From positions 372,001 to 436,000 of the forward strand of contig NC_022584.1 of NCBI RefSeq assembly GCF_000479335.1: a DNA stretch of 64,000 bases. Reading direction: 5' to 3'. Below the pieces are notes generated by a model. That model had not been told where the DNA came from. It ran no database searches and saw only the letters and a list, made by a program, of their open reading frames with translations. Of the stretch, positions 1-64,000 are shown one piece after another. This DNA is from Streptococcus ilei. Lineage in GTDB: Bacteria > Bacillota > Bacilli > Lactobacillales > Streptococcaceae. A program made the position numbers and the translations under genes. The stretch's first letter is position 1, and every line of letters begins with the position of its first letter.

Positions 1-35
1 AAAATTTTAAAAAGAAAGTTTATCTACTTTCTAAT

Positions 36-62
36 GGAACTCGTTCATGCGAGTTCCTTTTT
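36..62 (+). terminator. Rho-independent terminator of an upstream gene
   Basis: Perfect 8-bp stem (GGAACTCG / CGAGTTCC) with a 6-base loop, followed directly by five T. It ends whatever gene lies left of the window and insulates cas9. Confidence 0.8.
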
Positions 63-172
63 GTGTGTAAATTAAAAGTTAAAAAAATTGAATATCTCCA
101 TATAATGAATTGATTTTTGAGGAAAGAAGGGGTAAAATTGTATTAATATAATGACTGGTTAGGAGTTTTATT

Positions 173-3100
173 ATGAATGGTTTAGTTTTAGGATTGGATA
201 TTGGTATTGCTTCAGTTGGAGTAGGTATTTTAGAGAAAGATAGTGGAAAGATAATCCATGCGAATTCTCGGATTTTCCCAGCTGCAACAGCTGACAATAA
301 TGTTGAGAGAAGGACTAGTAGGCAGGCTAGACGCTTAAATCGCCGGAAAAAACATCGTAGTGTTCGCCTTCATGATCTATTTGAAGAATATGGTTTATTA
401 ACTGATTTTTCTAAGGTTTCAATTAACTTAAATCCTTATCAAATTCGTGTGCAAGGATTGGATAAACGATTAACTAACGAAGAGTTGTTTATAGCCTTAA
501 AGAATATTGTTAAGAGACGTGGTATTAGCTACTTAGATGATGCTTCTGAGGATGGTGGTGCAGTATCATCTGATTACGGTAAGGCAGTTGAAGAGAATAG
601 AAAATTGCTTGCTCAACAAACTCCTGGTCAAATCCAACTAGATCGTTTCGAAAAATATGGTCAGGTTAGAGGAGATTTCACTGTTGTGGAAAATGGTGAA
701 AAACGCAGATTAATTAATGTTTTTTCAACATCTGCTTATAGAAAAGAAGCCGAAAGAATTCTTAGAAAACAGCAGGAATTCAATAATAAGATTACAGAAG
801 GGTTTATAGAAGATTATTTAACAATCCTTACTGGTAAAAGAAAATACTACCATGGGCCTGGAAATGAAAAATCACGGACTGATTATGGAAGGTATACTAC
901 TAAAAAAGATTCTCAAGGTGAGTACATAACCCTAGATAATATTTTTGGTATTTTAATTGGTAAATGTACATTTTATCCTGATGAGTATAGAGCTTCAAAA
1001 GCTTCCTATACTGCCCAAGAGTTCAACTTACTAAATGATTTGAATAATTTAACTGTTCCAACAGAAACTAAGAAACTGAGTGTGGAACAAAAGAAGACAA
1101 TTGTCGAGTATGCGAAGACAGCTAAAACATTAGGAGCTTCAACTCTATTGAAGTACATTGCTAAATTGATTGGTGTGTCAGTTGATCAGATACATGGATA
1201 CCGCATTGATCCTAATGAAAAACCTGAGATGCACACCTTTGAAGTCTATCGGAAAATGCAATCTTTAGAAACAATCAGGGTGGAAGAGTTACCGAGAAAG
1301 GTCATAGATGAGCTTGCTCATATTCTAACCTTAAATACTGAGCGAGAAGGTATAGAAGAAGCGATTAACGCTAAGCTAAAAGATATATTTAGTCAAGATC
1401 AAGTACTTGAATTGGTTCAGTTTAGAAAAAATAATAGCAGTTTATTTAGTAAGGGATGGCATAATTTTTCTCTAAAACTCATGATGGAGTTGATTCCAGA
1501 ATTGTATGAGACTTCAGAAGAACAAATGACAATTCTTACTCGATTAGGCAAACAAAAATCTAAAGAGACATCAAAACGAACCAAGTACATCGATGAAAAA
1601 GAATTAACAGAAGAAATCTATAATCCTGTCGTGGCAAAATCTGTCAGACAAGCTATAAAGATTATCAATGAAGCAACAAAAAGATATGGGATCTTTGATA
1701 ATATCGTTATTGAAATGGCACGTGAAAATAATGAGGAAGATGCAAAGAAAGAGTATATCAAGCGTCAAAAAGCAAATCTAGACGAGAAAAATGCTGCTAT
1801 GGAAAAAGCGGCTTTCCAATACAATGGGAAAAAAGAATTACCGGATAACGTTTTTCATGGACATAAAGAATTAGCAACTAAGATTCGTTTGTGGCATCAA
1901 CAGGGTGAAAAGTGTCTTTACACTGGAAAGAATATTCCAATTTCAGATTTGATTCAAAATCGGTACAAGTATGAAATTGATCATATTTTACCTTTATCTC
2001 TTTCTTTTGATGATAGTTTATCTAATAAAGTCTTGGTACTAGCTACAGCAAACCAAGAAAAGGGACAACGGACACCGTTTCAGGCTTTAGATAGCATGGA
2101 TTACGCATGGTCATACAGAGAGTTCAAATCATATGTAAAAGATTCAAAATTACTGAGCAATAAGAAGAAAGATTATCTTTTAACGGAAGAAGATATTAGT
2201 AAAATTGAGGTGAAACAGAAGTTTATCGAACGAAATTTAGTAGATACTCGTTATTCTTCTCGAGTTGTTTTAAATGCTCTACAAGATTTTTATAAGGAGC
2301 ATCAATTCGATACAACTATTTCAGTGGTTCGTGGACAGTTTACTTCTCAGCTTAGAAGAAAATGGGGGATTGAAAAATCTCGTGAAACCTATCACCATCA
2401 TGCTGTAGATGCTTTGATCATTGCTGCATCTAGTCAATTAAGACTATGGAAAAAACATAATAATCCTCTGATCTCTTATAAAGAAGAGCAATTCGTGGAT
2501 TCAGAAACCGGTGAAATTATTTCAATGAGTGACGATGAATACAAAGAGTTAGTATTCAAAGCACCATATGATCATTTTGTTGATACATTGAAGTCCAAGA
2601 AATTTGAAGATAGCATTCTATTTTCTTATCAAGTAGATTCAAAATATAACCGAAAGATTTCTGATGCAACAATTTACGCAACAAGAAAAGCGAAATTAGA
2701 TAAGGATAAATCGGAAGAAACTTATGTTCTAGGTAAGATTAAAGATATTTATAGTCAAGCGGGATATGATACATTCATTAAAATTTATAATAAAGATAAA
2801 AGTAGATTCTTAATGTATCACAAAGATCCGCAAACATTTGAAAAGGTAATCGAAGAGATTTTAAGAACCTATCCTTCTAAAGAATTGAACGAAAAGAATA
2901 AAGAAGTTCCTTGTAACCCTTTTGAGAAATATAGACAAGAAAATGGACCAATCAGAAAATATAGCAGAAAAGGTAATGGTCCAGAAATTAAAAGCCTGAA
3001 ATATTACGATAATAAGTTAGGTAATCACATTGATATAACACCTAATGAAAGTATGAATCAAGTTGTACTTCAATCACTTAAACCTTGGAGAACAGATGTC

Positions 3101-3556
3101 TTTTTCAACCATCAAACTGAAAAATATGAATTAATGGGATTGAAATACTCTGATTTAAATTTTGAAAAAGGTAGTGGGAAATATAGTATTTCTTTAGAAA
3201 AGTATAATTCTATAAAGATGAATGAGGGTGTTAGTGAGGAGTCTGAATTTAAATTTACACTTTATAAAAATGATTTGATATTAATAAAAGATGCGTTGAC
3301 TAAAGAAGCACAAATATTCCGATACGGTTCCAGAAATGATACTTCGAAACATTATGTTGAGTTAAAGCCTTATGATATGTCAAAATTTGAGGGCGATGAA
3401 AGACTGATTAAAGTTCTTGGAACGGTTGCCAAGGGTGGACGCTGTATTAAAGGGCTAAATAAAAAAGATATTTCCATCTTCAAAGTTAAAACAGATGTCT
3501 TAGGCAATAAACATTTCATCAAAAAAGAGGGTGAAGAACCAAAACTCAAATTTTAA
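173..3556 (+). CDS. cas9: CRISPR-associated endonuclease Cas9 (type II-A, small St1Cas9-like)
   Basis: RNA-guided double-strand DNA endonuclease, 1127 aa, close in length to the S. thermophilus CRISPR1 Cas9 (about 1120 aa) and much shorter than the 1370-aa S. pyogenes type. Visible parts in order: RuvC-I with LDIGIASVG (catalytic Asp9), an arginine-rich bridge helix at about 45-65, a REC lobe, RuvC-II with IVIEMARE (Glu514), HNH with YEIDHILPLS (Asp603-His604), RuvC-III with HHHAVDAL (His743, Asp746), and a C-terminal PAM-interacting region. All catalytic residues are present, so the enzyme should be active. The start is supported by AGGAG at 161-165 with 7-nt spacing; a TATAAT at 147-152 is a possible -10 without a clear -35. 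Tail-to-head with the tracrRNA and cas1. The PAM cannot be read from sequence alone. Confidence 0.97.
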   Translation: MNGLVLGLDIGIASVGVGILEKDSGKIIHANSRIFPAATADNNVERRTSRQARRLNRRKKHRSVRLHDLFEEYGLLTDFSKVSINLNPYQIRVQGLDKRLTNEELFIALKNIVKRRGISYLDDASEDGGAVSSDYGKAVEENRKLLAQQTPGQIQLDRFEKYGQVRGDFTVVENGEKRRLINVFSTSAYRKEAERILRKQQEFNNKITEGFIEDYLTILTGKRKYYHGPGNEKSRTDYGRYTTKKDSQGEYITLDNIFGILIGKCTFYPDEYRASKASYTAQEFNLLNDLNNLTVPTETKKLSVEQKKTIVEYAKTAKTLGASTLLKYIAKLIGVSVDQIHGYRIDPNEKPEMHTFEVYRKMQSLETIRVEELPRKVIDELAHILTLNTEREGIEEAINAKLKDIFSQDQVLELVQFRKNNSSLFSKGWHNFSLKLMMELIPELYETSEEQMTILTRLGKQKSKETSKRTKYIDEKELTEEIYNPVVAKSVRQAIKIINEATKRYGIFDNIVIEMARENNEEDAKKEYIKRQKANLDEKNAAMEKAAFQYNGKKELPDNVFHGHKELATKIRLWHQQGEKCLYTGKNIPISDLIQNRYKYEIDHILPLSLSFDDSLSNKVLVLATANQEKGQRTPFQALDSMDYAWSYREFKSYVKDSKLLSNKKKDYLLTEEDISKIEVKQKFIERNLVDTRYSSRVVLNALQDFYKEHQFDTTISVVRGQFTSQLRRKWGIEKSRETYHHHAVDALIIAASSQLRLWKKHNNPLISYKEEQFVDSETGEIISMSDDEYKELVFKAPYDHFVDTLKSKKFEDSILFSYQVDSKYNRKISDATIYATRKAKLDKDKSEETYVLGKIKDIYSQAGYDTFIKIYNKDKSRFLMYHKDPQTFEKVIEEILRTYPSKELNEKNKEVPCNPFEKYRQENGPIRKYSRKGNGPEIKSLKYYDNKLGNHIDITPNESMNQVVLQSLKPWRTDVFFNHQTEKYELMGLKYSDLNFEKGSGKYSISLEKYNSIKMNEGVSEESEFKFTLYKNDLILIKDALTKEAQIFRYGSRNDTSKHYVELKPYDMSKFEGDERLIKVLGTVAKGGRCIKGLNKKDISIFKVKTDVLGNKHFIKKEGEEPKLKF

Positions 3557-3577
3557 AAATTATTTTTTAAAAAAGAG

Positions 3578-3606
3578 TTGCAAACGCTTTTACAATGTAT
3601 TATAAT
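3578..3606 (+). promoter_or_regulatory. Promoter of the tracrRNA
   Basis: TTGCAA at 3578-3583 and a consensus TATAAT at 3601-3606 with 17-bp spacing. It predicts a start near 3613, just before the anti-repeat, so the tracrRNA is transcribed independently of cas9. Confidence 0.85.
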
Positions 3607-3612
3607 ATTAAC

Positions 3613-3717
3613 TGTAAGGGACGCCTTACACAGTTACTTAAATCTTGCAGAAGCTACAAAGATAAGGCTTCATGCCGAATTCAACACCCTGTCATTTATG
3701 GCGGGGTGTTTTCGTTT
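3613..3717 (+). ncRNA. tracrRNA of the type II-A system
   Basis: Trans-activating CRISPR RNA that pairs with each crRNA repeat, recruits RNase III and loads Cas9. The anti-repeat contains ACAGTTACTTAAATCTTG (3629-3646), an 18-base perfect complement to the 3' part of the array repeat, then a bulge and TACAAAGAT, which pairs with the 5' TTTTTGTA of the repeat. It continues into AAGGCTTCATGCC and a terminator stem AACACCC (3683-3689) / GGGTGTT (3704-3710) followed by TTCGTTTT. This layout closely matches the S. thermophilus CRISPR1 tracrRNA as I remember it, including position between cas9 and cas1. The 5' end is inferred from the promoter; a processed form would be shorter. Confidence 0.93.
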
Positions 3718-3736
3718 TGTAAAGAGGATAAAAATA

Positions 3737-4645
3737 ATGACTTGGAGAATTGTACATGTTTGTCAGAGTGAAAAAATGCAATTAAAGTTGGATAATCTTT
3801 TGATTAAGAAGATGGGCGAAGATTATATTATACCCTTGAGCGATATTTCTATCATTGTAGCAGAAGGAGGTGAAACTGTTGTAACCCTAAGATTGTTAAG
3901 TGCCTTAAGTAAGTATAATATTGCCTTAATTGTCTGTGATAATGAGCATTTACCGACAGGGATTTACCATTCACAAAATGGCCATTTTAGAGCCTATAAA
4001 AAGTTACAGGAACAATTGTTGTGGACGCAGGAGCAAAAAGATAAAATATGGCAAATAGTGACCTACTTCAAAATAAATAATCAGCAAGATGTTCTTTCAA
4101 TGTTTGAGAAAAATATCGATTGTATCCAGTTATTAGCAGATTATAAAGACCATATTGAATTTGGGGACAAAACTAATCGTGAGGGTCATGCTGCTAAAGT
4201 TTATTTCAATGAATTATTTGGAAAGAAATTCGTTCGTCTTACCCAACAGGAAACTGATGTTATCAATGCTGGTCTAAATTATGGCTATGCGATTATGAGA
4301 GCGCAGATGGCGCGTATTATTGCTGGGTATGGGCTAAATCCCTTAATCGGAATTTTTCATAAAAACGAATACAATCAATTTAATTTAGTAGATGATTTAA
4401 TGGAACCTTTTAGGCAGATTATTGATGTTTGGGTTTATCAAAATCTACGGGATGAAGAATATTTGAAATACGAGTTTCGTTTAGCCTTAACAGATACACT
4501 GAATGCTAAAATTCGTTATGGAAAAGAAACTTGTTCTGTTACGGTAGCAATGGATAAATATGTTAAGGGTTTTTTAAAATGTATTTCGGATAAGGATACG
4601 AGTAAATTCTACTGTCCGATTGTTTCTAGTGTAGAATGGAGCTGA
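3737..4645 (+). CDS. cas1: CRISPR-associated endonuclease Cas1
   Basis: Integrase subunit of the Cas1-Cas2 spacer acquisition complex, 302 aa. The metal-binding residues of the family are visible: Glu149 in NREGHAAKVYF, His208 in GIFHKNEYN and Glu223 in DLMEPFR. The N-terminal beta domain begins MTWRIVHV. The ATG at 3737 is chosen because a longer open frame upstream runs through the tracrRNA gene; AGAGG lies upstream of 3737. Followed 4 nt later by cas2, with csn2 overlapping cas2, so cas1-cas2-csn2 is one unit. Confidence 0.96.
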   Translation: MTWRIVHVCQSEKMQLKLDNLLIKKMGEDYIIPLSDISIIVAEGGETVVTLRLLSALSKYNIALIVCDNEHLPTGIYHSQNGHFRAYKKLQEQLLWTQEQKDKIWQIVTYFKINNQQDVLSMFEKNIDCIQLLADYKDHIEFGDKTNREGHAAKVYFNELFGKKFVRLTQQETDVINAGLNYGYAIMRAQMARIIAGYGLNPLIGIFHKNEYNQFNLVDDLMEPFRQIIDVWVYQNLRDEEYLKYEFRLALTDTLNAKIRYGKETCSVTVAMDKYVKGFLKCISDKDTSKFYCPIVSSVEWS

Positions 4646-4649
4646 AGAA

Positions 4650-4973
4650 ATGAGGTATGAAGCATTGAGGTTATTGTGTTTTTTTGATCTTCCTATGGAT
4701 ACGAATCAAGAAAAAAGAATCTATCGTAATTTTCGGAAAGATCTAATTGCTAATGGTTTTGAAATGTTGCAGTTTTCTGTTTATTATAGAACGTGTCCCA
4801 ATCGCAGTTTTGCTAGTAAATTCTATAAAAAATTAAGCCAAAGTAATTTACCTAGTGGGAATGTCCGTTTACTAGCGGTTACAGAGAAACAGTTTTCTGA
4901 AATGGTTTTGATCATTGGTGGAAAAACAAAACAAGAAGAAGTAGTCAGTGATAATAAGTTGGTAGTTATATGA
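4650..4973 (+). CDS. cas2: CRISPR-associated protein Cas2
   Basis: Structural partner of Cas1 during spacer integration, 107 aa, typical length. The ferredoxin-like start RLLCFFDLPMDT, with the Asp found in the family, is visible, followed by RIYRNFRKDLIANGF. GGAG of the cas1 end (4638-4641) serves as ribosome binding site. The stop overlaps the csn2 start in ATGA (4970-4973), suggesting coupled translation. Confidence 0.95.
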   Translation: MRYEALRLLCFFDLPMDTNQEKRIYRNFRKDLIANGFEMLQFSVYYRTCPNRSFASKFYKKLSQSNLPSGNVRLLAVTEKQFSEMVLIIGGKTKQEEVVSDNKLVVI

Positions 4974-6013
4974 AAATGAATATTAGTCATCCATACAAGG
5001 ATAATATTACATTGAGTTTTGGACAATTTACCCAAGTTGTTGGCCAAGATCAACAATTAAAGTACTATATTTGGCAAATCCTGTTATGGTATTTTGGAGG
5101 AAAAAAATATAGTGAAGAAGACTTAGTCCTATTCGAACAAAATGAACCTAAAATCTTAATAGACGATACGGTGGTTTCCCGTTCAGAATTTAGGGTTATC
5201 CAACTATCGAATATTAATGATCTAATCGAGCAGATGGAGTATAAAAAAGGAACGATAGCTTATGATTATCTGAAGAAAAAGATTAATACAGTGGAGACGA
5301 TGGAGCAAATTGAAAATATCAATGATCATCTCGATAGGATTTCTTTGCTGTTGAATCAGAATCTGAATCTACAACTAGATGGTATTAACTATCATACAGA
5401 AGCGAAATATTTTAATGCAGACCAATTGATCCAAAAAAATTTTCTGCCCTATTTTGGACAGAACGATAAAAATATATCCTTTGAATTTGTTGACAATAAG
5501 ACAAAGTTTTTATTATTCCTTTCGATGTTGCAAGTAGTGATTACGGATCAATCTGAAAAGGTATTACTTGTTCTCCGAAATATGGATGATTATTTATCTT
5601 ATAAGGAATTTGTTGAGTGTTGTGAACAATTAGAGAGATTAACTAATTATTGTAACATGTTATACACTATTTCATTTCCTTCAAATGAAGGTTATCTTCA
5701 TGTCACGAAAGAAGTATTAGAGGAGATTAATATTGTCTCTGATTACATTGATCATTTTTATTCATTAGAATTTATGTATGAACGTTTTACTGATCAATAT
5801 CCAATAAATCAAATACCTAGTAAACAAGAGTTTTTATCATCTTTAAGGAAGATTGGGCCTTATTTATTTAGTTCTGATATTCTTCATATGAGCTTATCAA
5901 TTGAGGATCAAGTAGCATTGAGAATATTAAACAATTTGTACCAGTATGAAATGAAAATAAAATTCCATATTGAACCAGTCAACCCAATGTTATTGAAGTA
6001 TTTAGAAGAATAG
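4970..6013 (+). CDS. csn2: Type II-A adaptation protein Csn2, long (St CRISPR1) form
   Basis: Csn2 forms a ring on DNA ends and is needed for spacer acquisition in type II-A systems. At 347 aa this is the long subfamily, matching the S. thermophilus CRISPR1 Csn2, whereas the S. pyogenes form is about 220 aa. The N-terminal part has the ATPase-like start (NITLSFGQFTQVVG) and a mid region LLFLSMLQVVITDQ followed by LLVLRNMDDYLSY, resembling a degenerate Walker B strand. The C-terminal about 100 residues are the extension of the long form. It overlaps cas2 by 4 nt and ends 71 bp before the first repeat. Confidence 0.92.
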   Translation: MKMNISHPYKDNITLSFGQFTQVVGQDQQLKYYIWQILLWYFGGKKYSEEDLVLFEQNEPKILIDDTVVSRSEFRVIQLSNINDLIEQMEYKKGTIAYDYLKKKINTVETMEQIENINDHLDRISLLLNQNLNLQLDGINYHTEAKYFNADQLIQKNFLPYFGQNDKNISFEFVDNKTKFLLFLSMLQVVITDQSEKVLLVLRNMDDYLSYKEFVECCEQLERLTNYCNMLYTISFPSNEGYLHVTKEVLEEINIVSDYIDHFYSLEFMYERFTDQYPINQIPSKQEFLSSLRKIGPYLFSSDILHMSLSIEDQVALRILNNLYQYEMKIKFHIEPVNPMLLKYLEE

Positions 6014-6084
6014 TATTGACGAGTTATGTCTAAGACTTTATAATGGTTTTTGAGAGGACAAAAATCAAAATTGACGAATTTGAG
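6014..6084 (+). promoter_or_regulatory. CRISPR leader with pre-crRNA promoter
   Basis: A strong promoter is visible: TTGACG at 6016-6021 and TATAAT at 6039-6044, 17-bp spacing. The leader ends in ATTTGAG (6078-6084) directly against the first repeat. That heptamer is the known leader-anchoring sequence that directs Cas1-Cas2 to the leader-repeat junction in streptococcal type II-A loci. New spacers therefore enter at 6084/6085 and the array is read on the plus strand, like the cas genes. Confidence 0.92.
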
Positions 6085-7637
6085 GTTTTTGTACTCTCAA
6101 GATTTAAGTAACTGTACAACTTTGTCATATTTCCCAGTTTAGAACCTGTGTTTTTGTACTCTCAAGATTTAAGTAACTGTACAACCCTTGCGACTGTAGG
6201 AGACGACCAGCCTTTGTTTTTGTACTCTCAAGATTTAAGTAACTGTACAACTAAAAATCAATTCTTTTAGATCATCACTCAGTTTTTGTACTCTCAAGAT
6301 TTAAGTAACTGTACAACCGTAGCGGACAGCTTCCGATTATTGGAATTGTTTTTGTACTCTCAAGATTTAAGTAACTGTACAACTGAATTTATCGGTGACC
6401 GTGTGTTGATATAGTTTTTGTACTCTCAAGATTTAAGTAACTGTACAACATGAGGAAAGATGAATGAAAATCACACAAGGTTTTTGTACTCTCAAGATTT
6501 AAGTAACTGTACAACTATGCTTGAACTTGCTAAGGCCTACAAGCTGTTTTTGTACTCTCAAGATTTAAGTAACTGTACAACAGAGGGTATTTTTGGCAGA
6601 ATTATAAATCTGTTTTTGTACTCTCAAGATTTAAGTAACTGTACAACCGAAAGGGCAAAGAATGAATTGATGCGATTGTTTTTGTACTCTCAAGATTTAA
6701 GTAACTGTACAACGGGTCTTTATGATAGTATCCATGGTCTGGAGTTTTTGTACTCTCAAGATTTAAGTAACTGTACAACGAACCTGGACGATGGTGTCTT
6801 TGTTGATAAGTTTTTGTACTCTCAAGATTTAAGTAACTGTACAACATATCGTCCATGTCTGGGATAGGCCCGCTGTTTTTGTACTCTCAAGATTTAAGTA
6901 ACTGTACAACCAACACTGACGTACTGTCCAGCCGATATCTGTTTTTGTACTCTCAAGATTTAAGTAACTGTACAACTCATAAATTATCAAATTGAACTTC
7001 TCTTACTGTTTTTGTACTCTCAAGATTTAAGTAACTGTACAACACGTTGTTTCTCACCACGTTTCGAACCTTTGTTTTTGTACTCTCAAGATTTAAGTAA
7101 CTGTACAACAAGCTACTGCGATATTAAAGACTGGAATGTGTTTTTGTACTCTCAAGATTTAAGTAACTGTACAACGAAAGCGTCTCAGGACGCTTAAACG
7201 ACTTGGTTTTTGTACTCTCAAGATTTAAGTAACTGTACAACTAACGTATAGCGGAGGTTGAAGGCAAGCTGTTTTTGTACTCTCAAGATTTAAGTAACTG
7301 TACAACTTTAACGTAGCTGAAAGCGGATGGGAAAGCGTTTTTGTACTCTCAAGATTTAAGTAACTGTACAACCTAAAGGCTTCGGAGACTTTGAAGCATC
7401 ACTGTTTTTGTACTCTCAAGATTTAAGTAACTGTACAACAGGACGCAAGCTACACGTATCTCCAGAGTTGTTTTTGTACTCTCAAGATTTAAGTAACTGT
7501 ACAACTTTACAGCCGGACAAGAAATTAAGGCCGGAGTTTTTGTACTCTCAAGATTTAAGTAACTGTACAACTCGCATAGACAATATAACGAGTACTGTCG
7601 AGTTTCTGTACTCTCAAGATTTAAGTAAGTGTACAAC
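6085..7637 (+). CRISPR. Type II-A CRISPR array, 24 repeats and 23 spacers
   Basis: 36-bp repeat beginning GTTTTTGTACTCTCAAG and ending ATTTAAGTAACTGTACAAC, which I recognise as the S. thermophilus CRISPR1 repeat. Repeat starts: 6085, 6150, 6216, 6282, 6348, 6414, 6480, 6546, 6612, 6678, 6744, 6810, 6875, 6941, 7008, 7074, 7140, 7206, 7271, 7337, 7404, 7470, 7536, 7602. Spacers are mostly 30 bp, with 29-bp (spacers 1, 12, 18) and 31-bp (14, 20) exceptions. The first 23 repeats are identical; the last (7602-7637) has two substitutions (position 5 T to C, position 29 C to G), marking the leader-distal end. All spacers look distinct. Protospacer sources cannot be assigned by reading. Confidence 0.99.
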
Positions 7638-7674
7638 TGAATGCGAGGGAATGGAAGTTGAGGAGGTTGAGTTA

Positions 7675-7710
7675 GTTTTAGAGCTGTGTTGTTTCGAATG
7701 GTCCCAAAAC
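7675..7710 (+). repeat. Relic CRISPR repeat of a second type II-A family (Spy/St-CRISPR3 type)
   Basis: 36 bases beginning GTTTTAGAGCTGTGTTG and ending TTTCGAATGGTCCCAAAAC. From memory this differs at one base from the S. thermophilus CRISPR3 / S. mutans repeat and shares its CCCAAAAC end with the S. pyogenes repeat. It is unrelated to the active array, whose last repeat ends 37 bp upstream. No cas9 or tracrRNA of that family is visible in the window, so it looks like a remnant. Confidence 0.85.
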
Positions 7711-7760
7711 TATTATTTGTATGATATAACAGAATATTTAAAAAAATGAAGGGGTTTTCT

Positions 7761-8048
7761 ATGGAGAGTGATGTGTTTTTTGATTATTTTTTAAGATCAC
7801 TTAGGTTTTATTTTCGTGATAGGTGTAAGGATATTGGATTTATAAAGTTTTTTAAAGATGAAAATAATTGTTTTATTACTATAGAGGATTATGTTTTGGA
7901 ATCATTTGTAGTATTGTCAAATATTTTGAGTAAGGATAGGATTGTGTTTACTTGTGGAATTATTTATAGTAAGGGGGTAGTTACTGGAGTAGAAGTATAT
8001 ATGAATGTATTAGAGTTAGAAAGATTAAATAAATTGTATAAGATATAG
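7761..8048 (+). CDS. Small hypothetical protein between two relic CRISPR repeats
   Basis: 95 aa, not recognised. The start MESDVFFDYF is chosen because GAAGGGG (7748-7754) sits 6 nt upstream; an in-frame ATG at 7746 lies in that ribosome binding site. The protein is AT-rich in codon use, mildly aromatic (several FF/YF pairs), without a signal peptide or clear membrane segment, and reads as a compact soluble alpha/beta protein. It lies wholly inside the 413-bp interval between the two relic repeats, on the same strand as the cas genes. A 32-codon frame reading through the relic repeat ends in an ATGA overlap with 7746, but I do not think it is a gene. An anti-CRISPR, an immunity protein or an orphan are all possible; none is supported by homology I can see. 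Confidence 0.55.
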   Translation: MESDVFFDYFLRSLRFYFRDRCKDIGFIKFFKDENNCFITIEDYVLESFVVLSNILSKDRIVFTCGIIYSKGVVTGVEVYMNVLELERLNKLYKI

Positions 8049-8123
8049 TTTTGATGAATATTAAAAAACATAAGGGTATTTATCTACGTGGGATGTGTGG
8101 AGTGATAGGATTAATGTTTCCTA

Positions 8124-8159
8124 GTTATAGAACTCTGTTGTTTTGAATGGACCCAAATA
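8124..8159 (+). repeat. Degenerate relic CRISPR repeat (second family)
   Basis: 36 bases containing CTGTTGTTTTGAATGG and ACCCAAA. Aligned without gaps to the relic at 7675-7710 it matches at 29 of 36 positions, including the GTTGTTT-GAATGG core. The decay fits a leader-distal terminal repeat or a decayed copy. No further copy follows before 8300. Confidence 0.7.
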
Positions 8160-8249
8160 CCTTCAATAATTTGAGTACTCAGCATTCTCTATTCCCCGTA
8201 GCCATTTATTGTTTTTTTAAGCTTTTATTGTTACAATATCCATATAGAC

Positions 8250-8275
8250 AAAAAGACTGGATTTCCAGCCTTTTT
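8250..8275 (+). terminator. Weak terminator-like hairpin ahead of the PrsW-like gene
   Basis: AAAAAGACTGG-ATTT-CCAGCCTTTTT, a stem with one A-C mismatch on the plus strand followed by a T run. It closes the CRISPR/relic region or forms part of the leader of the next gene. Confidence 0.45.
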
Positions 8276-8299
8276 AATTGTTTTAAAGAAAGGTTTTTT

Positions 8300-9112
8300 A
8301 TGAAACGCAAATCGATTTTGTTTCTATTTTTATTCTTGCTCTCGATTGGTCTGGCCTATGAGACGCAGTCTATCACAGCTGGTTGGATGACTGGATCCCA
8401 GTATGGGATCATTGGTATCTCTGTCCTCTTGCTTCTAGTATACGCGATTCCTGCTGTTTGGGCTCTCTTTCATTTCGCGAAGAAGTGGAAGTTGTCCTGG
8501 ATTCCGGTTCTTTTTTCTCTCCTAGGTGGGGGCTTTATCGCAGGTTGGTTATCTAGTTTTGCCAATACCTATTTCCATGAGATGATTCAAGCGGTAGCGC
8601 CAAATAGCGATTTTTGGAACCAGTATGAGAGTGCCATCGCAGGACCACTCTTTGAGGAACCCTTCAAGTTGATTCCGATCTTCTTTGTCCTCTACTTGTT
8701 CAATGTACGTAGGATCAAATCCATCTTCCTTTTAGCGATTGCATCTGGTCTTGGTTTCCAGATTGTGGAGGACTTTGCCTATATCCGTCAAGACATGCCA
8801 GAAGGCTTCTCATACGCAGTATCTGGTATCCTAGGTCGGATTATGAATGGGGTCGTATCACACTGGGTCTACACAGCCCTCTTCATGGTGGGTCTCTACT
8901 TGATCCTTCAAGCGACAAAAGGTCGCAAGGAGTTGATGCTGACGGGTTGGTTCTATTTTATTTCTGGCTTTGGCCTTCACTTTGTCGGCAATTCACCATT
9001 TGGCCAAATCGAGACAGAACTCCCTCTCGCCATTCCATTCTTGACAGCAGTAGGACTCTTCTTGATTTATCAAGCCTACCTCACTGTCCAAAGTCTGGAC
9101 CAAGGAAATTAA
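8300..9112 (+). CDS. PrsW-family intramembrane metalloprotease-like protein
   Basis: 270 aa, multi-pass membrane protein (hydrophobic segments at about 5-22, 35-55, 70-90, 122-140 and several in the C-terminal half). It carries the PrsW / glutamic-type signature: FEEPFK (Glu119-Glu120), VEDFAYIR (Glu157) and HWVYTALF (His188). In Bacillus subtilis PrsW makes the site-1 cut in the anti-sigma factor RsiW; no anti-sigma pair is visible here, so the substrate is unknown. The start is ATG 8300 with AGAAAGG upstream; a longer frame from 8147 begins inside a relic CRISPR repeat and is not credible. Convergent with mnmE. Confidence 0.85.
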   Translation: MKRKSILFLFLFLLSIGLAYETQSITAGWMTGSQYGIIGISVLLLLVYAIPAVWALFHFAKKWKLSWIPVLFSLLGGGFIAGWLSSFANTYFHEMIQAVAPNSDFWNQYESAIAGPLFEEPFKLIPIFFVLYLFNVRRIKSIFLLAIASGLGFQIVEDFAYIRQDMPEGFSYAVSGILGRIMNGVVSHWVYTALFMVGLYLILQATKGRKELMLTGWFYFISGFGLHFVGNSPFGQIETELPLAIPFLTAVGLFLIYQAYLTVQSLDQGN

Positions 9113-9119
9113 TAATAGA

Positions 9120-9152
9120 AAAATCGTATGTTGCAACATACGATTTTTTTTT
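9120..9152. terminator. Bidirectional terminator between prsW-like gene and mnmE
   Basis: A near-perfect palindrome AATCGTATGTT-GCAACATACGATT with A and T runs on the two sides, placed between convergent genes. Confidence 0.88.
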
Positions 9153-9155
9153 AGG

Positions 9156-10529
9156 TTATTTTCCAAGACAGAATTGACTGAAGAGTTGGGTGATGAGCTC
9201 GTCTGGTGCAGCATCTCCTGTGATTTCTCCGAGAATTTCCCAAGTGCGGGTCAGATCGACTTGAAGCAGGTCCACTGGCATGCCCATAGCCAGGCCTTCG
9301 TTAACTGCTTGGAGGCTTTCAACGGCTTTCTCAATGAGAGAGATGTGGCGGGCATTGGAGAGGTAAGTAGCATCTTGCTCTACTAAGCCAGCATTTTCAA
9401 AGAAGAGGGCATTAATACGGTCTTCGATTTGATCGATATTTTGATTTTTCAGAACCGAAATCTTGATGTAATCTTCTGGCAGTTGGTCGATTTCAATCTT
9501 CTCTGGGAGATCGACCTTGTTGAGGAGAATGATGCGGTTGCTGTCTTGTGAGATCTCAAGGAGCTGCCGGTCTTGATCAGTCAGAGGCTCGCTAGCATTG
9601 AGAACCAGGAGGACCAGATCAGCTTCTTTGAGGGCTTTCCGAGAGCGTTCCACACCAATGCGTTCGACGATATCCTCTGTCTCCCGGATACCGGCTGTAT
9701 CGACCAGCTTGAGGGGAACACCATTGATATTGACGTATTCCTCGATGACGTCACGGGTCGTCCCTTCGATATCGGTCACGATGGCTTTTTCCTCGCGCAG
9801 GAGGTTGTTCAGAAGGCTAGACTTGCCGACATTTGGTCGCCCGATGATAGCAGTAGAAATCCCCTCGCGAAGAATCTTACCACGGCGAGCTGTCTTGAGG
9901 AGGTTGGTCAAGAGGGCTTCAAACTCAGTGGTCTTTTCGCGGATGATCTCAGTGGTTGCTTCCTCGACATCGTCGTACTCAGGATAGTCGATGTTGACTT
10001 CGACCTGAGCCAGAGTATTGAGGATCTCTTGGCGCGTGTTGTTGATGAGATCAGATAGGGATCCATCCAACTGTTTGACTGCGATATTCATAGCCTTGTC
10101 GGTCTTGGCGCGGATAATATCCATGACCGCCTCAGCCTGGGTCAAATCGACACGACCATTCAAGAAGGCCCGCTTGGTAAATTCACCAGGCTCAGCTAAT
10201 CGAGCGCCTTCGCGAATCACCAATTGCAGGATTTCGTTGGTCACCGCAATCCCACCGTGGGTATTGATCTCGATGATATCTTCTCGAGTGAAGGTCTTAG
10301 GAGAGCGCATAGCACCGACCATGACTTCATCCAGAATCTCATCCTTATCTGGATCTACGATGTGGCCGTAGTTGAGGGTGTGGCTGGCCACGTTGCTTAA
10401 ATCTTTTCCTTTAAAGATCTTTTGTGCAATTTTAAAGCTGTCTGTCCCGCTTAGGCGGACAATCCCGATTGCTCCCTCACCGAGTGGCGTCGAGATAGCA
10501 GCGATGGTATCAAATTCTCTAGTAATCAT
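9156..10529 (-). CDS. mnmE: tRNA modification GTPase MnmE
   Basis: With MnmG it installs the 5-carboxymethylaminomethyl group on U34 of tRNAs reading NNA/NNG codons. 457 aa, normal length. Visible: the N-terminal folate-binding domain ([23 protein letters not shown]), a helical domain, an inserted G domain with [12 protein letters not shown] (P loop, about 224-235), DTAG and NKVD, and the C-terminal FCLGK carrying the CxGK cysteine typical of the family. Single gene, divergent from rpiA. Confidence 0.97.
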
Positions 10530-10655
10530 CTATCTTCTCTTTTCCTGTGTATTCTCTTCTATTCTATCGTAAACTGGCAAGAGGGGCAAGACATTGCTTT
10601 TAGAAGGAGGAGTTGAAAAGGTTTTCAGTTAAGTAGTGAAATCTGTCCGCCAATA

Positions 10656-10664
10656 TGCTATACT
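10656..10664 (+). promoter_or_regulatory. Extended -10 promoter of rpiA
   Basis: TGC followed by TATACT (10659-10664), an extended -10 with no good -35. The distance to the rpiA start is 27 nt. Confidence 0.6.
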
Positions 10665-10691
10665 AAACATGAATAGAAATGGAGGTCTAAG

Positions 10692-11390
10692 ATGGTAAAC
10701 CTAAAAGAACAGGTTGGCATTAAGGCGGCTGAGTTTGTTAAAGACGGCATGATTGTCGGTCTTGGTACAGGGTCAACTGCTTATTATTTTGTGGCTGAAT
10801 TGGGGCGTCGCATCAAGGAAGAAGGATTGAAGATTACAGCTGTTACGACTTCAAGCGTGACCTATGAGCAGGCAGAAGGCTTGGGAATTCCGCTAAAAGC
10901 GATTGACGATGTAGAAGTGGTTGACTTAACTGTAGATGGTGCGGATGAAGTAGACCTAGCTTTGAATGGGATCAAAGGTGGAGGCGGTGCCCTCTTGATG
11001 GAGAAAATTGTTGCAACCAACTCAAAAGACTGCATCTGGATTGTCGATGAGTCAAAACAAGTGGAAACGCTTGGTGCCTTTAAACTGCCAGTAGAAGTCG
11101 TTCAATACGGAGCAGAGAATCTTTTCCGTCATTTTGAGAAGAAGGGCTATTCTCCAGCTTATCGTGAAAAGGATGGTCAACGCTTTGTCACCGACCAAGG
11201 CAACTATATCATTGACTTGGATCTCAAGGTGATTCAGGATGCGGAAGCTCTGGCCAATGAACTGGATCACACCGTAGGGGTTGTAGAGCACGGTTTGTTC
11301 TTGAACATGATTTCAAAAGTGATCGTAGGGACACCAGAAGGCCCTGTCATCATCGAAAAATGGGTTTCTCTAGAGAGGGGCCGGGTTTAA
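10692..11390 (+). CDS. rpiA: Ribose-5-phosphate isomerase A
   Basis: Interconverts ribose-5-phosphate and ribulose-5-phosphate in the pentose phosphate pathway, linking it to nucleoside breakdown by the deoB/punA/deoD genes downstream. 232 aa. Visible family motifs: [11 protein letters not shown] near the start, TVDGADEVD and [12 protein letters not shown] in the active site region, and GVVEHGLF. Start with GGAGG 7 nt upstream. The C-terminus (WVSLERGRV) is slightly longer than I expect for streptococcal RpiA. A separate promoter precedes deoB 28 bp later. Confidence 0.96.
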
Positions 11391-11414
11391 AACGGCTCTC
11401 TTCTTATAGGGAAG

Positions 11415-11423
11415 TGGTATAAT
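11415..11423 (+). promoter_or_regulatory. Extended -10 promoter of the deoB operon
   Basis: TGG plus TATAAT (11418-11423), an extended -10 just after rpiA. It drives deoB and probably the genes to punA. Confidence 0.6.
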
Positions 11424-11455
11424 ATAGCTAGTTTAATAAAGGAAAGAGGCAGTTT

Positions 11456-12667
11456 ATGTCAAAATTTAATCGTATTCACTTGGTGGTACTAGATTCTGTA
11501 GGGATCGGAGCAGCTCCAGATGCTAATAACTTTGTCAATGCTGGTGTGCCTGACGGCGCATCTGACACACTTGGACACATCTCAAAAGCAGTTGGTTTGA
11601 ATGTGCCAAACATGGCAAAACTTGGTCTTGGAAATATTCCGCGTGAACAAGCCTTGAAGACTGTTCCAGCTGAGAGCAATCCAACTGGTTACGCTACGAA
11701 GTTAGAAGAAGTCTCTCTTGGAAAAGATACCATGACAGGTCACTGGGAAATCATGGGTCTTAATATTACAGAACCCTTTGATACTTTCTGGAATGGATTC
11801 CCAGAAGAAATCTTGACAAAAATCGAAGAATTCTCAGGTCGCAAGGTCATCCGCGAAGCCAACAAACCTTATTCTGGTACAGCTGTTATCGATGACTTCG
11901 GACCACGCCAAATGGAAACTGGCGAGTTGATCATCTATACATCAGCTGACCCTGTTCTTCAAATCGCAGCGCACGAAGACATCATTCCTTTGGATGAACT
12001 TTACCGTATCTGCGAATATGCTCGTTCCATCACTTTGGAACGTCCAGCTCTTCTCGGTCGGATCATTGCTCGTCCTTACGTTGGTGAGCCTGGAAACTTC
12101 ACTCGTACGGCTAACCGTCGTGACTTGGCTGTTTCACCATTTGCTCCAACTGTTTTGGACAAATTGAACGAAGCTGGTATCGATACCTATGCAGTTGGTA
12201 AGATCAACGATATCTTCAACGGTGCTGGTATCAACCACGATATGGGCCACAACAAATCAAACAGCCACGGTATTGACAACTTGATCAAAGCTATGAAATC
12301 AGAAGACTTTAAACATGGTTTCTCATTCACTAACTTGGTGGACTTTGATGCTCTTTACGGTCACCGTCGTGATCCACATGGTTACCGTGATTGCTTGCAT
12401 GAGTTCGATGAGCGCTTGCCAGAAATCATCGCTGCAATGAAAGAAGACGATCTCTTGATGATTACGGCTGACCATGGTAACGACCCAACATACGCTGGTA
12501 CTGATCATACTCGTGAATACATCCCATTCTTGGCTTACAGCCCATCTTTCAAAGGTAGCGGCTTGATTCCAGTTGGTCACTTTGCGGATATCTCAGCTAC
12601 TGTGGCGGACAACTTTGGTGTTGAGAAAGCCATGATCGGAGAAAGCTTCTTAGATAAATTGGTTTAA
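11456..12667 (+). CDS. deoB: Phosphopentomutase
   Basis: Converts (deoxy)ribose-1-phosphate, released by the nucleoside phosphorylases encoded nearby, into (deoxy)ribose-5-phosphate. 403 aa, normal length. Alkaline-phosphatase-fold metal ligands are visible: [14 protein letters not shown] at the N-terminus, the phosphoacceptor loop [18 protein letters not shown], and the late [19 protein letters not shown] metal site. AAAGGAAAGAGG supports the start. Head of the salvage operon. Confidence 0.97.
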
Positions 12668-12668
12668 G

Positions 12669-13211
12669 ATGATGCGCTTTGCTCTCCTCGTAAGAGGAAT
12701 CAATGTTGGCGGCAAAAACAAGGTGGTCATGGCTCAACTTCGTCAAGAATTGACGGAGCTGGGATTGGAACAAGTGGAAACCTACATCAACAGTGGCAAT
12801 ATCTTCTTTACGACAGGTCTTTCTCGATCTCAGTTATTAGAGTGCCTGTCGACCTTCTTTGAAACACATTATCCCTTTATTGAACGCTTTTCTCTGCTGA
12901 GTCGAAAAGACTATGAAGCAGAATGTGCAAACTTACCGCAATGGTGGACAGAAGAGATGGCTCGCAAGGATGTGCTCTTTTACACCGAGGGCTTGGATAG
13001 GGAATCCCTAGAAGAGAAGTTGCTTGCTTTGAAGCTAGGGGATGAAGTGCTCCACTTTGGCAAGCTAGCTGTTTTCTGGGGGAAATTCTCAGAAGCAAGC
13101 TACGCTAAAACCGCCTACCACAAACATCTGATGAAGATGCCTTTCTATCGTGAGATCACTATTCGCAACGCTAACACCTTTGACAAAATTGGTAGATTAC
13201 TTAAGAAATAA
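12669..13211 (+). CDS. DUF1697 family protein
   Basis: 180 aa, begins one base after the deoB stop. The opening FALLRGIN-type motif (ALLVRGINVGGKNKVVMAQLR) followed by VETYINSGNIFF is characteristic of DUF1697. Biochemical function is not known for the family. Two adjacent ATGs (12669 and 12672) are possible starts and neither has a strong ribosome binding site, suggesting coupling to deoB. Located between deoB and punA, as in pneumococcus as I recall it. Confidence 0.85.
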   Translation: MMRFALLVRGINVGGKNKVVMAQLRQELTELGLEQVETYINSGNIFFTTGLSRSQLLECLSTFFETHYPFIERFSLLSRKDYEAECANLPQWWTEEMARKDVLFYTEGLDRESLEEKLLALKLGDEVLHFGKLAVFWGKFSEASYAKTAYHKHLMKMPFYREITIRNANTFDKIGRLLKK

Positions 13212-13224
13212 AAGGAGAAACACA

Positions 13225-14034
13225 ATGACATTTTTAGATAAAATCAATGAAACAGCTGCTTTTTTGAAAGGCAAGGGAGTAGAAGCGCCTGAGTTTGGTC
13301 TAATCCTTGGTTCAGGTCTTGGTGAACTTGCTGAAGAAATCGAAAATGCTGTCGTAGTAGACTACTCTGACATTCCAAACTGGGGTCAATCAACAGTGGT
13401 CGGACACGCTGGTAAATTGGTTTATGGTGATCTTGCTGGACGTAAGGTATTGGCGCTTCAAGGTCGTTTCCACTTCTACGAAGGAAACCCATTGGAAGTG
13501 GTGACTTTCCCAGTTCGTGTCATGAAAGTGTTAGGATGTGAAGGGGTTCTTGTAACCAACGCTGCAGGTGGTATCGGCTTCGGTCCTGGTACCTTGATGG
13601 CTATCACTGACCACATCAACATGACAGGTCAAAACCCATTAATCGGTGAAAACTTGGATGACTTTGGTCCTCGTTTCCCTGATATGTCGAAAGCTTACAC
13701 TCCAGCCTACCGCGAAATCGCCCACAAAGTAGCTGACAAACTTGGCATCAAATTGGATGATGGAGTTTATATTGGTGTGACAGGTCCTACCTACGAAACT
13801 CCAGCTGAAATCCGTGCGTACAAGACACTTGGCGCTGATGCTGTAGGTATGTCAACCGTTCCTGAAGTCATCATTGCGGCTCACTCTGGCTTGAAGGTTC
13901 TTGGGATTTCATGTATTACCAACTTTGCGGCTGGTTTCCAAGAAGAGCTCAACCATGAAGAAGTGGTAGAAGTCACTGAGCGCGTTAAAGGAGACTTCAA
14001 AGGCTTGCTGAAAGCGATTCTTGCTGAATTGTAA
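13225..14034 (+). CDS. punA: Purine-nucleoside phosphorylase (PNP class I, trimeric type)
   Basis: Phosphorolysis of inosine/guanosine nucleosides to base and ribose-1-phosphate. 269 aa from ATG 13225, which has AAAGGAG upstream; a longer frame overlapping DUF1697 lacks support. Visible: LILGSGLGEL, the phosphate-binding HAGKLVYG and GRFHFYEGN, TNAAGGIG, and VGMSTVPEVIIAAH. Distinct in family from DeoD encoded 1.6 kb downstream; together they cover 6-oxo and 6-amino purine nucleosides. Confidence 0.95.
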   Translation: MTFLDKINETAAFLKGKGVEAPEFGLILGSGLGELAEEIENAVVVDYSDIPNWGQSTVVGHAGKLVYGDLAGRKVLALQGRFHFYEGNPLEVVTFPVRVMKVLGCEGVLVTNAAGGIGFGPGTLMAITDHINMTGQNPLIGENLDDFGPRFPDMSKAYTPAYREIAHKVADKLGIKLDDGVYIGVTGPTYETPAEIRAYKTLGADAVGMSTVPEVIIAAHSGLKVLGISCITNFAAGFQEELNHEEVVEVTERVKGDFKGLLKAILAEL

Positions 14035-14039
14035 AAAAC

Positions 14040-15283
14040 ATGGAAAGAATTGTGATATCTATTCAAGCAATTCCCTATAAAATGAAAATGGTCCTAGCAA
14101 CTTGTCTGCTAGGGCTTGTTTCGGGTTTAGCGGGTATTTTTCTTCATTTCCTTTTAGAATTAGTGGAGGGATTGGCCTTTGGTCAATCAGAGCATCAGTC
14201 TAACTTTTTGACGGATGGAGTTCCTCCTTATCGGATAGGTATCAGTTTACTAATTGTAGGTCTTGCCTCGGCCTTAGTCTGGTATTTCTTGCAACGAAAG
14301 GGGAAGCTCCTCTCCATCAAGGGTCAGATGAAGGAGGAGGATGCTCGTCCCACCCTTCATTTCTGGAAACAGTTGCTCCATTCTAGCTGGCAAATCGTTG
14401 CCGTAGGAGCTGGGGCCCCTATTGGAAAAGAAGGAGCGCCCCGGGAGATTGGCGCCTTGTTGGCAGGGCCTCTTGCGGAAGGTTTTGACCTATCTCTGAC
14501 AGATCGTATTTTCCTAATCGCTTGTGGGGCGGGAGCAGGATTGGCTGCGGTTTACCAAGTCCCATTAACGAGTGTGTTTTTTATATTTGAAACCTTAGGC
14601 ATTGCATTTTCACTTAAACGCTTTGTCCTAGCTGGGGTCACGACCTATTTAGCTGCTTTTGTAGCAGGTTGGGTGATTTCAGATCATGCACTCTACAAGA
14701 TGCCGGTTCCGACTTGGTCACTACAGGTATTGTGGGTAATGCCGATATTAGTCTTGGTCTTAACACCCCTAGCTTATGGATTTGCGCGCTTGACCAAGCA
14801 AACCACTGCTCATCGGATCAAAGACCAGCGTATTTTCCTGACTCTTCCACTGGCATTTCTTTTTTTGCTGTCCTAGCTCAGAAACTCCCACACCTTCTTG
14901 GCAATGGACGAATGGTAGCTCAGGAGGTTATCAATGGCATTCCATGGAAGACGGCATTAGTCTTATTTGTCCTAAAAGCACTCGTCGTTTTGCTTACTCT
15001 TTGGGCGGGAGCTTACGGAGGGACTCTGACACCTTCCTTTGCACTGGGAATGGCAGGAGCGTCACTTATAACTCTAGCTTTTGGATTTGAGGGTCTATCT
15101 ACCCTACTACTGATTGGCGCTGTTTGCTTTTTGACCGTGACCCTAAATGCTCCCTTTTCTGCTACAGGGCTAGTAATCGGCTTTACGGGTCAAGGGCTAG
15201 AAGCTATGCCTTACCTTTTACTAACAGCCGTTCTTACTTATGGCTTGACCCAGAGGTTGGATCGTCTGATGGGGAGAAAATGA
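14040..15283 (+). pseudogene. ClC-family chloride channel/antiporter, frameshifted at a poly-T tract
   Basis: Two overlapping frames together encode one ClC protein of about 414 aa. The first (14040-14876) gives the N-terminal half with PIGKEGAPREIGAL (ClC GKEGP-type motif) and GAGAGLAAVYQVPL (GxFAP-like region), then runs into TAG right after a run of seven T (14860-14866). The second frame carries the rest, including GAYGGTLTPSFALG (GGxFxPxL motif) and the late membrane helices. One extra T in the run would join ...LPLAFLFF with AVLAQKLPHLL. It may be a true inactivation, a phase-variable tract, a sequencing error, or translated by -1 slippage on T-TTT-TTG. The start codon is uncertain because no clear ribosome binding site precedes 14040. 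Sits between punA and deoD. Confidence 0.85.
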
Positions 15284-15365
15284 AAGGAGTCTCCAAGTAG
15301 ATAAGATACAGTAGTCTTTTATGCAGGTAATTTAACCTACAAGCTAGATGAATCCTATCTTCTTA

Positions 15366-15435
15366 TGGTATAATTTAAGTAGGCATAAAGGAAACAGGCT
15401 CATTCGGGTTAAGAATAACCCTCTTTTTGGTGCCT
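15366..15435 (+). promoter_or_regulatory. Promoter and terminator-like hairpin in the deoD leader
   Basis: Extended -10 TGG-TATAAT (15369-15374) starts a transcript near 15381. Within 40 nt there is a stem GGGTTA-AGAA-TAACCC (15406-15421) followed by TCTTTTT, and AGGCA at 15381 can pair with TGCCT at 15431 around it. It could be a short RNA, an attenuator for deoD, or both. No known riboswitch consensus is recognised. Confidence 0.5.
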
Positions 15436-15518
15436 GCCCTCTATTATGAAAACAGAAAGCATGAAACCTGTGTTCAAATTTGAGTACAAGTGGAAAGCTT
15501 TTCTAAACAAAAAATACA

Positions 15519-15660
15519 CACAGAAAGGAAGGGTTAACCGTATTCACTGAACTGAATACGGGCGGAGAACTGTGCAAAAAAGATAAACTGCCTAGCATCT
15601 ACGATGCGTCGTCAGTTTCCTATTTTTCCTTTGTTCTCTGTCGCCCTTTATATCTTAAAC
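15519..15660 (+). promoter_or_regulatory. Structured 5' element upstream of deoD, homologous to the parC leader
   Basis: The sequence folds into ordered elements: an outer helix CACAG (15519) / CTGTG (15570), a perfect hairpin CCGTATTCA-CTGAAC-TGAATACGG (15538-15561), a second stem AAACTG (15585) / CAGTTT (15613) containing GCATC-TAC-GATGC, and a possible closing pair AAGATA (15580) / TATCTT (15651). ACAGAAAGGA, AAAAAAGATAAA, TTTCCTATTTTTC and CCCTTT-TATCTTA recur in the same order upstream of parC (46719-46878). No Shine-Dalgarno precedes the deoD ATG. The 15284-15518 stretch otherwise holds only the promoter/hairpin listed separately. Confidence 0.6.
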
Positions 15661-16371
15661 ATGTCTATCCATATTGCTGCTAAGCAGGGTGAAATTGCTG
15701 ATAAAATTCTCCTTCCTGGAGATCCTCTTCGTGCGAAATTTATCGCTGAGAACTTTTTAGAAGACGCTGTTTGCTTCAACGAAGTTCGGAACATGTTTGG
15801 TTACACGGGTACCTACAAGGGTCATCGTGTATCTGTCATGGGGACTGGAATGGGGATGCCATCCATCTCTATCTATGCGCGTGAGTTGATCGTAGACTAC
15901 GGTGTGAAGAAATTGATCCGTGTGGGTACCGCTGGTTCTTTAAATGGCGATGTCCATGTCCGTGAATTGGTCTTGGCCCAAGCAGCAGCTACCAACTCAA
16001 ACATTATCCGCAATGACTGGCCTATGTATGATTTCCCACAAATCGCTAGCTTTGATTTGTTAGATAAAGCCTACCACATTGCCAATGACCTTGGCATGAC
16101 TACGCACGTCGGCAATGTCTTGTCTTCTGATGTCTTCTATTCAAACTACTTTGAAAAGAACTTAGAGCTTGGTAAGTGGGGTGTGAAAGCTGTAGAAATG
16201 GAAGCAGCAGCTCTCTACTATCTTGCCGCTCAACACCATGTTGATGCCCTTGCCATCATGACCATTTCTGATAGCTTGGTCAATCCAGAAGAAGATACGA
16301 CAGCTGAAGAACGTCAAAACACTTTCACAGATATGATGAAAGTTGGTCTTGAAACCTTGATTGCAGACTAA
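15661..16371 (+). CDS. deoD: Purine-nucleoside phosphorylase DeoD-type
   Basis: Hexameric-class phosphorylase acting on adenosine, inosine and guanosine (deoxy)nucleosides. 236 aa from ATG 15661 ([20 protein letters not shown]). Visible: [13 protein letters not shown], the phosphate-binding [30 protein letters not shown] and the catalytic-Asp loop TISDSLVN. An open frame continues upstream into the structured leader, but the normal DeoD N-terminus starts here. No ribosome binding site is visible upstream, which is unusual among its neighbours. The stop overlaps the next ATG by one base (TAATG). Confidence 0.95.
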
Positions 16372-17129
16372 TGACAGAATATCTTCATGATGAGTGGCTT
16401 TACGACCTTCAGACCTACCAGTATGGTCGGGCCCTCCGCTCTGCTAAGAAGCAGAAGGAAGTTCCGGAGCTGGTCTTGACCTTATTGGACTTAATGGCCG
16501 AGCGTCGAGAGCTCAATATTCAACCAATCATGAACCTAAAGTTGAGAACCGAGTTGCTAGAAGCGACTGGTTTTCAGCTTTTTTGGCATGAGGACCCAGA
16601 AGAGGAACAGTTGGCCAATTACCTTTATGACTTAGAAGCCAAGCTCCGCAACGATCAGATGATTGACTTCATTCGTGCGGTGAGTCCTGCCATTTACCGG
16701 ATCTTTATGCGCTTGATTGAAATGCAGATCCCTGATATTGCAGACTACATTCACAACTCCAAGGAGTCCAGCTATGACCATTGGAAGTTTGACAAGATCC
16801 GATCATCTGACGATCCAGCCTTGCAGAATTTCCATAGCGAGAGTGCAGTCAATTCGTCCAGTTTGACGGAGTTGATCTTGCTATTAGACTTGCCGGATTC
16901 CACCAAGGATGCAGCCAAGCAACTGCGGGAGTTAGAAAAATCCGTCCGCAATCCCCTGGCCCACTTGATCAAACCCTTTGATGAGGAAGAATTGCACCGG
17001 ACGACAGGTTTCTCTTCTCAACATTTTATGGAGCTCTTAGTGAGCTTGGCCCAGGAGACGGGGATTGTTTATCAACGAGAACCTTTTTATTTCGACCAGG
17101 CCAATGCCGTGATCGAGGCACTCTTGTAA
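16371..17129 (+). CDS. Hypothetical protein with a C-terminal HEPN-like RNxxxH motif
   Basis: 252 aa, predicted helical and soluble, not confidently recognised. Near the C-terminus, KSVRNPLAHLIKPFDEEEL contains Arg193-Asn-x3-His198, the R-x4-H motif of HEPN RNases such as the C-terminal domain of Csm6/Csx1-type proteins. No CARF domain is evident in the N-terminal half, which is rich in Leu/Glu helices with aromatic clusters (FQLFWHEDPEEEQ). Translationally coupled to deoD (TAATG overlap) and 10 bp ahead of a sirtuin gene. The HEPN assignment rests on one short motif and its helical context, so function is inference. No other CRISPR type III gene is present. Confidence 0.6.
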   Translation: MTEYLHDEWLYDLQTYQYGRALRSAKKQKEVPELVLTLLDLMAERRELNIQPIMNLKLRTELLEATGFQLFWHEDPEEEQLANYLYDLEAKLRNDQMIDFIRAVSPAIYRIFMRLIEMQIPDIADYIHNSKESSYDHWKFDKIRSSDDPALQNFHSESAVNSSSLTELILLLDLPDSTKDAAKQLRELEKSVRNPLAHLIKPFDEEELHRTTGFSSQHFMELLVSLAQETGIVYQREPFYFDQANAVIEALL

Positions 17130-17139
17130 GGAGGAAGAC

Positions 17140-17871
17140 ATGGATAAACTAAAAGAGTTGCAGGACGTGATTGACCGTAGTCAGAATATTGTGTTTTTTG
17201 GTGGGGCAGGTGTTTCTACAGAGTCCAATATTCCAGACTTTCGTAGCTCAGATGGCGTCTATAGTGTCACCTTAGGTCGTCATTTTACGGCCGAACAATT
17301 GGTCTCTCATACCATGTTTGAGCGCTATCCGGAGGATTTTTTCGACTTTTACAAGAAATACCTGATCTATCCCGATGCCAAGCCCAATGCAGCCCATTGT
17401 TATCTTGCGCGTCTTGAAGAGACCGGTAAGCTTAAGGCGGTGGTGACGCAAAATATTGATAGTCTCCATGAGATGGCAGGATCTAAAAAAGTCTTGAAAC
17501 TCCATGGTAGTGCCGATCGCAATTACTGTACGGGCTGTCAGCGCTTTTATGATCTGGAGGCCTTTCTAGCTTTGGCAGGGACTATTCCTCATTGCCTCGA
17601 CTGTGGCAAGGTGGTCAAGCCGGATGTGACCCTTTACGAGGAACCCCTCGATATGGACGTCTTTAGCCAAGCAGCTCGAGCTATCCAAGAGGCTGACCTT
17701 CTCATCATCGGAGGGACCTCCCTTGTGGTCTATCCAGCAGCTAGTTTGATCCAGTACTTCCAAGGGAAGAATCTGGTTGTCATCAACAAAACCAATATCC
17801 CGCAAGACAAGCAGGCGGACCTGGTTATTGAAGGGAAGATTGGCCAAGTGTTTTCTAAATTAAGACAATAA
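17140..17871 (+). CDS. NAD-dependent protein deacylase, Sir2 family
   Basis: Sirtuin of 243 aa that removes acyl groups from lysine using NAD+, yielding nicotinamide and O-acyl-ADP-ribose. Visible: GGAGVSTESNIPDFRS (NAD binding), TQNIDSLHEMAG, the catalytic His in KLHGSADRNY, a zinc site of two Cys pairs (CTGC and CLDC) and GGTSLVVYPAA near the C-terminus. GGAGG lies 8 nt before the ATG. Last gene of a deoD / HEPN-like / sirtuin string, closed by a strong terminator. Confidence 0.93.
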   Translation: MDKLKELQDVIDRSQNIVFFGGAGVSTESNIPDFRSSDGVYSVTLGRHFTAEQLVSHTMFERYPEDFFDFYKKYLIYPDAKPNAAHCYLARLEETGKLKAVVTQNIDSLHEMAGSKKVLKLHGSADRNYCTGCQRFYDLEAFLALAGTIPHCLDCGKVVKPDVTLYEEPLDMDVFSQAARAIQEADLLIIGGTSLVVYPAASLIQYFQGKNLVVINKTNIPQDKQADLVIEGKIGQVFSKLRQ

Positions 17872-17874
17872 AAG

Positions 17875-17918
17875 AACACCTGAAGGAAGTAGAACGCTAC
17901 TTGTTTCAGGTGTTTTTA
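17875..17918. terminator. Terminator between the sirtuin gene and cpsY
   Basis: AACACCTGAA and TTTCAGGTGTTTTTATT form the stem, with an inner AAGTAG / CTACTT pairing. It lies between convergent genes and can serve both. Confidence 0.85.
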
Positions 17919-17943
17919 TTGGGCTTGTGTAGATGGTTAGTCC

Positions 17944-18852
17944 TTATTTATCAAATCGGACTTCCTCAAGTAAGTATTCGATAAATTTCTCACCCATCTT
18001 GGAGAGGCTAGCTTTCTCATGTTGGATGTAGACTAGCTCGATTGGGTCATCGATATCTAGTGGGATGGAGACGATATTGTCTCCGTTGAGGTTGCTATTG
18101 AGGATACCGGTCGCAATGGTGTAGCCGTCCAGACCAATCAAGAGATTGAAGAGGGTGGCACGGTCGCTGACCACGATAGACTTTTTGTGATACTCTTGGG
18201 AGAGGATCTCTTCTGAGAAGTAGAAGGAGTTGTGGGTCCCTTGGTCATAGCTGAGATAAGGGAAGTCTTCTAGATCTTCTAGCTTGACCACATCTTTGTT
18301 AGCCAATGGGTTGGTTTTGCTGACGAAGATGTGAGGTTGAGCAGTGAAGAGGTGGGTTGCCTTGAGGTGGCTATCATCCAGCATTTTTGAGAGGACATCC
18401 CGGTTGTAGCCATTAAGGAAGAGGACACCAATCTCACTTCGGAAGTTCTTGACGTCATCGATGATTTCCCAGGTTCTAGTCTCCCGTAGGAAGAGCTCGT
18501 ATTTCTCCATGTCACTTTTCTTGAGGAGAGAGACGAAGGCTTCGACCACGAAAGCATAGTGCTGGGATGATACGCTAAAGAGCTCCCGATTGGCTACTGG
18601 ATTTTTATAGCGTTCTTCTAAGAGTTGGGTCTGCTCCACGACTTGACGGGCATAAGAAAGGAACTCCATCCCATCCTTGGTCAGAGTGATACCTTTGGGA
18701 TTACGGATGAAGATGTCAATCCCCATTTCTTTTTCCAAGTCCCGCACAGCATTAGACAAACTTGGCTGGGTAATGAAGAGTTGTTTGGATGCCTCATTCA
18801 TAGAGCCTGTTTCGACGATTTTGATAATGTAATGTAATTGTTGGATTCTCAT
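17944..18852 (-). CDS. cpsY: LysR-family transcriptional regulator CpsY-like
   Basis: 302 aa, normal for the family. N-terminal winged helix-turn-helix (MRIQQLHYIIKIVETGSMNEASKQL-type, then ITQPSLSNAVRDLEKE) at residues 1-60 and a C-terminal effector-binding domain. The sequence closely resembles streptococcal CpsY/MtaR, known to affect methionine uptake, capsule and innate-immune survival in other streptococci. Convergent with the sirtuin gene and divergent from the membrane protein gene at 18995, so its operator probably lies in 18853-18960. The specific regulon here is unknown. Confidence 0.88.
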   Translation of the reverse strand: MRIQQLHYIIKIVETGSMNEASKQLFITQPSLSNAVRDLEKEMGIDIFIRNPKGITLTKDGMEFLSYARQVVEQTQLLEERYKNPVANRELFSVSSQHYAFVVEAFVSLLKKSDMEKYELFLRETRTWEIIDDVKNFRSEIGVLFLNGYNRDVLSKMLDDSHLKATHLFTAQPHIFVSKTNPLANKDVVKLEDLEDFPYLSYDQGTHNSFYFSEEILSQEYHKKSIVVSDRATLFNLLIGLDGYTIATGILNSNLNGDNIVSIPLDIDDPIELVYIQHEKASLSKMGEKFIEYLLEEVRFDK

Positions 18853-18994
18853 GCTTATATTTTAACATACTTTTCGCAGAAAATCCTAGCTGGTATCAGT
18901 CTCTAGAAGGATTTTTCCCTATAAATCAGGTTTAGAATTGAAGGAATGTTAACACCTTGGTAGAATGATGGAAAAGATAAGCTTTGGAGGCCTT

Positions 18995-20362
18995 ATGAAA
19001 AAAATTGCTAACTGGTACAAAAAATGGAACCAGGAACTGGAGACTAAATTTTTAGCCAGTGTATTAAAGATGAACTTTATGACCAACTTCCTGATATTTA
19101 TTAGTTTGTCTGCTTTTCTAATTGTCGGGAGTTTGCCAGGAAATATCCAATCTTTGGGTTTCTGGAATGCTATTTTTGGAGTTGCAGTTTACAGTGTTAC
19201 AATTCTTGTTCATGCCCTAGGGGTCAGTTATTTTGTTCCTAATATCTTTGTGATTCTGTATGTTATTTCTAGATGGTCTACGATACAGGCCCAGACCTTG
19301 GAAAAGGAGCTGGTCGGTGTCTATGACGAGAAAGAAGAGGAAAAAATTAAACGAAGGGTCAACAATCGCAAGTACTTTGTCATCCTTTGGATAGGAGTCT
19401 TTGGCTGTATCCTCGAATCCTTCGTCATCTATCTAGTAAAGGATCTGACACCTTATGATTGGACGAAACAGCTTATCAATGAGCAGAAGCATACCATGAT
19501 TTGGACGGAGGCTCTCCCGACGATCCTTACTTTGGCACTGATTTCCTTACTAGCGCTGGTCATCTATTCTTACCGAGATGCTAATTCCTTATCTCCACTT
19601 TTAAATATCTTTTGTATCAGTGGGATATTGATGGGATTGGTATTGTTAGGGGTGTTTGACATCCAGTTGCAAGTCATCGGTTGTCACACGGTTTTCTGGT
19701 TAGTTTATTCCATTAGTCTCTTAAGGACCAGGATGAAGGAGTGGGAGGGAGAGTCTGATCCAAATAGGGTCTATGACAATCCCATTCTCCAGCGCTTTCA
19801 CACCATCCTCCACCAATCCAAACACTGGCCTTGGCTGGCGGTCGTCTTTGCCCTTCCCTTGTTAGCTGTATTGGTCATGGTTCTGATGCTTTTTGGTCAG
19901 CGACCTGATAGCTTGGTCAAGGCCTGGACCAATACGGCAGATTGGACTTTCTCGGAAAAGATTCCTCCTCAGAATCTGATCATAGATGAGCATTATCTCT
20001 GTACGGTCGCAGCAGGTGGCCATGAAAAGGTGGTCAAGCCCCAGCGGATGGGAGTCCGGCATGGTCATCCAGTGGTCGTCAATCGACAGCTCTGCATTGC
20101 CAATGCCTTTGAGCAAGTACTGGAAGAAAAGACGCCACGTTTCCATCGCTTCTTACGTCGCAATTATGACCGCTATGGCTATCCTTTTGCTAAACATATC
20201 AAGAAGAAATGGGCTATGGATGTCATTTACTATCTGATGAAGCCTCTGGAATGGGTCTTCTTGTTGGTTCTTTACCTGGTCGATCGCAAGCCTGAGAACC
20301 GAATCGCCATGCAATACATCAAACCGATCCCAGAGGATTTTGATCCCAAGAAAGCTTCTTAA
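18995..20362 (+). CDS. Multi-pass membrane protein of unknown function
   Basis: 455 aa from the ATG at 18995, preferred over an in-frame ATG at 18965 because TGGAGG lies 4 nt upstream. About nine hydrophobic segments (near 28-48, 53-70, 75-92, 125-145, 175-195, 205-225, 230-245, 285-307 and 415-432) with a large hydrophilic stretch from about 310 to 410 carrying several His/Cys residues (EHYLCTVAAGGHEK, RQLCIANAF). I do not recognise a family. Divergent from cpsY, which might control it; a PyrR-controlled promoter for pyrK begins immediately after its stop. Confidence 0.75.
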   Translation: MKKIANWYKKWNQELETKFLASVLKMNFMTNFLIFISLSAFLIVGSLPGNIQSLGFWNAIFGVAVYSVTILVHALGVSYFVPNIFVILYVISRWSTIQAQTLEKELVGVYDEKEEEKIKRRVNNRKYFVILWIGVFGCILESFVIYLVKDLTPYDWTKQLINEQKHTMIWTEALPTILTLALISLLALVIYSYRDANSLSPLLNIFCISGILMGLVLLGVFDIQLQVIGCHTVFWLVYSISLLRTRMKEWEGESDPNRVYDNPILQRFHTILHQSKHWPWLAVVFALPLLAVLVMVLMLFGQRPDSLVKAWTNTADWTFSEKIPPQNLIIDEHYLCTVAAGGHEKVVKPQRMGVRHGHPVVVNRQLCIANAFEQVLEEKTPRFHRFLRRNYDRYGYPFAKHIKKKWAMDVIYYLMKPLEWVFLLVLYLVDRKPENRIAMQYIKPIPEDFDPKKAS

Positions 20363-20377
20363 ATCACCGATTTCTAC

Positions 20378-20524
20378 TTGACAAGCATCTAGTAGCACGA
20401 TATAATGATACAAATTTAACCTTTAAGGGGTCCAGAGAGGCCTGCAAGGAAAGACAGAAAAAAAGATCAGCGGACTGAGTCTAGCTGATCATTTGTAGGA
20501 CCTTGCTTTTGCGAGGTCTTTTTT
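20378..20524 (+). promoter_or_regulatory. pyrK promoter with PyrR-binding attenuator
   Basis: Consensus promoter TTGACA (20378-20383) and TATAAT (20401-20406), 17-bp spacing. The transcript contains the PyrR binding loop GGGGTCCAGAGAGGCCTG (about 20427-20443), matching the anti-antiterminator consensus, and a terminator GACCTTGC-TTTT-GCGAGGTC followed by T7 (20499-20525). When UMP is high, PyrR stabilises the first hairpin and lets the terminator form. No pyrR gene lies in the window. Confidence 0.9.
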
Positions 20525-20548
20525 GCTGGAAGAAAGAAGAGGAAACCA

Positions 20549-22304
<1,756 letters not shown>

Positions 22305-22328
22305 GGATTATCATGAAAATAAAAAATG

Positions 22329-22390
22329 CCTGCTGGCTACAACCCCAACAGGCTACTGAGTAAGCTACAACTGAAACAACCCTTACTCAG
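22329..22390 (+). other. Two adjacent hairpins after pyrD
   Basis: GCCTGCTGG / CCAACAGGC (22329-22353, one mismatch) and CTGAGTAAG / CTTACTCAG (22356-22390). Neither has a T tail, so they are RNA 3' end or processing structures rather than classic terminators. The rest of 22305-22500 shows nothing recognisable. Confidence 0.5.
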
Positions 22391-22508
22391 CATAGCAAAA
22401 ATTTTACAGGAAAAACGTTTATTCGTCAATCTTTTAACATGTTTATGAATCTTTCCTAGTCGAAAGATGAAAAAGACAGATGGAATCCGAACGTTTTATG
22501 ATTATTTC

Positions 22509-22647
22509 TTGACTTTTCTTTAATATCGTACTACAATGTAGAAAAACCTTTAAAGTGGTCCAGAGAGGCTCCTAAGGTCTAGACGGTGAATCAGGGTAGA
22601 TACTACCTAATTTTCGTGTAACCTTGCCTCGGGCAAGGTTTTTTTGT
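22509..22647 (+). promoter_or_regulatory. pyrF promoter with PyrR-binding attenuator
   Basis: Promoter TTGACT (22509-22514) and TACAAT (22532-22537), 17-bp spacing. PyrR loop GTGGTCCAGAGAGGCTCC (about 22556-22573) and terminator ACCTTGCC-TC-GGGCAAGGT with a T run (22620-22646). Same design as the pyrK attenuator. Confidence 0.9.
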
Positions 22648-22680
22648 GGAAAAAATGTCACCCATTAAAAGGAGAAACCC

Positions 22681-23373
22681 ATGCGTGAAGAACGTCCCAT
22701 CATCGCCCTTGACTTTCCAGCTTTTGAAGATGTAAAAAACTTTTTAGAACATTTCCCAGAAGATGAAAAACTTTTTGTAAAAATAGGAATGGAATTTTTC
22801 TATGCAGTTGGACCAGAAATTGTCCACTATCTGAAAGGTCGTGGCCACAGTATTTTCTTGGATCTAAAATTGCACGACATCCCAAATACGGTTAAGTCAG
22901 CAATGTCTGTCCTTGGCACCTTTGGTGTGGATATGGTGACAGTTCATGCGGCTGGCGGTGTAGAGATGATGCGCGAAGCTAAAAAAGCACTTGGGCCAGG
23001 AGCCAAGTTGGTGGCGGTGACTCAGTTGACTTCTACCAGTGAAGAAGACATGCGTGATTGCCAAAACATCCAAACCACTGTCCAAGAATCAGTAGTTAAT
23101 TATGCCCGAAAAGCACAAGAAGCTGGTTTGGACGGAGTTGTTTGTTCAGCCCATGAAGTTGATTTGATCAAGAAGGCTACATCAGAAGAGTTTGTCTGTG
23201 TAACCCCAGGTATCCGTCCTGCGGGAGCAGAAATTGGTGACCAAAAACGGGTCATGACCCCACAAGAAGCCCACGCCATCGGTTCAGACTACATTGTCGT
23301 TGGACGTCCGATCATCCAAGCAGAAAACCCATGGGATGCTTATCATGAGATTAAGAGACAGTGGAACTCGTAA
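22681..23373 (+). CDS. pyrF: Orotidine 5'-phosphate decarboxylase
   Basis: Last step to UMP. 230 aa, normal length. Catalytic Lys/Asp array [17 protein letters not shown] is present, with VTPGIRPAG and IVVGRPII for phosphate binding. AAAGGAG upstream. In most streptococci pyrE follows closely; here a 439-bp repeat-filled gap separates them. Confidence 0.97.
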
Positions 23374-23383
23374 GAGCTACTAA

Positions 23384-23738
23384 AAGTGAAACTTTTGTAG
23401 CTCTACGGGAAGTCCGATAGGATCTTCCCTAACGAGTTCACTAGATTAGAAGAAAGAAAAATATCGTTTCTTTCTTCTAATCGTCGGAATAATCGGAGCC
23501 CGATGGGGCCTTCCCTAAACTATTCACTAACTTGTTTGAAAGAAAATTATCGTTTCTTTCAAACAAGTGTCGGAACTCTGGAAAGTCCGATGGGACTTTT
23601 CCTAACGCATTCACTAGATTAACTAAGAGAAAAAAATCGTTTCTTTCTTCTAATCGTCGGAATAATATGGTCTACTAAAAGTGAAACTTTTGTAGCTCTA
23701 CGGGAAGTCCGATAGGACCTTCCCTAACGCATTCACCA
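23384..23738 (+). repeat. Array of imperfect hairpin repeat units between pyrF and pyrE
   Basis: Four copies of a short hairpin motif (GGGAAGTCC-GAT-AGGATCTTCCC type, then CTAACG..TTCACTA) start near 23408, 23496, 23580 and 23703. After the first three comes a long hairpin ending in TCGTCGGAA: arms TTAGAAGAAAG / CTTTCTTCTAA in unit 1, ACTTGTTTGAAAG / CTTTCAAACAAGT in unit 2, and a partly decayed arm in unit 3. A separate hairpin CTACTAAAAGT-GAA-ACTTTTGTAG occurs at both ends (23387 and 23673). The whole fills the pyrF-pyrE gap and contains no gene. Confidence 0.85.
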
Positions 23739-23812
23739 ACCTATACTGTTATTGTTTAAAATTATTTCCTATTTAATTCGTATTCGATTAAAATCGTAAA
23801 TAAGGAGTTATC

Positions 23813-24445
23813 ATGTCATTAGCTAAAGATATTGCCAGCCATCTTCTAAAAATTGAAGCCGTTTATTTGAAACCAGAAGAGCCTTTTACTTGGGCTTCAG
23901 GGATCAAGTCCCCTATTTATACAGATAACCGTGTGACCCTCGCTTATCCTGAAACTCGTACCTTGATTGAGAATGGATTTGTGGACAAAATTAAGGAAGC
24001 TTTCCCTGAAGTAGAAGTGATTGCTGGAACAGCAACTGCGGGGATTCCTCACGGTGCCATTATCGCTGATAAGATGAATCTGCCTTTTGCCTACATCCGT
24101 AGCAAACCAAAAGATCATGGTGCTGGGAACCAAATCGAAGGCCGTGTACCACAAGGTCAAAAGATGGTAGTGGTGGAAGATTTGATTTCTACAGGCGGTT
24201 CAGTTTTGGATGCTGTCGCAGCTGCGAAACGTGAAGGAGCAGATGTCCTTGGTGTGGTGGCTATCTTCACCTACCAATTGGAAAAAGCCGATAAGAAATT
24301 TGCAGAAGCTGGCGTTCAACTCGAAACCTTGTCTAACTACACAGAACTGATTCATTTGGCAGAAGAACAAGGTTATATTACCTCTGAAGGTTTGGAAATG
24401 TTGCGCCGTTTCAAGGAAAACCAAGAAACTTGGCAAAATAACTAA
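23813..24445 (+). CDS. pyrE: Orotate phosphoribosyltransferase
   Basis: Adds PRPP to orotate to give OMP. 210 aa. The PRPP-binding loop [16 protein letters not shown] is clear, along with [12 protein letters not shown] and [18 protein letters not shown] precedes the ATG. No PyrR site lies immediately upstream, so it depends on readthrough from pyrF or on a promoter in the AT-rich 23740-23800 stretch. Closed by a terminator. Confidence 0.97.
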
Positions 24446-24451
24446 TCGTAC

Positions 24452-24477
24452 AGAAGCGTTTCTTGCGCTTCTTTTTT
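24452..24477 (+). terminator. pyrE terminator
   Basis: AGAAGCG-TTTCTTG-CGCTTCT followed by a T run. Confidence 0.85.
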
Positions 24478-24579
24478 ATCCTCTTTTCACTAGTTGTTAG
24501 CTAACTTGAAATACATAGAATAATCCTGTATGATTATGGTAATTGTTTTACGATATAAGCGATCTTAAGGGAGAAGCAC

Positions 24580-25107
24580 ATGACAAAAGAAGAGTATTTG
24601 GAAATGAAAAAGCAGGCGAGAGTTTGGTTTACCGTTAATATCCTCATCAGCTTGATTGCTATTACAGGTGGAAGTTTAGTGATCATCAGTCAATCACGCC
24701 ATATTCCGTTTTTGCTGATGTCCCTGGGAGCAATCACCTTGATGAATCGAGTTTTGATCACACCTGCTTTTAATGCTAAAAAAGAGGCTGAGGAGCAACA
24801 CCCAGAGTGGAAGGACTTGTCCACGAAAGGTACTAAAATACCTGTTGAAGATTTCCAGAAAGGGTTTCTCATATCGGTTGCCGCTCTTCTGATTGTCATT
24901 GTAGGTTTCTTTATGTTCTATCGTCCTCTGCCTAAAGCAGACCCTACAGTTTCGAATTTGACCCCTAAAGATGTTCAAATCTTACAAGAATTGGAAGAAG
25001 ATATCGAATCCAACACCCCGTCGAATTCAAATTCATTGGATATCGATAAAGCAAAAGATTTAGCAGAAGAAGCACAGCGTGAAAATTGGTTGAAAAGAGA
25101 AGAGTAA
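24580..25107 (+). CDS. Hypothetical membrane protein with two helices and an acidic tail
   Basis: 175 aa, not recognised. Two membrane segments in the N-terminal half (about 18-36 and 43-60), a third at about 95-112, then an acidic C-terminal tail (LEEDIESNTPSNSNSLDID) that is probably disordered and ends in a charged helix. Start has AAGGGAG 9 nt upstream. Stands alone after pyrE. Confidence 0.75.
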   Translation: MTKEEYLEMKKQARVWFTVNILISLIAITGGSLVIISQSRHIPFLLMSLGAITLMNRVLITPAFNAKKEAEEQHPEWKDLSTKGTKIPVEDFQKGFLISVAALLIVIVGFFMFYRPLPKADPTVSNLTPKDVQILQELEEDIESNTPSNSNSLDIDKAKDLAEEAQRENWLKREE

Positions 25108-25375
25108 GAACTCTTTTTAGGGAATTTGGAAGTCGCTAGTCTATGTGGAAGGGTATAAAAATGCAAATGACAGGAACAACATTTTGGCTTGTTTTTGGCA
25201 TTGAATTTATTTCTAATTGTGATCCTATTTTACAGAGGACTTGCATTCACAGAGTTGCGAGAAGTCAAGCTTGATTTCAAGGAAGATTGCAAATAGTGAA
25301 GATCATTCCTCGGCCTAAATGATTTCGTACCAGTCACAAACAGCAGAAATGCTGTTTTTTTGATATAATGGATTT

Positions 25376-26881
25376 ATGTTATCGAAAAGTAAACGTATTC
25401 TATTTGGGATGCTTCATGGTATCATGTTGCTAGTGATGGTCCACTGGTTCTTGATCAGTGTGACCTATCTGAGAGAGATTTCATGGCTAGCCATTTTAGG
25501 TGCTGGATTGCTATTTCTGCTAGGCTGGTTGAAACGCGATGGGGTCAAAAGAGCCCTTGCTTGGTTGACCCAGCACAAAAAAGGCTTCTTGCTTGGTGCA
25601 ATCGTCTTTCAGCTGATTGTCATGGTTTGTGCGGAACTTTTGATCCGTCGGGATGCTGCGGTGGTTTTTAAGGGGGCTTTTGAGCTTCTGAAGCAATCTT
25701 CCATCACCAACTATCTCAGCCGCAATCCGAATAACATTCCGCTCTTTCTCTATGAAAAGTTTTTCTATGTGTTGTTTGGCTCTAGTGGTCTGTGGGTTAT
25801 GCAGGTTCTCAATATGCTCTATGTCAATTTGGGTGCCGTCCTCTTGTACAAACTGTCACAGAAGCATTTCAATCAAAAAACGGCTGATCTAGTCTATCTC
25901 TTTTATGTGAGCTTGATCTGTTACTCGCCTTATTTCTATTCCATGTATACGGACATTCCGCCACTTCCTTTAATTGCTCTGCAATTATGGTGGTCCTTGG
26001 ATCTCTTGAAGGAAAACCAAGCAGGGATCTCCTGGAAGAAGATGTTTGGTTTAGGGATTTTATCTGGCGTAACTATGTTGATCCGTCCAACGACTATTAT
26101 TGTCATGATTGCCTTTTGGGCTGTACTCTTCTTTAGAGGAAACTGGAAGGTCTTTGGCAAGATTGCTACGGTGACCGTGATGACGACGGGATTTGTCTTT
26201 GCAGGGTTGAATACAGCGGTCAATCATCAAAGGGTCGTGCCGATTCTGAAAGAAGAAGGGCTGGCCAAAGGACCACTCTTGTTTATCAATCTGGGCTTGA
26301 CGGATATGGGGCATAACCAAGAAGATATGAAAGAGGGCTTGCTGGCTTATATCGATGAGGACAAGCGCTCAGACTACAACAATGGTCTGTTTAAGAAGGA
26401 AAATGTCATTAAAGAAATCAAGCGCCGTCTCAAGGAATATGGACCTTTCGGTTTGATTGGGCACATCTATTACAAGCAATCCTTGACGGTAGCAGAAGGC
26501 ACCCTGGGTTGGCTGTATCGAGATGTAGAGTATGAGAAGACGCCTTATATCAATCCACTCTATGCAAAACGCACAAAAAATAATGGATTTGCTAAATGGG
26601 TGCGAACCTATTTCCTCAGCACGGATCGGCCACAGTACAAGTATTATGAATTTATCAAGCAGTTAATCTGGATCGTCCTGTCGGCTGGCTTGCTTGGGGC
26701 TTATCTCAAGCGTCGAGATACGGATGACTTTAACTTCCTTTCCTTAGCGGTTTTTGGTGGTTTGCTCTTCTTAACCATCTTTGAAGGTGGGAAGACTCGC
26801 TACCTCATCCAATTCTTACCGCAAATTTTGCTAGTGGCTTCGATTGGTCTAGCAGGATATCCCAAGAAAGAAAACACCTAA
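25376..26881 (+). CDS. Integral membrane protein, glycosyltransferase-39-like (GT-C fold)
   Basis: 501 aa with about ten hydrophobic segments and an early extracytoplasmic loop, the layout of GT-C lipid-sugar-dependent transferases. The YFYSMYTDIPPLPLIAL region resembles conserved Gram-positive integral membrane proteins (the TIGR03766-type family in my memory), which are distant relatives of mannosyl/arabinosyltransferases. Substrate unknown. The ATG follows a TATAAT at about 25365 closely, so the transcript may be nearly leaderless. The 25108-25375 gap holds no convincing gene; a short frame ending at about 25296 that reads LNLFLIVILFYRG may be a decayed small membrane peptide. Confidence 0.75.
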   Translation: MLSKSKRILFGMLHGIMLLVMVHWFLISVTYLREISWLAILGAGLLFLLGWLKRDGVKRALAWLTQHKKGFLLGAIVFQLIVMVCAELLIRRDAAVVFKGAFELLKQSSITNYLSRNPNNIPLFLYEKFFYVLFGSSGLWVMQVLNMLYVNLGAVLLYKLSQKHFNQKTADLVYLFYVSLICYSPYFYSMYTDIPPLPLIALQLWWSLDLLKENQAGISWKKMFGLGILSGVTMLIRPTTIIVMIAFWAVLFFRGNWKVFGKIATVTVMTTGFVFAGLNTAVNHQRVVPILKEEGLAKGPLLFINLGLTDMGHNQEDMKEGLLAYIDEDKRSDYNNGLFKKENVIKEIKRRLKEYGPFGLIGHIYYKQSLTVAEGTLGWLYRDVEYEKTPYINPLYAKRTKNNGFAKWVRTYFLSTDRPQYKYYEFIKQLIWIVLSAGLLGAYLKRRDTDDFNFLSLAVFGGLLFLTIFEGGKTRYLIQFLPQILLVASIGLAGYPKKENT

Positions 26882-26910
26882 AAGCTCTCGCTTTATGAAT
26901 AGGCAGAAAC

Positions 26911-26943
26911 AGAGGTTGGATAAACTTGTCCAGCCTCTTTTTT
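26911..26943 (+). terminator. Terminator, short form of the AGAGGCTGGGAC repeat family
   Basis: AGAGGTTGGAT-AAACTT-GTCCAGCCTCT followed by TTTTT. The stem sequence is the core of the longer repeats at 42198, 50541 and 58523. Confidence 0.8.
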
Positions 26944-27011
26944 ATCCAGTGGATCTCTGTCAAATGTGGTATAATGAAAGGTAAGAATTTATTGGATAGC
27001 GGAGAGTTTCC

Positions 27012-27665
27012 ATGCAACATTCCCCCTGGCACGAAGCCATCAAATCCCATCTTCCGGAAGGGTATTTTCATCAGATCAATGACTTTATGAATGAGGTCTA
27101 TAGCCAAGGAGTGGTCTATCCACCGCGTGATAAGGTCTTTAAGGCCTTGCAGACAACGGAGATGGATCAGGTCAAGGTCTTGATCTTAGGCCAAGATCCC
27201 TACCATGGACCGGATCAAGCACAAGGCTTAAGTTTTTCTGTCCCAGATTATGTACCAGCACCGCCTTCTTTGCAAAATATTCTTAAAGAATTGCGCTCAG
27301 ACATTGGTGAGAAGCGGTCGCATGATCTGACTACTTGGGCTGAACAAGGGGTGCTCTTGCTCAATGCCTGCTTGACGGTGCCTGCTGGGCAGGCCAATGG
27401 CCATGCTGGAAAAATTTGGGAGCCGTTTACAGATGCTGTGATCAAGGTGGTCAATGAGTTGGAGGAGCCAGTAGTCTTTATCCTCTGGGGATCTTACGCT
27501 CGTAAGAAAAAGCCTCTGATTACCCACGATCGACATTTGGTCCTTGAATCAGCTCATCCAAGTCCCTTATCGGCCTACCGAGGATTCTTTGGTTCCCAGC
27601 CCTTTTCAAAAACCAATCAATTTTTGGAAGATGCAGGACGCGAGCCGATTGATTGGTTAAGATAG
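27012..27665 (+). CDS. ung: Uracil-DNA glycosylase
   Basis: Removes uracil from DNA in base excision repair. 217 aa. Water-activating loop [18 protein letters not shown] with catalytic Asp, the uracil-binding LLLNACLTV, and the Leu-intercalation loop [11 protein letters not shown] are all present. Followed 9 bp later by a Nudix gene, then pyrC, forming a likely operon as in other streptococci. Confidence 0.97.
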
Positions 27666-27674
27666 GAGAAAGAA

Positions 27675-28139
27675 ATGCCACAATTAGCAACGATTTGTTA
27701 TATCGACAATGGGAAAGAATTTCTCATGTTGCATCGCAATAAAAAGCCCAATGATGTCCATGAAGGCAAATGGATTGGAGTTGGTGGAAAATTAGAACGC
27801 GGAGAAACTCCTCAAGAGTGTGCTGCTAGGGAAATCCTTGAAGAGACGGGCCTGAAAGCTAAACCAGTTTTAAAAGGGATTATCACCTTCCCTGAATTTA
27901 CTCCAGATCTGGACTGGTACACCTATGTCTTTAAGGTGACCGATTTTGAAGGAGAGCTCATCGAGTGTAACGAAGGGACATTGGAGTGGGTGCCTTATGA
28001 TCAAGTCCTCTCAAAACCTACTTGGGAAGGGGACCACACCTTTGTCGAGTGGCTCTTGGAAGATAGACCCTTCTTTTCAGCAATGTTTCGCTATGATGGG
28101 GATCGCTTACTAGAGACCCATGTCGATTTCTATGAATAA
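27675..28139 (+). CDS. mutX: Nudix hydrolase, MutX/MutT type (8-oxo-dGTP diphosphatase)
   Basis: 154 aa. The Nudix box is complete: GGKLERGETPQECAA followed by REILEETG. N-terminal LATICYIDNGKEFLMLHRNKKPND resembles pneumococcal MutX, which cleanses 8-oxo-dGTP. Placement after ung supports a role in nucleotide sanitation. Substrate is inferred from family. GGAG upstream of ATG. Confidence 0.9.
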   Translation: MPQLATICYIDNGKEFLMLHRNKKPNDVHEGKWIGVGGKLERGETPQECAAREILEETGLKAKPVLKGIITFPEFTPDLDWYTYVFKVTDFEGELIECNEGTLEWVPYDQVLSKPTWEGDHTFVEWLLEDRPFFSAMFRYDGDRLLETHVDFYE

Positions 28140-28150
28140 AGGAGTAGAAG

Positions 28151-29419
28151 ATGTTAGTCATTAAAAATGGTCGTGTCATGGATCCAAAAACTGGTTTGGA
28201 TCAAGTGTGTGATCTCTTGGTAGATCAGGGTAAAATTGTTGAAATAGGCCCATCTCTTTCTTACGAGCAAGCCCAAGTCATTGATGCAAGTGGCAAGGTG
28301 GTAGCGCCAGGTTTAGTGGACATTCATGTTCACTTCCGTGAACCTGGTCAGACCCACAAGGAAGATATTCACACCGGAGCTCTGGCAGCCGCAGCGGGTG
28401 GTTTTACGACAGTTGTCATGATGGCCAATACCACTCAAACTATTTCGGATGTCGAGACCTTAAATGAAGTCTTGGATTCTGCTGCCAAGGAAGCCATTCA
28501 TGTCAAGACAGTTGCGACGGTTACCAAGAACTTTGATGGCCAACATTTGACCGACTTTGAAGGCTTGTTACAAGCTGGGGCTGTCGGTTTCTCTGATGAT
28601 GGGATACCTTTGCAAAGTACCAAAGTAGTGCGTCAAGCTTTGGAAGAAGCCAAGCGTCTAGGTATCTTTATTAGTCTGCATGAAGAAGATCCAGAATTGA
28701 ATGGCATTCTGGGACTCAATGAGCACATTGCCCGAGAACACTTCAAGGTTTGTGGAGCGACAGGTGTAGCTGAATACTCTATGGCAGCGCGTGATGCCAT
28801 GATTGCTCATGCGACAGGTGGTCACCTCCACATCCAGCACCTTTCTAAAGCTGAGAGTGTGAAGGTAGTTGAGTTTGCTCAAGCAATCGGCGCTCCAGTC
28901 ACAGCAGAAGTAGCTCCTCAGCATTTCTCTAAGACAGAAGATCTTTTGCTGTCTAAGGGAAGCAATGCCAAGATGAATCCTCCCCTTCGTCGGGAAGAGG
29001 ATCGCCGTGCAGTGATCGAAGGCTTGAAGTCAGGAGTTATTTCTGTGATTGCAACGGACCACGCGCCTCATCATGCGGATGAAAAGAACGTGGCCGATAT
29101 CACCAAAGCTCCTTCCGGCATGACAGGATTAGAAACCTCTCTATCGCTTGGTTTGACCTATTTGGTTCACGCTGGAGAGCTTAGTTTAATGGAGCTCTTA
29201 GAAAAAATGACTTATAATCCTGCAAAACTCTATCACTTTGAAGCAGGCTATTTAGAAGTTGGTGGACCAGCAGATATTGTGATCTTTGACCCAGAGGCTG
29301 ACCGTTTGGTATCTGATCATTTTGCCTCTAAGGCAGCCAATTCCCCATTTGTTGGAGAATCCCTCAAGGGACAGGTAGCTTATACCATCTGCCAGGGGAA
29401 CATTGTCTACCAAGCCTGA
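28151..29419 (+). CDS. pyrC: Dihydroorotase
   Basis: Cyclises carbamoyl aspartate to dihydroorotate. 422 aa, class I type. Zinc ligands are visible in [16 protein letters not shown], later His residues in HLHIQHLSK and the catalytic Asp in [16 protein letters not shown] upstream of ATG. Grouped with ung and mutX, not with pyrK/D/F/E. Confidence 0.97.
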
Positions 29420-29476
29420 ACGGAACTAAAAGACAATCAAGAAATCTAAATTAAAGGCTGGACGAATGAGGAGTAT

Positions 29477-30316
29477 ATGAATAGTAGAAAAATACTAGAA
29501 ATGATCTTGTATTGTTTGGTCACTTTTCTGGTCTGCTTTTTTCTGGTCAATTGGCTCCTTCCTTCGGCAGAACCAGTGATGACCAAACCATCAGCAAGCG
29601 CCCCAAAAAAGACAGTCACCTATGTAGCGATTGGGGATTCTTTGACGAAAGGCGTAGGAGATAGCACCAATCAAGGAGGCTTTGTTCCTCTTCTTGCTCA
29701 GAGTTTGACCAATGAAACAGGTCTTGAATTCAAAGCGATTAACTATGGTGTAGCTGGCAATACCAGCAGTCAAATTTTGACACGTATGCAGGAGAAAAAG
29801 GAGATTCGAAAGGATTTGAAGCAGGCTCAGTTACTGACCATCACTGTCGGGGGCAATGATCTGCGAAAGGCCATTCTTGAGGATACCAGCAACTTAGATC
29901 TGGATCGCTTTGATAAGCCGTCTAAGACTTACGTGAAAAATCTTAAACAGATCATCGAATTGGCCCGCAAAGACAATCCTGATTTGCCTATTTACGTAGT
30001 GGGGATCTATAATCCCTTGTATCTCAACTTCCCCGATTTAACGGAATTGCAGACGCTTGTGGATCAATGGAACCAAAGAACGGAGGAGACCCTCTCTGCT
30101 TATCAGGGCGTCTATTTTGTTCCGATCAACGACCTTCTCTATAAGGGCATTGATGGTAAGAGTGGGGTGACAGAGAACGAATTAGGAAAAGAAACTGTGA
30201 CCAACGATGCCTTGTATGACGAGGATAGTTTTCATCCCAATAATACAGGATATGAAATTATGAAAGAAGCCGTACTGGAGAAAATACATGCAACTAAGAA
30301 AAAATGGTTTGAGTGA
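29477..30316 (+). CDS. SGNH/GDSL-family lipase or esterase, membrane anchored
   Basis: 279 aa with an N-terminal membrane anchor (residues 8-28) and no obvious cleavage site, so the catalytic domain is outside the cell. SGNH blocks: IGDSLTKGVGD (Ser), NYGVAGNTSSQ (Gly), TVGGNDLRK (Asn) and DSFHPNNTGY (Asp/His). Similar to Bacillus YpmR. The stop overlaps the next gene by 29 nt, and the pair YpmR-YpmS is a known neighbourhood. Confidence 0.88.
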   Translation: MNSRKILEMILYCLVTFLVCFFLVNWLLPSAEPVMTKPSASAPKKTVTYVAIGDSLTKGVGDSTNQGGFVPLLAQSLTNETGLEFKAINYGVAGNTSSQILTRMQEKKEIRKDLKQAQLLTITVGGNDLRKAILEDTSNLDLDRFDKPSKTYVKNLKQIIELARKDNPDLPIYVVGIYNPLYLNFPDLTELQTLVDQWNQRTEETLSAYQGVYFVPINDLLYKGIDGKSGVTENELGKETVTNDALYDEDSFHPNNTGYEIMKEAVLEKIHATKKKWFE

Positions 30317-30944
30317 AAAGAAGGTCAAGCCACCAACCACAGGGCCTCATTTTAAGGAGAGACGAGAGAAAACCCCGATAAATATCTGGAAATGGCTCTT
30401 TCTTAGCTTGGTCAGTTTCTTATTAGCAACCAGTCTAGTCGTATGGACTCGCTTCTCAACGGTTCGAGAGGATGTCCGTCAACTACAGACTCCTAACCAA
30501 AAAGGAGATGTTAAGATTGGCAGTATGACAACGACAAGAGCTCAACTTAATGAAACCATCAAGGTCATGCTGAAAAGTTATCATTTGAGTGATTATCAAC
30601 TTTATGCAGACAATCAACAGATGTTACTGGAGGGGAAACTGAACTTTTTAGGAAAGGAGTACCCCCTCTATATCTATTTCCAGCCGAGTAAGCTAGAGGA
30701 TGGGAGCATCCTCTTGACTCTCAAGGATTTTTCAGTTGGGACCTTGAAACTTCCTAAGAAGACCGTGATGCAGATGCTATCTACAAACAAGGATTTACCT
30801 GACTTTGTAAGCATTGATAGCAAAGAGGCGACGATAAAGATCGAGCTTGCCAAGATCAAAAATGAGATGAATTTTTATGTCAAAGCAAATACCATTGATC
30901 TATACAATGATCAAATCATCTTTGATCTCTACAGAAAAAAATAA
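30288..30944 (+). CDS. YpmS-family protein (DUF2140)
   Basis: 218 aa with one membrane helix (about 36-55) after a basic cytoplasmic tail; the rest is extracytoplasmic beta-rich sequence (LYADNQQMLLEGKLNFLG and FDLYRKK end). Overlaps the lipase gene by 29 nt and is probably translated from the same message. Function of the family is not established; an envelope role is suggested by the partner. Confidence 0.82.
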   Translation: MQLRKNGLSEKKVKPPTTGPHFKERREKTPINIWKWLFLSLVSFLLATSLVVWTRFSTVREDVRQLQTPNQKGDVKIGSMTTTRAQLNETIKVMLKSYHLSDYQLYADNQQMLLEGKLNFLGKEYPLYIYFQPSKLEDGSILLTLKDFSVGTLKLPKKTVMQMLSTNKDLPDFVSIDSKEATIKIELAKIKNEMNFYVKANTIDLYNDQIIFDLYRKK

Positions 30945-30950
30945 GAATAA

Positions 30951-30985
30951 GAGGCGAAAGCAAAAAGAGGCTTTCGCCTTTATTT
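30951..30985 (+). terminator. Terminator after ypmS-like gene
   Basis: GAGGCGAAAGC / GCTTTCGCCTT stem with the tail TATTTT. Confidence 0.85.
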
Positions 30986-30997
30986 TGCTTCTATTCA

Positions 30998-31053
30998 AAA
31001 AATTCAGAATATTATAGAAAATTCTTGACATTCAATTTTCCCTGTGCTAAAAT
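30998..31053 (+). promoter_or_regulatory. leu operon promoter with an upstream CodY-like box
   Basis: TTGACA (31025-31030) and TAAAAT (31048-31053) with 17-bp spacing. Just upstream, AAAATTCAGAATATT (about 30998-31012) matches the CodY consensus AATTTTCWGAAAATT with three mismatches. CodY repression by branched-chain amino acids would fit a leucine operon. Confidence 0.7.
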
Positions 31054-31090
31054 ACTAAACAAGACATCAGACAAAGGAGAAAAGTCAAAC

Positions 31091-31144
31091 ATGAAAACAG
31101 CTAAGTTTATTCAATTTGCTTTGTTGTTGAGGTATTCGGGCTAG
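31091..31144 (+). CDS. leu operon leader peptide
   Basis: 17-residue peptide MKTAKFIQFALLLRYSG with three consecutive leucine codons (TTG TTG TTG). AAAGGAG lies upstream. It precedes a complete attenuator, so ribosome stalling on leucine codons when leucyl-tRNA is scarce should favour antitermination. Confidence 0.85.
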   Translation: MKTAKFIQFALLLRYSG

Positions 31145-31169
31145 TGCAAAAGCATTAGTCCTGTTTGGC

Positions 31170-31229
31170 TTACCAAGCGGGAGTAACAAAACATCTCGCT
31201 TAGGTAACTGGCGAGATGTTTTTATTTTA
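31170..31229 (+). terminator. leu operon attenuator
   Basis: Terminator stem AACATCTCGC (31190-31199) / GCGAGATGTT (31211-31220) followed by TTTATTTTA. The competing antiterminator is also visible: TTACCAAGCG (31170-31179) pairs with CGCTTAGGTAA (31197-31207, one bulged A), which would break the terminator. Confidence 0.85.
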
Positions 31230-31258
31230 TTCACTATGTTTAGAAAAGAGGAGACCCT

Positions 31259-32821
31259 ATGCGTAAAGTTGAATTTTTAGATACCAGTCTTCGGGATGGC
31301 GAACAGACTCCTGGAGTCAATTTCTCCATCAAAGAAAAGATTGCCATTGCCAAGCAATTGGAGAAGTGGGGCATTTCTGCTATCGAAGCAGGTTTTCCAG
31401 CAGCCAGTCCCGATTCTTTCACAGCTGTGCAGGAAATTGCAAAGACCTTGACCAAGACTGCTGTGACGGGTTTGGCTCGCTCGGTCAAATCCGATATTGA
31501 TGCTTGTTATGAAGCCTTGAAAGATGCTAAGTATCCGCAAGTTCACGTCTTTATCGCAACCAGTCCGATTCACCGGGAGTTTAAACTCAACAAGACCAAG
31601 GAAGAAATTCTTGAGGCTATCAAAGAGCACGTCTCTTACGCACGTTCTAAGTTTGAGATTGTGGAGTTCTCACCGGAAGATGCGACTCGGACGGAATTGG
31701 ATTTCCTCTTGCAAGTCGTTCAAACTGCAGTCGATGCAGGGGCTAGCTATATCAATATTCCTGATACGGTCGGCTTCACGACACCAGCAGAATATGGCGC
31801 GATTTTCAAATACTTGATTGACCATGTCAAAACAGACCGCGAGATCATCTATTCTCCTCATTGCCATGATGATCTAGGGATGGCAGTTGCTAATAGCCTC
31901 GCCGCTGTCAAGAATGGAGCTGGTCGTGTCGAAGGAACCATCAATGGAATCGGTGAACGGGCTGGAAATGCTGCGCTTGAAGAAGTGGCGGTTGCCCTCA
32001 ATATCCGGGAAGACTATTACCAGGTTGACAGTCCGATTGTGCTCAATGAAACCATCAACACTTCTGAGTTGGTCTCTCGTTACTCTGGTATTCCAATTCC
32101 TAAAAACAAGGCAGTTGTTGGTGGCAATGCCTTCTCACACGAGTCTGGGATTCACCAAGACGGCGTTCTTAAAAATCCTCTTACCTATGAAATCATCACG
32201 CCTGAGTTGGTGGGTGTCAAGAGCAATAGCCTTCCTCTTGGGAAATTGTCAGGGCGGCACGCCTTTGTCGAAAAACTGCATGAGTTGGGATTGGAATTCA
32301 CAGAAGAAGACATCCAGCCATTGTTTGCGAAATTCAAATCTCTGGCAGATAAGAAACACGAGATCACAGACGCTGATATCCGCGCCCTTGTTGCCGGTAC
32401 AGCAGTGGAAAATCCAGAAGGCTTCCATTTTGATGATCTTCGCCTCACAACGAACGAAGATGAAAGCATCACTGCAACAGTCAGCCTGAAAAATGAAGAT
32501 GGTGAAGTTCTTGAATATCTTGCCAAAGGTCAAGGTTCAGTGGAAGCAATCTTTAACGCTATTGATCAATTCTTCCACCAAGAAGTTCGTCTGACCTCTT
32601 ACAGCATTGATGCGGTGACAGATGGGATTGATGCCCAAGCGCGTGTGCTGGTTACTGTTGAGAATGAAGCGACAGATACCATCTTTAACGCTTCTGGTTT
32701 AGACTTTGACGTATTGAAGGCCTCAGCAATTGCCTATATCAATGCTAATACCTTGGTGCAAAAAGAGAATGCTGGAGAGATTGGCCACATTGTATCCTAT
32801 CGTGATCTGCCCGATGCCTAA
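31259..32821 (+). CDS. leuA: 2-isopropylmalate synthase
   Basis: First committed step of leucine synthesis, condensing acetyl-CoA with 2-oxoisovalerate. 520 aa. HMGL-like barrel with [17 protein letters not shown] (metal site), [15 protein letters not shown] and [18 protein letters not shown], plus the C-terminal LeuA regulatory domain that binds leucine (about 390-520). Start [14 protein letters not shown] is normal, with AGAGGAGA upstream. First gene after the attenuator; 11 bp before leuB. Confidence 0.97.
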
Positions 32822-32832
32822 AGGAGAACACT

Positions 32833-33870
32833 ATGACGAAGAAAATTGTCGCCCTTGCAGGAGACGGAATAGGACCAGAGATTATGGAGGCTGGCCTGTC
32901 CGTACTGAAAGCAGTGGCAAAAAAAACAAATTTTGACTATTCAGTCCAAGCGCATCCATTTGGTGGAGCTGGGATTGATGCGGCTGGTCATCCTCTACCA
33001 GCTTCTACTCTAGAAGCTAGCAAGGAAGCTGATGCTATTCTCTTAGCAGCTATCGGAAGTCCCCAGTATGACCAAGCACCGATTCGTCCGGAACAAGGTT
33101 TGTTGGCCCTTCGTAAGGAGCTCAACCTCTATGCTAACATACGTCCGGTTAAAATTTATGATGCCCTCAAGCACTTGTCACCTTTGAAGGAGGATCGCAT
33201 TCAAGGTGTGGATTTCGTAGTGGTTCGTGAGCTTACAGGCGGGATTTACTTTGGAGATCATATCTTAGAAGAAGATCAAGCACGGGATATCAATGACTAC
33301 TCTCTTGAAGAAGTGGAGCGTATCGTACGTAAGGCTTTTGAGATTGCGCGTGGACGCCGTAAGAAAGTCACTAGCATTGATAAGCAAAATGTCCTCGCAA
33401 CCTCTAAACTATGGAGAAGAGTTGCAGATCGAGTGGCTCAAGACTTCCCGGATGTGACCTTGGAGCACCAGTTGGTAGACTCAGCAGCCATGCTCATGAT
33501 TACTAATCCGTCACGCTTTGATGTCATCGTGACGGAAAACCTTTTCGGAGATATTCTTTCTGATGAGTCCAGTGTCTTATCTGGAACTCTTGGCGTCATG
33601 CCATCGGCTAGTCATTCGGAGTCAGGGCCAAGTATGTATGAGCCTATTCATGGATCAGCTCCAGATATTGCGGGTCAGGGCGTGGCGAATCCAGTCTCGA
33701 TGATCCTCTCTGTTGCCATGATGATGCGAGAAAGTTTTGATCGAGAAGAAGACGCTAGACGAATTGAAGAAGCCGTAGAGGCGACTCTTGCTGCAGGGAT
33801 CTTTACTAGAGACCTAGGAGGCAGAGCTTCGACAAAAGAAATGACAGAAGAAATTATAAAACGATTATGA
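32833..33870 (+). CDS. leuB: 3-isopropylmalate dehydrogenase
   Basis: NAD-dependent oxidative decarboxylation of 3-isopropylmalate. 345 aa. ALAGDGIGPEIMEAG at the N-terminus, RELTGGIYFG, and NLFGDILSDESSVLSG with metal-binding Asp residues are visible. AAAGGAG upstream. Overlaps the next gene by ATGA. Confidence 0.96.
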   Translation: MTKKIVALAGDGIGPEIMEAGLSVLKAVAKKTNFDYSVQAHPFGGAGIDAAGHPLPASTLEASKEADAILLAAIGSPQYDQAPIRPEQGLLALRKELNLYANIRPVKIYDALKHLSPLKEDRIQGVDFVVVRELTGGIYFGDHILEEDQARDINDYSLEEVERIVRKAFEIARGRRKKVTSIDKQNVLATSKLWRRVADRVAQDFPDVTLEHQLVDSAAMLMITNPSRFDVIVTENLFGDILSDESSVLSGTLGVMPSASHSESGPSMYEPIHGSAPDIAGQGVANPVSMILSVAMMMRESFDREEDARRIEEAVEATLAAGIFTRDLGGRASTKEMTEEIIKRL

Positions 33871-34136
33871 GTGTAAAAGGAATGATTACGGGCTTGATCC
33901 TTCTATGGAATCTCTTCGTAGGGATCCTCTACGGAGTTGATAAGGAAAAGGCTAAACGAAATGACTGGCGGATACCAGAAAAGACCTTGCTCTTTTATGC
34001 TTTTGCAGTTGGGGGGCTAGGGGCTTGGACTGGAGGGCTCCTCTTTCATCACAAAACACAGAAATGGTATTTTAAAGTTACCTGGCTCTTAGGAACGCTT
34101 CTCACCCTATACACACTCTACGCTTTATGGAGGTAA
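33867..34136 (+). CDS. DUF1294 family membrane protein
   Basis: 89 aa with membrane segments at about 4-22, 42-61 and 68-86; the [15 protein letters not shown] motif before the second helix is typical of DUF1294. It starts in an ATGA overlap with leuB and ends 2 bp before the leuC start, so it is translated inside the leucine operon. No role in leucine synthesis is known for the family. Confidence 0.82.
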
Positions 34137-34138
34137 GG

Positions 34139-35521
34139 ATGGCAGGAAAATCAATTTTTGATAAAATCTGGGAACGGCATGTAGTGACCGGTGAGCAAGG
34201 CCAGCCCCAACTCATGTATGTGGACCAACACTATATCCACGAGGTCACCAGTCCCCAAGCCTTTCAGGGATTACGGGATGCAGGACGCAAGGTTCGACGG
34301 CCAGATTTAACCTTTGGAACCTTTGACCACAATGTCCCAACGGTTAACATTTATGATATCCGGGATGTGATTTCCAAGGCTCAGATTGATAAATTAGCTG
34401 AAAACGTTAAAGATTTTGGAATTGATCATGCGGCTCACGGTTCAGAAAAACAAGGAATCGTTCATATGGTGGGCCCTGAAACTGGACGAACTCAGCCTGG
34501 AAAGTTCATTGTCTGTGGAGACAGCCATACCGCAACCCATGGCGCTTTCGGTGCAATTGCCTTTGGAATTGGAACCAGTGAGGTAGAGCATGTCTTTGCC
34601 ACCCAGACCATCTGGCAGGTCAAACCCAAGAAGATGTTGGTCGAATTCACCGGAACCCCGCAAAAAGGGATCTATTCAAAGGATTACATCCTAGCTTTGA
34701 TAGCGCGTTACGGTGTTGCCTGCGGCGTTGGCTATGTCGTAGAGTATCGGGGCGAAGCGATTGATCGCTTGACCATGGAAGAGCGGATGACCATCTGCAA
34801 TATGTCCATTGAATTTGGATCTAAGATGGGAATCATGAATCCAGACCAAAAGACCTTTGATTACCTAGAAGGTCGTGAATGTGTGCCACAAGATTTTGAA
34901 GCTGCAGTAGCGGACTGGAAGACCTTGGTCAGTGATGACGATGCCGTATATGACAAGGTCATCCGTATGGATGTATCTGACTTAGCTCCGATGGTGACTT
35001 GGGGGACCAATCCTTCCATGGGAGTGGACTTTGAAACTTCCTTTCCAGAGATTCGTGACATGAATGATGAGCGGGCCTATCATTATATGGATCTAGAACC
35101 TGGCCAAAAACCAGCAGACATTGAATTAGGCTATATCTTTATCGGATCTTGTACCAACGCGCGTCTCAGCGATTTGGAGTTGGCAGCCAAGTTTGTGAAA
35201 GGCAAAAAGATTGCGCCCAACTTAACAGCCATTGTCGTACCTGGTTCTCGTCCGGTTAAGCAGGCTGCTGAAAAGTTAGGCTTGGACAAGATCTTTATGG
35301 ATGCAGGCTTTGAATGGCGTGATCCAGGTTGCTCTATGTGTCTAGGAATGAATCCAGATAAGGTTCCAGATGGCGTCCATTGTGCCTCTACCAGCAATCG
35401 AAATTTTGAAGACCGCCAAGGGTTTGGGGCTAAGACCCATCTCTGTAGCCCAGCTATGGCAGCTGCAGCAGCAATAGCCGGTCACTTTGTCGATGTGCGC
35501 CAAATGCCTGAAGTTCAATAA
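34139..35521 (+). CDS. leuC: 3-isopropylmalate dehydratase large subunit
   Basis: [4Fe-4S] isomerase subunit, 460 aa. The three iron-sulfur cysteines are visible in [10 protein letters not shown] and in [29 protein letters not shown] and [17 protein letters not shown] are family landmarks. The start at 34139 is chosen for GGAGGTAAGG directly upstream rather than the ATG at 34127 that overlaps this site. Confidence 0.97.
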
Positions 35522-35531
35522 AGGAGGAATC

Positions 35532-36122
35532 ATGGAGAAATTTACCATTTATACGGGGACAACCGTTCCCTTAATGAACGATAATATCGATACCGACCAA
35601 ATCCTCCCCAAGCAATTCTTAAAGCTGATTGATAAAAAAGGCTTTGGCAAATACCTCATGTATGCTTGGCGCTATTTGGACGATCAGTATACCGAGGATC
35701 CAACATTTATCTTTAATAAGCCGGAATACCGCAAGGCAACCATTTTGATCACTGGTGACAATTTTGGGGCAGGTTCCTCTCGGGAACATGCAGCCTGGGC
35801 CTTGGCTGATTATGGCTTTAAAGTCGTCATCGCCGGATCCTTCGGAGATATTCATTACAATAATGAACTCAATAATGGGATGCTTCCGATTGTTCAGCCC
35901 TTAGAGGTTCGACAAAAACTAGCCAGCTTGAAGCCGACAGACCCAGTGACGGTGGATTTGGAAGAACAAAAGATTATCTCGCCAGTTGGAGAGTTTCGAT
36001 TTGAGATCGATGGTGATTGGAAGCACAAACTGCTCAATGGTCTAGATGACATTGGTATTACACTTCAATATGAGGACTTGATTGCCGCTTATGAAAAGCA
36101 ACGGCCAGCTTATTGGCAATAA
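35532..36122 (+). CDS. leuD: 3-isopropylmalate dehydratase small subunit
   Basis: Partner of LeuC, 196 aa. [15 protein letters not shown] and the substrate-binding loop [16 protein letters not shown] are clear. Start ATG 35532 with AAGGAGG 6 nt upstream. Last gene of the operon; no strong terminator follows before the next promoter region. Confidence 0.96.
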
Positions 36123-36140
36123 AATTGTATAGTTAATTAA

Positions 36141-36180
36141 GAATATTCAGAAAATATATTGTAGATTTTCAGGAAATCTG
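36141..36180 (+). promoter_or_regulatory. Two CodY-like boxes upstream of the YrdC-like gene
   Basis: AATATTCAGAAAATA (about 36142-36156; two mismatches to AATTTTCWGAAAATT) and GATTTTCAGGAAATC (about 36164-36178; three mismatches) lie 15-25 bp apart ahead of 36218. Placement suggests CodY control of the following gene, of leuD readthrough, or both. Confidence 0.5.
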
Positions 36181-36217
36181 ATAGAATAGAAAAAAAGAAT
36201 AGAAGAGGACGAAATTT

Positions 36218-37003
36218 ATGACAAAACACATTCAATGGGACGGAACACTTTCACAAGAAGGATTTGACATTTTGAAAGGAGAGGGAGGTTGTATCGTCTG
36301 CCCTACAAAAGTCGGTTACATTATTATGACCAGTGACAAGGCCGGCTTGGAACGGAAGTTCGAAGCTAAAGAACGCAACCGCAACAAACCAGGTGTCGTT
36401 CTTTGTGGAAGCATGGATGAACTCCGGGCCCTTGCGCAATTGAATCCTGAAATCGAAGCCTTCTACCAAAAACATTGGGATGAAGATATCTTGCTTGGTT
36501 GTATCCTTCCTTGGCGTGAAGATGCCTATGCCAAATTACAAGCCTTCGGCGATGGACGTGAAGAACTCATGACAGATGTTCGTGGAACCAGCTGTTTTGT
36601 CATCAAATTCGGTAAAGCTGGTGAGCAAATCGCCAAAGAAATGTGGGAAAAAGAAGGCAAAATGGTTTATGCCTCTTCAGCTAACCCATCTGGTAAAGGA
36701 AATCGTGGGAAAGTCGAGGGAATCGGAGAGCGAATCGAAGGTGCCGTGGATTTGGTCATCGAAGCCGATGATTATGTAGCCTCTATCCAACCAGACAAGA
36801 CTATTGAAACTCGCTATGAACAAGGAGTGATGGTTTCTATGGTTGATGCAGAAGGAAAACTCATCCCAGAACAAGGAGCAGGTAGCCGTTCTGTCAATAC
36901 TTGCCCAGTCGTGATCCGTAAGGGATTGGATATCGACAAGATCATGATGCACTTATCTGATCATTTCAACTCTTGGAACTACCGCCAAGGGGAGTACTAT
37001 TAA
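36218..37003 (+). CDS. Sua5/YciO/YrdC-domain protein
   Basis: 261 aa. The YrdC fold is suggested by the N-terminal CIVCPTKVGYIIMTSDKAGLERK (threonylcarbamoyl-AMP synthase type lysine region), NKPGVVLCGSMDELR, and the SSANPSGKGNRGK nucleotide site. YrdC/Sua5 makes threonylcarbamoyl-AMP for tRNA t6A, but this protein lacks a clear Sua5 C-terminal domain and diverges in places, so it may be a YciO-like paralogue with another role. Its placement after the leu operon with CodY-like boxes is unusual. A bidirectional terminator follows. Confidence 0.8.
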   Translation: MTKHIQWDGTLSQEGFDILKGEGGCIVCPTKVGYIIMTSDKAGLERKFEAKERNRNKPGVVLCGSMDELRALAQLNPEIEAFYQKHWDEDILLGCILPWREDAYAKLQAFGDGREELMTDVRGTSCFVIKFGKAGEQIAKEMWEKEGKMVYASSANPSGKGNRGKVEGIGERIEGAVDLVIEADDYVASIQPDKTIETRYEQGVMVSMVDAEGKLIPEQGAGSRSVNTCPVVIRKGLDIDKIMMHLSDHFNSWNYRQGEYY

Positions 37004-37010
37004 AAGATAG

Positions 37011-37043
37011 AAAAAAGGTCGTTACAGTTCGTAACGACCTTTT
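37011..37043. terminator. Bidirectional terminator
   Basis: AAAAAGGTCGTTAC-AGTTC-GTAACGACCTTTT between convergent genes. Confidence 0.9.
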
Positions 37044-37078
37044 ACTTGTCTATTTTATCGAATAGCTGATTTCCAACT

Positions 37079-37711
37079 TTAATAAGTCACGACATTAATC
37101 TCACCCTTGTCGTACTCAGCGATAAAGATGTCATCGACATTTTCAAATCCTTTTTTATTCAGTTCGGCCATAAGCCATTCTTCAGTTTTACCGATGTACT
37201 CTAAGATTTCTACTTGGACTACACCATCTGTAATGATTGGGTATTTGGGATTTTCATCTCCCATTCGAACGATTATGAGTTGGCCATTTTGTTCGATGAC
37301 GGCTCTTTTGACTTCTTTCAATTGGAAGACCCCTTGAGAGCGCAACTTAAGAGCGACGTCAGAAGCAGAAAGGCCTTTTGAGCGACAAGCTTCTGGATCT
37401 AATTTTCCGTTTTTTATGATAATAGTTGGTTTTCCATCAATCAGATGTTTGATGAAGTAAACATTGGTATTAAGACATTTGAGTGACAGAATCAAAATCG
37501 TCCAGATGATGAGGATGACGACATATTGAAGGATGGTAATCGAGCTATTGTAGATGACCCCGCCGATAATACCCCCGAGAACAAAGTTCTGTATTTGGTC
37601 TACTGCAGAACTTGGCGCTAAATTTCCTTTTCCTGTTACGTTAATAACAAAAACAAGAGAAAGAAGCCCCAAGGCCAATTTAATTGCAATTGTAGCAAAA
37701 AAGCTTATCAT
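37079..37711 (-). CDS. DUF421 (YetF-like) membrane protein
   Basis: 210 aa. Three membrane helices in the first 85 residues (FFATIAIKLALGLLSLVFV, IGGVIYNSSITILQYVVI), then the soluble DUF421 domain with GKPTIIIKNGKLD and the RSQGVFQLKEVKRAVIEQNGQ-like stretch. Overlaps DUF3290 by 4 nt and forms the DUF3290-DUF421 pair common in Lactobacillales. Function unknown. Confidence 0.88.
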   Translation of the reverse strand: MISFFATIAIKLALGLLSLVFVINVTGKGNLAPSSAVDQIQNFVLGGIIGGVIYNSSITILQYVVILIIWTILILSLKCLNTNVYFIKHLIDGKPTIIIKNGKLDPEACRSKGLSASDVALKLRSQGVFQLKEVKRAVIEQNGQLIIVRMGDENPKYPIITDGVVQVEILEYIGKTEEWLMAELNKKGFENVDDIFIAEYDKGEINVVTY

Positions 37712-38160
37712 TTTTCAACCTCCACCAGTTCTACATCTGTTTTATATAAGTCCATTTTTTCAAGTAAATAGCTATCTGGGTCTGTTCCGCTAATCGCACG
37801 ATAGAATTGCTTGTCTACCTTGATAATAGCTCCATCAGTAGTAGCTGAAGTATTGACATAAATGTCTTTTTTATCAACACCTAACTCTTTTGATACAATC
37901 TCGATGAAGTGTAGGGAAGAGCGGAATTGATTGTCATTAGACTGATTGTTTTGAAAATTTGAAATGCCAATCAAAACAACGGCTACTAAGATTAAGACAG
38001 AAATAATAGACAATTCACGGAACTTACTTCCACGTTTATCCTTATATGCCTTAAATGCGAAAAAAGCCGTTACCAACACTAAGAGAATGGACATGATCAC
38101 CATGACCCAATTTTGCTGGCTAATCTGACTCAGTACATAGTCGTAGGAATAGAATTTCAT
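37708..38160 (-). CDS. DUF3290 family membrane protein
   Basis: 150 aa with two membrane helices (about 18-37 and 48-66) and a C-terminal extracytoplasmic or cytosolic domain. GAGGGG precedes the ATG on the minus strand. First gene of the pair with DUF421. Function unknown. Confidence 0.88.
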   Translation of the reverse strand: MKFYSYDYVLSQISQQNWVMVIMSILLVLVTAFFAFKAYKDKRGSKFRELSIISVLILVAVVLIGISNFQNNQSNDNQFRSSLHFIEIVSKELGVDKKDIYVNTSATTDGAIIKVDKQFYRAISGTDPDSYLLEKMDLYKTDVELVEVEK

Positions 38161-38326
38161 AAAAACCCCTCAATTATTTTGTATTCAAGCTATTATAAAC
38201 TATTTCAATCCTTACTTCAATGATTTAAAGTGACATTCTCATTGTTTAAAGGTATGGATTGTACCTTAAGGTGGAAGAATAGAAGTAGGAGTTTTCTATC
38301 TAATCGAAATTTGGTACACTAGAGCT

Positions 38327-39103
38327 ATGAAGATAGAAGATACTATAAAAAAAGCAATCATTTTAGGAGCTACAGGAGGGATTGGCCGGCAGCTAGCGAA
38401 AGAACTGGCAAGAAGTCTGGAGCATCTGGTCTTAGTGGGTCGCGATGCCGACAAACTCTCCCAAGTTCAAAAGGAACTAACTGGGAGCAAGGCGCAACTG
38501 TCAATCCTAACGTTAGATATGCTAGATCAAGTAGCCCTAGAAGCTTTTGTAGAGAACCTAGATGCAGATCTTCTTGTCAATTGTGCGGGACTAGCCTATT
38601 TTTCCATAGGATGTGACCTTGAATCAGCTAGTGAGCAAGACCTCTGGCAAGTCAACTACCATGCTCCAGTCCAACTAATCAAGCAGGTGGTGAAGAAGAA
38701 TCAGAAGATCCACTTGGTCCAGCTGTCATCTCTGGCTGCTCTTTTTCCTCATCCCTATTTAGCAGCCTACAGTGCCAGTAAGGCTGCCTTGCAGACCTAC
38801 ACTCTTGCTCTCCAGGAGGAACTGAAGCAATCAGATTCACCGATTCAGCTAGGTCTCTATATTCTTGGACCAGTCCAAACAGCTATTCTTCCTCCCAAAC
38901 TAGTAGAAGCATTGGGTGGCGGTCGCTTGCAGATGAAGCCTGAGAAAGTCGCTCAGCAGTTGATTCGATTCATAGAAAGAGATACTTCCTATGCTGTTAT
39001 CGGCCTTCGCTATCGCTTGCTCGTTTTGCTAGGTCGTCTGCTTCCCCAAAGATGGATCATTCGTCTCCTTGCACGGTATTTACGAAAGGGACTTACTAGA
39101 TGA
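38327..39103 (+). CDS. Short-chain dehydrogenase/reductase
   Basis: 258 aa, classical SDR. Rossmann motif GATGGIGRQLAKELA, NCAGLAYF (NNAG equivalent), catalytic Ser in VQLSSLAALF and YSASK (Tyr-Lys). The C-terminal about 30 residues (RYRLLVLLGRLLPQRWIIRLLARYLRKG) are hydrophobic and basic, suggesting membrane association, as in DltE/YqjQ-like SDRs acting on lipids. Overlaps the GT2 gene by 4 nt. First of four coupled genes. Confidence 0.9.
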   Translation: MKIEDTIKKAIILGATGGIGRQLAKELARSLEHLVLVGRDADKLSQVQKELTGSKAQLSILTLDMLDQVALEAFVENLDADLLVNCAGLAYFSIGCDLESASEQDLWQVNYHAPVQLIKQVVKKNQKIHLVQLSSLAALFPHPYLAAYSASKAALQTYTLALQEELKQSDSPIQLGLYILGPVQTAILPPKLVEALGGGRLQMKPEKVAQQLIRFIERDTSYAVIGLRYRLLVLLGRLLPQRWIIRLLARYLRKGLTR

Positions 39104-40242
39104 AATTTTTATTTATATTTTTAGGCGTTGCTTATCTTCTCTTATTTCTCATCCGTTGGTTACTGTCCTTCATTTATTATAAAAAAGGCCAGTCTCATAT
39201 TGCAGACTTCCCAGAAGAGCTTTTTACAGTGGTCCAACCCATCCTCTCTGGGGATCCTCGTTTAGCGAATGATTTGCTGGCCAATCTCCAGCAAACAGAA
39301 GCAGTAGAATTCTACTGGTTGATTGACCAGTCTGATACAGAAGCCCAGCGAGTAGCAGATCAGATTTGCCAAGATGCTTCCTTTGCCCAACGCATTCGAA
39401 TCTTTCTCATTGAAGACGTCCCTCAAGGGATTAATCCCAAGAGTTACAAGATTGAGCAGGTTGTAGAGGAGCTGACCCGGCCTTACCTGATTGTTTTGGA
39501 CGATGATAGTGTGATTGATTTTTCTAAAATGGGTGAGTTGACTGCCTATCTGGGTCAAGAGGTCATTCTGACAGGTATTCCCTATAACCAAGAAAGAAGT
39601 AATTTCTGGTCCAAGCTGGTTGCAGCATTCGTCAATGGCAATTCCTTTATTACCTATTTTACTATGGCAGAAGTTGAGGCGAATCACTCCATCAACGGGA
39701 TGTTTTATATCCTACCGGTAGAACTTGCAAAGGAGCAGGGGCTCTTCACAGCGATTAAGGATTATCTATGTGATGATTTAGCTGTGGCCGATTTTTTAAG
39801 GAGTAAAGGAGTATCCATTGTCCAAACACGGGTCACCTGCAATGTTCGAACCACTATCAAGGATGCCAAGCAATACCTGCTCCAGATGAAGCGATGGCTT
39901 CTCTTTAGCTCTATCTATCTCAAAGAACACATGGACTGGAAGGTCTTTTGTCTCATTGGTTTACCTAGTTTTATGCCTTTTACAGGCTTCATCCTAAGTC
40001 TGTTTTTAGGTTGGCCTTATCTTCTTCTAGGCTTGAGTTTACTACTATTCAAGGCAGTATGGATGCTCCTCTATCGACAAAGCATTCTATCCAATCGCCT
40101 ACACTTGGATGAAGTCGCCTACGAAGTGCTGAGTGATTTCCTGCTTCCTTGGCTCTTTGTCTATGTTCTAGTGACTCCTCCTGTGATTAATTGGCGGGGG
40201 CGGAAGATTCGTGTGACAGATGGAAGGATTCGTTATGAGTAA
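39100..40242 (+). CDS. Membrane glycosyltransferase family 2 (ceramide-glucosyltransferase-like)
   Basis: 380 aa. One N-terminal membrane helix, GT-A domain with VVQPILSGDPRL, LIVLDDDSVID (metal-binding DDD), then CDDLAVADFLRSKG and the acceptor motif LLQMKRW (Q-x-x-R-W type), followed by two or three C-terminal helices. This order matches processive or lipid-acceptor GT2 enzymes such as ceramide glucosyltransferases and HpnI. Donor and acceptor are inferred only. ATGA coupled to the SDR gene, 8-nt overlap with the next gene. Confidence 0.88.
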   Translation: MKFLFIFLGVAYLLLFLIRWLLSFIYYKKGQSHIADFPEELFTVVQPILSGDPRLANDLLANLQQTEAVEFYWLIDQSDTEAQRVADQICQDASFAQRIRIFLIEDVPQGINPKSYKIEQVVEELTRPYLIVLDDDSVIDFSKMGELTAYLGQEVILTGIPYNQERSNFWSKLVAAFVNGNSFITYFTMAEVEANHSINGMFYILPVELAKEQGLFTAIKDYLCDDLAVADFLRSKGVSIVQTRVTCNVRTTIKDAKQYLLQMKRWLLFSSIYLKEHMDWKVFCLIGLPSFMPFTGFILSLFLGWPYLLLGLSLLLFKAVWMLLYRQSILSNRLHLDEVAYEVLSDFLLPWLFVYVLVTPPVINWRGRKIRVTDGRIRYE

Positions 40243-40891
40243 GATGAAGTCCTATCTAGACCGTTTGTCTGCTTTGTCTCTTGATCAGACCATGCTAGAC
40301 TCTGATCGCTTGGTCCTCTTTCTTAGTGGGAGCAGTGATATCACTTGTGCTGGGCTGACAGCTGGACAACTAGATCTCCTCCATGCTATTTGTCCATCTG
40401 GCTATTCAGTAGTAGCCAGTAATTTCCCCTTCAATCAAGATTTTGAACACATAGAGTTTCCTCAGGTATCCCTCTTGTCGGCTGCTGCGTCCAATATCAT
40501 CTACTATTGGCATACGATATTGAACCCGCGTTTCCTAAAGTTGTTACAGGAGCACTTGTCTCCCTTGTTGGAAGCGCAGGAAGTAGTTCTTGTTTGTAAG
40601 AGTTCAGGGGTCAATATGCTGACCCAGTGGCTCAGAAGTTTAGGCAATCAGGTCACCCTTCCAAGATTGCGCGTGATAGCGCTTGGACCTGTATCCCAGC
40701 TTCTCTTAAGTCAAAAGGATATAGAACTGCTAGTCATCAAAGGAAAGAAAGATCCTTATTCACGTATTCTGGATCGCCACTCAGCGGATATTCAAGTGGA
40801 TACGGATCATTATAGCTATGAATACAGAGAAGATGTGAAAGGAATCATCTATGACTGGATTAGACAAAGTGATAAAAATCGATGTGATTAG
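40235..40891 (+). CDS. Alpha/beta-hydrolase-like protein of the glycolipid-type cluster
   Basis: 218 aa from ATG 40235 (GGAAGGA upstream). The pattern LVLFLSGSSDI, then VVLVCKSSGVNMLTQWL (possible nucleophile elbow with Ser in CKSSG), IKGKKDPYS (acid loop) and DTDHYSYEY (late His) follows an alpha/beta hydrolase, but the elbow is not a perfect G-x-S-x-G, so activity is uncertain. No signal peptide. Overlaps both neighbours, so it is made together with the two glycosyltransferases. Confidence 0.65.
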   Translation: MSKMKSYLDRLSALSLDQTMLDSDRLVLFLSGSSDITCAGLTAGQLDLLHAICPSGYSVVASNFPFNQDFEHIEFPQVSLLSAAASNIIYYWHTILNPRFLKLLQEHLSPLLEAQEVVLVCKSSGVNMLTQWLRSLGNQVTLPRLRVIALGPVSQLLLSQKDIELLVIKGKKDPYSRILDRHSADIQVDTDHYSYEYREDVKGIIYDWIRQSDKNRCD

Positions 40892-42134
40892 CGTTCCCTT
40901 TAGTGGCCATTTATTCCCAACCTTGACTCTGGTGAAGCCCTTGCTGGAGGATCCGCGTTTTCAGATCCGTGTTATTACAGGTTTTCAGAAAAAGGCATTG
41001 GTTGAGCGGATTGGTTTTGACTGCCTTGCCTTGTTTCCTGATCGTCCGACAGTGATGGAAGATATAGCGAATACATCAAAGCAAGCAAATCTATTTATCA
41101 TGTACCAACAATTAATGGCCAATAGCAGGCTGGTTCCAGAAGTTTTCGACGAAATAAATCGAATTTGGAACTCTGAGGGAAAACCAGACTTGGTTATTGC
41201 AGATTTTGTAGCAGCTCCTGCTGGTATGTTAGCAGATCGTTTAGAAATCCCCTGGATTACGACCATTCCAAGCCCAGTGGCGATTGAGAGTCGCACGACC
41301 ACCCCTGCTTATCTAGGTGGCTGGAAACCACACCAGGGAATCTTCTACAAGTGGAGAGATGCAATGGGCAGGCAGTTCATTCGTCTGGCAAAGAAAGTTG
41401 GACTTGCGCTGGTTAAGAAGAATCTTGTTACCCTAGCGGACTTCAAATTGTACCGTGAAGACGGGTTAGAAGCGATCTATTCTCCCTATTCAATTTTAGC
41501 TCTGGGCATGAAAGAGTTGGAGTTTCGAGACGATTTTCCACCCCAGCTCAAATGGGTTGGTTATCGCTGTCTATCTTTTGACCGACTTCCCCAAGAACAG
41601 AAGCAGTATCTTACGACCTCTAAAAAGCGTATCTTCGTCACTTGCGGGACTCATTTAAAATGGGAAAAAGAGCGGATGGTGGAGTTGGCAAAGCTTTTGA
41701 GCCAAGAATATCCTGACTATGTCTTCTACGTAACCTTAGGCGACTCTGCTGGTTTGGAGCATACACCAAGGATCTTGTCGGAGAATCTTCTGATCTTTGA
41801 TTACCTCCCTTATTCAGATGTTTTGGAACAGATGGATTTTGCTATTCATCATGCAGGTGCAGGGATCCTGATGGGTTGTATTGAGCAGGGCATTCCAAGT
41901 CTGATTTTGCCCCAGGACTATGACCAGTTTGACAATGCGGTTCGGGCTGAGTTATTCCAAGTAGGATTAGTTTCTCGTAAAAAGACGGAATCTGAAGTCT
42001 TGCGCTTATTTAATGAATTGGTTTCTCGAGAAGATTGGTCACACTTAAAGGCTCTTGCTCAGAAAAGCAAAGGCTACCAGCCAACAAAGATTCTTTATCA
42101 AGAAATAGAGAGACTATTGAAAGTGAAGTTATAG
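40851..42134 (+). CDS. GT1-family (MGT/UGT-type) glycosyltransferase
   Basis: 427 aa, GT-B fold. N-terminal IDVISVPFSGHLFPTLTLVKPL is the acceptor-binding start of macrolide/sterol/rhamnolipid-type GT1 enzymes; the donor-binding signature HHAGAGILMGCIEQGIPSLILPQ followed by DQFDNAVRAE is complete. AAAGGA supports ATG 40851; a GTG at 40869 is an alternative. The sugar is unknown. Final gene of the SDR-GT2-hydrolase-GT1 cluster. Confidence 0.88.
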   Translation: MTGLDKVIKIDVISVPFSGHLFPTLTLVKPLLEDPRFQIRVITGFQKKALVERIGFDCLALFPDRPTVMEDIANTSKQANLFIMYQQLMANSRLVPEVFDEINRIWNSEGKPDLVIADFVAAPAGMLADRLEIPWITTIPSPVAIESRTTTPAYLGGWKPHQGIFYKWRDAMGRQFIRLAKKVGLALVKKNLVTLADFKLYREDGLEAIYSPYSILALGMKELEFRDDFPPQLKWVGYRCLSFDRLPQEQKQYLTTSKKRIFVTCGTHLKWEKERMVELAKLLSQEYPDYVFYVTLGDSAGLEHTPRILSENLLIFDYLPYSDVLEQMDFAIHHAGAGILMGCIEQGIPSLILPQDYDQFDNAVRAELFQVGLVSRKKTESEVLRLFNELVSREDWSHLKALAQKSKGYQPTKILYQEIERLLKVKL

Positions 42135-42197
42135 AAGAAGTGGAGGGGAGACTCCTCTTTGCTTTCTTCTAAAAACCTTCTATTATTGAACATAAAA

Positions 42198-42372
42198 AAG
42201 AGGCTGGGCATAAAGTGTCCAGTCTCTTATATATGATAGTTATAACTGCAAGACGCAGTAGCTGATTGGCATCTTTGTTCGCCTTTTAAGCTCCAAAGAT
42301 GACCTAATCAGCCTTGCGGGGGTGGGCCAACGAACGATTTTTATTCAAAATTCGTTCTGTCCTACTCCCCTT
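42198..42372 (+). repeat. Divergent copy of the AGAGGCTGGGAC...GTCC-ACTC repeat
   Basis: Starts AAGAGGCTGGGCATAAAG with its own hairpin (GAGGCTGG / CCAGTCTC), continues through GCAAGACGCAGTAGCTGATTGG and ends AACGAACGATTTTTATTC...GTCCTACTCCCC. Same order of blocks as the element at 50541-50727 but strongly diverged in the middle. It fills the gap between the GT1 gene and plsY and may act as the terminator for both. Confidence 0.65.
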
Positions 42373-43009
42373 TTTGTTTTTGATGGGTGATGTTTTTGCC
42401 CCAAGTGACGATGTTTTCATTCTTGTTAAGGATTCGTTTGATGTTGTCCTTGTGGCGGATGATTATCAAGGTCGCCAGTGCGAGGACGACGATGGTGAAA
42501 ATCAGATCGTAGCTTGGGAGAATCCAACCAGTCAGTGGGAGGATGAGGACTCCGATACTGGCCAGAATAGCGACCGTCACACTTGAAAAGGAAATCATAC
42601 TTGTCAAATAGAGGCTAGTAAAGAAATAAATAGCTAAGATAAATAGAAAGAGAGGGGAGAAGCCGATGAGGACCCCTGCACTGGTTGCTACTGCCTTGCC
42701 TCCTTTAAAGCCTGCAAAAATCGGGAAGGTGTGCCCAAGGACCGCTAAAAGACCAAAGATCATAGGAGAAATTCCTGAAACCCCAAAAATGGTCGGCAAT
42801 AAAACAGCCAAGGTTCCCTTGAGGAAATCAACAGCAAAGACGACCAGACCTGCCTTCGTCCCTAAAATGCGGAAGGTATTGGTGGTCCCTGTATTTCCAG
42901 AACCGTGTTCCCGTAGATTGATGTTAAAGAAGGCTTTCCCAATCCACAAACCAGAAGGGATAGAGCCTAATAAGTAGGCTAATACGAGTAAAAGAATTGT
43001 TTTCATCAT
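42362..43009 (-). CDS. plsY: Glycerol-3-phosphate acyltransferase PlsY
   Basis: Membrane acyltransferase using acyl-phosphate to make lysophosphatidic acid. 215 aa, multi-pass. Motifs: [12 protein letters not shown] near the N-terminus, [18 protein letters not shown], and [14 protein letters not shown]. Divergent from parE, as in pneumococcus. Its 3' end meets the repeat at 42198-42372. Confidence 0.96.
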
Positions 43010-43194
43010 AATTTCATTATATCAAAATTGCTTTGAATGAAAAAGAAAATTTCGTCCATAATTGTCACATCGGATAGTCGGTTAAAGCTAATCGCACTTA
43101 AATGGGCTACTGAAAGGGAGGGAAGAAAGAAAAATTTTGCAAAATTTCCTAAAAAGCTGTAATATAGAAAAGATGAACAAACAGGAGGTTCCTT

Positions 43195-45144
43195 GTGTCT
43201 AAAAAGGAAATCAACATTAATAATTACAATGACGATGCCATTCAGGTACTAGAAGGGTTGGATGCGGTTCGTAAACGTCCAGGGATGTATATCGGATCGA
43301 CAGATGGAAATGGTCTCCACCATTTGGTCTGGGAAATTGTCGACAATGCCGTCGATGAAGCTCTATCAGGTTTTGGTTCTCAAATTGACGTTACCATTAA
43401 TAAGGACGGGTCTCTATCTGTAGCTGACCAAGGTCGGGGGATGCCGACAGGGATGCATGCGATGGGCAAACCAACCGTTGAGGTTATCTTTACGGTTCTC
43501 CACGCTGGAGGGAAGTTTGGTCAAGGTGGCTATAAGACCTCTGGTGGTCTCCACGGGGTGGGGTCTTCCGTCGTGAATGCCCTCTCTAGCTGGCTTGAGG
43601 TTGAGATCACTCGTGATGGAGCGGTCTACAAACAACGCTTTGAAGATGGCGGTAAGCCTGTTACCACTCTTGAGAAGATAGGAACGGCCCCTAAGTCGAA
43701 GACTGGGACTAAGGTTACTTTCATGCCGGATCCAACTATTTTCTCAACGACGGATTTCAAGTTTAATACCATTGCAGAACGGATCAAAGAATCAGCCTTC
43801 TTGCTTAAAGACGTAACGCTGACGCTGACAGACCTACGTAAGGAAGAAGACAACTATGTGGCCTTCCATTACGAGAATGGGGTTCAGGATTTCGTTGAGT
43901 ACTTAAATGAAGATAAGGAAACCTTGACGCCGGTTCTTTACTTTAATGGAGAATCAGAAGGCTTCCAAGTAGAAGTCGCTCTCCAATACAATGATGGCTA
44001 TTCTGACAACATCTTGTCCTTTGTTAATAATGTCCGCACTAAGGATGGGGGAACCCACGAGACCGGTCTTAAGACAGCCATTACCAAGGCCATGAACGAC
44101 TATGCAAGAAAGACAGGTCTCCTCAAAGAAAAAGACAAGAACCTAGAGGGATCAGACTATCGTGAAGGCCTTTCCGCTGTTCTTTCGATCTTGGTTCCAG
44201 AAGCCCATTTGCAGTTTGAAGGGCAAACCAAGGACAAACTAGGAAGTCCTTTGGCTCGTCCAGTTGTTGATGGGATTGTAGCTGACAAGTTGACCTTCTT
44301 CCTCATGGAAAATGGGGAATTAGCTTCCAATCTGATTCGCAAGGCCATCAAGGCTCGGGATGCGCGTGAAGCCGCTCGGAAGGCGCGTGATGAGAGTCGT
44401 AATGGGAAGAAGAATAAGAAGGATAAGGGACTCTTATCTGGTAAATTGACCCCGGCCCAGTCCAAGAATGCTGCTAAGAATGAACTCTATCTAGTCGAAG
44501 GAGACTCAGCCGGTGGATCGGCCAAGCAAGGTCGAGACCGTAAGTTCCAAGCCATCCTTCCACTTCGAGGGAAGGTTCTCAATACTGAGAAGGCCAATAT
44601 GAGCGATATCCTCAAAAACGAGGAAATCAACACCATGATCTATACCATCGGTGCTGGAGTTGGGGCTGACTTTACAATCGAAGATGCCAACTATGACAAG
44701 ATTATCATTATGACCGATGCGGATACGGATGGGGCACACATCCAGACCTTGCTCCTCACTTTCTTCTATCGCTATATGCGTCCCTTGGTTGAAGCAGGAC
44801 GTGTTTATATTGCCATGCCTCCTCTTTATAAGATGTCTAAAGGCAAAGGCAAGAAAGAAGAAGTGGCTTATGCTTGGACAGATAGTGAATTGGAAGACCT
44901 GCGTCGGACCTTTGGCCGTGGGGCAACTCTCCAACGTTACAAAGGGTTGGGGGAGATGAATGCGGACCAACTTTGGGAAACCACCATGAACCCAGAAACC
45001 CGCACCTTGATTCGTGTCACCATTGATGACTTAGCGCGTGCAGAACGCCGCGTCTCGGTCCTAATGGGTGATAAGGCTGCACCTCGCCGCCAATGGATCG
45101 AAGATAACGTTAAGTTTACCTTGGAAGAAACGACAGCGTTTTAA
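43195..45144 (+). CDS. parE: DNA topoisomerase IV subunit B
   Basis: ATPase subunit of topoisomerase IV (chromosome decatenation). 649 aa, begins at GTG 43195 with AGGAGG upstream. GHKL ATPase motifs EIVDNAVDEALSG, DQGRGMPTG and GGLHGVGSSVVNAL, then the TOPRIM domain with EGDSAGGSAKQGRDR and DADTDGAHI. C-terminal QRYKGLGEMNADQLWETTM is normal. Its partner parC lies 1.7 kb downstream, separated by two unrelated genes. Confidence 0.97.
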   Translation: MSKKEININNYNDDAIQVLEGLDAVRKRPGMYIGSTDGNGLHHLVWEIVDNAVDEALSGFGSQIDVTINKDGSLSVADQGRGMPTGMHAMGKPTVEVIFTVLHAGGKFGQGGYKTSGGLHGVGSSVVNALSSWLEVEITRDGAVYKQRFEDGGKPVTTLEKIGTAPKSKTGTKVTFMPDPTIFSTTDFKFNTIAERIKESAFLLKDVTLTLTDLRKEEDNYVAFHYENGVQDFVEYLNEDKETLTPVLYFNGESEGFQVEVALQYNDGYSDNILSFVNNVRTKDGGTHETGLKTAITKAMNDYARKTGLLKEKDKNLEGSDYREGLSAVLSILVPEAHLQFEGQTKDKLGSPLARPVVDGIVADKLTFFLMENGELASNLIRKAIKARDAREAARKARDESRNGKKNKKDKGLLSGKLTPAQSKNAAKNELYLVEGDSAGGSAKQGRDRKFQAILPLRGKVLNTEKANMSDILKNEEINTMIYTIGAGVGADFTIEDANYDKIIIMTDADTDGAHIQTLLLTFFYRYMRPLVEAGRVYIAMPPLYKMSKGKGKKEEVAYAWTDSELEDLRRTFGRGATLQRYKGLGEMNADQLWETTMNPETRTLIRVTIDDLARAERRVSVLMGDKAAPRRQWIEDNVKFTLEETTAF

Positions 45145-45197
45145 AGATTCTATTTTTATTTAATTGATTTGTTAATAAATTAGTGGAGAAATATCCT

Positions 45198-45602
45198 ATG
45201 GCAAATAGTATGAATAAAGAGCAGGTAAAGCAAGCTCTTGAGAGTGGGTACGGAAGGTCTAAAGCCTTATTAAATGATAAAGATAAATTAGATAAATTTT
45301 TGCGCGGGTTAGAGACAAAGATTGAAGAAATTCCAATGATTGGAAAGGAGTTGTCTATTATTCCAGTCATGATATCTTTAGTAAAAAATTTTGCAGAAGG
45401 AAAATATACTTCTGTCCCCTATGGAACCATTTTAGCTGTTACTAGTGCGCTTATTTATTTTGCGTCTCCAATTGATCTTATTCCTGACTTTATTCCAGGT
45501 GTTGGATATGTAGATGACATGGCAGTTGTTTCGTTTTGTTTGTCTATGGTAAAAAAAGACATAGAGTCCTATAAAGAATGGCGTCAATCAAATGACAAGT
45601 GA
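45198..45602 (+). CDS. YkvA-family protein (DUF1232)
   Basis: 134 aa from ATG 45198 (GGAG 9 nt upstream; an upstream in-frame GTG is less likely). The C-terminal YFASPIDLIPDFIPGVGYVDDMAVV is the DUF1232 signature, a short membrane-associated hairpin. Function unknown. Codon use is more AT-rich than parE/parC, which suggests a later arrival between them. Confidence 0.85.
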   Translation: MANSMNKEQVKQALESGYGRSKALLNDKDKLDKFLRGLETKIEEIPMIGKELSIIPVMISLVKNFAEGKYTSVPYGTILAVTSALIYFASPIDLIPDFIPGVGYVDDMAVVSFCLSMVKKDIESYKEWRQSNDK

Positions 45603-45724
45603 TAAGAGTGGAGATTATAATTCACTTTATTCAGCTGTCTAAGTTTCTAAAAAATACAATCATAAAAATAATCTAAATAGATTTTTAATTTAAAATGTAG
45701 GTTCAACTATAAAAAGGTATTAAA

Positions 45725-46543
45725 ATGAGAACTGATACAGAAATTATGACTCTGATTTTGCAGATAGCTGATAACTTGAAAGCGGAAGCAGTGGCTTTAT
45801 CCGGATCGCGGATCAATCCACAGACCCAAAAAGATGAGTTTCAAGATTATGACGTGGTCTATATAGTTGAGAATCTGGAAGAGCTGATTTCAGATTTATC
45901 TTGGCTAAACCGGTTTGGTAACCGTCTGATTGAACAGCACAATTTACTTGGTCATCGATACCTTTATCTTATGCTCTTTGAAGATGGCAACCGCATCGAT
46001 TTGACACTCTGTCCCAAGGAACACATCCAAGAGTGGGTGGACAGCGAGGCAGGTTTCAAAGTCTTAAAAGACGACAAAGGCTTGTTTGAAGCTTATCTAC
46101 CTAATCCGAAGCGATACTGGACTGCTCCGCCCTCCGAAGAGGAATTTGCAGCATCCTGCAATGAATTTTGGTGGGTATCGACTTATGTCGTCAAGGGCAT
46201 TCGAAGAAATCAAATGGTCTATGCGGCTGACCACCTCTATAGCATTTGCCAGCAAGAACTTTTGAAGGTCTTGGCTTGGCAGGTAGCAAGTGCTCGGGGT
46301 ACCGTAGACATCGGAAAGAACTACAAGTATCTCTTTCAATATCTACCAGCGGAGCAAGAGAAGGAGTTCTCTAATCTGCTTGATTTATCTAGTTTAGAGA
46401 AGGTCACTCAGTCTTTGTTTTCTACCATGAAGCTATTCAATTGTGAAGCGCAAAAATTGGCAAAAAAGATGGGGTTTGCCTACAATCACATAGAGGCTAA
46501 GAAGATGATGGCTTATGCCGAGGAGAAACTGTCGAATCATTGA
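45725..46543 (+). CDS. Aminoglycoside 6-adenylyltransferase-like nucleotidyltransferase (AadE/AadK family)
   Basis: 272 aa, slightly shorter than ANT(6) enzymes. N-terminal nucleotidyltransferase motif ALSGSRINPQTQKDEFQDYDVV (GSR...DYD) and a second acidic site NRIDLTLCPKEH, then a helical C-terminal domain (YAADHLYSICQQELLKVLAWQ, NYKYLFQYLP). The family adenylylates streptomycin at O-6, but chromosomal homologues are often not resistance determinants, so substrate is open. Sits between parE and parC. Confidence 0.85.
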   Translation: MRTDTEIMTLILQIADNLKAEAVALSGSRINPQTQKDEFQDYDVVYIVENLEELISDLSWLNRFGNRLIEQHNLLGHRYLYLMLFEDGNRIDLTLCPKEHIQEWVDSEAGFKVLKDDKGLFEAYLPNPKRYWTAPPSEEEFAASCNEFWWVSTYVVKGIRRNQMVYAADHLYSICQQELLKVLAWQVASARGTVDIGKNYKYLFQYLPAEQEKEFSNLLDLSSLEKVTQSLFSTMKLFNCEAQKLAKKMGFAYNHIEAKKMMAYAEEKLSNH

Positions 46544-46763
46544 TTCAATCATCTATTTTAAACACCTTAAACTACAGAAAGGACCGTTTAGTTATTTGTA
46601 GTAACTGAACACGACCTACATTCTTTTATCATTACACATACTCTACATTCTTTGAAAGGAGTTGAACACGCCCTAAAGGTGTGTGAAGCTCTTGATTCAA
46701 TCATTTAACAACGTATTTAAAACTACAGAAAGGATCGTTTAGTTATTTGTAGTAACTGAACAC
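46541..46763 (+). repeat. Tandem duplication upstream of parC (150-bp period)
   Basis: The 45-bp block AAACTACAGAAAGGA...GTAACTGAACACG occurs at 46569-46613 and again at 46719-46763 with one base difference. TGATTCAATCAT precedes both copies (46541 and 46692). The first copy begins within the stop region of the adenylyltransferase gene. The second copy is the start of the parC structured leader. Confidence 0.85.
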
Positions 46764-46878
46764 GGGACTAATTTCCTAGGAAAAAAGATAAATCGCTTTG
46801 GGTTCATGGAACCCTGCATCGATTTCCTATTTTTCTACAGAAATTTTCGGCAAGCCGAAACGTCCCTTTGTATCTTAT
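46719..46878 (+). promoter_or_regulatory. Structured parC leader, homologous to the deoD leader
   Basis: Shares the ordered blocks ACAGAAAGGA, hairpin (GTTTAGTTA / TAACTGAAC), ACGGG, AAAAAAGATAAA, stem (AAATCG / CGATTT enclosing GGGTTC-ATG-GAACCC), TTTCCTATTTTTC and CCCTTTGTATCTTA with 15519-15660. Stem sequences differ while pairing is kept. An additional hairpin TTTCGGC-AA-GCCGAAA (46845-46860) is inserted here. No Shine-Dalgarno precedes the parC ATG. Confidence 0.6.
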
Positions 46879-49332
46879 ATGAGTAATATTCAAATCATGT
46901 CCCTGGAGGACATCATGGGAGAGCGCTTTGGTCGTTACTCCAAATACATTATTCAAGAACGGGCTCTTCCTGATATTCGGGATGGCTTGAAACCTGTTCA
47001 ACGGCGGATTCTTTATTCTATGAATAAGGACGGGAATACCCATGATAAGGGCTACCGGAAATCTGCCAAGTCTGTCGGAAATATCATGGGGAATTTCCAC
47101 CCTCACGGGGATAGTTCCATCTATGATGCCATGGTCCGCATGTCTCAAGATTGGAAAAACCGTGAAATCCTTGTCGAAATGCACGGTAACAATGGTTCAA
47201 TGGACGGTGATCCACCGGCTGCCATGCGTTATACTGAAGCCCGTCTATCTGAAATTGCTGGTTATCTCCTTCAAGATATCGAAAAGAACACAGTTCCGTT
47301 TGCCTGGAACTTTGATGATACAGAAAAAGAGCCAACTGTTTTGCCTGCAGCCTTTCCAAACCTTTTGGTCAATGGGGCTACAGGGATTTCAGCTGGTTAC
47401 GCGACAGATATTCCGCCTCATAACCTTGCTGAAGTCATCGATGCTGTGGTCTACATGATCGACCATCCATCTGCTAAGGTAGATAAGCTCATGGAGTTTT
47501 TACCTGGGCCTGACTTTCCGACTGGTGCCATTATCCAAGGGCGGGATGAGATCAAGAAAGCCTATGAAACAGGTAAGGGACGGGTGGTTGTTCGCTCTAA
47601 GACAGAGATTGAGCAACTCAAAGGCGGCAAGCAACAAATTATCGTTACCGAGATTCCTTATGAGATCAACAAGGCTGTCTTGGTTAAGAAAATTGACGAT
47701 GTCCGTGTCAACAATAAGGTGGCCGGTATTGCCGAGGTTCGGGATGAGTCTGACCGGGATGGTCTTCGCATTGCCATTGAGTTGAAGAAAGATGCCAATG
47801 CAGACTTGATCTTGAACTACTTGTTTAAGTACACAGATTTGCAGGTTAACTACAACTTCAATATGGTGGCCATTGACAACTATACCCCACGTCAAGTGGG
47901 AATTGTGCCGATTTTGTCTAGCTACATTGCTCACCGTCGGGATATCATTGTCGCTCGCTCTCGCTTTGACAAGGAAAAGGCGGAACGACGCCTCCACATC
48001 GTAGAGGGCTTGATCCGCGTCATTTCTATCCTTGATGAAGTCATCGCTTTGATCCGTGCTTCTGATAACAAGGCAGATGCCAAGGAAAACCTCAAGATCA
48101 GCTACGATTTTACCGAAGAACAAGCAGAAGCCATTGTTACCTTGCAATTGTACCGCTTGACCAATACGGATATCGTAACCTTGGAAGAAGAGCATGCTAA
48201 CCTCAAGGAGCAAATTGCGACCTTGGCAGCCATCATTGGGGATGAACGGACCATGTTCAATCTCATGAAGAAGGAATTGCGTGAAGTTAAGAAACTCTTT
48301 GGCAATCCGCGTCGCAGTGAGTTGCAAGACACCGCTAAGACGATCGAGATTGATACTGCTAGTCTGATTGTCGAAGAGGAGACATTCGTCAGCGTGACCC
48401 GTGCTGGTTATATCAAACGAACCTCTCCTCGTTCTTTCAATGCATCTACAGTGGAAGAAGTCGGTAAGCGAGACGACGATGAATTGATTTTTGTAGAGCC
48501 TGCTAAGACTACCCAGCATCTCTTGCTCTTTACCAATTTAGGAAATGCCATTTATCGACCTGTTCATGAATTGGCAGATACCAAGTGGAAGGATATCGGA
48601 GAACACCTCAGTCAGACCTTGACCAATTTCGAGCAGGAAGAAGAAATTATTTTTGCAGAGATTGTGGATCAGTTTGAGGGCGTGACCTACTTCGCAGCTA
48701 CCCAACAAGGCCAAATCAAGCGTTTTGAACGCAAGGAATTGAGCCCATGGCGGACCTATCGTTCTAAATCAACTAAGTACGCTAAACTGAAGGACCAAGA
48801 GGACCGTATCGTAGCGGTTGCACCAGTGGTCCTCGAGGACATCATGATCATTACTAAGAATGGTTATGGCCTCCGATTCAATATTGAAGAGGTTCCAGTG
48901 GTAGGGGCCAAAGCAGCAGGTGTTAAAGCCATTAACCTCAAAGACGGGGATCAAGTTATGGCCGTCTTTAAGTCAACGACACCAAGCATGTATATCCTGA
49001 CCCAGCGAGGCAGCCTCAAACGAATGTCACAAGATGATATTCCTGTGACCAGCCGTGCCAAACGTGGCCTACAGGTCCTGCGTGAACTGAAGTCTAAACC
49101 ACACCGCGTCTTTAAGGCAGGTCCAGTCTTCACTGACCAGGGCGATTTTGATCTCTTTACTAGCCAAGAAGAAGTGGGAGAGCAAGATCAAATTCTTCAG
49201 ATTACCTCGACAACAGGTCAGGTGACAGAAGTGGATGTTACTCAACTCAGCTTGTCAGAACGAACTAGCAATGGTTCTTTTGTCAATGATCAAATTTCTG
49301 ATCAAGAAGTCTTTACTGCTAGAATTAAATAA
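46879..49332 (+). CDS. parC: DNA topoisomerase IV subunit A
   Basis: Breakage-reunion subunit, 817 aa from ATG 46879 (MSNIQIMSLEDIMGERFGRY). The start is confirmed by numbering: Ser79 and Asp83 fall in [12 protein letters not shown], the quinolone-resistance region, both in the susceptible state. The catalytic Tyr lies in AMRYTEARLSE. C-terminal beta-pinwheel repeats (GYIKRTSPRSF, GQIKRFERKEL) are present. Open frame extends upstream into the structured leader, which I do not count as coding. Confidence 0.96.
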   Translation: MSNIQIMSLEDIMGERFGRYSKYIIQERALPDIRDGLKPVQRRILYSMNKDGNTHDKGYRKSAKSVGNIMGNFHPHGDSSIYDAMVRMSQDWKNREILVEMHGNNGSMDGDPPAAMRYTEARLSEIAGYLLQDIEKNTVPFAWNFDDTEKEPTVLPAAFPNLLVNGATGISAGYATDIPPHNLAEVIDAVVYMIDHPSAKVDKLMEFLPGPDFPTGAIIQGRDEIKKAYETGKGRVVVRSKTEIEQLKGGKQQIIVTEIPYEINKAVLVKKIDDVRVNNKVAGIAEVRDESDRDGLRIAIELKKDANADLILNYLFKYTDLQVNYNFNMVAIDNYTPRQVGIVPILSSYIAHRRDIIVARSRFDKEKAERRLHIVEGLIRVISILDEVIALIRASDNKADAKENLKISYDFTEEQAEAIVTLQLYRLTNTDIVTLEEEHANLKEQIATLAAIIGDERTMFNLMKKELREVKKLFGNPRRSELQDTAKTIEIDTASLIVEEETFVSVTRAGYIKRTSPRSFNASTVEEVGKRDDDELIFVEPAKTTQHLLLFTNLGNAIYRPVHELADTKWKDIGEHLSQTLTNFEQEEEIIFAEIVDQFEGVTYFAATQQGQIKRFERKELSPWRTYRSKSTKYAKLKDQEDRIVAVAPVVLEDIMIITKNGYGLRFNIEEVPVVGAKAAGVKAINLKDGDQVMAVFKSTTPSMYILTQRGSLKRMSQDDIPVTSRAKRGLQVLRELKSKPHRVFKAGPVFTDQGDFDLFTSQEEVGEQDQILQITSTTGQVTEVDVTQLSLSERTSNGSFVNDQISDQEVFTARIK

Positions 49333-49337
49333 GATAA

Positions 49338-49366
49338 AAGTCAGCTCTTTTGTAGCTGGCTTTCTT
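49338..49366 (+). terminator. parC terminator
   Basis: GTCAGCT-CTTTTGT-AGCTGGC followed by TTTCTT; a moderate terminator. Confidence 0.65.
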
Positions 49367-49374
49367 GATTGATA

Positions 49375-49428
49375 AATTTTCAGAAAATTGCAAACTCCAC
49401 TTGAAATTCTCATGGAATGGTGTAAAAT
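49375..49428 (+). promoter_or_regulatory. CodY box and promoter of ilvE
   Basis: AATTTTCAGAAAATT at 49375-49389 is an exact match to the CodY consensus. The promoter follows: TTGAAA (49401-49406) and TAAAAT (49423-49428), 16-bp spacing. CodY binding here would block or hinder ilvE transcription when branched-chain amino acids are plentiful. Confidence 0.85.
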
Positions 49429-49504
49429 AGAGTACATGAATAAGTCATCTTCAAAGGTGGCTCTTGCTATTTAGCAAGTCTTGAATGGAAGAAGGAAAAT
49501 AAAT

Positions 49505-50530
49505 ATGACAGTATCACTTGATTGGGAAAATCTTGGATTTTCTTATATGAAATTACCCTATCGATACATTTCTTATTACCGAAATGGAGCCTGGGAGAAG
49601 GGAGAGTTATCTGAAGATTCCACTCTTCATATTTCAGAATCTTCTCCAAGTTTGCACTATGGACAGCAAGCCTTTGAAGGATTGAAGGCTTATCGGACAA
49701 AGGATGGCAGTATTCAATTATTCCGTCCGGATGAAAACGCTAAACGCTTACAACGGACGGCTGATCGTCTTTTGATGCCTCAAGTTCCAACGGATATGTT
49801 TGTGGAAGCTTGTAAAGCAGTAGTGCGTGCCAACGAAGAATATGTCCCACCGTATGGGACTGGTGGAACTCTCTATCTTCGCCCCTTGTTGATTGGGGTT
49901 GGAGATATTATCGGTGTGAAACCAGCAGAGGAATACATCTTTACCATCTTTGCTATGCCAGTAGGAAACTACTTCAAAGGTGGCTTGGTCCCAACCAACT
50001 TCCTGATTCAAGATGAGTACGACCGGGCAGCACCTCATGGGACAGGTGCAGCGAAAGTTGGTGGAAACTATGCCGCTAGCCTCCTACCTGGTAAATTAGC
50101 TAAGTCTCGGAACTTCTCTGATGTGATTTACTTGGATCCAGCGACCCACACCAAGATTGAAGAAGTAGGGTCAGCAAACTTCTTTGGAATTACAGCTGAT
50201 AATGAGTTTGTCACTCCACTGAGTCCTTCGATCTTGCCATCAATTACCAAATATTCCTTGCTCTACCTAGCTGAGCATCGTCTTGGTTTGACACCAATCG
50301 AAGGGGATGTGCCAATTGATCATCTCGACCGCTTTGTTGAAGCAGGTGCTTGTGGAACAGCAGCGGTCATTTCTCCAATTGGTGGAGTTCAACACGGAGA
50401 TGACTTCCATGTCTTCTATTCAGAAACAGAAGTAGGACCAATTACCCGGAAGCTTTATGATGAATTAACAGGCATCCAGTTTGGTGATATTGAAGCACCA
50501 GAAGGATGGATTTTCAAGGTAACTGAATAA
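49505..50530 (+). CDS. ilvE: Branched-chain-amino-acid aminotransferase
   Basis: PLP enzyme for the last step of Val, Leu and Ile synthesis. 341 aa from ATG 49505, with AGAAGGA upstream; an in-frame ATG at 49481 gives an unusual N-terminus. The PLP-lysine region GTGAAKVGGNYAAS, EVGSANFFGI and CGTAAVISPIGG are visible. Preceded by a perfect CodY box, and linked in function with the leu operon at 31-36 kb. Confidence 0.97.
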   Translation: MTVSLDWENLGFSYMKLPYRYISYYRNGAWEKGELSEDSTLHISESSPSLHYGQQAFEGLKAYRTKDGSIQLFRPDENAKRLQRTADRLLMPQVPTDMFVEACKAVVRANEEYVPPYGTGGTLYLRPLLIGVGDIIGVKPAEEYIFTIFAMPVGNYFKGGLVPTNFLIQDEYDRAAPHGTGAAKVGGNYAASLLPGKLAKSRNFSDVIYLDPATHTKIEEVGSANFFGITADNEFVTPLSPSILPSITKYSLLYLAEHRLGLTPIEGDVPIDHLDRFVEAGACGTAAVISPIGGVQHGDDFHVFYSETEVGPITRKLYDELTGIQFGDIEAPEGWIFKVTE

Positions 50531-50540
50531 ACCAAGTATG

Positions 50541-50727
50541 AGAGAGGCTGGGACAAAAGTCCTAGCCTCTCAATTGTCTTTTGATTGTCGAGCAAGACTC
50601 AGTGGTTGAGTGGGCTCTACTACGCTGATTCCATCAGCTTTTACAGCCCTTCTCAACTGTGCGGAGGTTGGACGACGAAATCGAATTCTAACGAATTACC
50701 TATTTCTGTCCCACTCTCTCTTTTTTT
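50541..50727 (+). repeat. 187-bp interspersed repeat with inverted ends, copy A
   Basis: Begins AGAGAGGCTGGGAC and ends GTCCCACTCTCT, so the ends are inverted repeats. The first 32 bp form a hairpin (GAGGCTGGGAC-AAAA-GTCCTAGCCTC) and the interior has GCAAGACTCAGTGGTTGAG. Copy B, nearly the reverse complement, lies at 58523-58700. Fills the 50531-50835 gap. No reading frame of note. Confidence 0.85.
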
Positions 50728-50835
50728 GCCAGAAGCAAATAGCTGCGAAATGAAATAATTTAATCATTAAACATTTTCGGCTTGCAAGCATGTGAAAAAT
50801 TTTGTAAAATAAAGGGGTTGAAATGAGGTGGAAGA

Positions 50836-51066
50836 ATGAGTAAGAAAGATAAAAAAATCGAAATTCAAATTGCAGATAGTAAAGTGCTTGTAGGTAAGGA
50901 AACCTTTGATGGCTACCAATTAACGATTGGAAAAAAGGCTATTGCTGAGATTGCTGATATGGGTGCTCAGTTTGCTCTTGTGAAAAACGGATCCGTAGAT
51001 AGTCTTTTTAAATCCCTTGAAAAAGCAGTGGAAAGTGCCATCGAAAATTATAATTTGAACAAATAA
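50836..51066 (+). CDS. DUF2969 family small protein
   Basis: 76 aa, soluble, basic N-terminus then KSLEKAVESAIENYNL helix. GAGGTGG upstream. The sequence matches DUF2969, a small Lactobacillales family of unknown function. Stands alone before the tRNA genes. Confidence 0.8.
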   Translation: MSKKDKKIEIQIADSKVLVGKETFDGYQLTIGKKAIAEIADMGAQFALVKNGSVDSLFKSLEKAVESAIENYNLNK

Positions 51067-51070
51067 GGGG

Positions 51071-51099
51071 TTGCATTTTCATTTAATCAATGGTATAAT
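51071..51099 (+). promoter_or_regulatory. Promoter of the tRNA-Tyr/tRNA-Gln unit
   Basis: TTGCAT (51071-51076) and TATAAT (51094-51099) with 17-bp spacing, starting transcription about 12 nt before tRNA-Tyr. Confidence 0.8.
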
Positions 51100-51118
51100 T
51101 GTGTCTGTTGATTTGCTT

Positions 51119-51199
51119 GGAGAGATAGCGAAGAGGCTAAACGCGGCGGACTGTAAATCCGCTCCTTCGGGTTCGGGGGTTCGAATCCCTCTCTCTCCA
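51119..51199 (+). tRNA. tRNA-Tyr (GTA)
   Basis: 81 nt. Acceptor GGAGAGA / TCTCTCC plus discriminator A, anticodon loop CTGTAAA, long class II variable arm (CTCCTTCGGGTTCGG region) and T loop TTCGAAT. CCA is not encoded. Confidence 0.96.
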
Positions 51200-51208
51200 T
51201 TTCACTTT

Positions 51209-51280
51209 TGGGGTATAGCCAAGCGGTAAGGCAAGGGACTTTGACTCCCTCATGCGTTGGTTCGAATCCAGCTACCCCAG
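51209..51280 (+). tRNA. tRNA-Gln (TTG)
   Basis: 72 nt. Acceptor TGGGGTA / TACCCCA with discriminator G, anticodon loop CTTTGAC, T loop TTCGAAT. 9 bp after tRNA-Tyr; co-transcribed. Confidence 0.96.
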
Positions 51281-51447
51281 TTCTAGGTAATATCAGATAA
51301 GGTGGTAAAATATCTACTCAGGTATTTTATTTCTTTATATGAAGAAGTCGTTGTAGATCATTTTGATTTCGTTGCGAGTGCTTGCTTAGGAAAAATAATT
51401 ATAAGTATGTCAAGTTTAGAAAACTTGATTGTTGGAGGATTTTTTAG

Positions 51448-52647
51448 ATGAATGAATTTGAAGATTTGCTAAACAGTGTTAGCCAAGTTGAGCCAGGTGA
51501 TGTTGTTACTGCTGAAGTTTTGACAGTTGACGCTACACAAGCTAACGTTGCAATCTCTGGAACTGGTGTCGAAGGTGTCTTGACTCTTCGCGAATTGACA
51601 AACGATCGTGATGCTGACATCAATGACTTGGTTAAACCAGGTGAAACACTTGAATTGCTTGTTCTTCGTCAAGTAGTTGGTAAAGATACTGATACAGTAA
51701 CTTACCTTGTATCTAAAAAACGTTTGGAAGCTCGCAAAGCATGGGACAAATTGGTCGGACGTGAAGAAGAAGTTGTTACTGTTAAAGGTACTCGCGCTGT
51801 TAAGGGCGGACTTTCAGTAGAATTTGAAGGACTTCGTGGATTTATTCCAGCTTCAATGCTTGATACTCGTTTTGTACGTAACACTGAACGTTTCGTAGGT
51901 CAAGAATTTGATGCTAAAATCAAAGAAGTTGACGCAAAAGAAAACCGCTTCATCCTTTCTCGTCGTGAAGTTGTTGAAGCTGCATCAGCTGCAGCTCGCG
52001 CTGAAGTATTCGGTAAATTGAACGTTGGTGATGTTGTAACTGGTAAAGTTGCTCGTATCACTAGCTTCGGTGCTTTCATCGACCTTGGTGGTGTTGATGG
52101 ATTGGTTCACTTGACTGAATTGTCACACGAACGCAACGTTTCACCTAAATCAGTCGTAACTGTTGGTGAAGAAATCGAAGTGAAAGTTCTTGACTTGAAC
52201 GAAGAAGAAGGTCGCGTATCACTTTCATTGAAAGCTACAACACCTGGACCATGGGATGGCGTAGAACAAAAATTGGCTGCTGGTGATGTCATCGAAGGTA
52301 CTGTTAAACGTTTGACTGACTTCGGTGCATTTGTTGAAGTATTGCCAGGTATCGATGGACTTGTTCACATTTCACAAATTTCACACAAACGTGTTGAAAA
52401 TCCAAAAGATGTGCTTAAAGTTGGACAAGAAGTAACTGTTAAAGTTCTTGAAGTAAATGCTGCTGATGAACGTGTATCACTTTCTATCAAAGCTCTTGAA
52501 GAACGTCCAGCTCAAGAAGAAGGCGAAAAACAAGAAAAACGTCAACAACGTCCACGTCGTCCAAAACAAGAAAAACGTGACTTTGAACTTCCAGAAACTC
52601 AAACTGGATTCTCAATGGCTGACTTGTTTGGTGACATTGAATTGTAA
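51448..52647 (+). CDS. rpsA: 30S ribosomal protein S1
   Basis: 399 aa, the shorter Firmicutes form with four S1 RNA-binding repeats (about 15-85, 105-175, 190-260 and 275-345; e.g. [21 protein letters not shown] and [20 protein letters not shown]). The tail is rich in Glu/Lys/Arg ([20 protein letters not shown]), then hydrophobic at the end. GGAGG precedes the ATG. Codon use is strongly biased as for ribosomal proteins. Strong terminator follows. Confidence 0.95.
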
Positions 52648-52654
52648 TCATACT

Positions 52655-52681
52655 AAAAAGCTTGCTTAGGCAAGCTTTTTT
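52655..52681 (+). terminator. rpsA terminator
   Basis: AAAAGCTTGC-TTAG-GCAAGCTTTTTT, a perfect stem with T run. Confidence 0.92.
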
Positions 52682-52723
52682 CACTTGTAAAATGATCGAT
52701 TTTTTGATATACTATCATAGTTG

Positions 52724-52795
52724 CCACCCTTAGTGTAATGGATATCACGTAAGATTCCGGTTCTTGAGATGGGAGTTCGATTCTCTCAGGGTGGA
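52724..52795 (+). tRNA. tRNA-Arg (CCG)
   Basis: 72 nt. Acceptor CCACCCT / AGGGTGG with discriminator A, anticodon stem TAAGA / TCTTG around TTCCGGT (anticodon CCG), T loop TTCGATT. CCA not encoded. Confidence 0.92.
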
Positions 52796-52803
52796 TGGCG
52801 ATA

Positions 52804-52828
52804 GGAGAGCTGAGAGGCTCTCTTTTTT
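52804..52828 (+). terminator. Terminator after tRNA-Arg
   Basis: GAGAGC-TGAGAG-GCTCTC followed by six T. A second hairpin with a TTCG loop (AGGAG...CTCCTTTTT, 52857-52885) follows. Confidence 0.85.
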
Positions 52829-52902
52829 GTTTCTAGGCAAGAAGGAATTTAAAAAGTAGGAGCAGGCCTTCGGGTCTCCTTTTTAATGTTTATAAGATAA
52901 AA

Positions 52903-52929
52903 AAACACCATGTCCTAGACATGGTGTTT
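52903..52929. terminator. ldh terminator
   Basis: Perfect AAACACCATGTC-CTA-GACATGGTGTTT. On the minus strand it is followed by a T run, so it ends ldh. Confidence 0.92.
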
Positions 52930-52939
52930 GATTATTTGC

Positions 52940-53944
<1,005 letters not shown>

Positions 53945-54076
53945 CTATTTTTTTGGGTTTCCCCATTCGCATTTATTCTACCACTTTTACTATTCTTTGT
54001 CACGGTTTTACGTTTAATTTGGACGATGTAAACGTTTTTACATTTGTGTTCCGAAGGAGAAAAAAAGTACTAAATG

Positions 54077-54085
54077 TGTTATAAT
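54077..54085 (+). promoter_or_regulatory. Extended -10 promoter of gyrA
   Basis: TGT-TATAAT (TATAAT at 54080-54085), no clear -35. Lies 37 bp before the gyrA start. Confidence 0.65.
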
Positions 54086-54121
54086 AGTATGGTGAATTAA
54101 TTAAAGAGAGGCATTGTTTTA

Positions 54122-56584
54122 ATGCAGGATAATAACTTAGTTGATGTTAATTTAACATCGGAAATGAAGACCAGTTTTATCGATTACGCTATGAGTGTTA
54201 TCGTGTCTCGGGCTCTTCCTGACGTACGAGATGGTTTGAAGCCAGTTCATCGTCGGATCTTATACGGAATGAATGAACTTGGGGTTACGCCAGATAAACC
54301 TCATAAGAAATCTGCCCGTATTACAGGGGATGTTATGGGTAAATATCACCCACACGGAGACTCATCAATCTATGAAGCTATGGTTCGTATGGCGCAATGG
54401 TGGAGTTATCGCTACATGCTTGTAGATGGGCATGGTAACTTTGGTTCTATGGATGGAGATGGCGCCGCTGCCCAACGGTATACGGAAGCTCGTATGAGCA
54501 AGATTGCTCTTGAAATGCTTCGAGATATCAACAAGAATACAGTTGATTTCACAGATAACTATGATGCCAGCGAACGGGAACCAAACGTCCTTCCAGCTCG
54601 CTTCCCTAACTTGTTAGTCAATGGGGCGACAGGGATTGCGGTAGGGATGGCGACAAATATCCCACCGCACAACCTCGGTGAGTCTATTGATGCTGTCAAG
54701 TTAATGATGGACAATCCTGATGTGACAACGCGTGAGTTGATGGAAGTGCTTCCTGGACCTGACTTTCCAACTGGAGCCTTGGTCATGGGCAAATCAGGTA
54801 TTCATAAGGCCTATGAAACAGGAAAGGGCTCGATTGTCTTGCGTTCTCGCACGGAGATTGAAGAGACCAAGACTGGTCGTGAACGCATTGTTGTGACAGA
54901 ATTTCCTTATATGGTCAACAAGACCAAAGTGCATGAACATATTGTACGTTTGGTCCAAGAGAAACGGATTGATGGCATTACTGCTGTTCGGGATGAATCA
55001 AACCGTGAAGGGGTTCGTTTCGTCATTGAAGTCCGTCGCGATGCTTCAGCTAATGTCATCTTAAACAATCTCTTCAAGATGACCCAAATGCAAACCAACT
55101 TTGGTTTCAACATGTTGGCCATCCAAAATGGTGTCCCTAAAATTCTCTCCCTTCGTGAGATTTTAGGATCATATATTGAGCACCAAAAAGAAGTAGTGAC
55201 TCGTCGGACCATCTTTGATAAAGAGAAGGCGGAAGCTCGTGCCCATATCTTGGAAGGACTCTTAATCGCTCTTGATCACATCGATGAAGTGATTAAAATC
55301 ATCCGGAATAGCCAGACAGATGCAGAAGCTCAAGCTGAATTGATGAGTAAGTTTAAGCTTTCTGAGCGTCAAAGCCAAGCTATCTTGGATATGCGTCTTC
55401 GTCGTTTGACTGGTTTGGAACGCGACAAGATCCAAAGCGAATACGATGACCTCATTGCTTTGATTGCTGATCTTGCAGACATTTTAGCTAAGCCTGAGCG
55501 TGTAGCTACAATCATCAAGGAAGAATTGGATGAAGTTAAACGTAAATTCGGCGATGCTCGTCGTACTGAGTTGATGGTCGGAGAAGTTCTTTCTCTTGAA
55601 GATGAGGACTTAATTGAAGAAACAGACGTTTTGATTACCTTGTCCAACAAAGGCTATATTAAACGCTTGGATCAAGCTGAATTTACCGCTCAGAAACGTG
55701 GGGGGCGTGGTGTTCAAGGTACAGGGGTCAAGGATGATGACTTTGTCCGTGAATTGGTTTCTACTAGCACCCATGATCGTTTGCTCTTCTTTACCAATAA
55801 GGGACGGGTATATCGTCTCAAAGGCTATGAAATCCCTGAATACGGCCGTACAGCCAAAGGACTTCCGATTGTTAACTTGCTGAAGTTAGATGATGGTGAA
55901 TCCATCCAGACAATTATTAACGTCGCTCAGGATCGTAGTGAAGACGCCTATCTCTTCTTTACAACGCGTTCTGGACTAGTTAAACGAACCAGTGTGGCCG
56001 AGTTTGCCAACATCCGTCAAAATGGCTTGAAAGCTCTTAACCTCAAAGATGAGGATGAGCTAATTAACGTCTTTCTTACTGATGGGAATGCTGACGTTAT
56101 CATTGGGACTAAATTTGGGTATTCTGTTCGTTTCAAAGAGTCTGTTGTTCGGAATATGGGACGTTCAGCAACTGGTGTCCGAGGTGTCAACCTTCGTCCA
56201 GGGGATCAAGTGGTCGGTGCAAGCGTGATTACAGATCAAGATGAAGTTTTGATTATCACTGAAAAGGGATATGGTAAACGCACGCGTGCTGATGAGTATC
56301 CAACTAAAGGACGTGGTGGTAAAGGGATTAAAACTGCGAATGTGGCTGAGAAAAATGGTCCTCTTGCCGGTCTCATGACTGTCAAAGGAGATGAGGATTT
56401 GATGATTATCACCAATACAGGCGTCATGATTCGTACAAGCGTAGCGAATATTTCTCAAACTGGACGTTCGACTATGGGTGTGAAAGTCATGCGTCTGGAT
56501 CAAGATGCCCAAATCGTAACCTTTACAACGGTTCAAGCTGACGAAAAAGATGAGTCAGAAACTGAAACGGAAAGTGAAGGGTAG
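54122..56584 (+). CDS. gyrA: DNA gyrase subunit A
   Basis: Breakage-reunion subunit of gyrase (negative supercoiling). 820 aa. Start fits numbering: Ser81 and Glu85 in [12 protein letters not shown], the quinolone-resistance positions, both susceptible type. Catalytic Tyr in [13 protein letters not shown]. The GyrA-box-like [10 protein letters not shown] in the C-terminal domain distinguishes it from ParC. Acidic tail. Eight bp before srtA. Confidence 0.97.
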
Positions 56585-56592
56585 GGTGAACA

Positions 56593-57339
56593 ATGGCTTC
56601 AAGAAGAAAAAAGAAGAAAACAAGCTTACGCAATCGCTTGATTAATATCTTTGCTACCTTGCTGATCCTTTTGTCTATCGCTCTGATTTTTAATGCTCCG
56701 ATTCGGAACATGATCATGGTTTGGCATACCAATCAGTACCAGGTCAACAAGGTATCGAAAAAGACCATCGATAAGAATAAAGAGGCTAAGACTAGCTTTG
56801 ACTTTAAAGAAGTCAAATCGCTGTCTACAGAATCTGTCATCAATGCCCAATGGCAGGCACAAAAGTTACCTGTTATTGGAGGAATTGCAATTCCAGAATT
56901 GAAGATGAACCTTCCGATTTTTAAAGGCTTAGATAATGTGGGGCTTTATTATGGGGCAGGTACCATGAAAGAGAACCAGGTTATGGGGCAAAGGAATTAC
57001 TCCTTGGCCAGTCACCATGTCTTTGGTTTGACTGGGGCAAATGAAATGCTCTTTTCCCCATTAGAACATGCCAAAGCTGGAATGAAAATCTATATCACTG
57101 ATAAGGAAAAGGTCTATACCTATGTCATCAATTCTGTTGAGACAGTAACGCCAGATCGGGTCGATGTCATTGCAGATCGAGAAGGGGTAAATGAAATTAC
57201 TTTGGTGACCTGTGAGGATGCCGCAGCAACTTATCGTACGATTGTAAAAGGTACTTTGGAAACTTCAGTAGATTACTCAAAAGCACCAAAAGATATCCTA
57301 GAAGCTTTCACAAAATCTTATAATCAAATGCAATTATAA
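56593..57339 (+). CDS. srtA: Class A sortase
   Basis: Membrane transpeptidase that anchors LPXTG surface proteins to the wall. 248 aa: basic N-terminus, one membrane helix (about 15-33), then the sortase barrel. Catalytic residues: His141 in LASHHVFG, Cys207 in LVTCEDAAA, Arg215 in YRTIVKG. Directly downstream of gyrA, a conserved streptococcal order. No LPXTG protein is encoded in the window. Confidence 0.96.
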   Translation: MASRRKKKKTSLRNRLINIFATLLILLSIALIFNAPIRNMIMVWHTNQYQVNKVSKKTIDKNKEAKTSFDFKEVKSLSTESVINAQWQAQKLPVIGGIAIPELKMNLPIFKGLDNVGLYYGAGTMKENQVMGQRNYSLASHHVFGLTGANEMLFSPLEHAKAGMKIYITDKEKVYTYVINSVETVTPDRVDVIADREGVNEITLVTCEDAAATYRTIVKGTLETSVDYSKAPKDILEAFTKSYNQMQL

Positions 57340-57346
57340 TCAACAA

Positions 57347-57372
57347 AAAAAGAGGTCCTTGACCTCTTTTTT
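57347..57372 (+). terminator. srtA terminator
   Basis: AAAAGAGGTC-CTT-GACCTCTTTT plus further T. Confidence 0.92.
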
Positions 57373-57492
57373 TCTGTTAATTTTCTGCCAATTTGTAAGA
57401 GGATAGTCATAAAATGTTACCTGACTGACATATTTTTGCATGCTTTCTATTTTATAATAGAAGAGTGATAGAAAGAAGCTTGGAGGAACCGA

Positions 57493-57771
57493 ATGCCTAC
57501 AGAAGATATCTATACTCTGCTAAGAAATTTCTACGGCTTACTGGTCAATGATTTTCCAAAAACGGGACTCATTACCAAGGGAATCTACGAAGTTGAACAG
57601 GTCTTTAAAACCATTGAAAACCTTCCTGATGATCAAGAACACTTAATTCGATACGAAATTCGTCAATTCCTAAGGACCTTGGAACAAGTGCAAGAAGGCT
57701 ATAGAATTAACTTCTCAAATGAAGAAACTCGAATCCTTGAAAACCTAAGAGAAGTAGTTTGTCCTATATAA
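57493..57771 (+). CDS. Small hypothetical protein
   Basis: 92 aa, predicted all-helical and acidic (IYEVEQVFKTIENLPDDQEHL). Not recognised as a named family. TTGGAGGA precedes the ATG and TATAAT at about 57451 could be its -10. Precedes radC with a hairpin between them. Confidence 0.7.
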   Translation: MPTEDIYTLLRNFYGLLVNDFPKTGLITKGIYEVEQVFKTIENLPDDQEHLIRYEIRQFLRTLEQVQEGYRINFSNEETRILENLREVVCPI

Positions 57772-57795
57772 ATTTTATACAGACTCATCCATTTT

Positions 57796-57833
57796 CCTCC
57801 TCAATTGCGAATTATTAATTGAGGAGGTTTTTT
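57796..57833 (+). promoter_or_regulatory. Hairpin enclosing the radC Shine-Dalgarno
   Basis: Perfect 11-bp stem CCTCCTCAATT (57796-57806) / AATTGAGGAGG (57817-57827) followed by six T and the radC ATG. The 3' arm contains the GAGGAGG ribosome binding site, so the structure is a terminator by form and also hides the start signal of radC. Confidence 0.8.
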
Positions 57834-58517
57834 ATGTATCATATTGTATTTCAAGAAGCTAGTCTTTTACCTAGAGAACGCTTGCTTACAGAAGGCCCTG
57901 ATAAGCTCAGTAATCAAGAATTGCTGTCCATCTTATTACGGACGGGGAACAAAAATAAAACAGTCTACGAGATCGCACAGGAGCTCTTAGGCTCACTAAA
58001 GAGCTTAAAGGAATTGGCTAGTATGAGCTTTCAGGAGCTACAGGAAGTTCCAGGGATTGGGAAAGTAAAGGCAATTGAGCTGTTAGCTGCTATTGAACTT
58101 GGGAAACGGATCCAGACTTCCCAAGTGATTGAAACAGAACAAATTATGAGTAGTCAGAAGCTTGCAAAGATGATGCAGCAAAAGATCGGCCATGAGAAAC
58201 AAGAGCATTTACTGGCCTTGTATCTGAATACCCAGAACCAAATTATCCATCAGCAAGTGATTTTTATCGGAACAGTCAATCGTAGCATTGCAGAACCTCG
58301 AGAGATCTTGCATTATGCCATCAAGCATATGGCGACGTCTTTAATCCTTGTTCACAACCATCCATCTGGAATCATTCATCCGAGTAAGAATGATGATGGT
58401 GTCACCCAACAAATGATTGAAGCCTGTAATTGTCTTGGAATTGTTTTTCTTGACCATCTGATTGTCTCAACTGATGATTATTATAGCTACCGAGAGGAGA
58501 CAGACTTATTGGTATAG
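57834..58517 (+). CDS. radC: RadC family protein (JAMM/MPN domain)
   Basis: 227 aa from ATG 57834, with GAGGAGG upstream. N-terminal helix-hairpin-helix ([23 protein letters not shown]) and a C-terminal MPN+ metal site [15 protein letters not shown]. Formerly tied to DNA repair, but pneumococcal radC mutants were reported not to be repair deficient; function remains open. Followed by a repeat element. Confidence 0.93.
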
Positions 58518-58522
58518 ACAGA

Positions 58523-58700
58523 AAGAGAGTGGGATAGAAATCGGTCATTCGTTAGAATTCGATTTCGTCGTCCAACCACCGCACAGTTGAGTAGGGCTAT
58601 AAAAGCTGATGAACTCAGCGTAGTAGAGCCCACTCAAGCACTGCGTCTTGTTCGACAATCCAAAGACAATTGAGAGGCTAGGACTTTTGTCCTAGCCTCA
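58523..58700 (-). repeat. Interspersed repeat with inverted ends, copy B
   Basis: Nearly the reverse complement of 50541-50727: begins AAAGAGAGTGGGATAGAAATC, carries TCGTCGTCCAACC and ends in the hairpin GAGGCTAGGAC-TTTT-GTCCTAGCCTC next to the rex stop, where it can terminate rex transcription. Confidence 0.85.
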
Positions 58701-58705
58701 TTTTG

Positions 58706-59350
58706 TCATGTATTTTTGCGCATAAAGTAGAGAAGGGTTTGTAGTTCACTGGTTAGATCGACATATTGGACAACCACATCTTTTGGAACTGTTAAGTGTA
58801 CTGGGGAAAAGCTAAGGATTCCCTTGATACCAGCTTCAACCAGTACATCTGCAACTTCTTGAGATTTTACACTTGGAACGGTTAAAATGGCTGTTTGAAT
58901 CTCTTGTCCCTCTAGTTTTTCTTTCAGCGTTGAGATGCCGTAAATCGGAATACCATCTTTACTTTTGGTACCGACTAACTCATGATCATCCGTATCAAAT
59001 GCCATGACAATTTTCATTTTGTTTCGCTCATGGAAGCGATAGTGAAGAAGGGCACTCCCCATATTTCCAATCCCGACGATAGCAACATTGGTGATGGAGT
59101 TATCATTCAAGAGATCAGCAAAGAAGTTCATTAACTTTTTGACATCATAACCAAAACCACGTCGTCCTAGCTCCCCGAAGTAGGAGAAGTCACGACGAAC
59201 AGTTGCGGAATCAATCCCGATGGCTTCAGCAATCTGTTTTGAATTTGCACGTTCGATTTTCTCTGCATTAAAGCGTTTAAAAATGCGGTAATACAAGGAG
59301 AGTCGTTTGGCAGTAGCACGAGGAATTGGATTAGTCTTATCTTGTTTCAC
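58706..59350 (-). CDS. rex: Redox-sensing transcriptional repressor Rex
   Basis: Senses the NADH/NAD+ ratio and represses fermentation genes. 214 aa from a GTG start at 59350 ([17 protein letters not shown]), preferred because AAAGG lies upstream and it gives the usual N-terminus; an upstream ATG would add 17 atypical residues. Winged helix ([23 protein letters not shown]) and Rossmann domain with [13 protein letters not shown]. Own promoter likely near 59370. Confidence 0.94.
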
Positions 59351-59413
59351 AATATCACAACCTTTCAAATCTATTGTATAAAAAGTTTGTGAATAAAGCA
59401 ACTATCTTCTACT

Positions 59414-59437
59414 AAAAAAACACCAAAAAGGTGCTTT
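59414..59437 (-). terminator. Terminator of the prs-desulfurase operon
   Basis: On the minus strand, GCACC-TTTTT-GGTGT followed by a T run, just after the gene at 59444. Confidence 0.75.
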
Positions 59438-59443
59438 TCTTTC

Positions 59444-59680
59444 TTAGTTGGAATTTCTTAAACTCTGATCAAACTGAATCAGATAGCGATAGAAGTCGCC
59501 TATCTTTCCAGTAAAAGGTAATGTTTGTCCCTTGTAGGATACGGAAACAACCTGATAGGAATCTGGAAGGGTCACACAGCCTGAAAAAGCTAATAAACAG
59601 TGATCCAAATTATCGTAGCTGATCTGACGTTCCTTTTTGTATGCATCCAAATAAGTGAGGACTATGAGACCATTGGTCAT
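59444..59680 (-). CDS. Small conserved streptococcal protein (DUF4649-like)
   Basis: 78 aa, soluble. LTYLDAYKKERQISYDNLDHC resembles the DUF4649 family; assignment is from memory. Overlaps the upstream gene by one base at 59680. Function unknown; last gene of the operon. Confidence 0.7.
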   Translation of the reverse strand: MTNGLIVLTYLDAYKKERQISYDNLDHCLLAFSGCVTLPDSYQVVSVSYKGQTLPFTGKIGDFYRYLIQFDQSLRNSN

Positions 59681-60027
59681 TACTTTTCAATCCTTTCAAA
59701 GATTTCCCGTTCAACTAGACTATCCATAAGGAAGTAGAATTTTTGTTGGATGATTTTATTTTCTGGATTTTTAAAAATATTCACCAAGCGAAGGCCTGAC
59801 TTATCAGTAATGTTAATTTTAAATCCTGTTAAATCCTTATTGATGATAATTTTTAGCTTAAAGCCATCCCCGCTGTTTGGAACAGCTTCTAATAAACGAT
59901 TTAATTCGTAGTTCCCAACCTTTGTTTGTGCAAAGGTATTGTCGCGTAGGGTATATTTTTTAATATTTGGATGGATTGCGTATGTGTAATCGCAGTTTGG
60001 TAATGAGACAGATGTTTCAAATGCCAT
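59680..60027 (-). CDS. DUF1831 family protein
   Basis: 115 aa, beta-rich soluble protein (MAFETSVSLPNCDYTYAIHP). Overlaps the cysteine desulfurase gene by 11 nt, a pairing widely conserved in Lactobacillales. Function unknown, possibly linked to sulfur transfer. Confidence 0.82.
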   Translation of the reverse strand: MAFETSVSLPNCDYTYAIHPNIKKYTLRDNTFAQTKVGNYELNRLLEAVPNSGDGFKLKIIINKDLTGFKINITDKSGLRLVNIFKNPENKIIQQKFYFLMDSLVEREIFERIEK

Positions 60028-61144
60028 GTAATTCTCCTAAAATTTTGTGAATGGTTGTTATAAAAGTATCGACCTCAGCGGTCGTATTGAATTCGGATAA
60101 ACTAATGCGAATAGATTCCTTCAATCGATGAGAATCTTCGCCATAATAAGCTGCAAGAACGTGGCTTGGTTGAACAGTTCCTGCTGTACAAGCAGAGCCG
60201 GTTGAGACTGAAATTCCTGCCATGTCTAAACGAAGCAGTAGGATATCATTGCTGATACCTGGGAAGCCAATATTTAAGATATGAGGAAGTTTGGAGTCTG
60301 TGCAATTCAGATAAAAATCCAGATCCTCTAGGCCAGTTAGGATACGTTCAGATAGGCTCTGAATATACTGGTAATTTGCGTCTAACTGATCAGTTGCTTC
60401 TTTGAGGGCTTGAGCCATTCCAGCAATTGAAATCAAGTTCTCTGTACTAGCTCGACGCTTGTCTTCTTGGTCACCCCCGTGTAAGAGATTGAAGAAGTCA
60501 GGCTTTCTAGCATAGAGAAAACCAACTCCCTTAGGCCCATGAAATTTATGGGCAGAGGCGGTTAGAAAATCAATTCCTAGCTCTTCAGGGGCTACAGAAA
60601 GCTTGCCAACGGCTTGAACAGCATCCACATGAAAAGCAGCAGGATGGTCTTTTAAAAGGTCTGAAATAGCCTTGATGGGCAAGAGATCACCGGTTTCGTT
60701 ATTGGCATACATGGTGGACACCAAAATAGTATCAGGACGAAGGGCGGCTTGAATATCTTCTGGCCGAATCATTTGATTGACTGGGTGAATAATGGTTACT
60801 TCAAATCCATATTCTTGGACCAAATACTCAATCGGTTCCAGAACGGCATGGTGTTCGATAGCCGTGGTGATAATATGCTTGCCTTTCTGTCTGTGTTTGA
60901 GACAGTAGCCCTTTATAACAGTGTTATTGCTTTCGGTTCCCCCAGAAGTGAAGGTAATTTGTTGACTAGAGGTTTTTAAACAAGATGCAACGCATTCCCT
61001 AGCATCTCTAAGAATCTTTTTTGCTTGGCGACCGTGGGAGTGGAGACTGGATGGATTTCCGAAACTGGATTCCATCGTTTCTGTCATCACCTTGATTACT
61101 CCAGGGCTTAGAGGAGTTGTTGCTGCATTGTCAAAATAAATCAC
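60017..61144 (-). CDS. Cysteine desulfurase (NifS/IscS-like)
   Basis: PLP enzyme releasing sulfur from cysteine for tRNA thiolation or cofactors. 375 aa. IYFDNAATTPLSPG at the start, PLP-Lys in TASAHKFHGPKGVGFLY, and the active Cys in STGSACTAGTVQPSHVL, whose longer loop resembles the NifS/IscS class. Nine bp from prs. Not beside SUF genes, so a tRNA thiolation role is more likely, by inference. Confidence 0.92.
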   Translation of the reverse strand: MIYFDNAATTPLSPGVIKVMTETMESSFGNPSSLHSHGRQAKKILRDARECVASCLKTSSQQITFTSGGTESNNTVIKGYCLKHRQKGKHIITTAIEHHAVLEPIEYLVQEYGFEVTIIHPVNQMIRPEDIQAALRPDTILVSTMYANNETGDLLPIKAISDLLKDHPAAFHVDAVQAVGKLSVAPEELGIDFLTASAHKFHGPKGVGFLYARKPDFFNLLHGGDQEDKRRASTENLISIAGMAQALKEATDQLDANYQYIQSLSERILTGLEDLDFYLNCTDSKLPHILNIGFPGISNDILLLRLDMAGISVSTGSACTAGTVQPSHVLAAYYGEDSHRLKESIRISLSEFNTTAEVDTFITTIHKILGELHGI

Positions 61145-61153
61145 GCCATCACC

Positions 61154-62110
61154 TTATTTCTTGTGGTATGCAAAGAGTGGACTAACAGGTTTACGCTCTT
61201 GGATACGAACAAGGGCATCTCCAATCAATTCGCTTGCAGTAATGTATTTTACATTTTTTGGTTTTTGCTCTTTGGTTGCTACAGAGTCTGTAACCAAAAT
61301 TTCTTTAATCGGTGCTTGGTCTAGCAATTCTGCAGCTCCCTTAACGAAAAGTCCGTGACTAGAAACAGCATAAATCTCAGTAGCGCCATCCCGTTGAACA
61401 ATTTTTGCAGCCTCAGAGAAGGTTTTTCCTGTATTCAAAATATCATCGATAAGGATTGCTTTTTTGCCTTTAACATCCCCGATGATGTAGCCTTGGTCAC
61501 GGCTGGCATCATCTTGGGCGTAGTCAATGATGGCAATTGGGGCATCTAGATATTCAGCAAGATTACGTGCTCGTTTCACTCCGGAGTTTTTAGGACTGAC
61601 AACCACCACATCTGAACCGGTTAAACCTTGTTTGATATAATGATCAGCAAATAGAGGAATCGTGAACAAGTTGTCTACTGGGATATCGAAGAAGCCTTGT
61701 ACTTGAACTGCATGAAGATCGAGTGTTACAACACGATCTACCCCTGCCTTGACCAACATATTGGCAACCAATTTCGCTGTAATAGGTTCGCGAGGAGCAG
61801 CGGTACGGTCTTGACGTGCATAACCAAAGTATGGAAGAACGACGTTAACGGTATGAGCGCTAGCTCGTTGACAAGCATCTACCATGATTAACAATTCCAT
61901 CAAGTGATTGTTAACAGGGAAGCTGGTAGATTGGATGATATAAATATCGTATCCACGGACACTTTCTTCGATATTAATTTGGATTTCACCATCTGAGAAT
62001 TGACGTGAAGAAAGCTTTCCGAGTGGGATGCCAGCAACTTCCGAAATTTTTTGTGCAATTTCTTGATTGGAGTTGAGTGCAAAGAGCTTCATATTGTTTT
62101 TTTCTGACAT
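61154..62110 (-). CDS. prs: Ribose-phosphate pyrophosphokinase
   Basis: Makes PRPP from ribose-5-phosphate and ATP; feeds PyrE and purine salvage encoded in this window. 318 aa from ATG 62110 ([15 protein letters not shown]), with GAGG upstream; an earlier ATG overlaps that site. [21 protein letters not shown] and the PRPP loop [15 protein letters not shown] are present. Confidence 0.96.
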
Positions 62111-62172
62111 GTGTTTGATCCTCATTTAGATATTTTTGTCTAGTCTTATTTTAGCAAAAAAATTCAGTAATT

Positions 62173-62739
62173 TCAGCTTTTTAGCAAACTTTGAGCTAAT
62201 CTTGCCACTTTGCTTTTTGCTGGCTTGTATTCAATTTGTTTTTCCTTGAGAAATTCGTGAAAATGAGTTTCATCTGAGGCAGCATCTACCTCCATTTCCA
62301 ACTCATAGTCCTCAATAGAATTATAACGACTACGGTCAAAGGCTAATAAACCTTTAGGGATTCTTTTCTCACGTCTCTCTGTTTCTAGACTTCCCCAGAC
62401 ATCTAAGGCAACTAGTGGAATTTCTAAAGCAGTGAGAAAGCTTGCAATCTCACCTTTAGGGATTTTTTTATTGGATAAAAAGGATTCTACCTGATCAAAA
62501 GTAAGGGCTTGATTGTATTCAAAATGTCCCGCTTCTTGCGGTACTTTAAGGGTTAGCTCAGCCCGATCAGCTAAGGTACGAATTCGCAAGGCCATCTGAT
62601 GATTCCGGATGGCTTGGTCGGGCGTATCGATATAGTGATTGGTTTGTCGAATAGGAGGTTGTTCCTTGAAAAAATCCTTAAGAGAGTCGTATTCTTCCTT
62701 GGTTAGTAAGGTTTTAAATTCAATTTCTAAATGATTCAT
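62173..62739 (-). CDS. CYTH domain protein (triphosphate tunnel type)
   Basis: 188 aa from ATG 62739 (MNHLEIEFKTLLTKEEY), AAGGA upstream; a longer in-frame start at 62766 is less likely. ExExK motif EIEFK at the start and alternating basic/acidic strands (LRIRTLADRAELTLKVP, ELEMEVDAA). Family members hydrolyse triphosphates such as thiamine triphosphate or PPPi. Divergent from relQ, conserved neighbour in streptococci; a link with (p)ppGpp metabolism is only suggested. Confidence 0.9.
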   Translation of the reverse strand: MNHLEIEFKTLLTKEEYDSLKDFFKEQPPIRQTNHYIDTPDQAIRNHQMALRIRTLADRAELTLKVPQEAGHFEYNQALTFDQVESFLSNKKIPKGEIASFLTALEIPLVALDVWGSLETERREKRIPKGLLAFDRSRYNSIEDYELEMEVDAASDETHFHEFLKEKQIEYKPAKSKVARLAQSLLKS

Positions 62740-62834
62740 AGCCACGTCCTTTTCTTTCGTTTGCAAGCTCTTTATGATATAATAATAGATGTGTTTATTT
62801 TATACAAAAAACTTTGAGATGACAAGGTGATTCA

Positions 62835-63506
62835 ATGGCGATTGATTGGGAAAATTTTTTAGATCCCTATATCCAAGCAGTTGGTGAGTTGAAGATTAAG
62901 CTTCGTGGGATAAGAAAGCAGTATCGCAAACAACAAAAGCATTCCCCAATCGAGTTTGTGACCGGTCGTGTGAAGCCGATTGAGAGTATTCTCGAAAAAA
63001 TGGAACGCAGAAGTATTTCTGAAGAGAACCTGGCTCAAGATATGCAAGATATTGCTGGTCTGCGGGTTATGGTTCAATTTGTTGATGACGTAGAAGAAGT
63101 CCTAGAAGTTCTTCGTAAGCGTCAAGATATGCGAGTGGTGCAGGAAAGAGATTATATTCGTCACAAAAAGTCGAGTGGCTATCGAAGCTATCACGTTGTA
63201 GTAGAGTATCCAGTAGATACCATTAATGGCTATGAAACCATTTTGGCAGAGATACAGATTCGTACTCTGTCTATGAATTTTTGGGCCACCATTGAACACT
63301 CATTAAATTACAAATATAAAGGAGATTTTCCGGACGAGATTAAAAAGCGTCTTGAAGTCACTGCGAATTTGGCTTATCAACTCGACGAGGAAATGGGCGC
63401 CATTCGTGATGCCATTCAGGAGGCGCAAGCCCTTTTTGATCCTATGCATCGTAAATTAAACGATGGTGTCGGAAATAGTGATGATACAGATGAGGACTAC
63501 AGGTAA
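62835..63506 (+). CDS. relQ: Small alarmone synthetase RelQ
   Basis: GTP pyrophosphokinase making (p)ppGpp without a hydrolase domain. 223 aa. Synthetase motifs [34 protein letters not shown] (ATP/GTP binding) and [27 protein letters not shown] at about 62777 is a possible -10. Overlaps nadK by 17 nt, conserved relQ-nadK coupling. Confidence 0.96.
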
Positions 63507-64000
63507 GAAGGTTTCGATTATTCGAAATCGAAAACGCCAGAGCGAAGAGGTCTTTCAACAACTTCGTTATAAATTAAAAAAGAATAATTTTATCTTGACT
63601 GAAAAACATCCGGATATCGTGGTCTCCATTGGTGGAGATGGCATGTTGCTCTCGGCTTTTCATAAGTACGAGAGTCAATTAGATCGGGTTCGTTTCGTTG
63701 GGGTGCATACAGGGCATCTTGGGTTCTATACGGACTATCTAGATGATGAGATTGACAAATTAGTAGAAAATCTTAAGTATGATACAGGTGCCAAGGTATC
63801 TTACCCAATCCTGAATGTCAAAGTGACCTTTGAAAATGGCGATACTAAGATTATGCGAGCCCTTAATGAAGCGACTATCAAACGCAGTGACCGAACCATG
63901 GTGGCTGACCTAACCATCAATGGCGTTCATTTTGAGCGGTTCAGAGGGGACGGCATTACCGTTTCGACCCCTACAGGCAGTACGGCTTATAACAAATCTT
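63490..64000 (+). CDS. nadK: NAD kinase, 5' part (cut by window end)
   Basis: Phosphorylates NAD to NADP. First 170 residues visible from ATG 63490 ([13 protein letters not shown]). GGDGM motif in [17 protein letters not shown] and [15 protein letters not shown]. The frame is open at 64000 ([12 protein letters not shown]). In pneumococcus rluD and pta follow. Confidence 0.94.

Follow-up and report, generated by a model that had tools for sequence, protein, structure and literature searches.

The window, a stretch of 64,000 nucleotides of Streptococcus ilei DNA, contains near its left end a type II-A CRISPR-Cas locus of the St1 (CRISPR1) type, followed by two repeats of a different, Spy/Sth3 class that frame a 413-bp unit with a small open reading frame. 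The features are as follows.

173..3556, plus strand: cas9 of the St1 (CRISPR1)-type II-A locus now present (NCBIfam TIGR01865, 701 bits; Pfam Cas9 WED, HNH and PI2)
3737..4645, plus strand: cas1 (TIGR03639, 320 bits)
4650..4973, plus strand: cas2 (TIGR01573, 68 bits)
4970..6013, plus strand: csn2 of the St (long) subfamily (PF16813, 300 bits)
6085..7637, plus strand: St1-type array of 24 repeats, the last one degenerate, with spacers of 29-31 nt (repeat finding)
7638..7674, plus strand: junction of 37 nt from the last St1-type repeat to the Spy-type repeat (sequence)
7675..7710, plus strand: near-intact repeat of the Spy/Sth3 class that forms the left border of the unit (Rfam RF01335, 56.2 bits)
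7711..8123, plus strand: plasmid-derived unit of 413 bp, candidate giant spacer (88.9% match to NC_015876.1; borders in repeat-bordered copies)
7761..8048, plus strand: ORF of 95 aa, probable immunity protein (putative; intact in 29/29 close copies, AF2 model, partner pairing)
8124..8159, plus strand: right Spy-class repeat, degenerate, terminal repeat of the old array (29/36 matches)
8300..9112, plus strand: prsW-like protease gene, right flank of the site (PF13367, 68 bits on ORF 8147-9112; site survey)
9156..10529, minus strand: mnmE candidate, right flank of the site (ORF of 457 aa)

The last of these we take to be mnmE, as had been assumed earlier. The gap between cas9 and cas1 (3590-3725) resembles an St1-type tracrRNA, with an anti-repeat and a terminator hairpin judged by eye; Rfam gave no match to it at the gathering score. 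No Spy-type remains were found upstream of the window cas9. A close version of the 37-nt junction is present at L039 in genome G220, where one St1-type repeat was found.

The original prediction had assigned the two 36-mers to the Spy/Sth3 class of type II-A repeats, and both Rfam and a mismatch scan agree. Positions 7675-7710 score 56.2 bits with Rfam CRISPR-DR22, whose gathering score is 50. In the mismatch scan the two Spy/Sth3-class 36-mers have 0 and 7 mismatches, and the next best place in the 64 kb has 14 (plus strand) or 15 (minus strand); since none of 40 shuffles of the window gave fewer than 13, neither repeat is due to chance. As predicted, the second repeat agrees with the first at 29 of 36 positions. 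The two families had been described as fused tail to tail, but both Spy-type repeats read in the direction of the St1-type array, and the arrangement is head to tail. Overlooked at the time were the 413 bp between the repeats, which form a single unit that runs from repeat to repeat in other genomes too.

No further copy of the segment was found in the same genome, where the remaining matches are short (15-26 bases, E 1.8 or worse). When 284 genomes of the genus were searched with the DNA, 28 close matches came up; six of them start exactly at base 1 of the left repeat and stop exactly two bases short of the right repeat's end (query 36-518). A protein search of the 284 genomes located the 95-aa gene at 29 close places (79-100% identity) in 26 genomes, with distant matches in four more. 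All 29 places were taken with their flanks and their borders were scored. At least one Spy-type repeat borders the unit at 21 of them: 11 have a repeat on both sides (the window and L038-L047; 0-4 mismatches on the left, 1-7 on the right), seven combine a right repeat with a tracrRNA anti-repeat hybrid on the left that differs from the repeat at 7-10 positions (L048-L052, L054, L055), and three have a plasmid-type left side and a right repeat (L053, L057, L058). The other eight (L056, L059-L064, L107) have no repeat and lie on plasmid-like contigs or elsewhere on the chromosome. The segment thus does occur in CRISPR context, and wide dispersal as a non-CRISPR repeat, the counter-case named in the original prediction, holds only for those eight of the 29 copies. 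Nor are the two repeats bare relics: they frame a plasmid-derived gene segment that is kept across species and at several chromosomal sites, and its ORF is intact in all 29 close copies.

In genome G143 (S. parasanguinis S32), the array of an intact Spy-type locus has the unit as its last interval. This array has 31 repeats, and the locus encodes a 1366-aa SpyCas9-like Cas9, Cas1, Cas2 and a short Csn2; here, as in the window, a copy of the system's repeat stands on either side of the unit. With one near-intact and one degenerate repeat enclosing a small gene, the arrangement resembles that of creA/creT. It also resembles the solitary repeat units of phages (PMC10651486), and the flanking repeats might then give rise to a guide-like RNA acting on the ORF as a regulator or on the CRISPR system as an inhibitor. 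We regard such a CreTA-like or Racr-like RNA element as very improbable, given that the flanking repeats are simply the last two of the G143 array, that many copies have lost one repeat, and that the region has no excess of promoter-like sequences (3 found against 4.0 expected).

The hybrid left borders resemble the G143 locus at another point. There, the tracrRNA strand upstream of cas9 reads ...AAGCCTTATTTTAACTTGC/TGTGTTGTTTCGAATAACCCC..., and at L048-L051, L054 and L055 a closely similar tracrRNA tail leads into TGTGTTGTTTCGAATGG... or a close variant and from there directly into the unit. A tracrRNA tail joined to the unit is the expected product of recombination between the anti-repeat and the last repeat, deleting all between. 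L047, L052 and L106 show a like junction with another tracrRNA-like version; L047 and L106 retain one ordinary 30-nt spacer, and L106 is without the unit. To judge from their junctions, the nine scars fit deletion by recombination between tracrRNA anti-repeat and array repeat, and they point to a definite route by which entire II-A loci may disappear; the Spy-type locus would have been lost in most of these lineages. L106, in genome G032, consists of the tracrRNA anti-repeat, a 30-nt spacer and one repeat, ~490-390 bp upstream of prsW, and has the look of a locus reduced to one spacer. To the left of the unit at L048-L051, L054 and L055, the orphan tracrRNA-like sequence faces away from the unit, whose left end contains the partner promoter region on plasmids and could drive it; this role is putative.

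The chromosomal site, from rplS/tRNA-Arg to prsW-mnmE, was inspected in all 25 genomes with prsW of at least 81% identity, some of the loci lying on short contigs (L053, L099, L101). In the present genome it starts just left of window base 1 (L095), after rplS and a tRNA-Arg-like gene recognised by eye. A Spy-type trace is present in 18 of the 25 genomes: 14 have the unit, G279 a degenerate repeat (9 mismatches), G149 and G141 a solo repeat, and G032 the scar. An St1-type trace is present in four, as arrays in the window and G178 (24 and 35 repeats) and as relics in G220 and G142, the window and G220 being counted in both sets. Neither trace was found at the site in G006, G008, G224, G140 and G215 (5/25). 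These counts bear out the view of the site as a hot spot of type II-A turnover, which may be because the tRNA-Arg-like gene is a common integration point. A full Spy-type locus in a related strain, proposed as the supporting observation, exists in one of the 25 genomes, that of S. parasanguinis S32. With the Spy-type traces, this complete locus indicates that a Spy-type locus probably stood at the window site; an St1-type locus now stands in its place in this genome. The claim of a lost or replaced Spy-type locus holds to that extent, and what falls is the reading of the repeats as mere leftovers of the lost array. A lone St1-type repeat with 3 mismatches lies ~1.3 kb upstream of prsW at L101 (G142), possibly a relic of an St1-type locus.

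Trailer sequences bear on how the unit spread. Seven array loci without the unit have the site-B trailer common to four of the unit scars, and the site-C trailer is common to L125 and L055. Since the right repeat and trailer follow the site and not the unit, the unit most likely moved between arrays; bounded by repeats, it would probably have passed between arrays at several chromosomal sites through recombination at the repeats in these competent streptococci. At L103 (G149) and L104 (G141) the flanks are those of L040, L042-L044 and L046, but one repeat stands alone between them and the unit is absent, which would fit either its loss in the manner of a spacer or a locus that never acquired it. 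In a tree of the copies, plasmid and repeat-bordered copies are intermixed and the latter form no separate clade. Through this mosaic pattern, recombination blurs whether there was one capture or several.

The gene might also have spread as a mobile cassette, by plasmid integration or by a recombinase that targets CRISPR repeats, its link with CRISPR being secondary. The eight repeat-free copies on plasmid-like contigs or at other chromosomal places are in line with this, as are the common neighbour ORFs, of the integrated-element kind, at L057, L061 and L063. We nevertheless consider it quite improbable, because the unit contains no recombinase gene, no end repeats were noticed, 21 of the 29 copies end at Spy-type repeats or anti-repeats, and the right repeat and trailer belong to the site. 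The shared ORF clusters (c24, c25, c30, c31) around these three copies without a left repeat may reflect recombination between the unit and an integrated element.

The length of the unit is exceptional among Spy-type intervals. The control set comprised 37 loci with Spy-type repeats (21 + 16), one having a single repeat, picked among the DNA-search matches to the segment and not at random. Fourteen intervals of 6.1-6.8 kb were set aside as tracrRNA anti-repeats (recognised as such in L038), and a 485-bp interval in L140 that consists of Ns was dropped. Among the 852 sequenced array intervals, 850 measure 28-32 nt; the two long ones are this unit (413 nt, L038) and a 534-bp interval in L125 (G171). 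By length, then, the unit is no typical spacer.

By origin it resembles one. All 413 bp match positions 3658-4072 of NC_015876.1 (pDRPIS7493, S. pseudopneumoniae) at 88.9%, the plasmid version being 416 bp long, and a second plasmid, NZ_CP134148.1, matches bases 1-355. The unit thus comes from a mobile element. The 21 repeat-bordered copies, each with 400-800 bp of flank, were compared with the plasmid by local BLAST. Plasmid homology ends on the right at plasmid position 4069-4072 in 21/21 copies, and on the left at 3656-3661 in 17/21; of the four left-end exceptions, L039 begins at 3691 because bases are deleted on its left, and the three copies with a plasmid-type left side stay homologous beyond the border. 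As in the archaeal pseudo-spacer SiL-E1, plasmid homology reaches the repeats with no bases left unaccounted for.

The PAM is NGGNG for the S. thermophilus CRISPR3 system and NGG for SpyCas9. On the plasmid, outward NGGNG motifs are flush with both ends of the unit. Past the right end follows TGGAG (L094) or TGGCG (L060, L062), so that a presumed PAM, of the type given for these systems, lies flush 3' of the protospacer in 3/3 records that continue past the end; the three represent one plasmid type and hence one observation. At the left end, 12 contexts lack a left repeat; their minus-strand sequence is AGGAG in 11 and AGGAA in the remaining one, and the AGGAG doubles as the Shine-Dalgarno sequence of the partner gene. 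Per base, NGGNG occurs on pDRPIS7493 at frequencies of 0.0135 (plus strand) and 0.0047 (minus strand), and the chance of flush motifs at both ends is ~6e-5 for NGGNG and ~0.001 for NGG alone. With one plasmid type on the right and a Shine-Dalgarno sequence on the left, the PAM evidence is strong but not independent.

These ends suggest how the fragment of a pDRPIS7493-like plasmid may have come to lie between two Spy-type II-A repeats as the oldest, trailer-end spacer. Most likely, Cas9, Cas1-Cas2 and Csn2 would have captured a long prespacer, each end trimmed flush to an outward NGGNG, and integration would have duplicated the repeat as with a normal spacer. We rank this first because the repeat is duplicated, a PAM stands on the correct side and a second one faces outward on the left. 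Counted against it are the mosaic tree, the three plasmid-type left sides, the lack of a match of more than 19 nt between the ordinary spacers tested and the four plasmids compared, and the fact that, to our knowledge, no Cas1-Cas2 integrates 400-bp prespacers in vivo.

In second place we put homologous recombination, which is unlikely: two ordinary, collinear spacers of ~30 nt from one plasmid, ~350 bp apart, would have allowed a double crossover with the plasmid that swapped in the intervening DNA for the repeat between them. Such an event yields the identical flush repeat-unit-repeat structure without a long prespacer, and the mosaic copies imply that unit copies do recombine. Recombination is also one of the two options offered for the archaeal case in the pertinent part of Jaubert et al. 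(PMC3718332). The right-hand spacer would have its correct PAM, but for a collinear left one the NGGNG would have to lie ~30 nt into the unit, and the plasmid sequence there is TTTAA. The left-end NGGNG itself points leftward and would select a spacer in inverted orientation. Among the 731 ordinary spacers tested, none was of the collinear kind, and none matched the four plasmids compared over more than 19 nt. Spacer 4 of the Spy-type array L120 has 18 bases identical to L094 4076-4093, adjoining the right end of the unit on pDRPIS7493; with 7 mismatches over 30 and no NGG beside it, the similarity is chance or an old target.

The unit includes one small gene in full, from its Shine-Dalgarno sequence (AAGGGG) and start onward, and it ends just before the Shine-Dalgarno sequence of a divergent gene for a secreted protein. 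The 95-aa protein has no match in Pfam, NCBIfam or PADLOC and no sequence relative in the PDB, and its best PHROG match is at E 0.049. AF2 predicts an alpha-beta-beta-alpha-beta-beta-alpha fold (pLDDT 89.9), which gives no lead to function. Selection was assessed in the 21 repeat-bordered copies. There are no gap runs in the 288 coding columns, against 12 distinct ones in ~120 non-coding columns, a few of which may be alignment effects at the left edge. No stops were observed in the ORF, against 2.2-7.5 expected (P 0.02-0.12 with transition bias, weak by itself; ~0.0005 without bias, by arithmetic). dN/dS is high, 0.68 over the 21 copies and 0.91 among the 11 with both repeats. The reading frame is kept and the protein sequence varies.

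On plasmids, the 95-aa gene is divergent from a gene for a ~152-aa protein whose start resembles a signal peptide by eye. With a cut-off of E 1, relatives of the latter, some of them weak, occur in 19 plasmid records, 17 of which are smaller than 10 kb. On four more distant plasmids with both genes in view, the secreted gene is divergent from a gene for 89-107 aa, 51-69 bp off; these small partners are at best weakly similar to the window protein, and the Bacillus one undetectably so. In G251 the secreted gene is divergent from an 86-aa relative that is 30% identical to the 95-aa protein. The protein database contains 288 matches to the 95-aa family and 11 to the partner. At E 1e-8, the secreted partner gene was found in 6 of the 284 genomes; the G001 copy has a stop and that of G215 is a broken remnant. 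None of the six is among the 21 genomes with repeat-bordered copies, where the 95-aa genes therefore look like orphans.

By analogy, the divergent pair has the layout of a secreted, putative bacteriocin and its immunity gene. The gene pairing, on which this assignment is built, suggests that the 95-aa product most likely guards the cell against the plasmid-borne, secreted bacteriocin-like protein, and such protection would account for the intact reading frame. It is somewhat unlikely that the protein instead serves in plasmid copy control or exclusion, or as an anti-CRISPR, with the same origin of the unit. The function is putative and the fold points to none, but in each plasmid opened with both genes in view the neighbour is the divergent secreted protein and not rep, and the 95-aa gene survives in genomes in which no plasmid copy was found. 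We therefore favour, with moderate confidence, the reading of 7711-8123 as a giant spacer that carries a probable bacteriocin-immunity gene from a pDRPIS7493-like plasmid and was kept while its cas locus was lost or replaced.

Like ordinary type II-A spacers, the unit is foreign and repeat-bordered, has a PAM on its right side in the right orientation, and at two loci looks as if it had been lost together with one repeat; unlike them, it is ~14 times longer, has a PAM-like motif at both ends and codes for a protein. Integron gene cassettes are single genes between repeated borders that move between arrays. The unit differs from these in that it has no integrase, its borders are CRISPR repeats and its movement would have been by homologous recombination. 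Closer precedents come from archaea. In the part of Jaubert et al. 2013 (PMC3718332) devoted to it, the SiL-E1 pseudo-spacer of Sulfolobus islandicus LAL14/1 is a plasmid-derived segment exactly between two CRISPR repeats, of 1.9 kb and with five ORFs, associated with subtype I-A cas genes and described from one strain only; faulty protospacer processing or recombination is proposed there. The unit shares with it the plasmid origin, homology up to the repeats and ORF content, whereas it is bacterial, of type II-A, 413 bp long with one intact gene, repeat-bordered in 21 genomes, provided with a PAM-like motif at both ends and able to outlive its locus. CRISPR locus F of S. solfataricus has an 899-bp pNOB8-like insert (PMC4390879), again a plasmid-like fragment between two repeats, but archaeal, with a partial plasmid match and no conserved gene reported in the section on that locus. 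Plasmid-derived giant intervals are thus already known in archaea; a bacterial, conserved, gene-keeping form was not found in the literature searched. For the gene pair, the class III bacteriocins encoded by plasmids, dysgalacticin with its adjacent immunity gene (DysI) and streptococcin A-M57, as outlined in PMC8308785, offer a likeness by description: a plasmid-encoded secreted protein and, for dysgalacticin, an adjacent immunity gene. The secreted protein here is, in contrast, ~150 aa long and unstudied, and the genes are divergent.

If the capture is true, DNA of gene size can enter an array during adaptation and its gene be retained by the host; surveys restricted to spacers of ~30 nt would miss this way of gaining genes. 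Integration of long prespacers by II-A Cas1-Cas2/Csn2, with a PAM-trimmed end on each side, can now be tested, as can orphan bacteriocin immunity acquired through a CRISPR array. More tentatively, and with rather less than even expectation, II-A arrays might bank whole functional genes: a giant spacer with two PAM-trimmed ends would have supplied streptococci with the immunity gene of a plasmid-borne bacteriocin but not its toxin, the same locus having once given both RNA-guided and protein protection against one plasmid and the repeats serving as the borders of a mobile cassette; the 534-bp interval of G171 would then be a second case.

That interval was matched in G171 alone among the 284 genomes, and no plasmid or phage source was found for it. 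It occupies 6296-6829 of L125 (minus strand) between two Spy-type repeats, is the last, trailer-end interval of its array, and holds an intact ORF of ~100 aa with a hydrophobic start.
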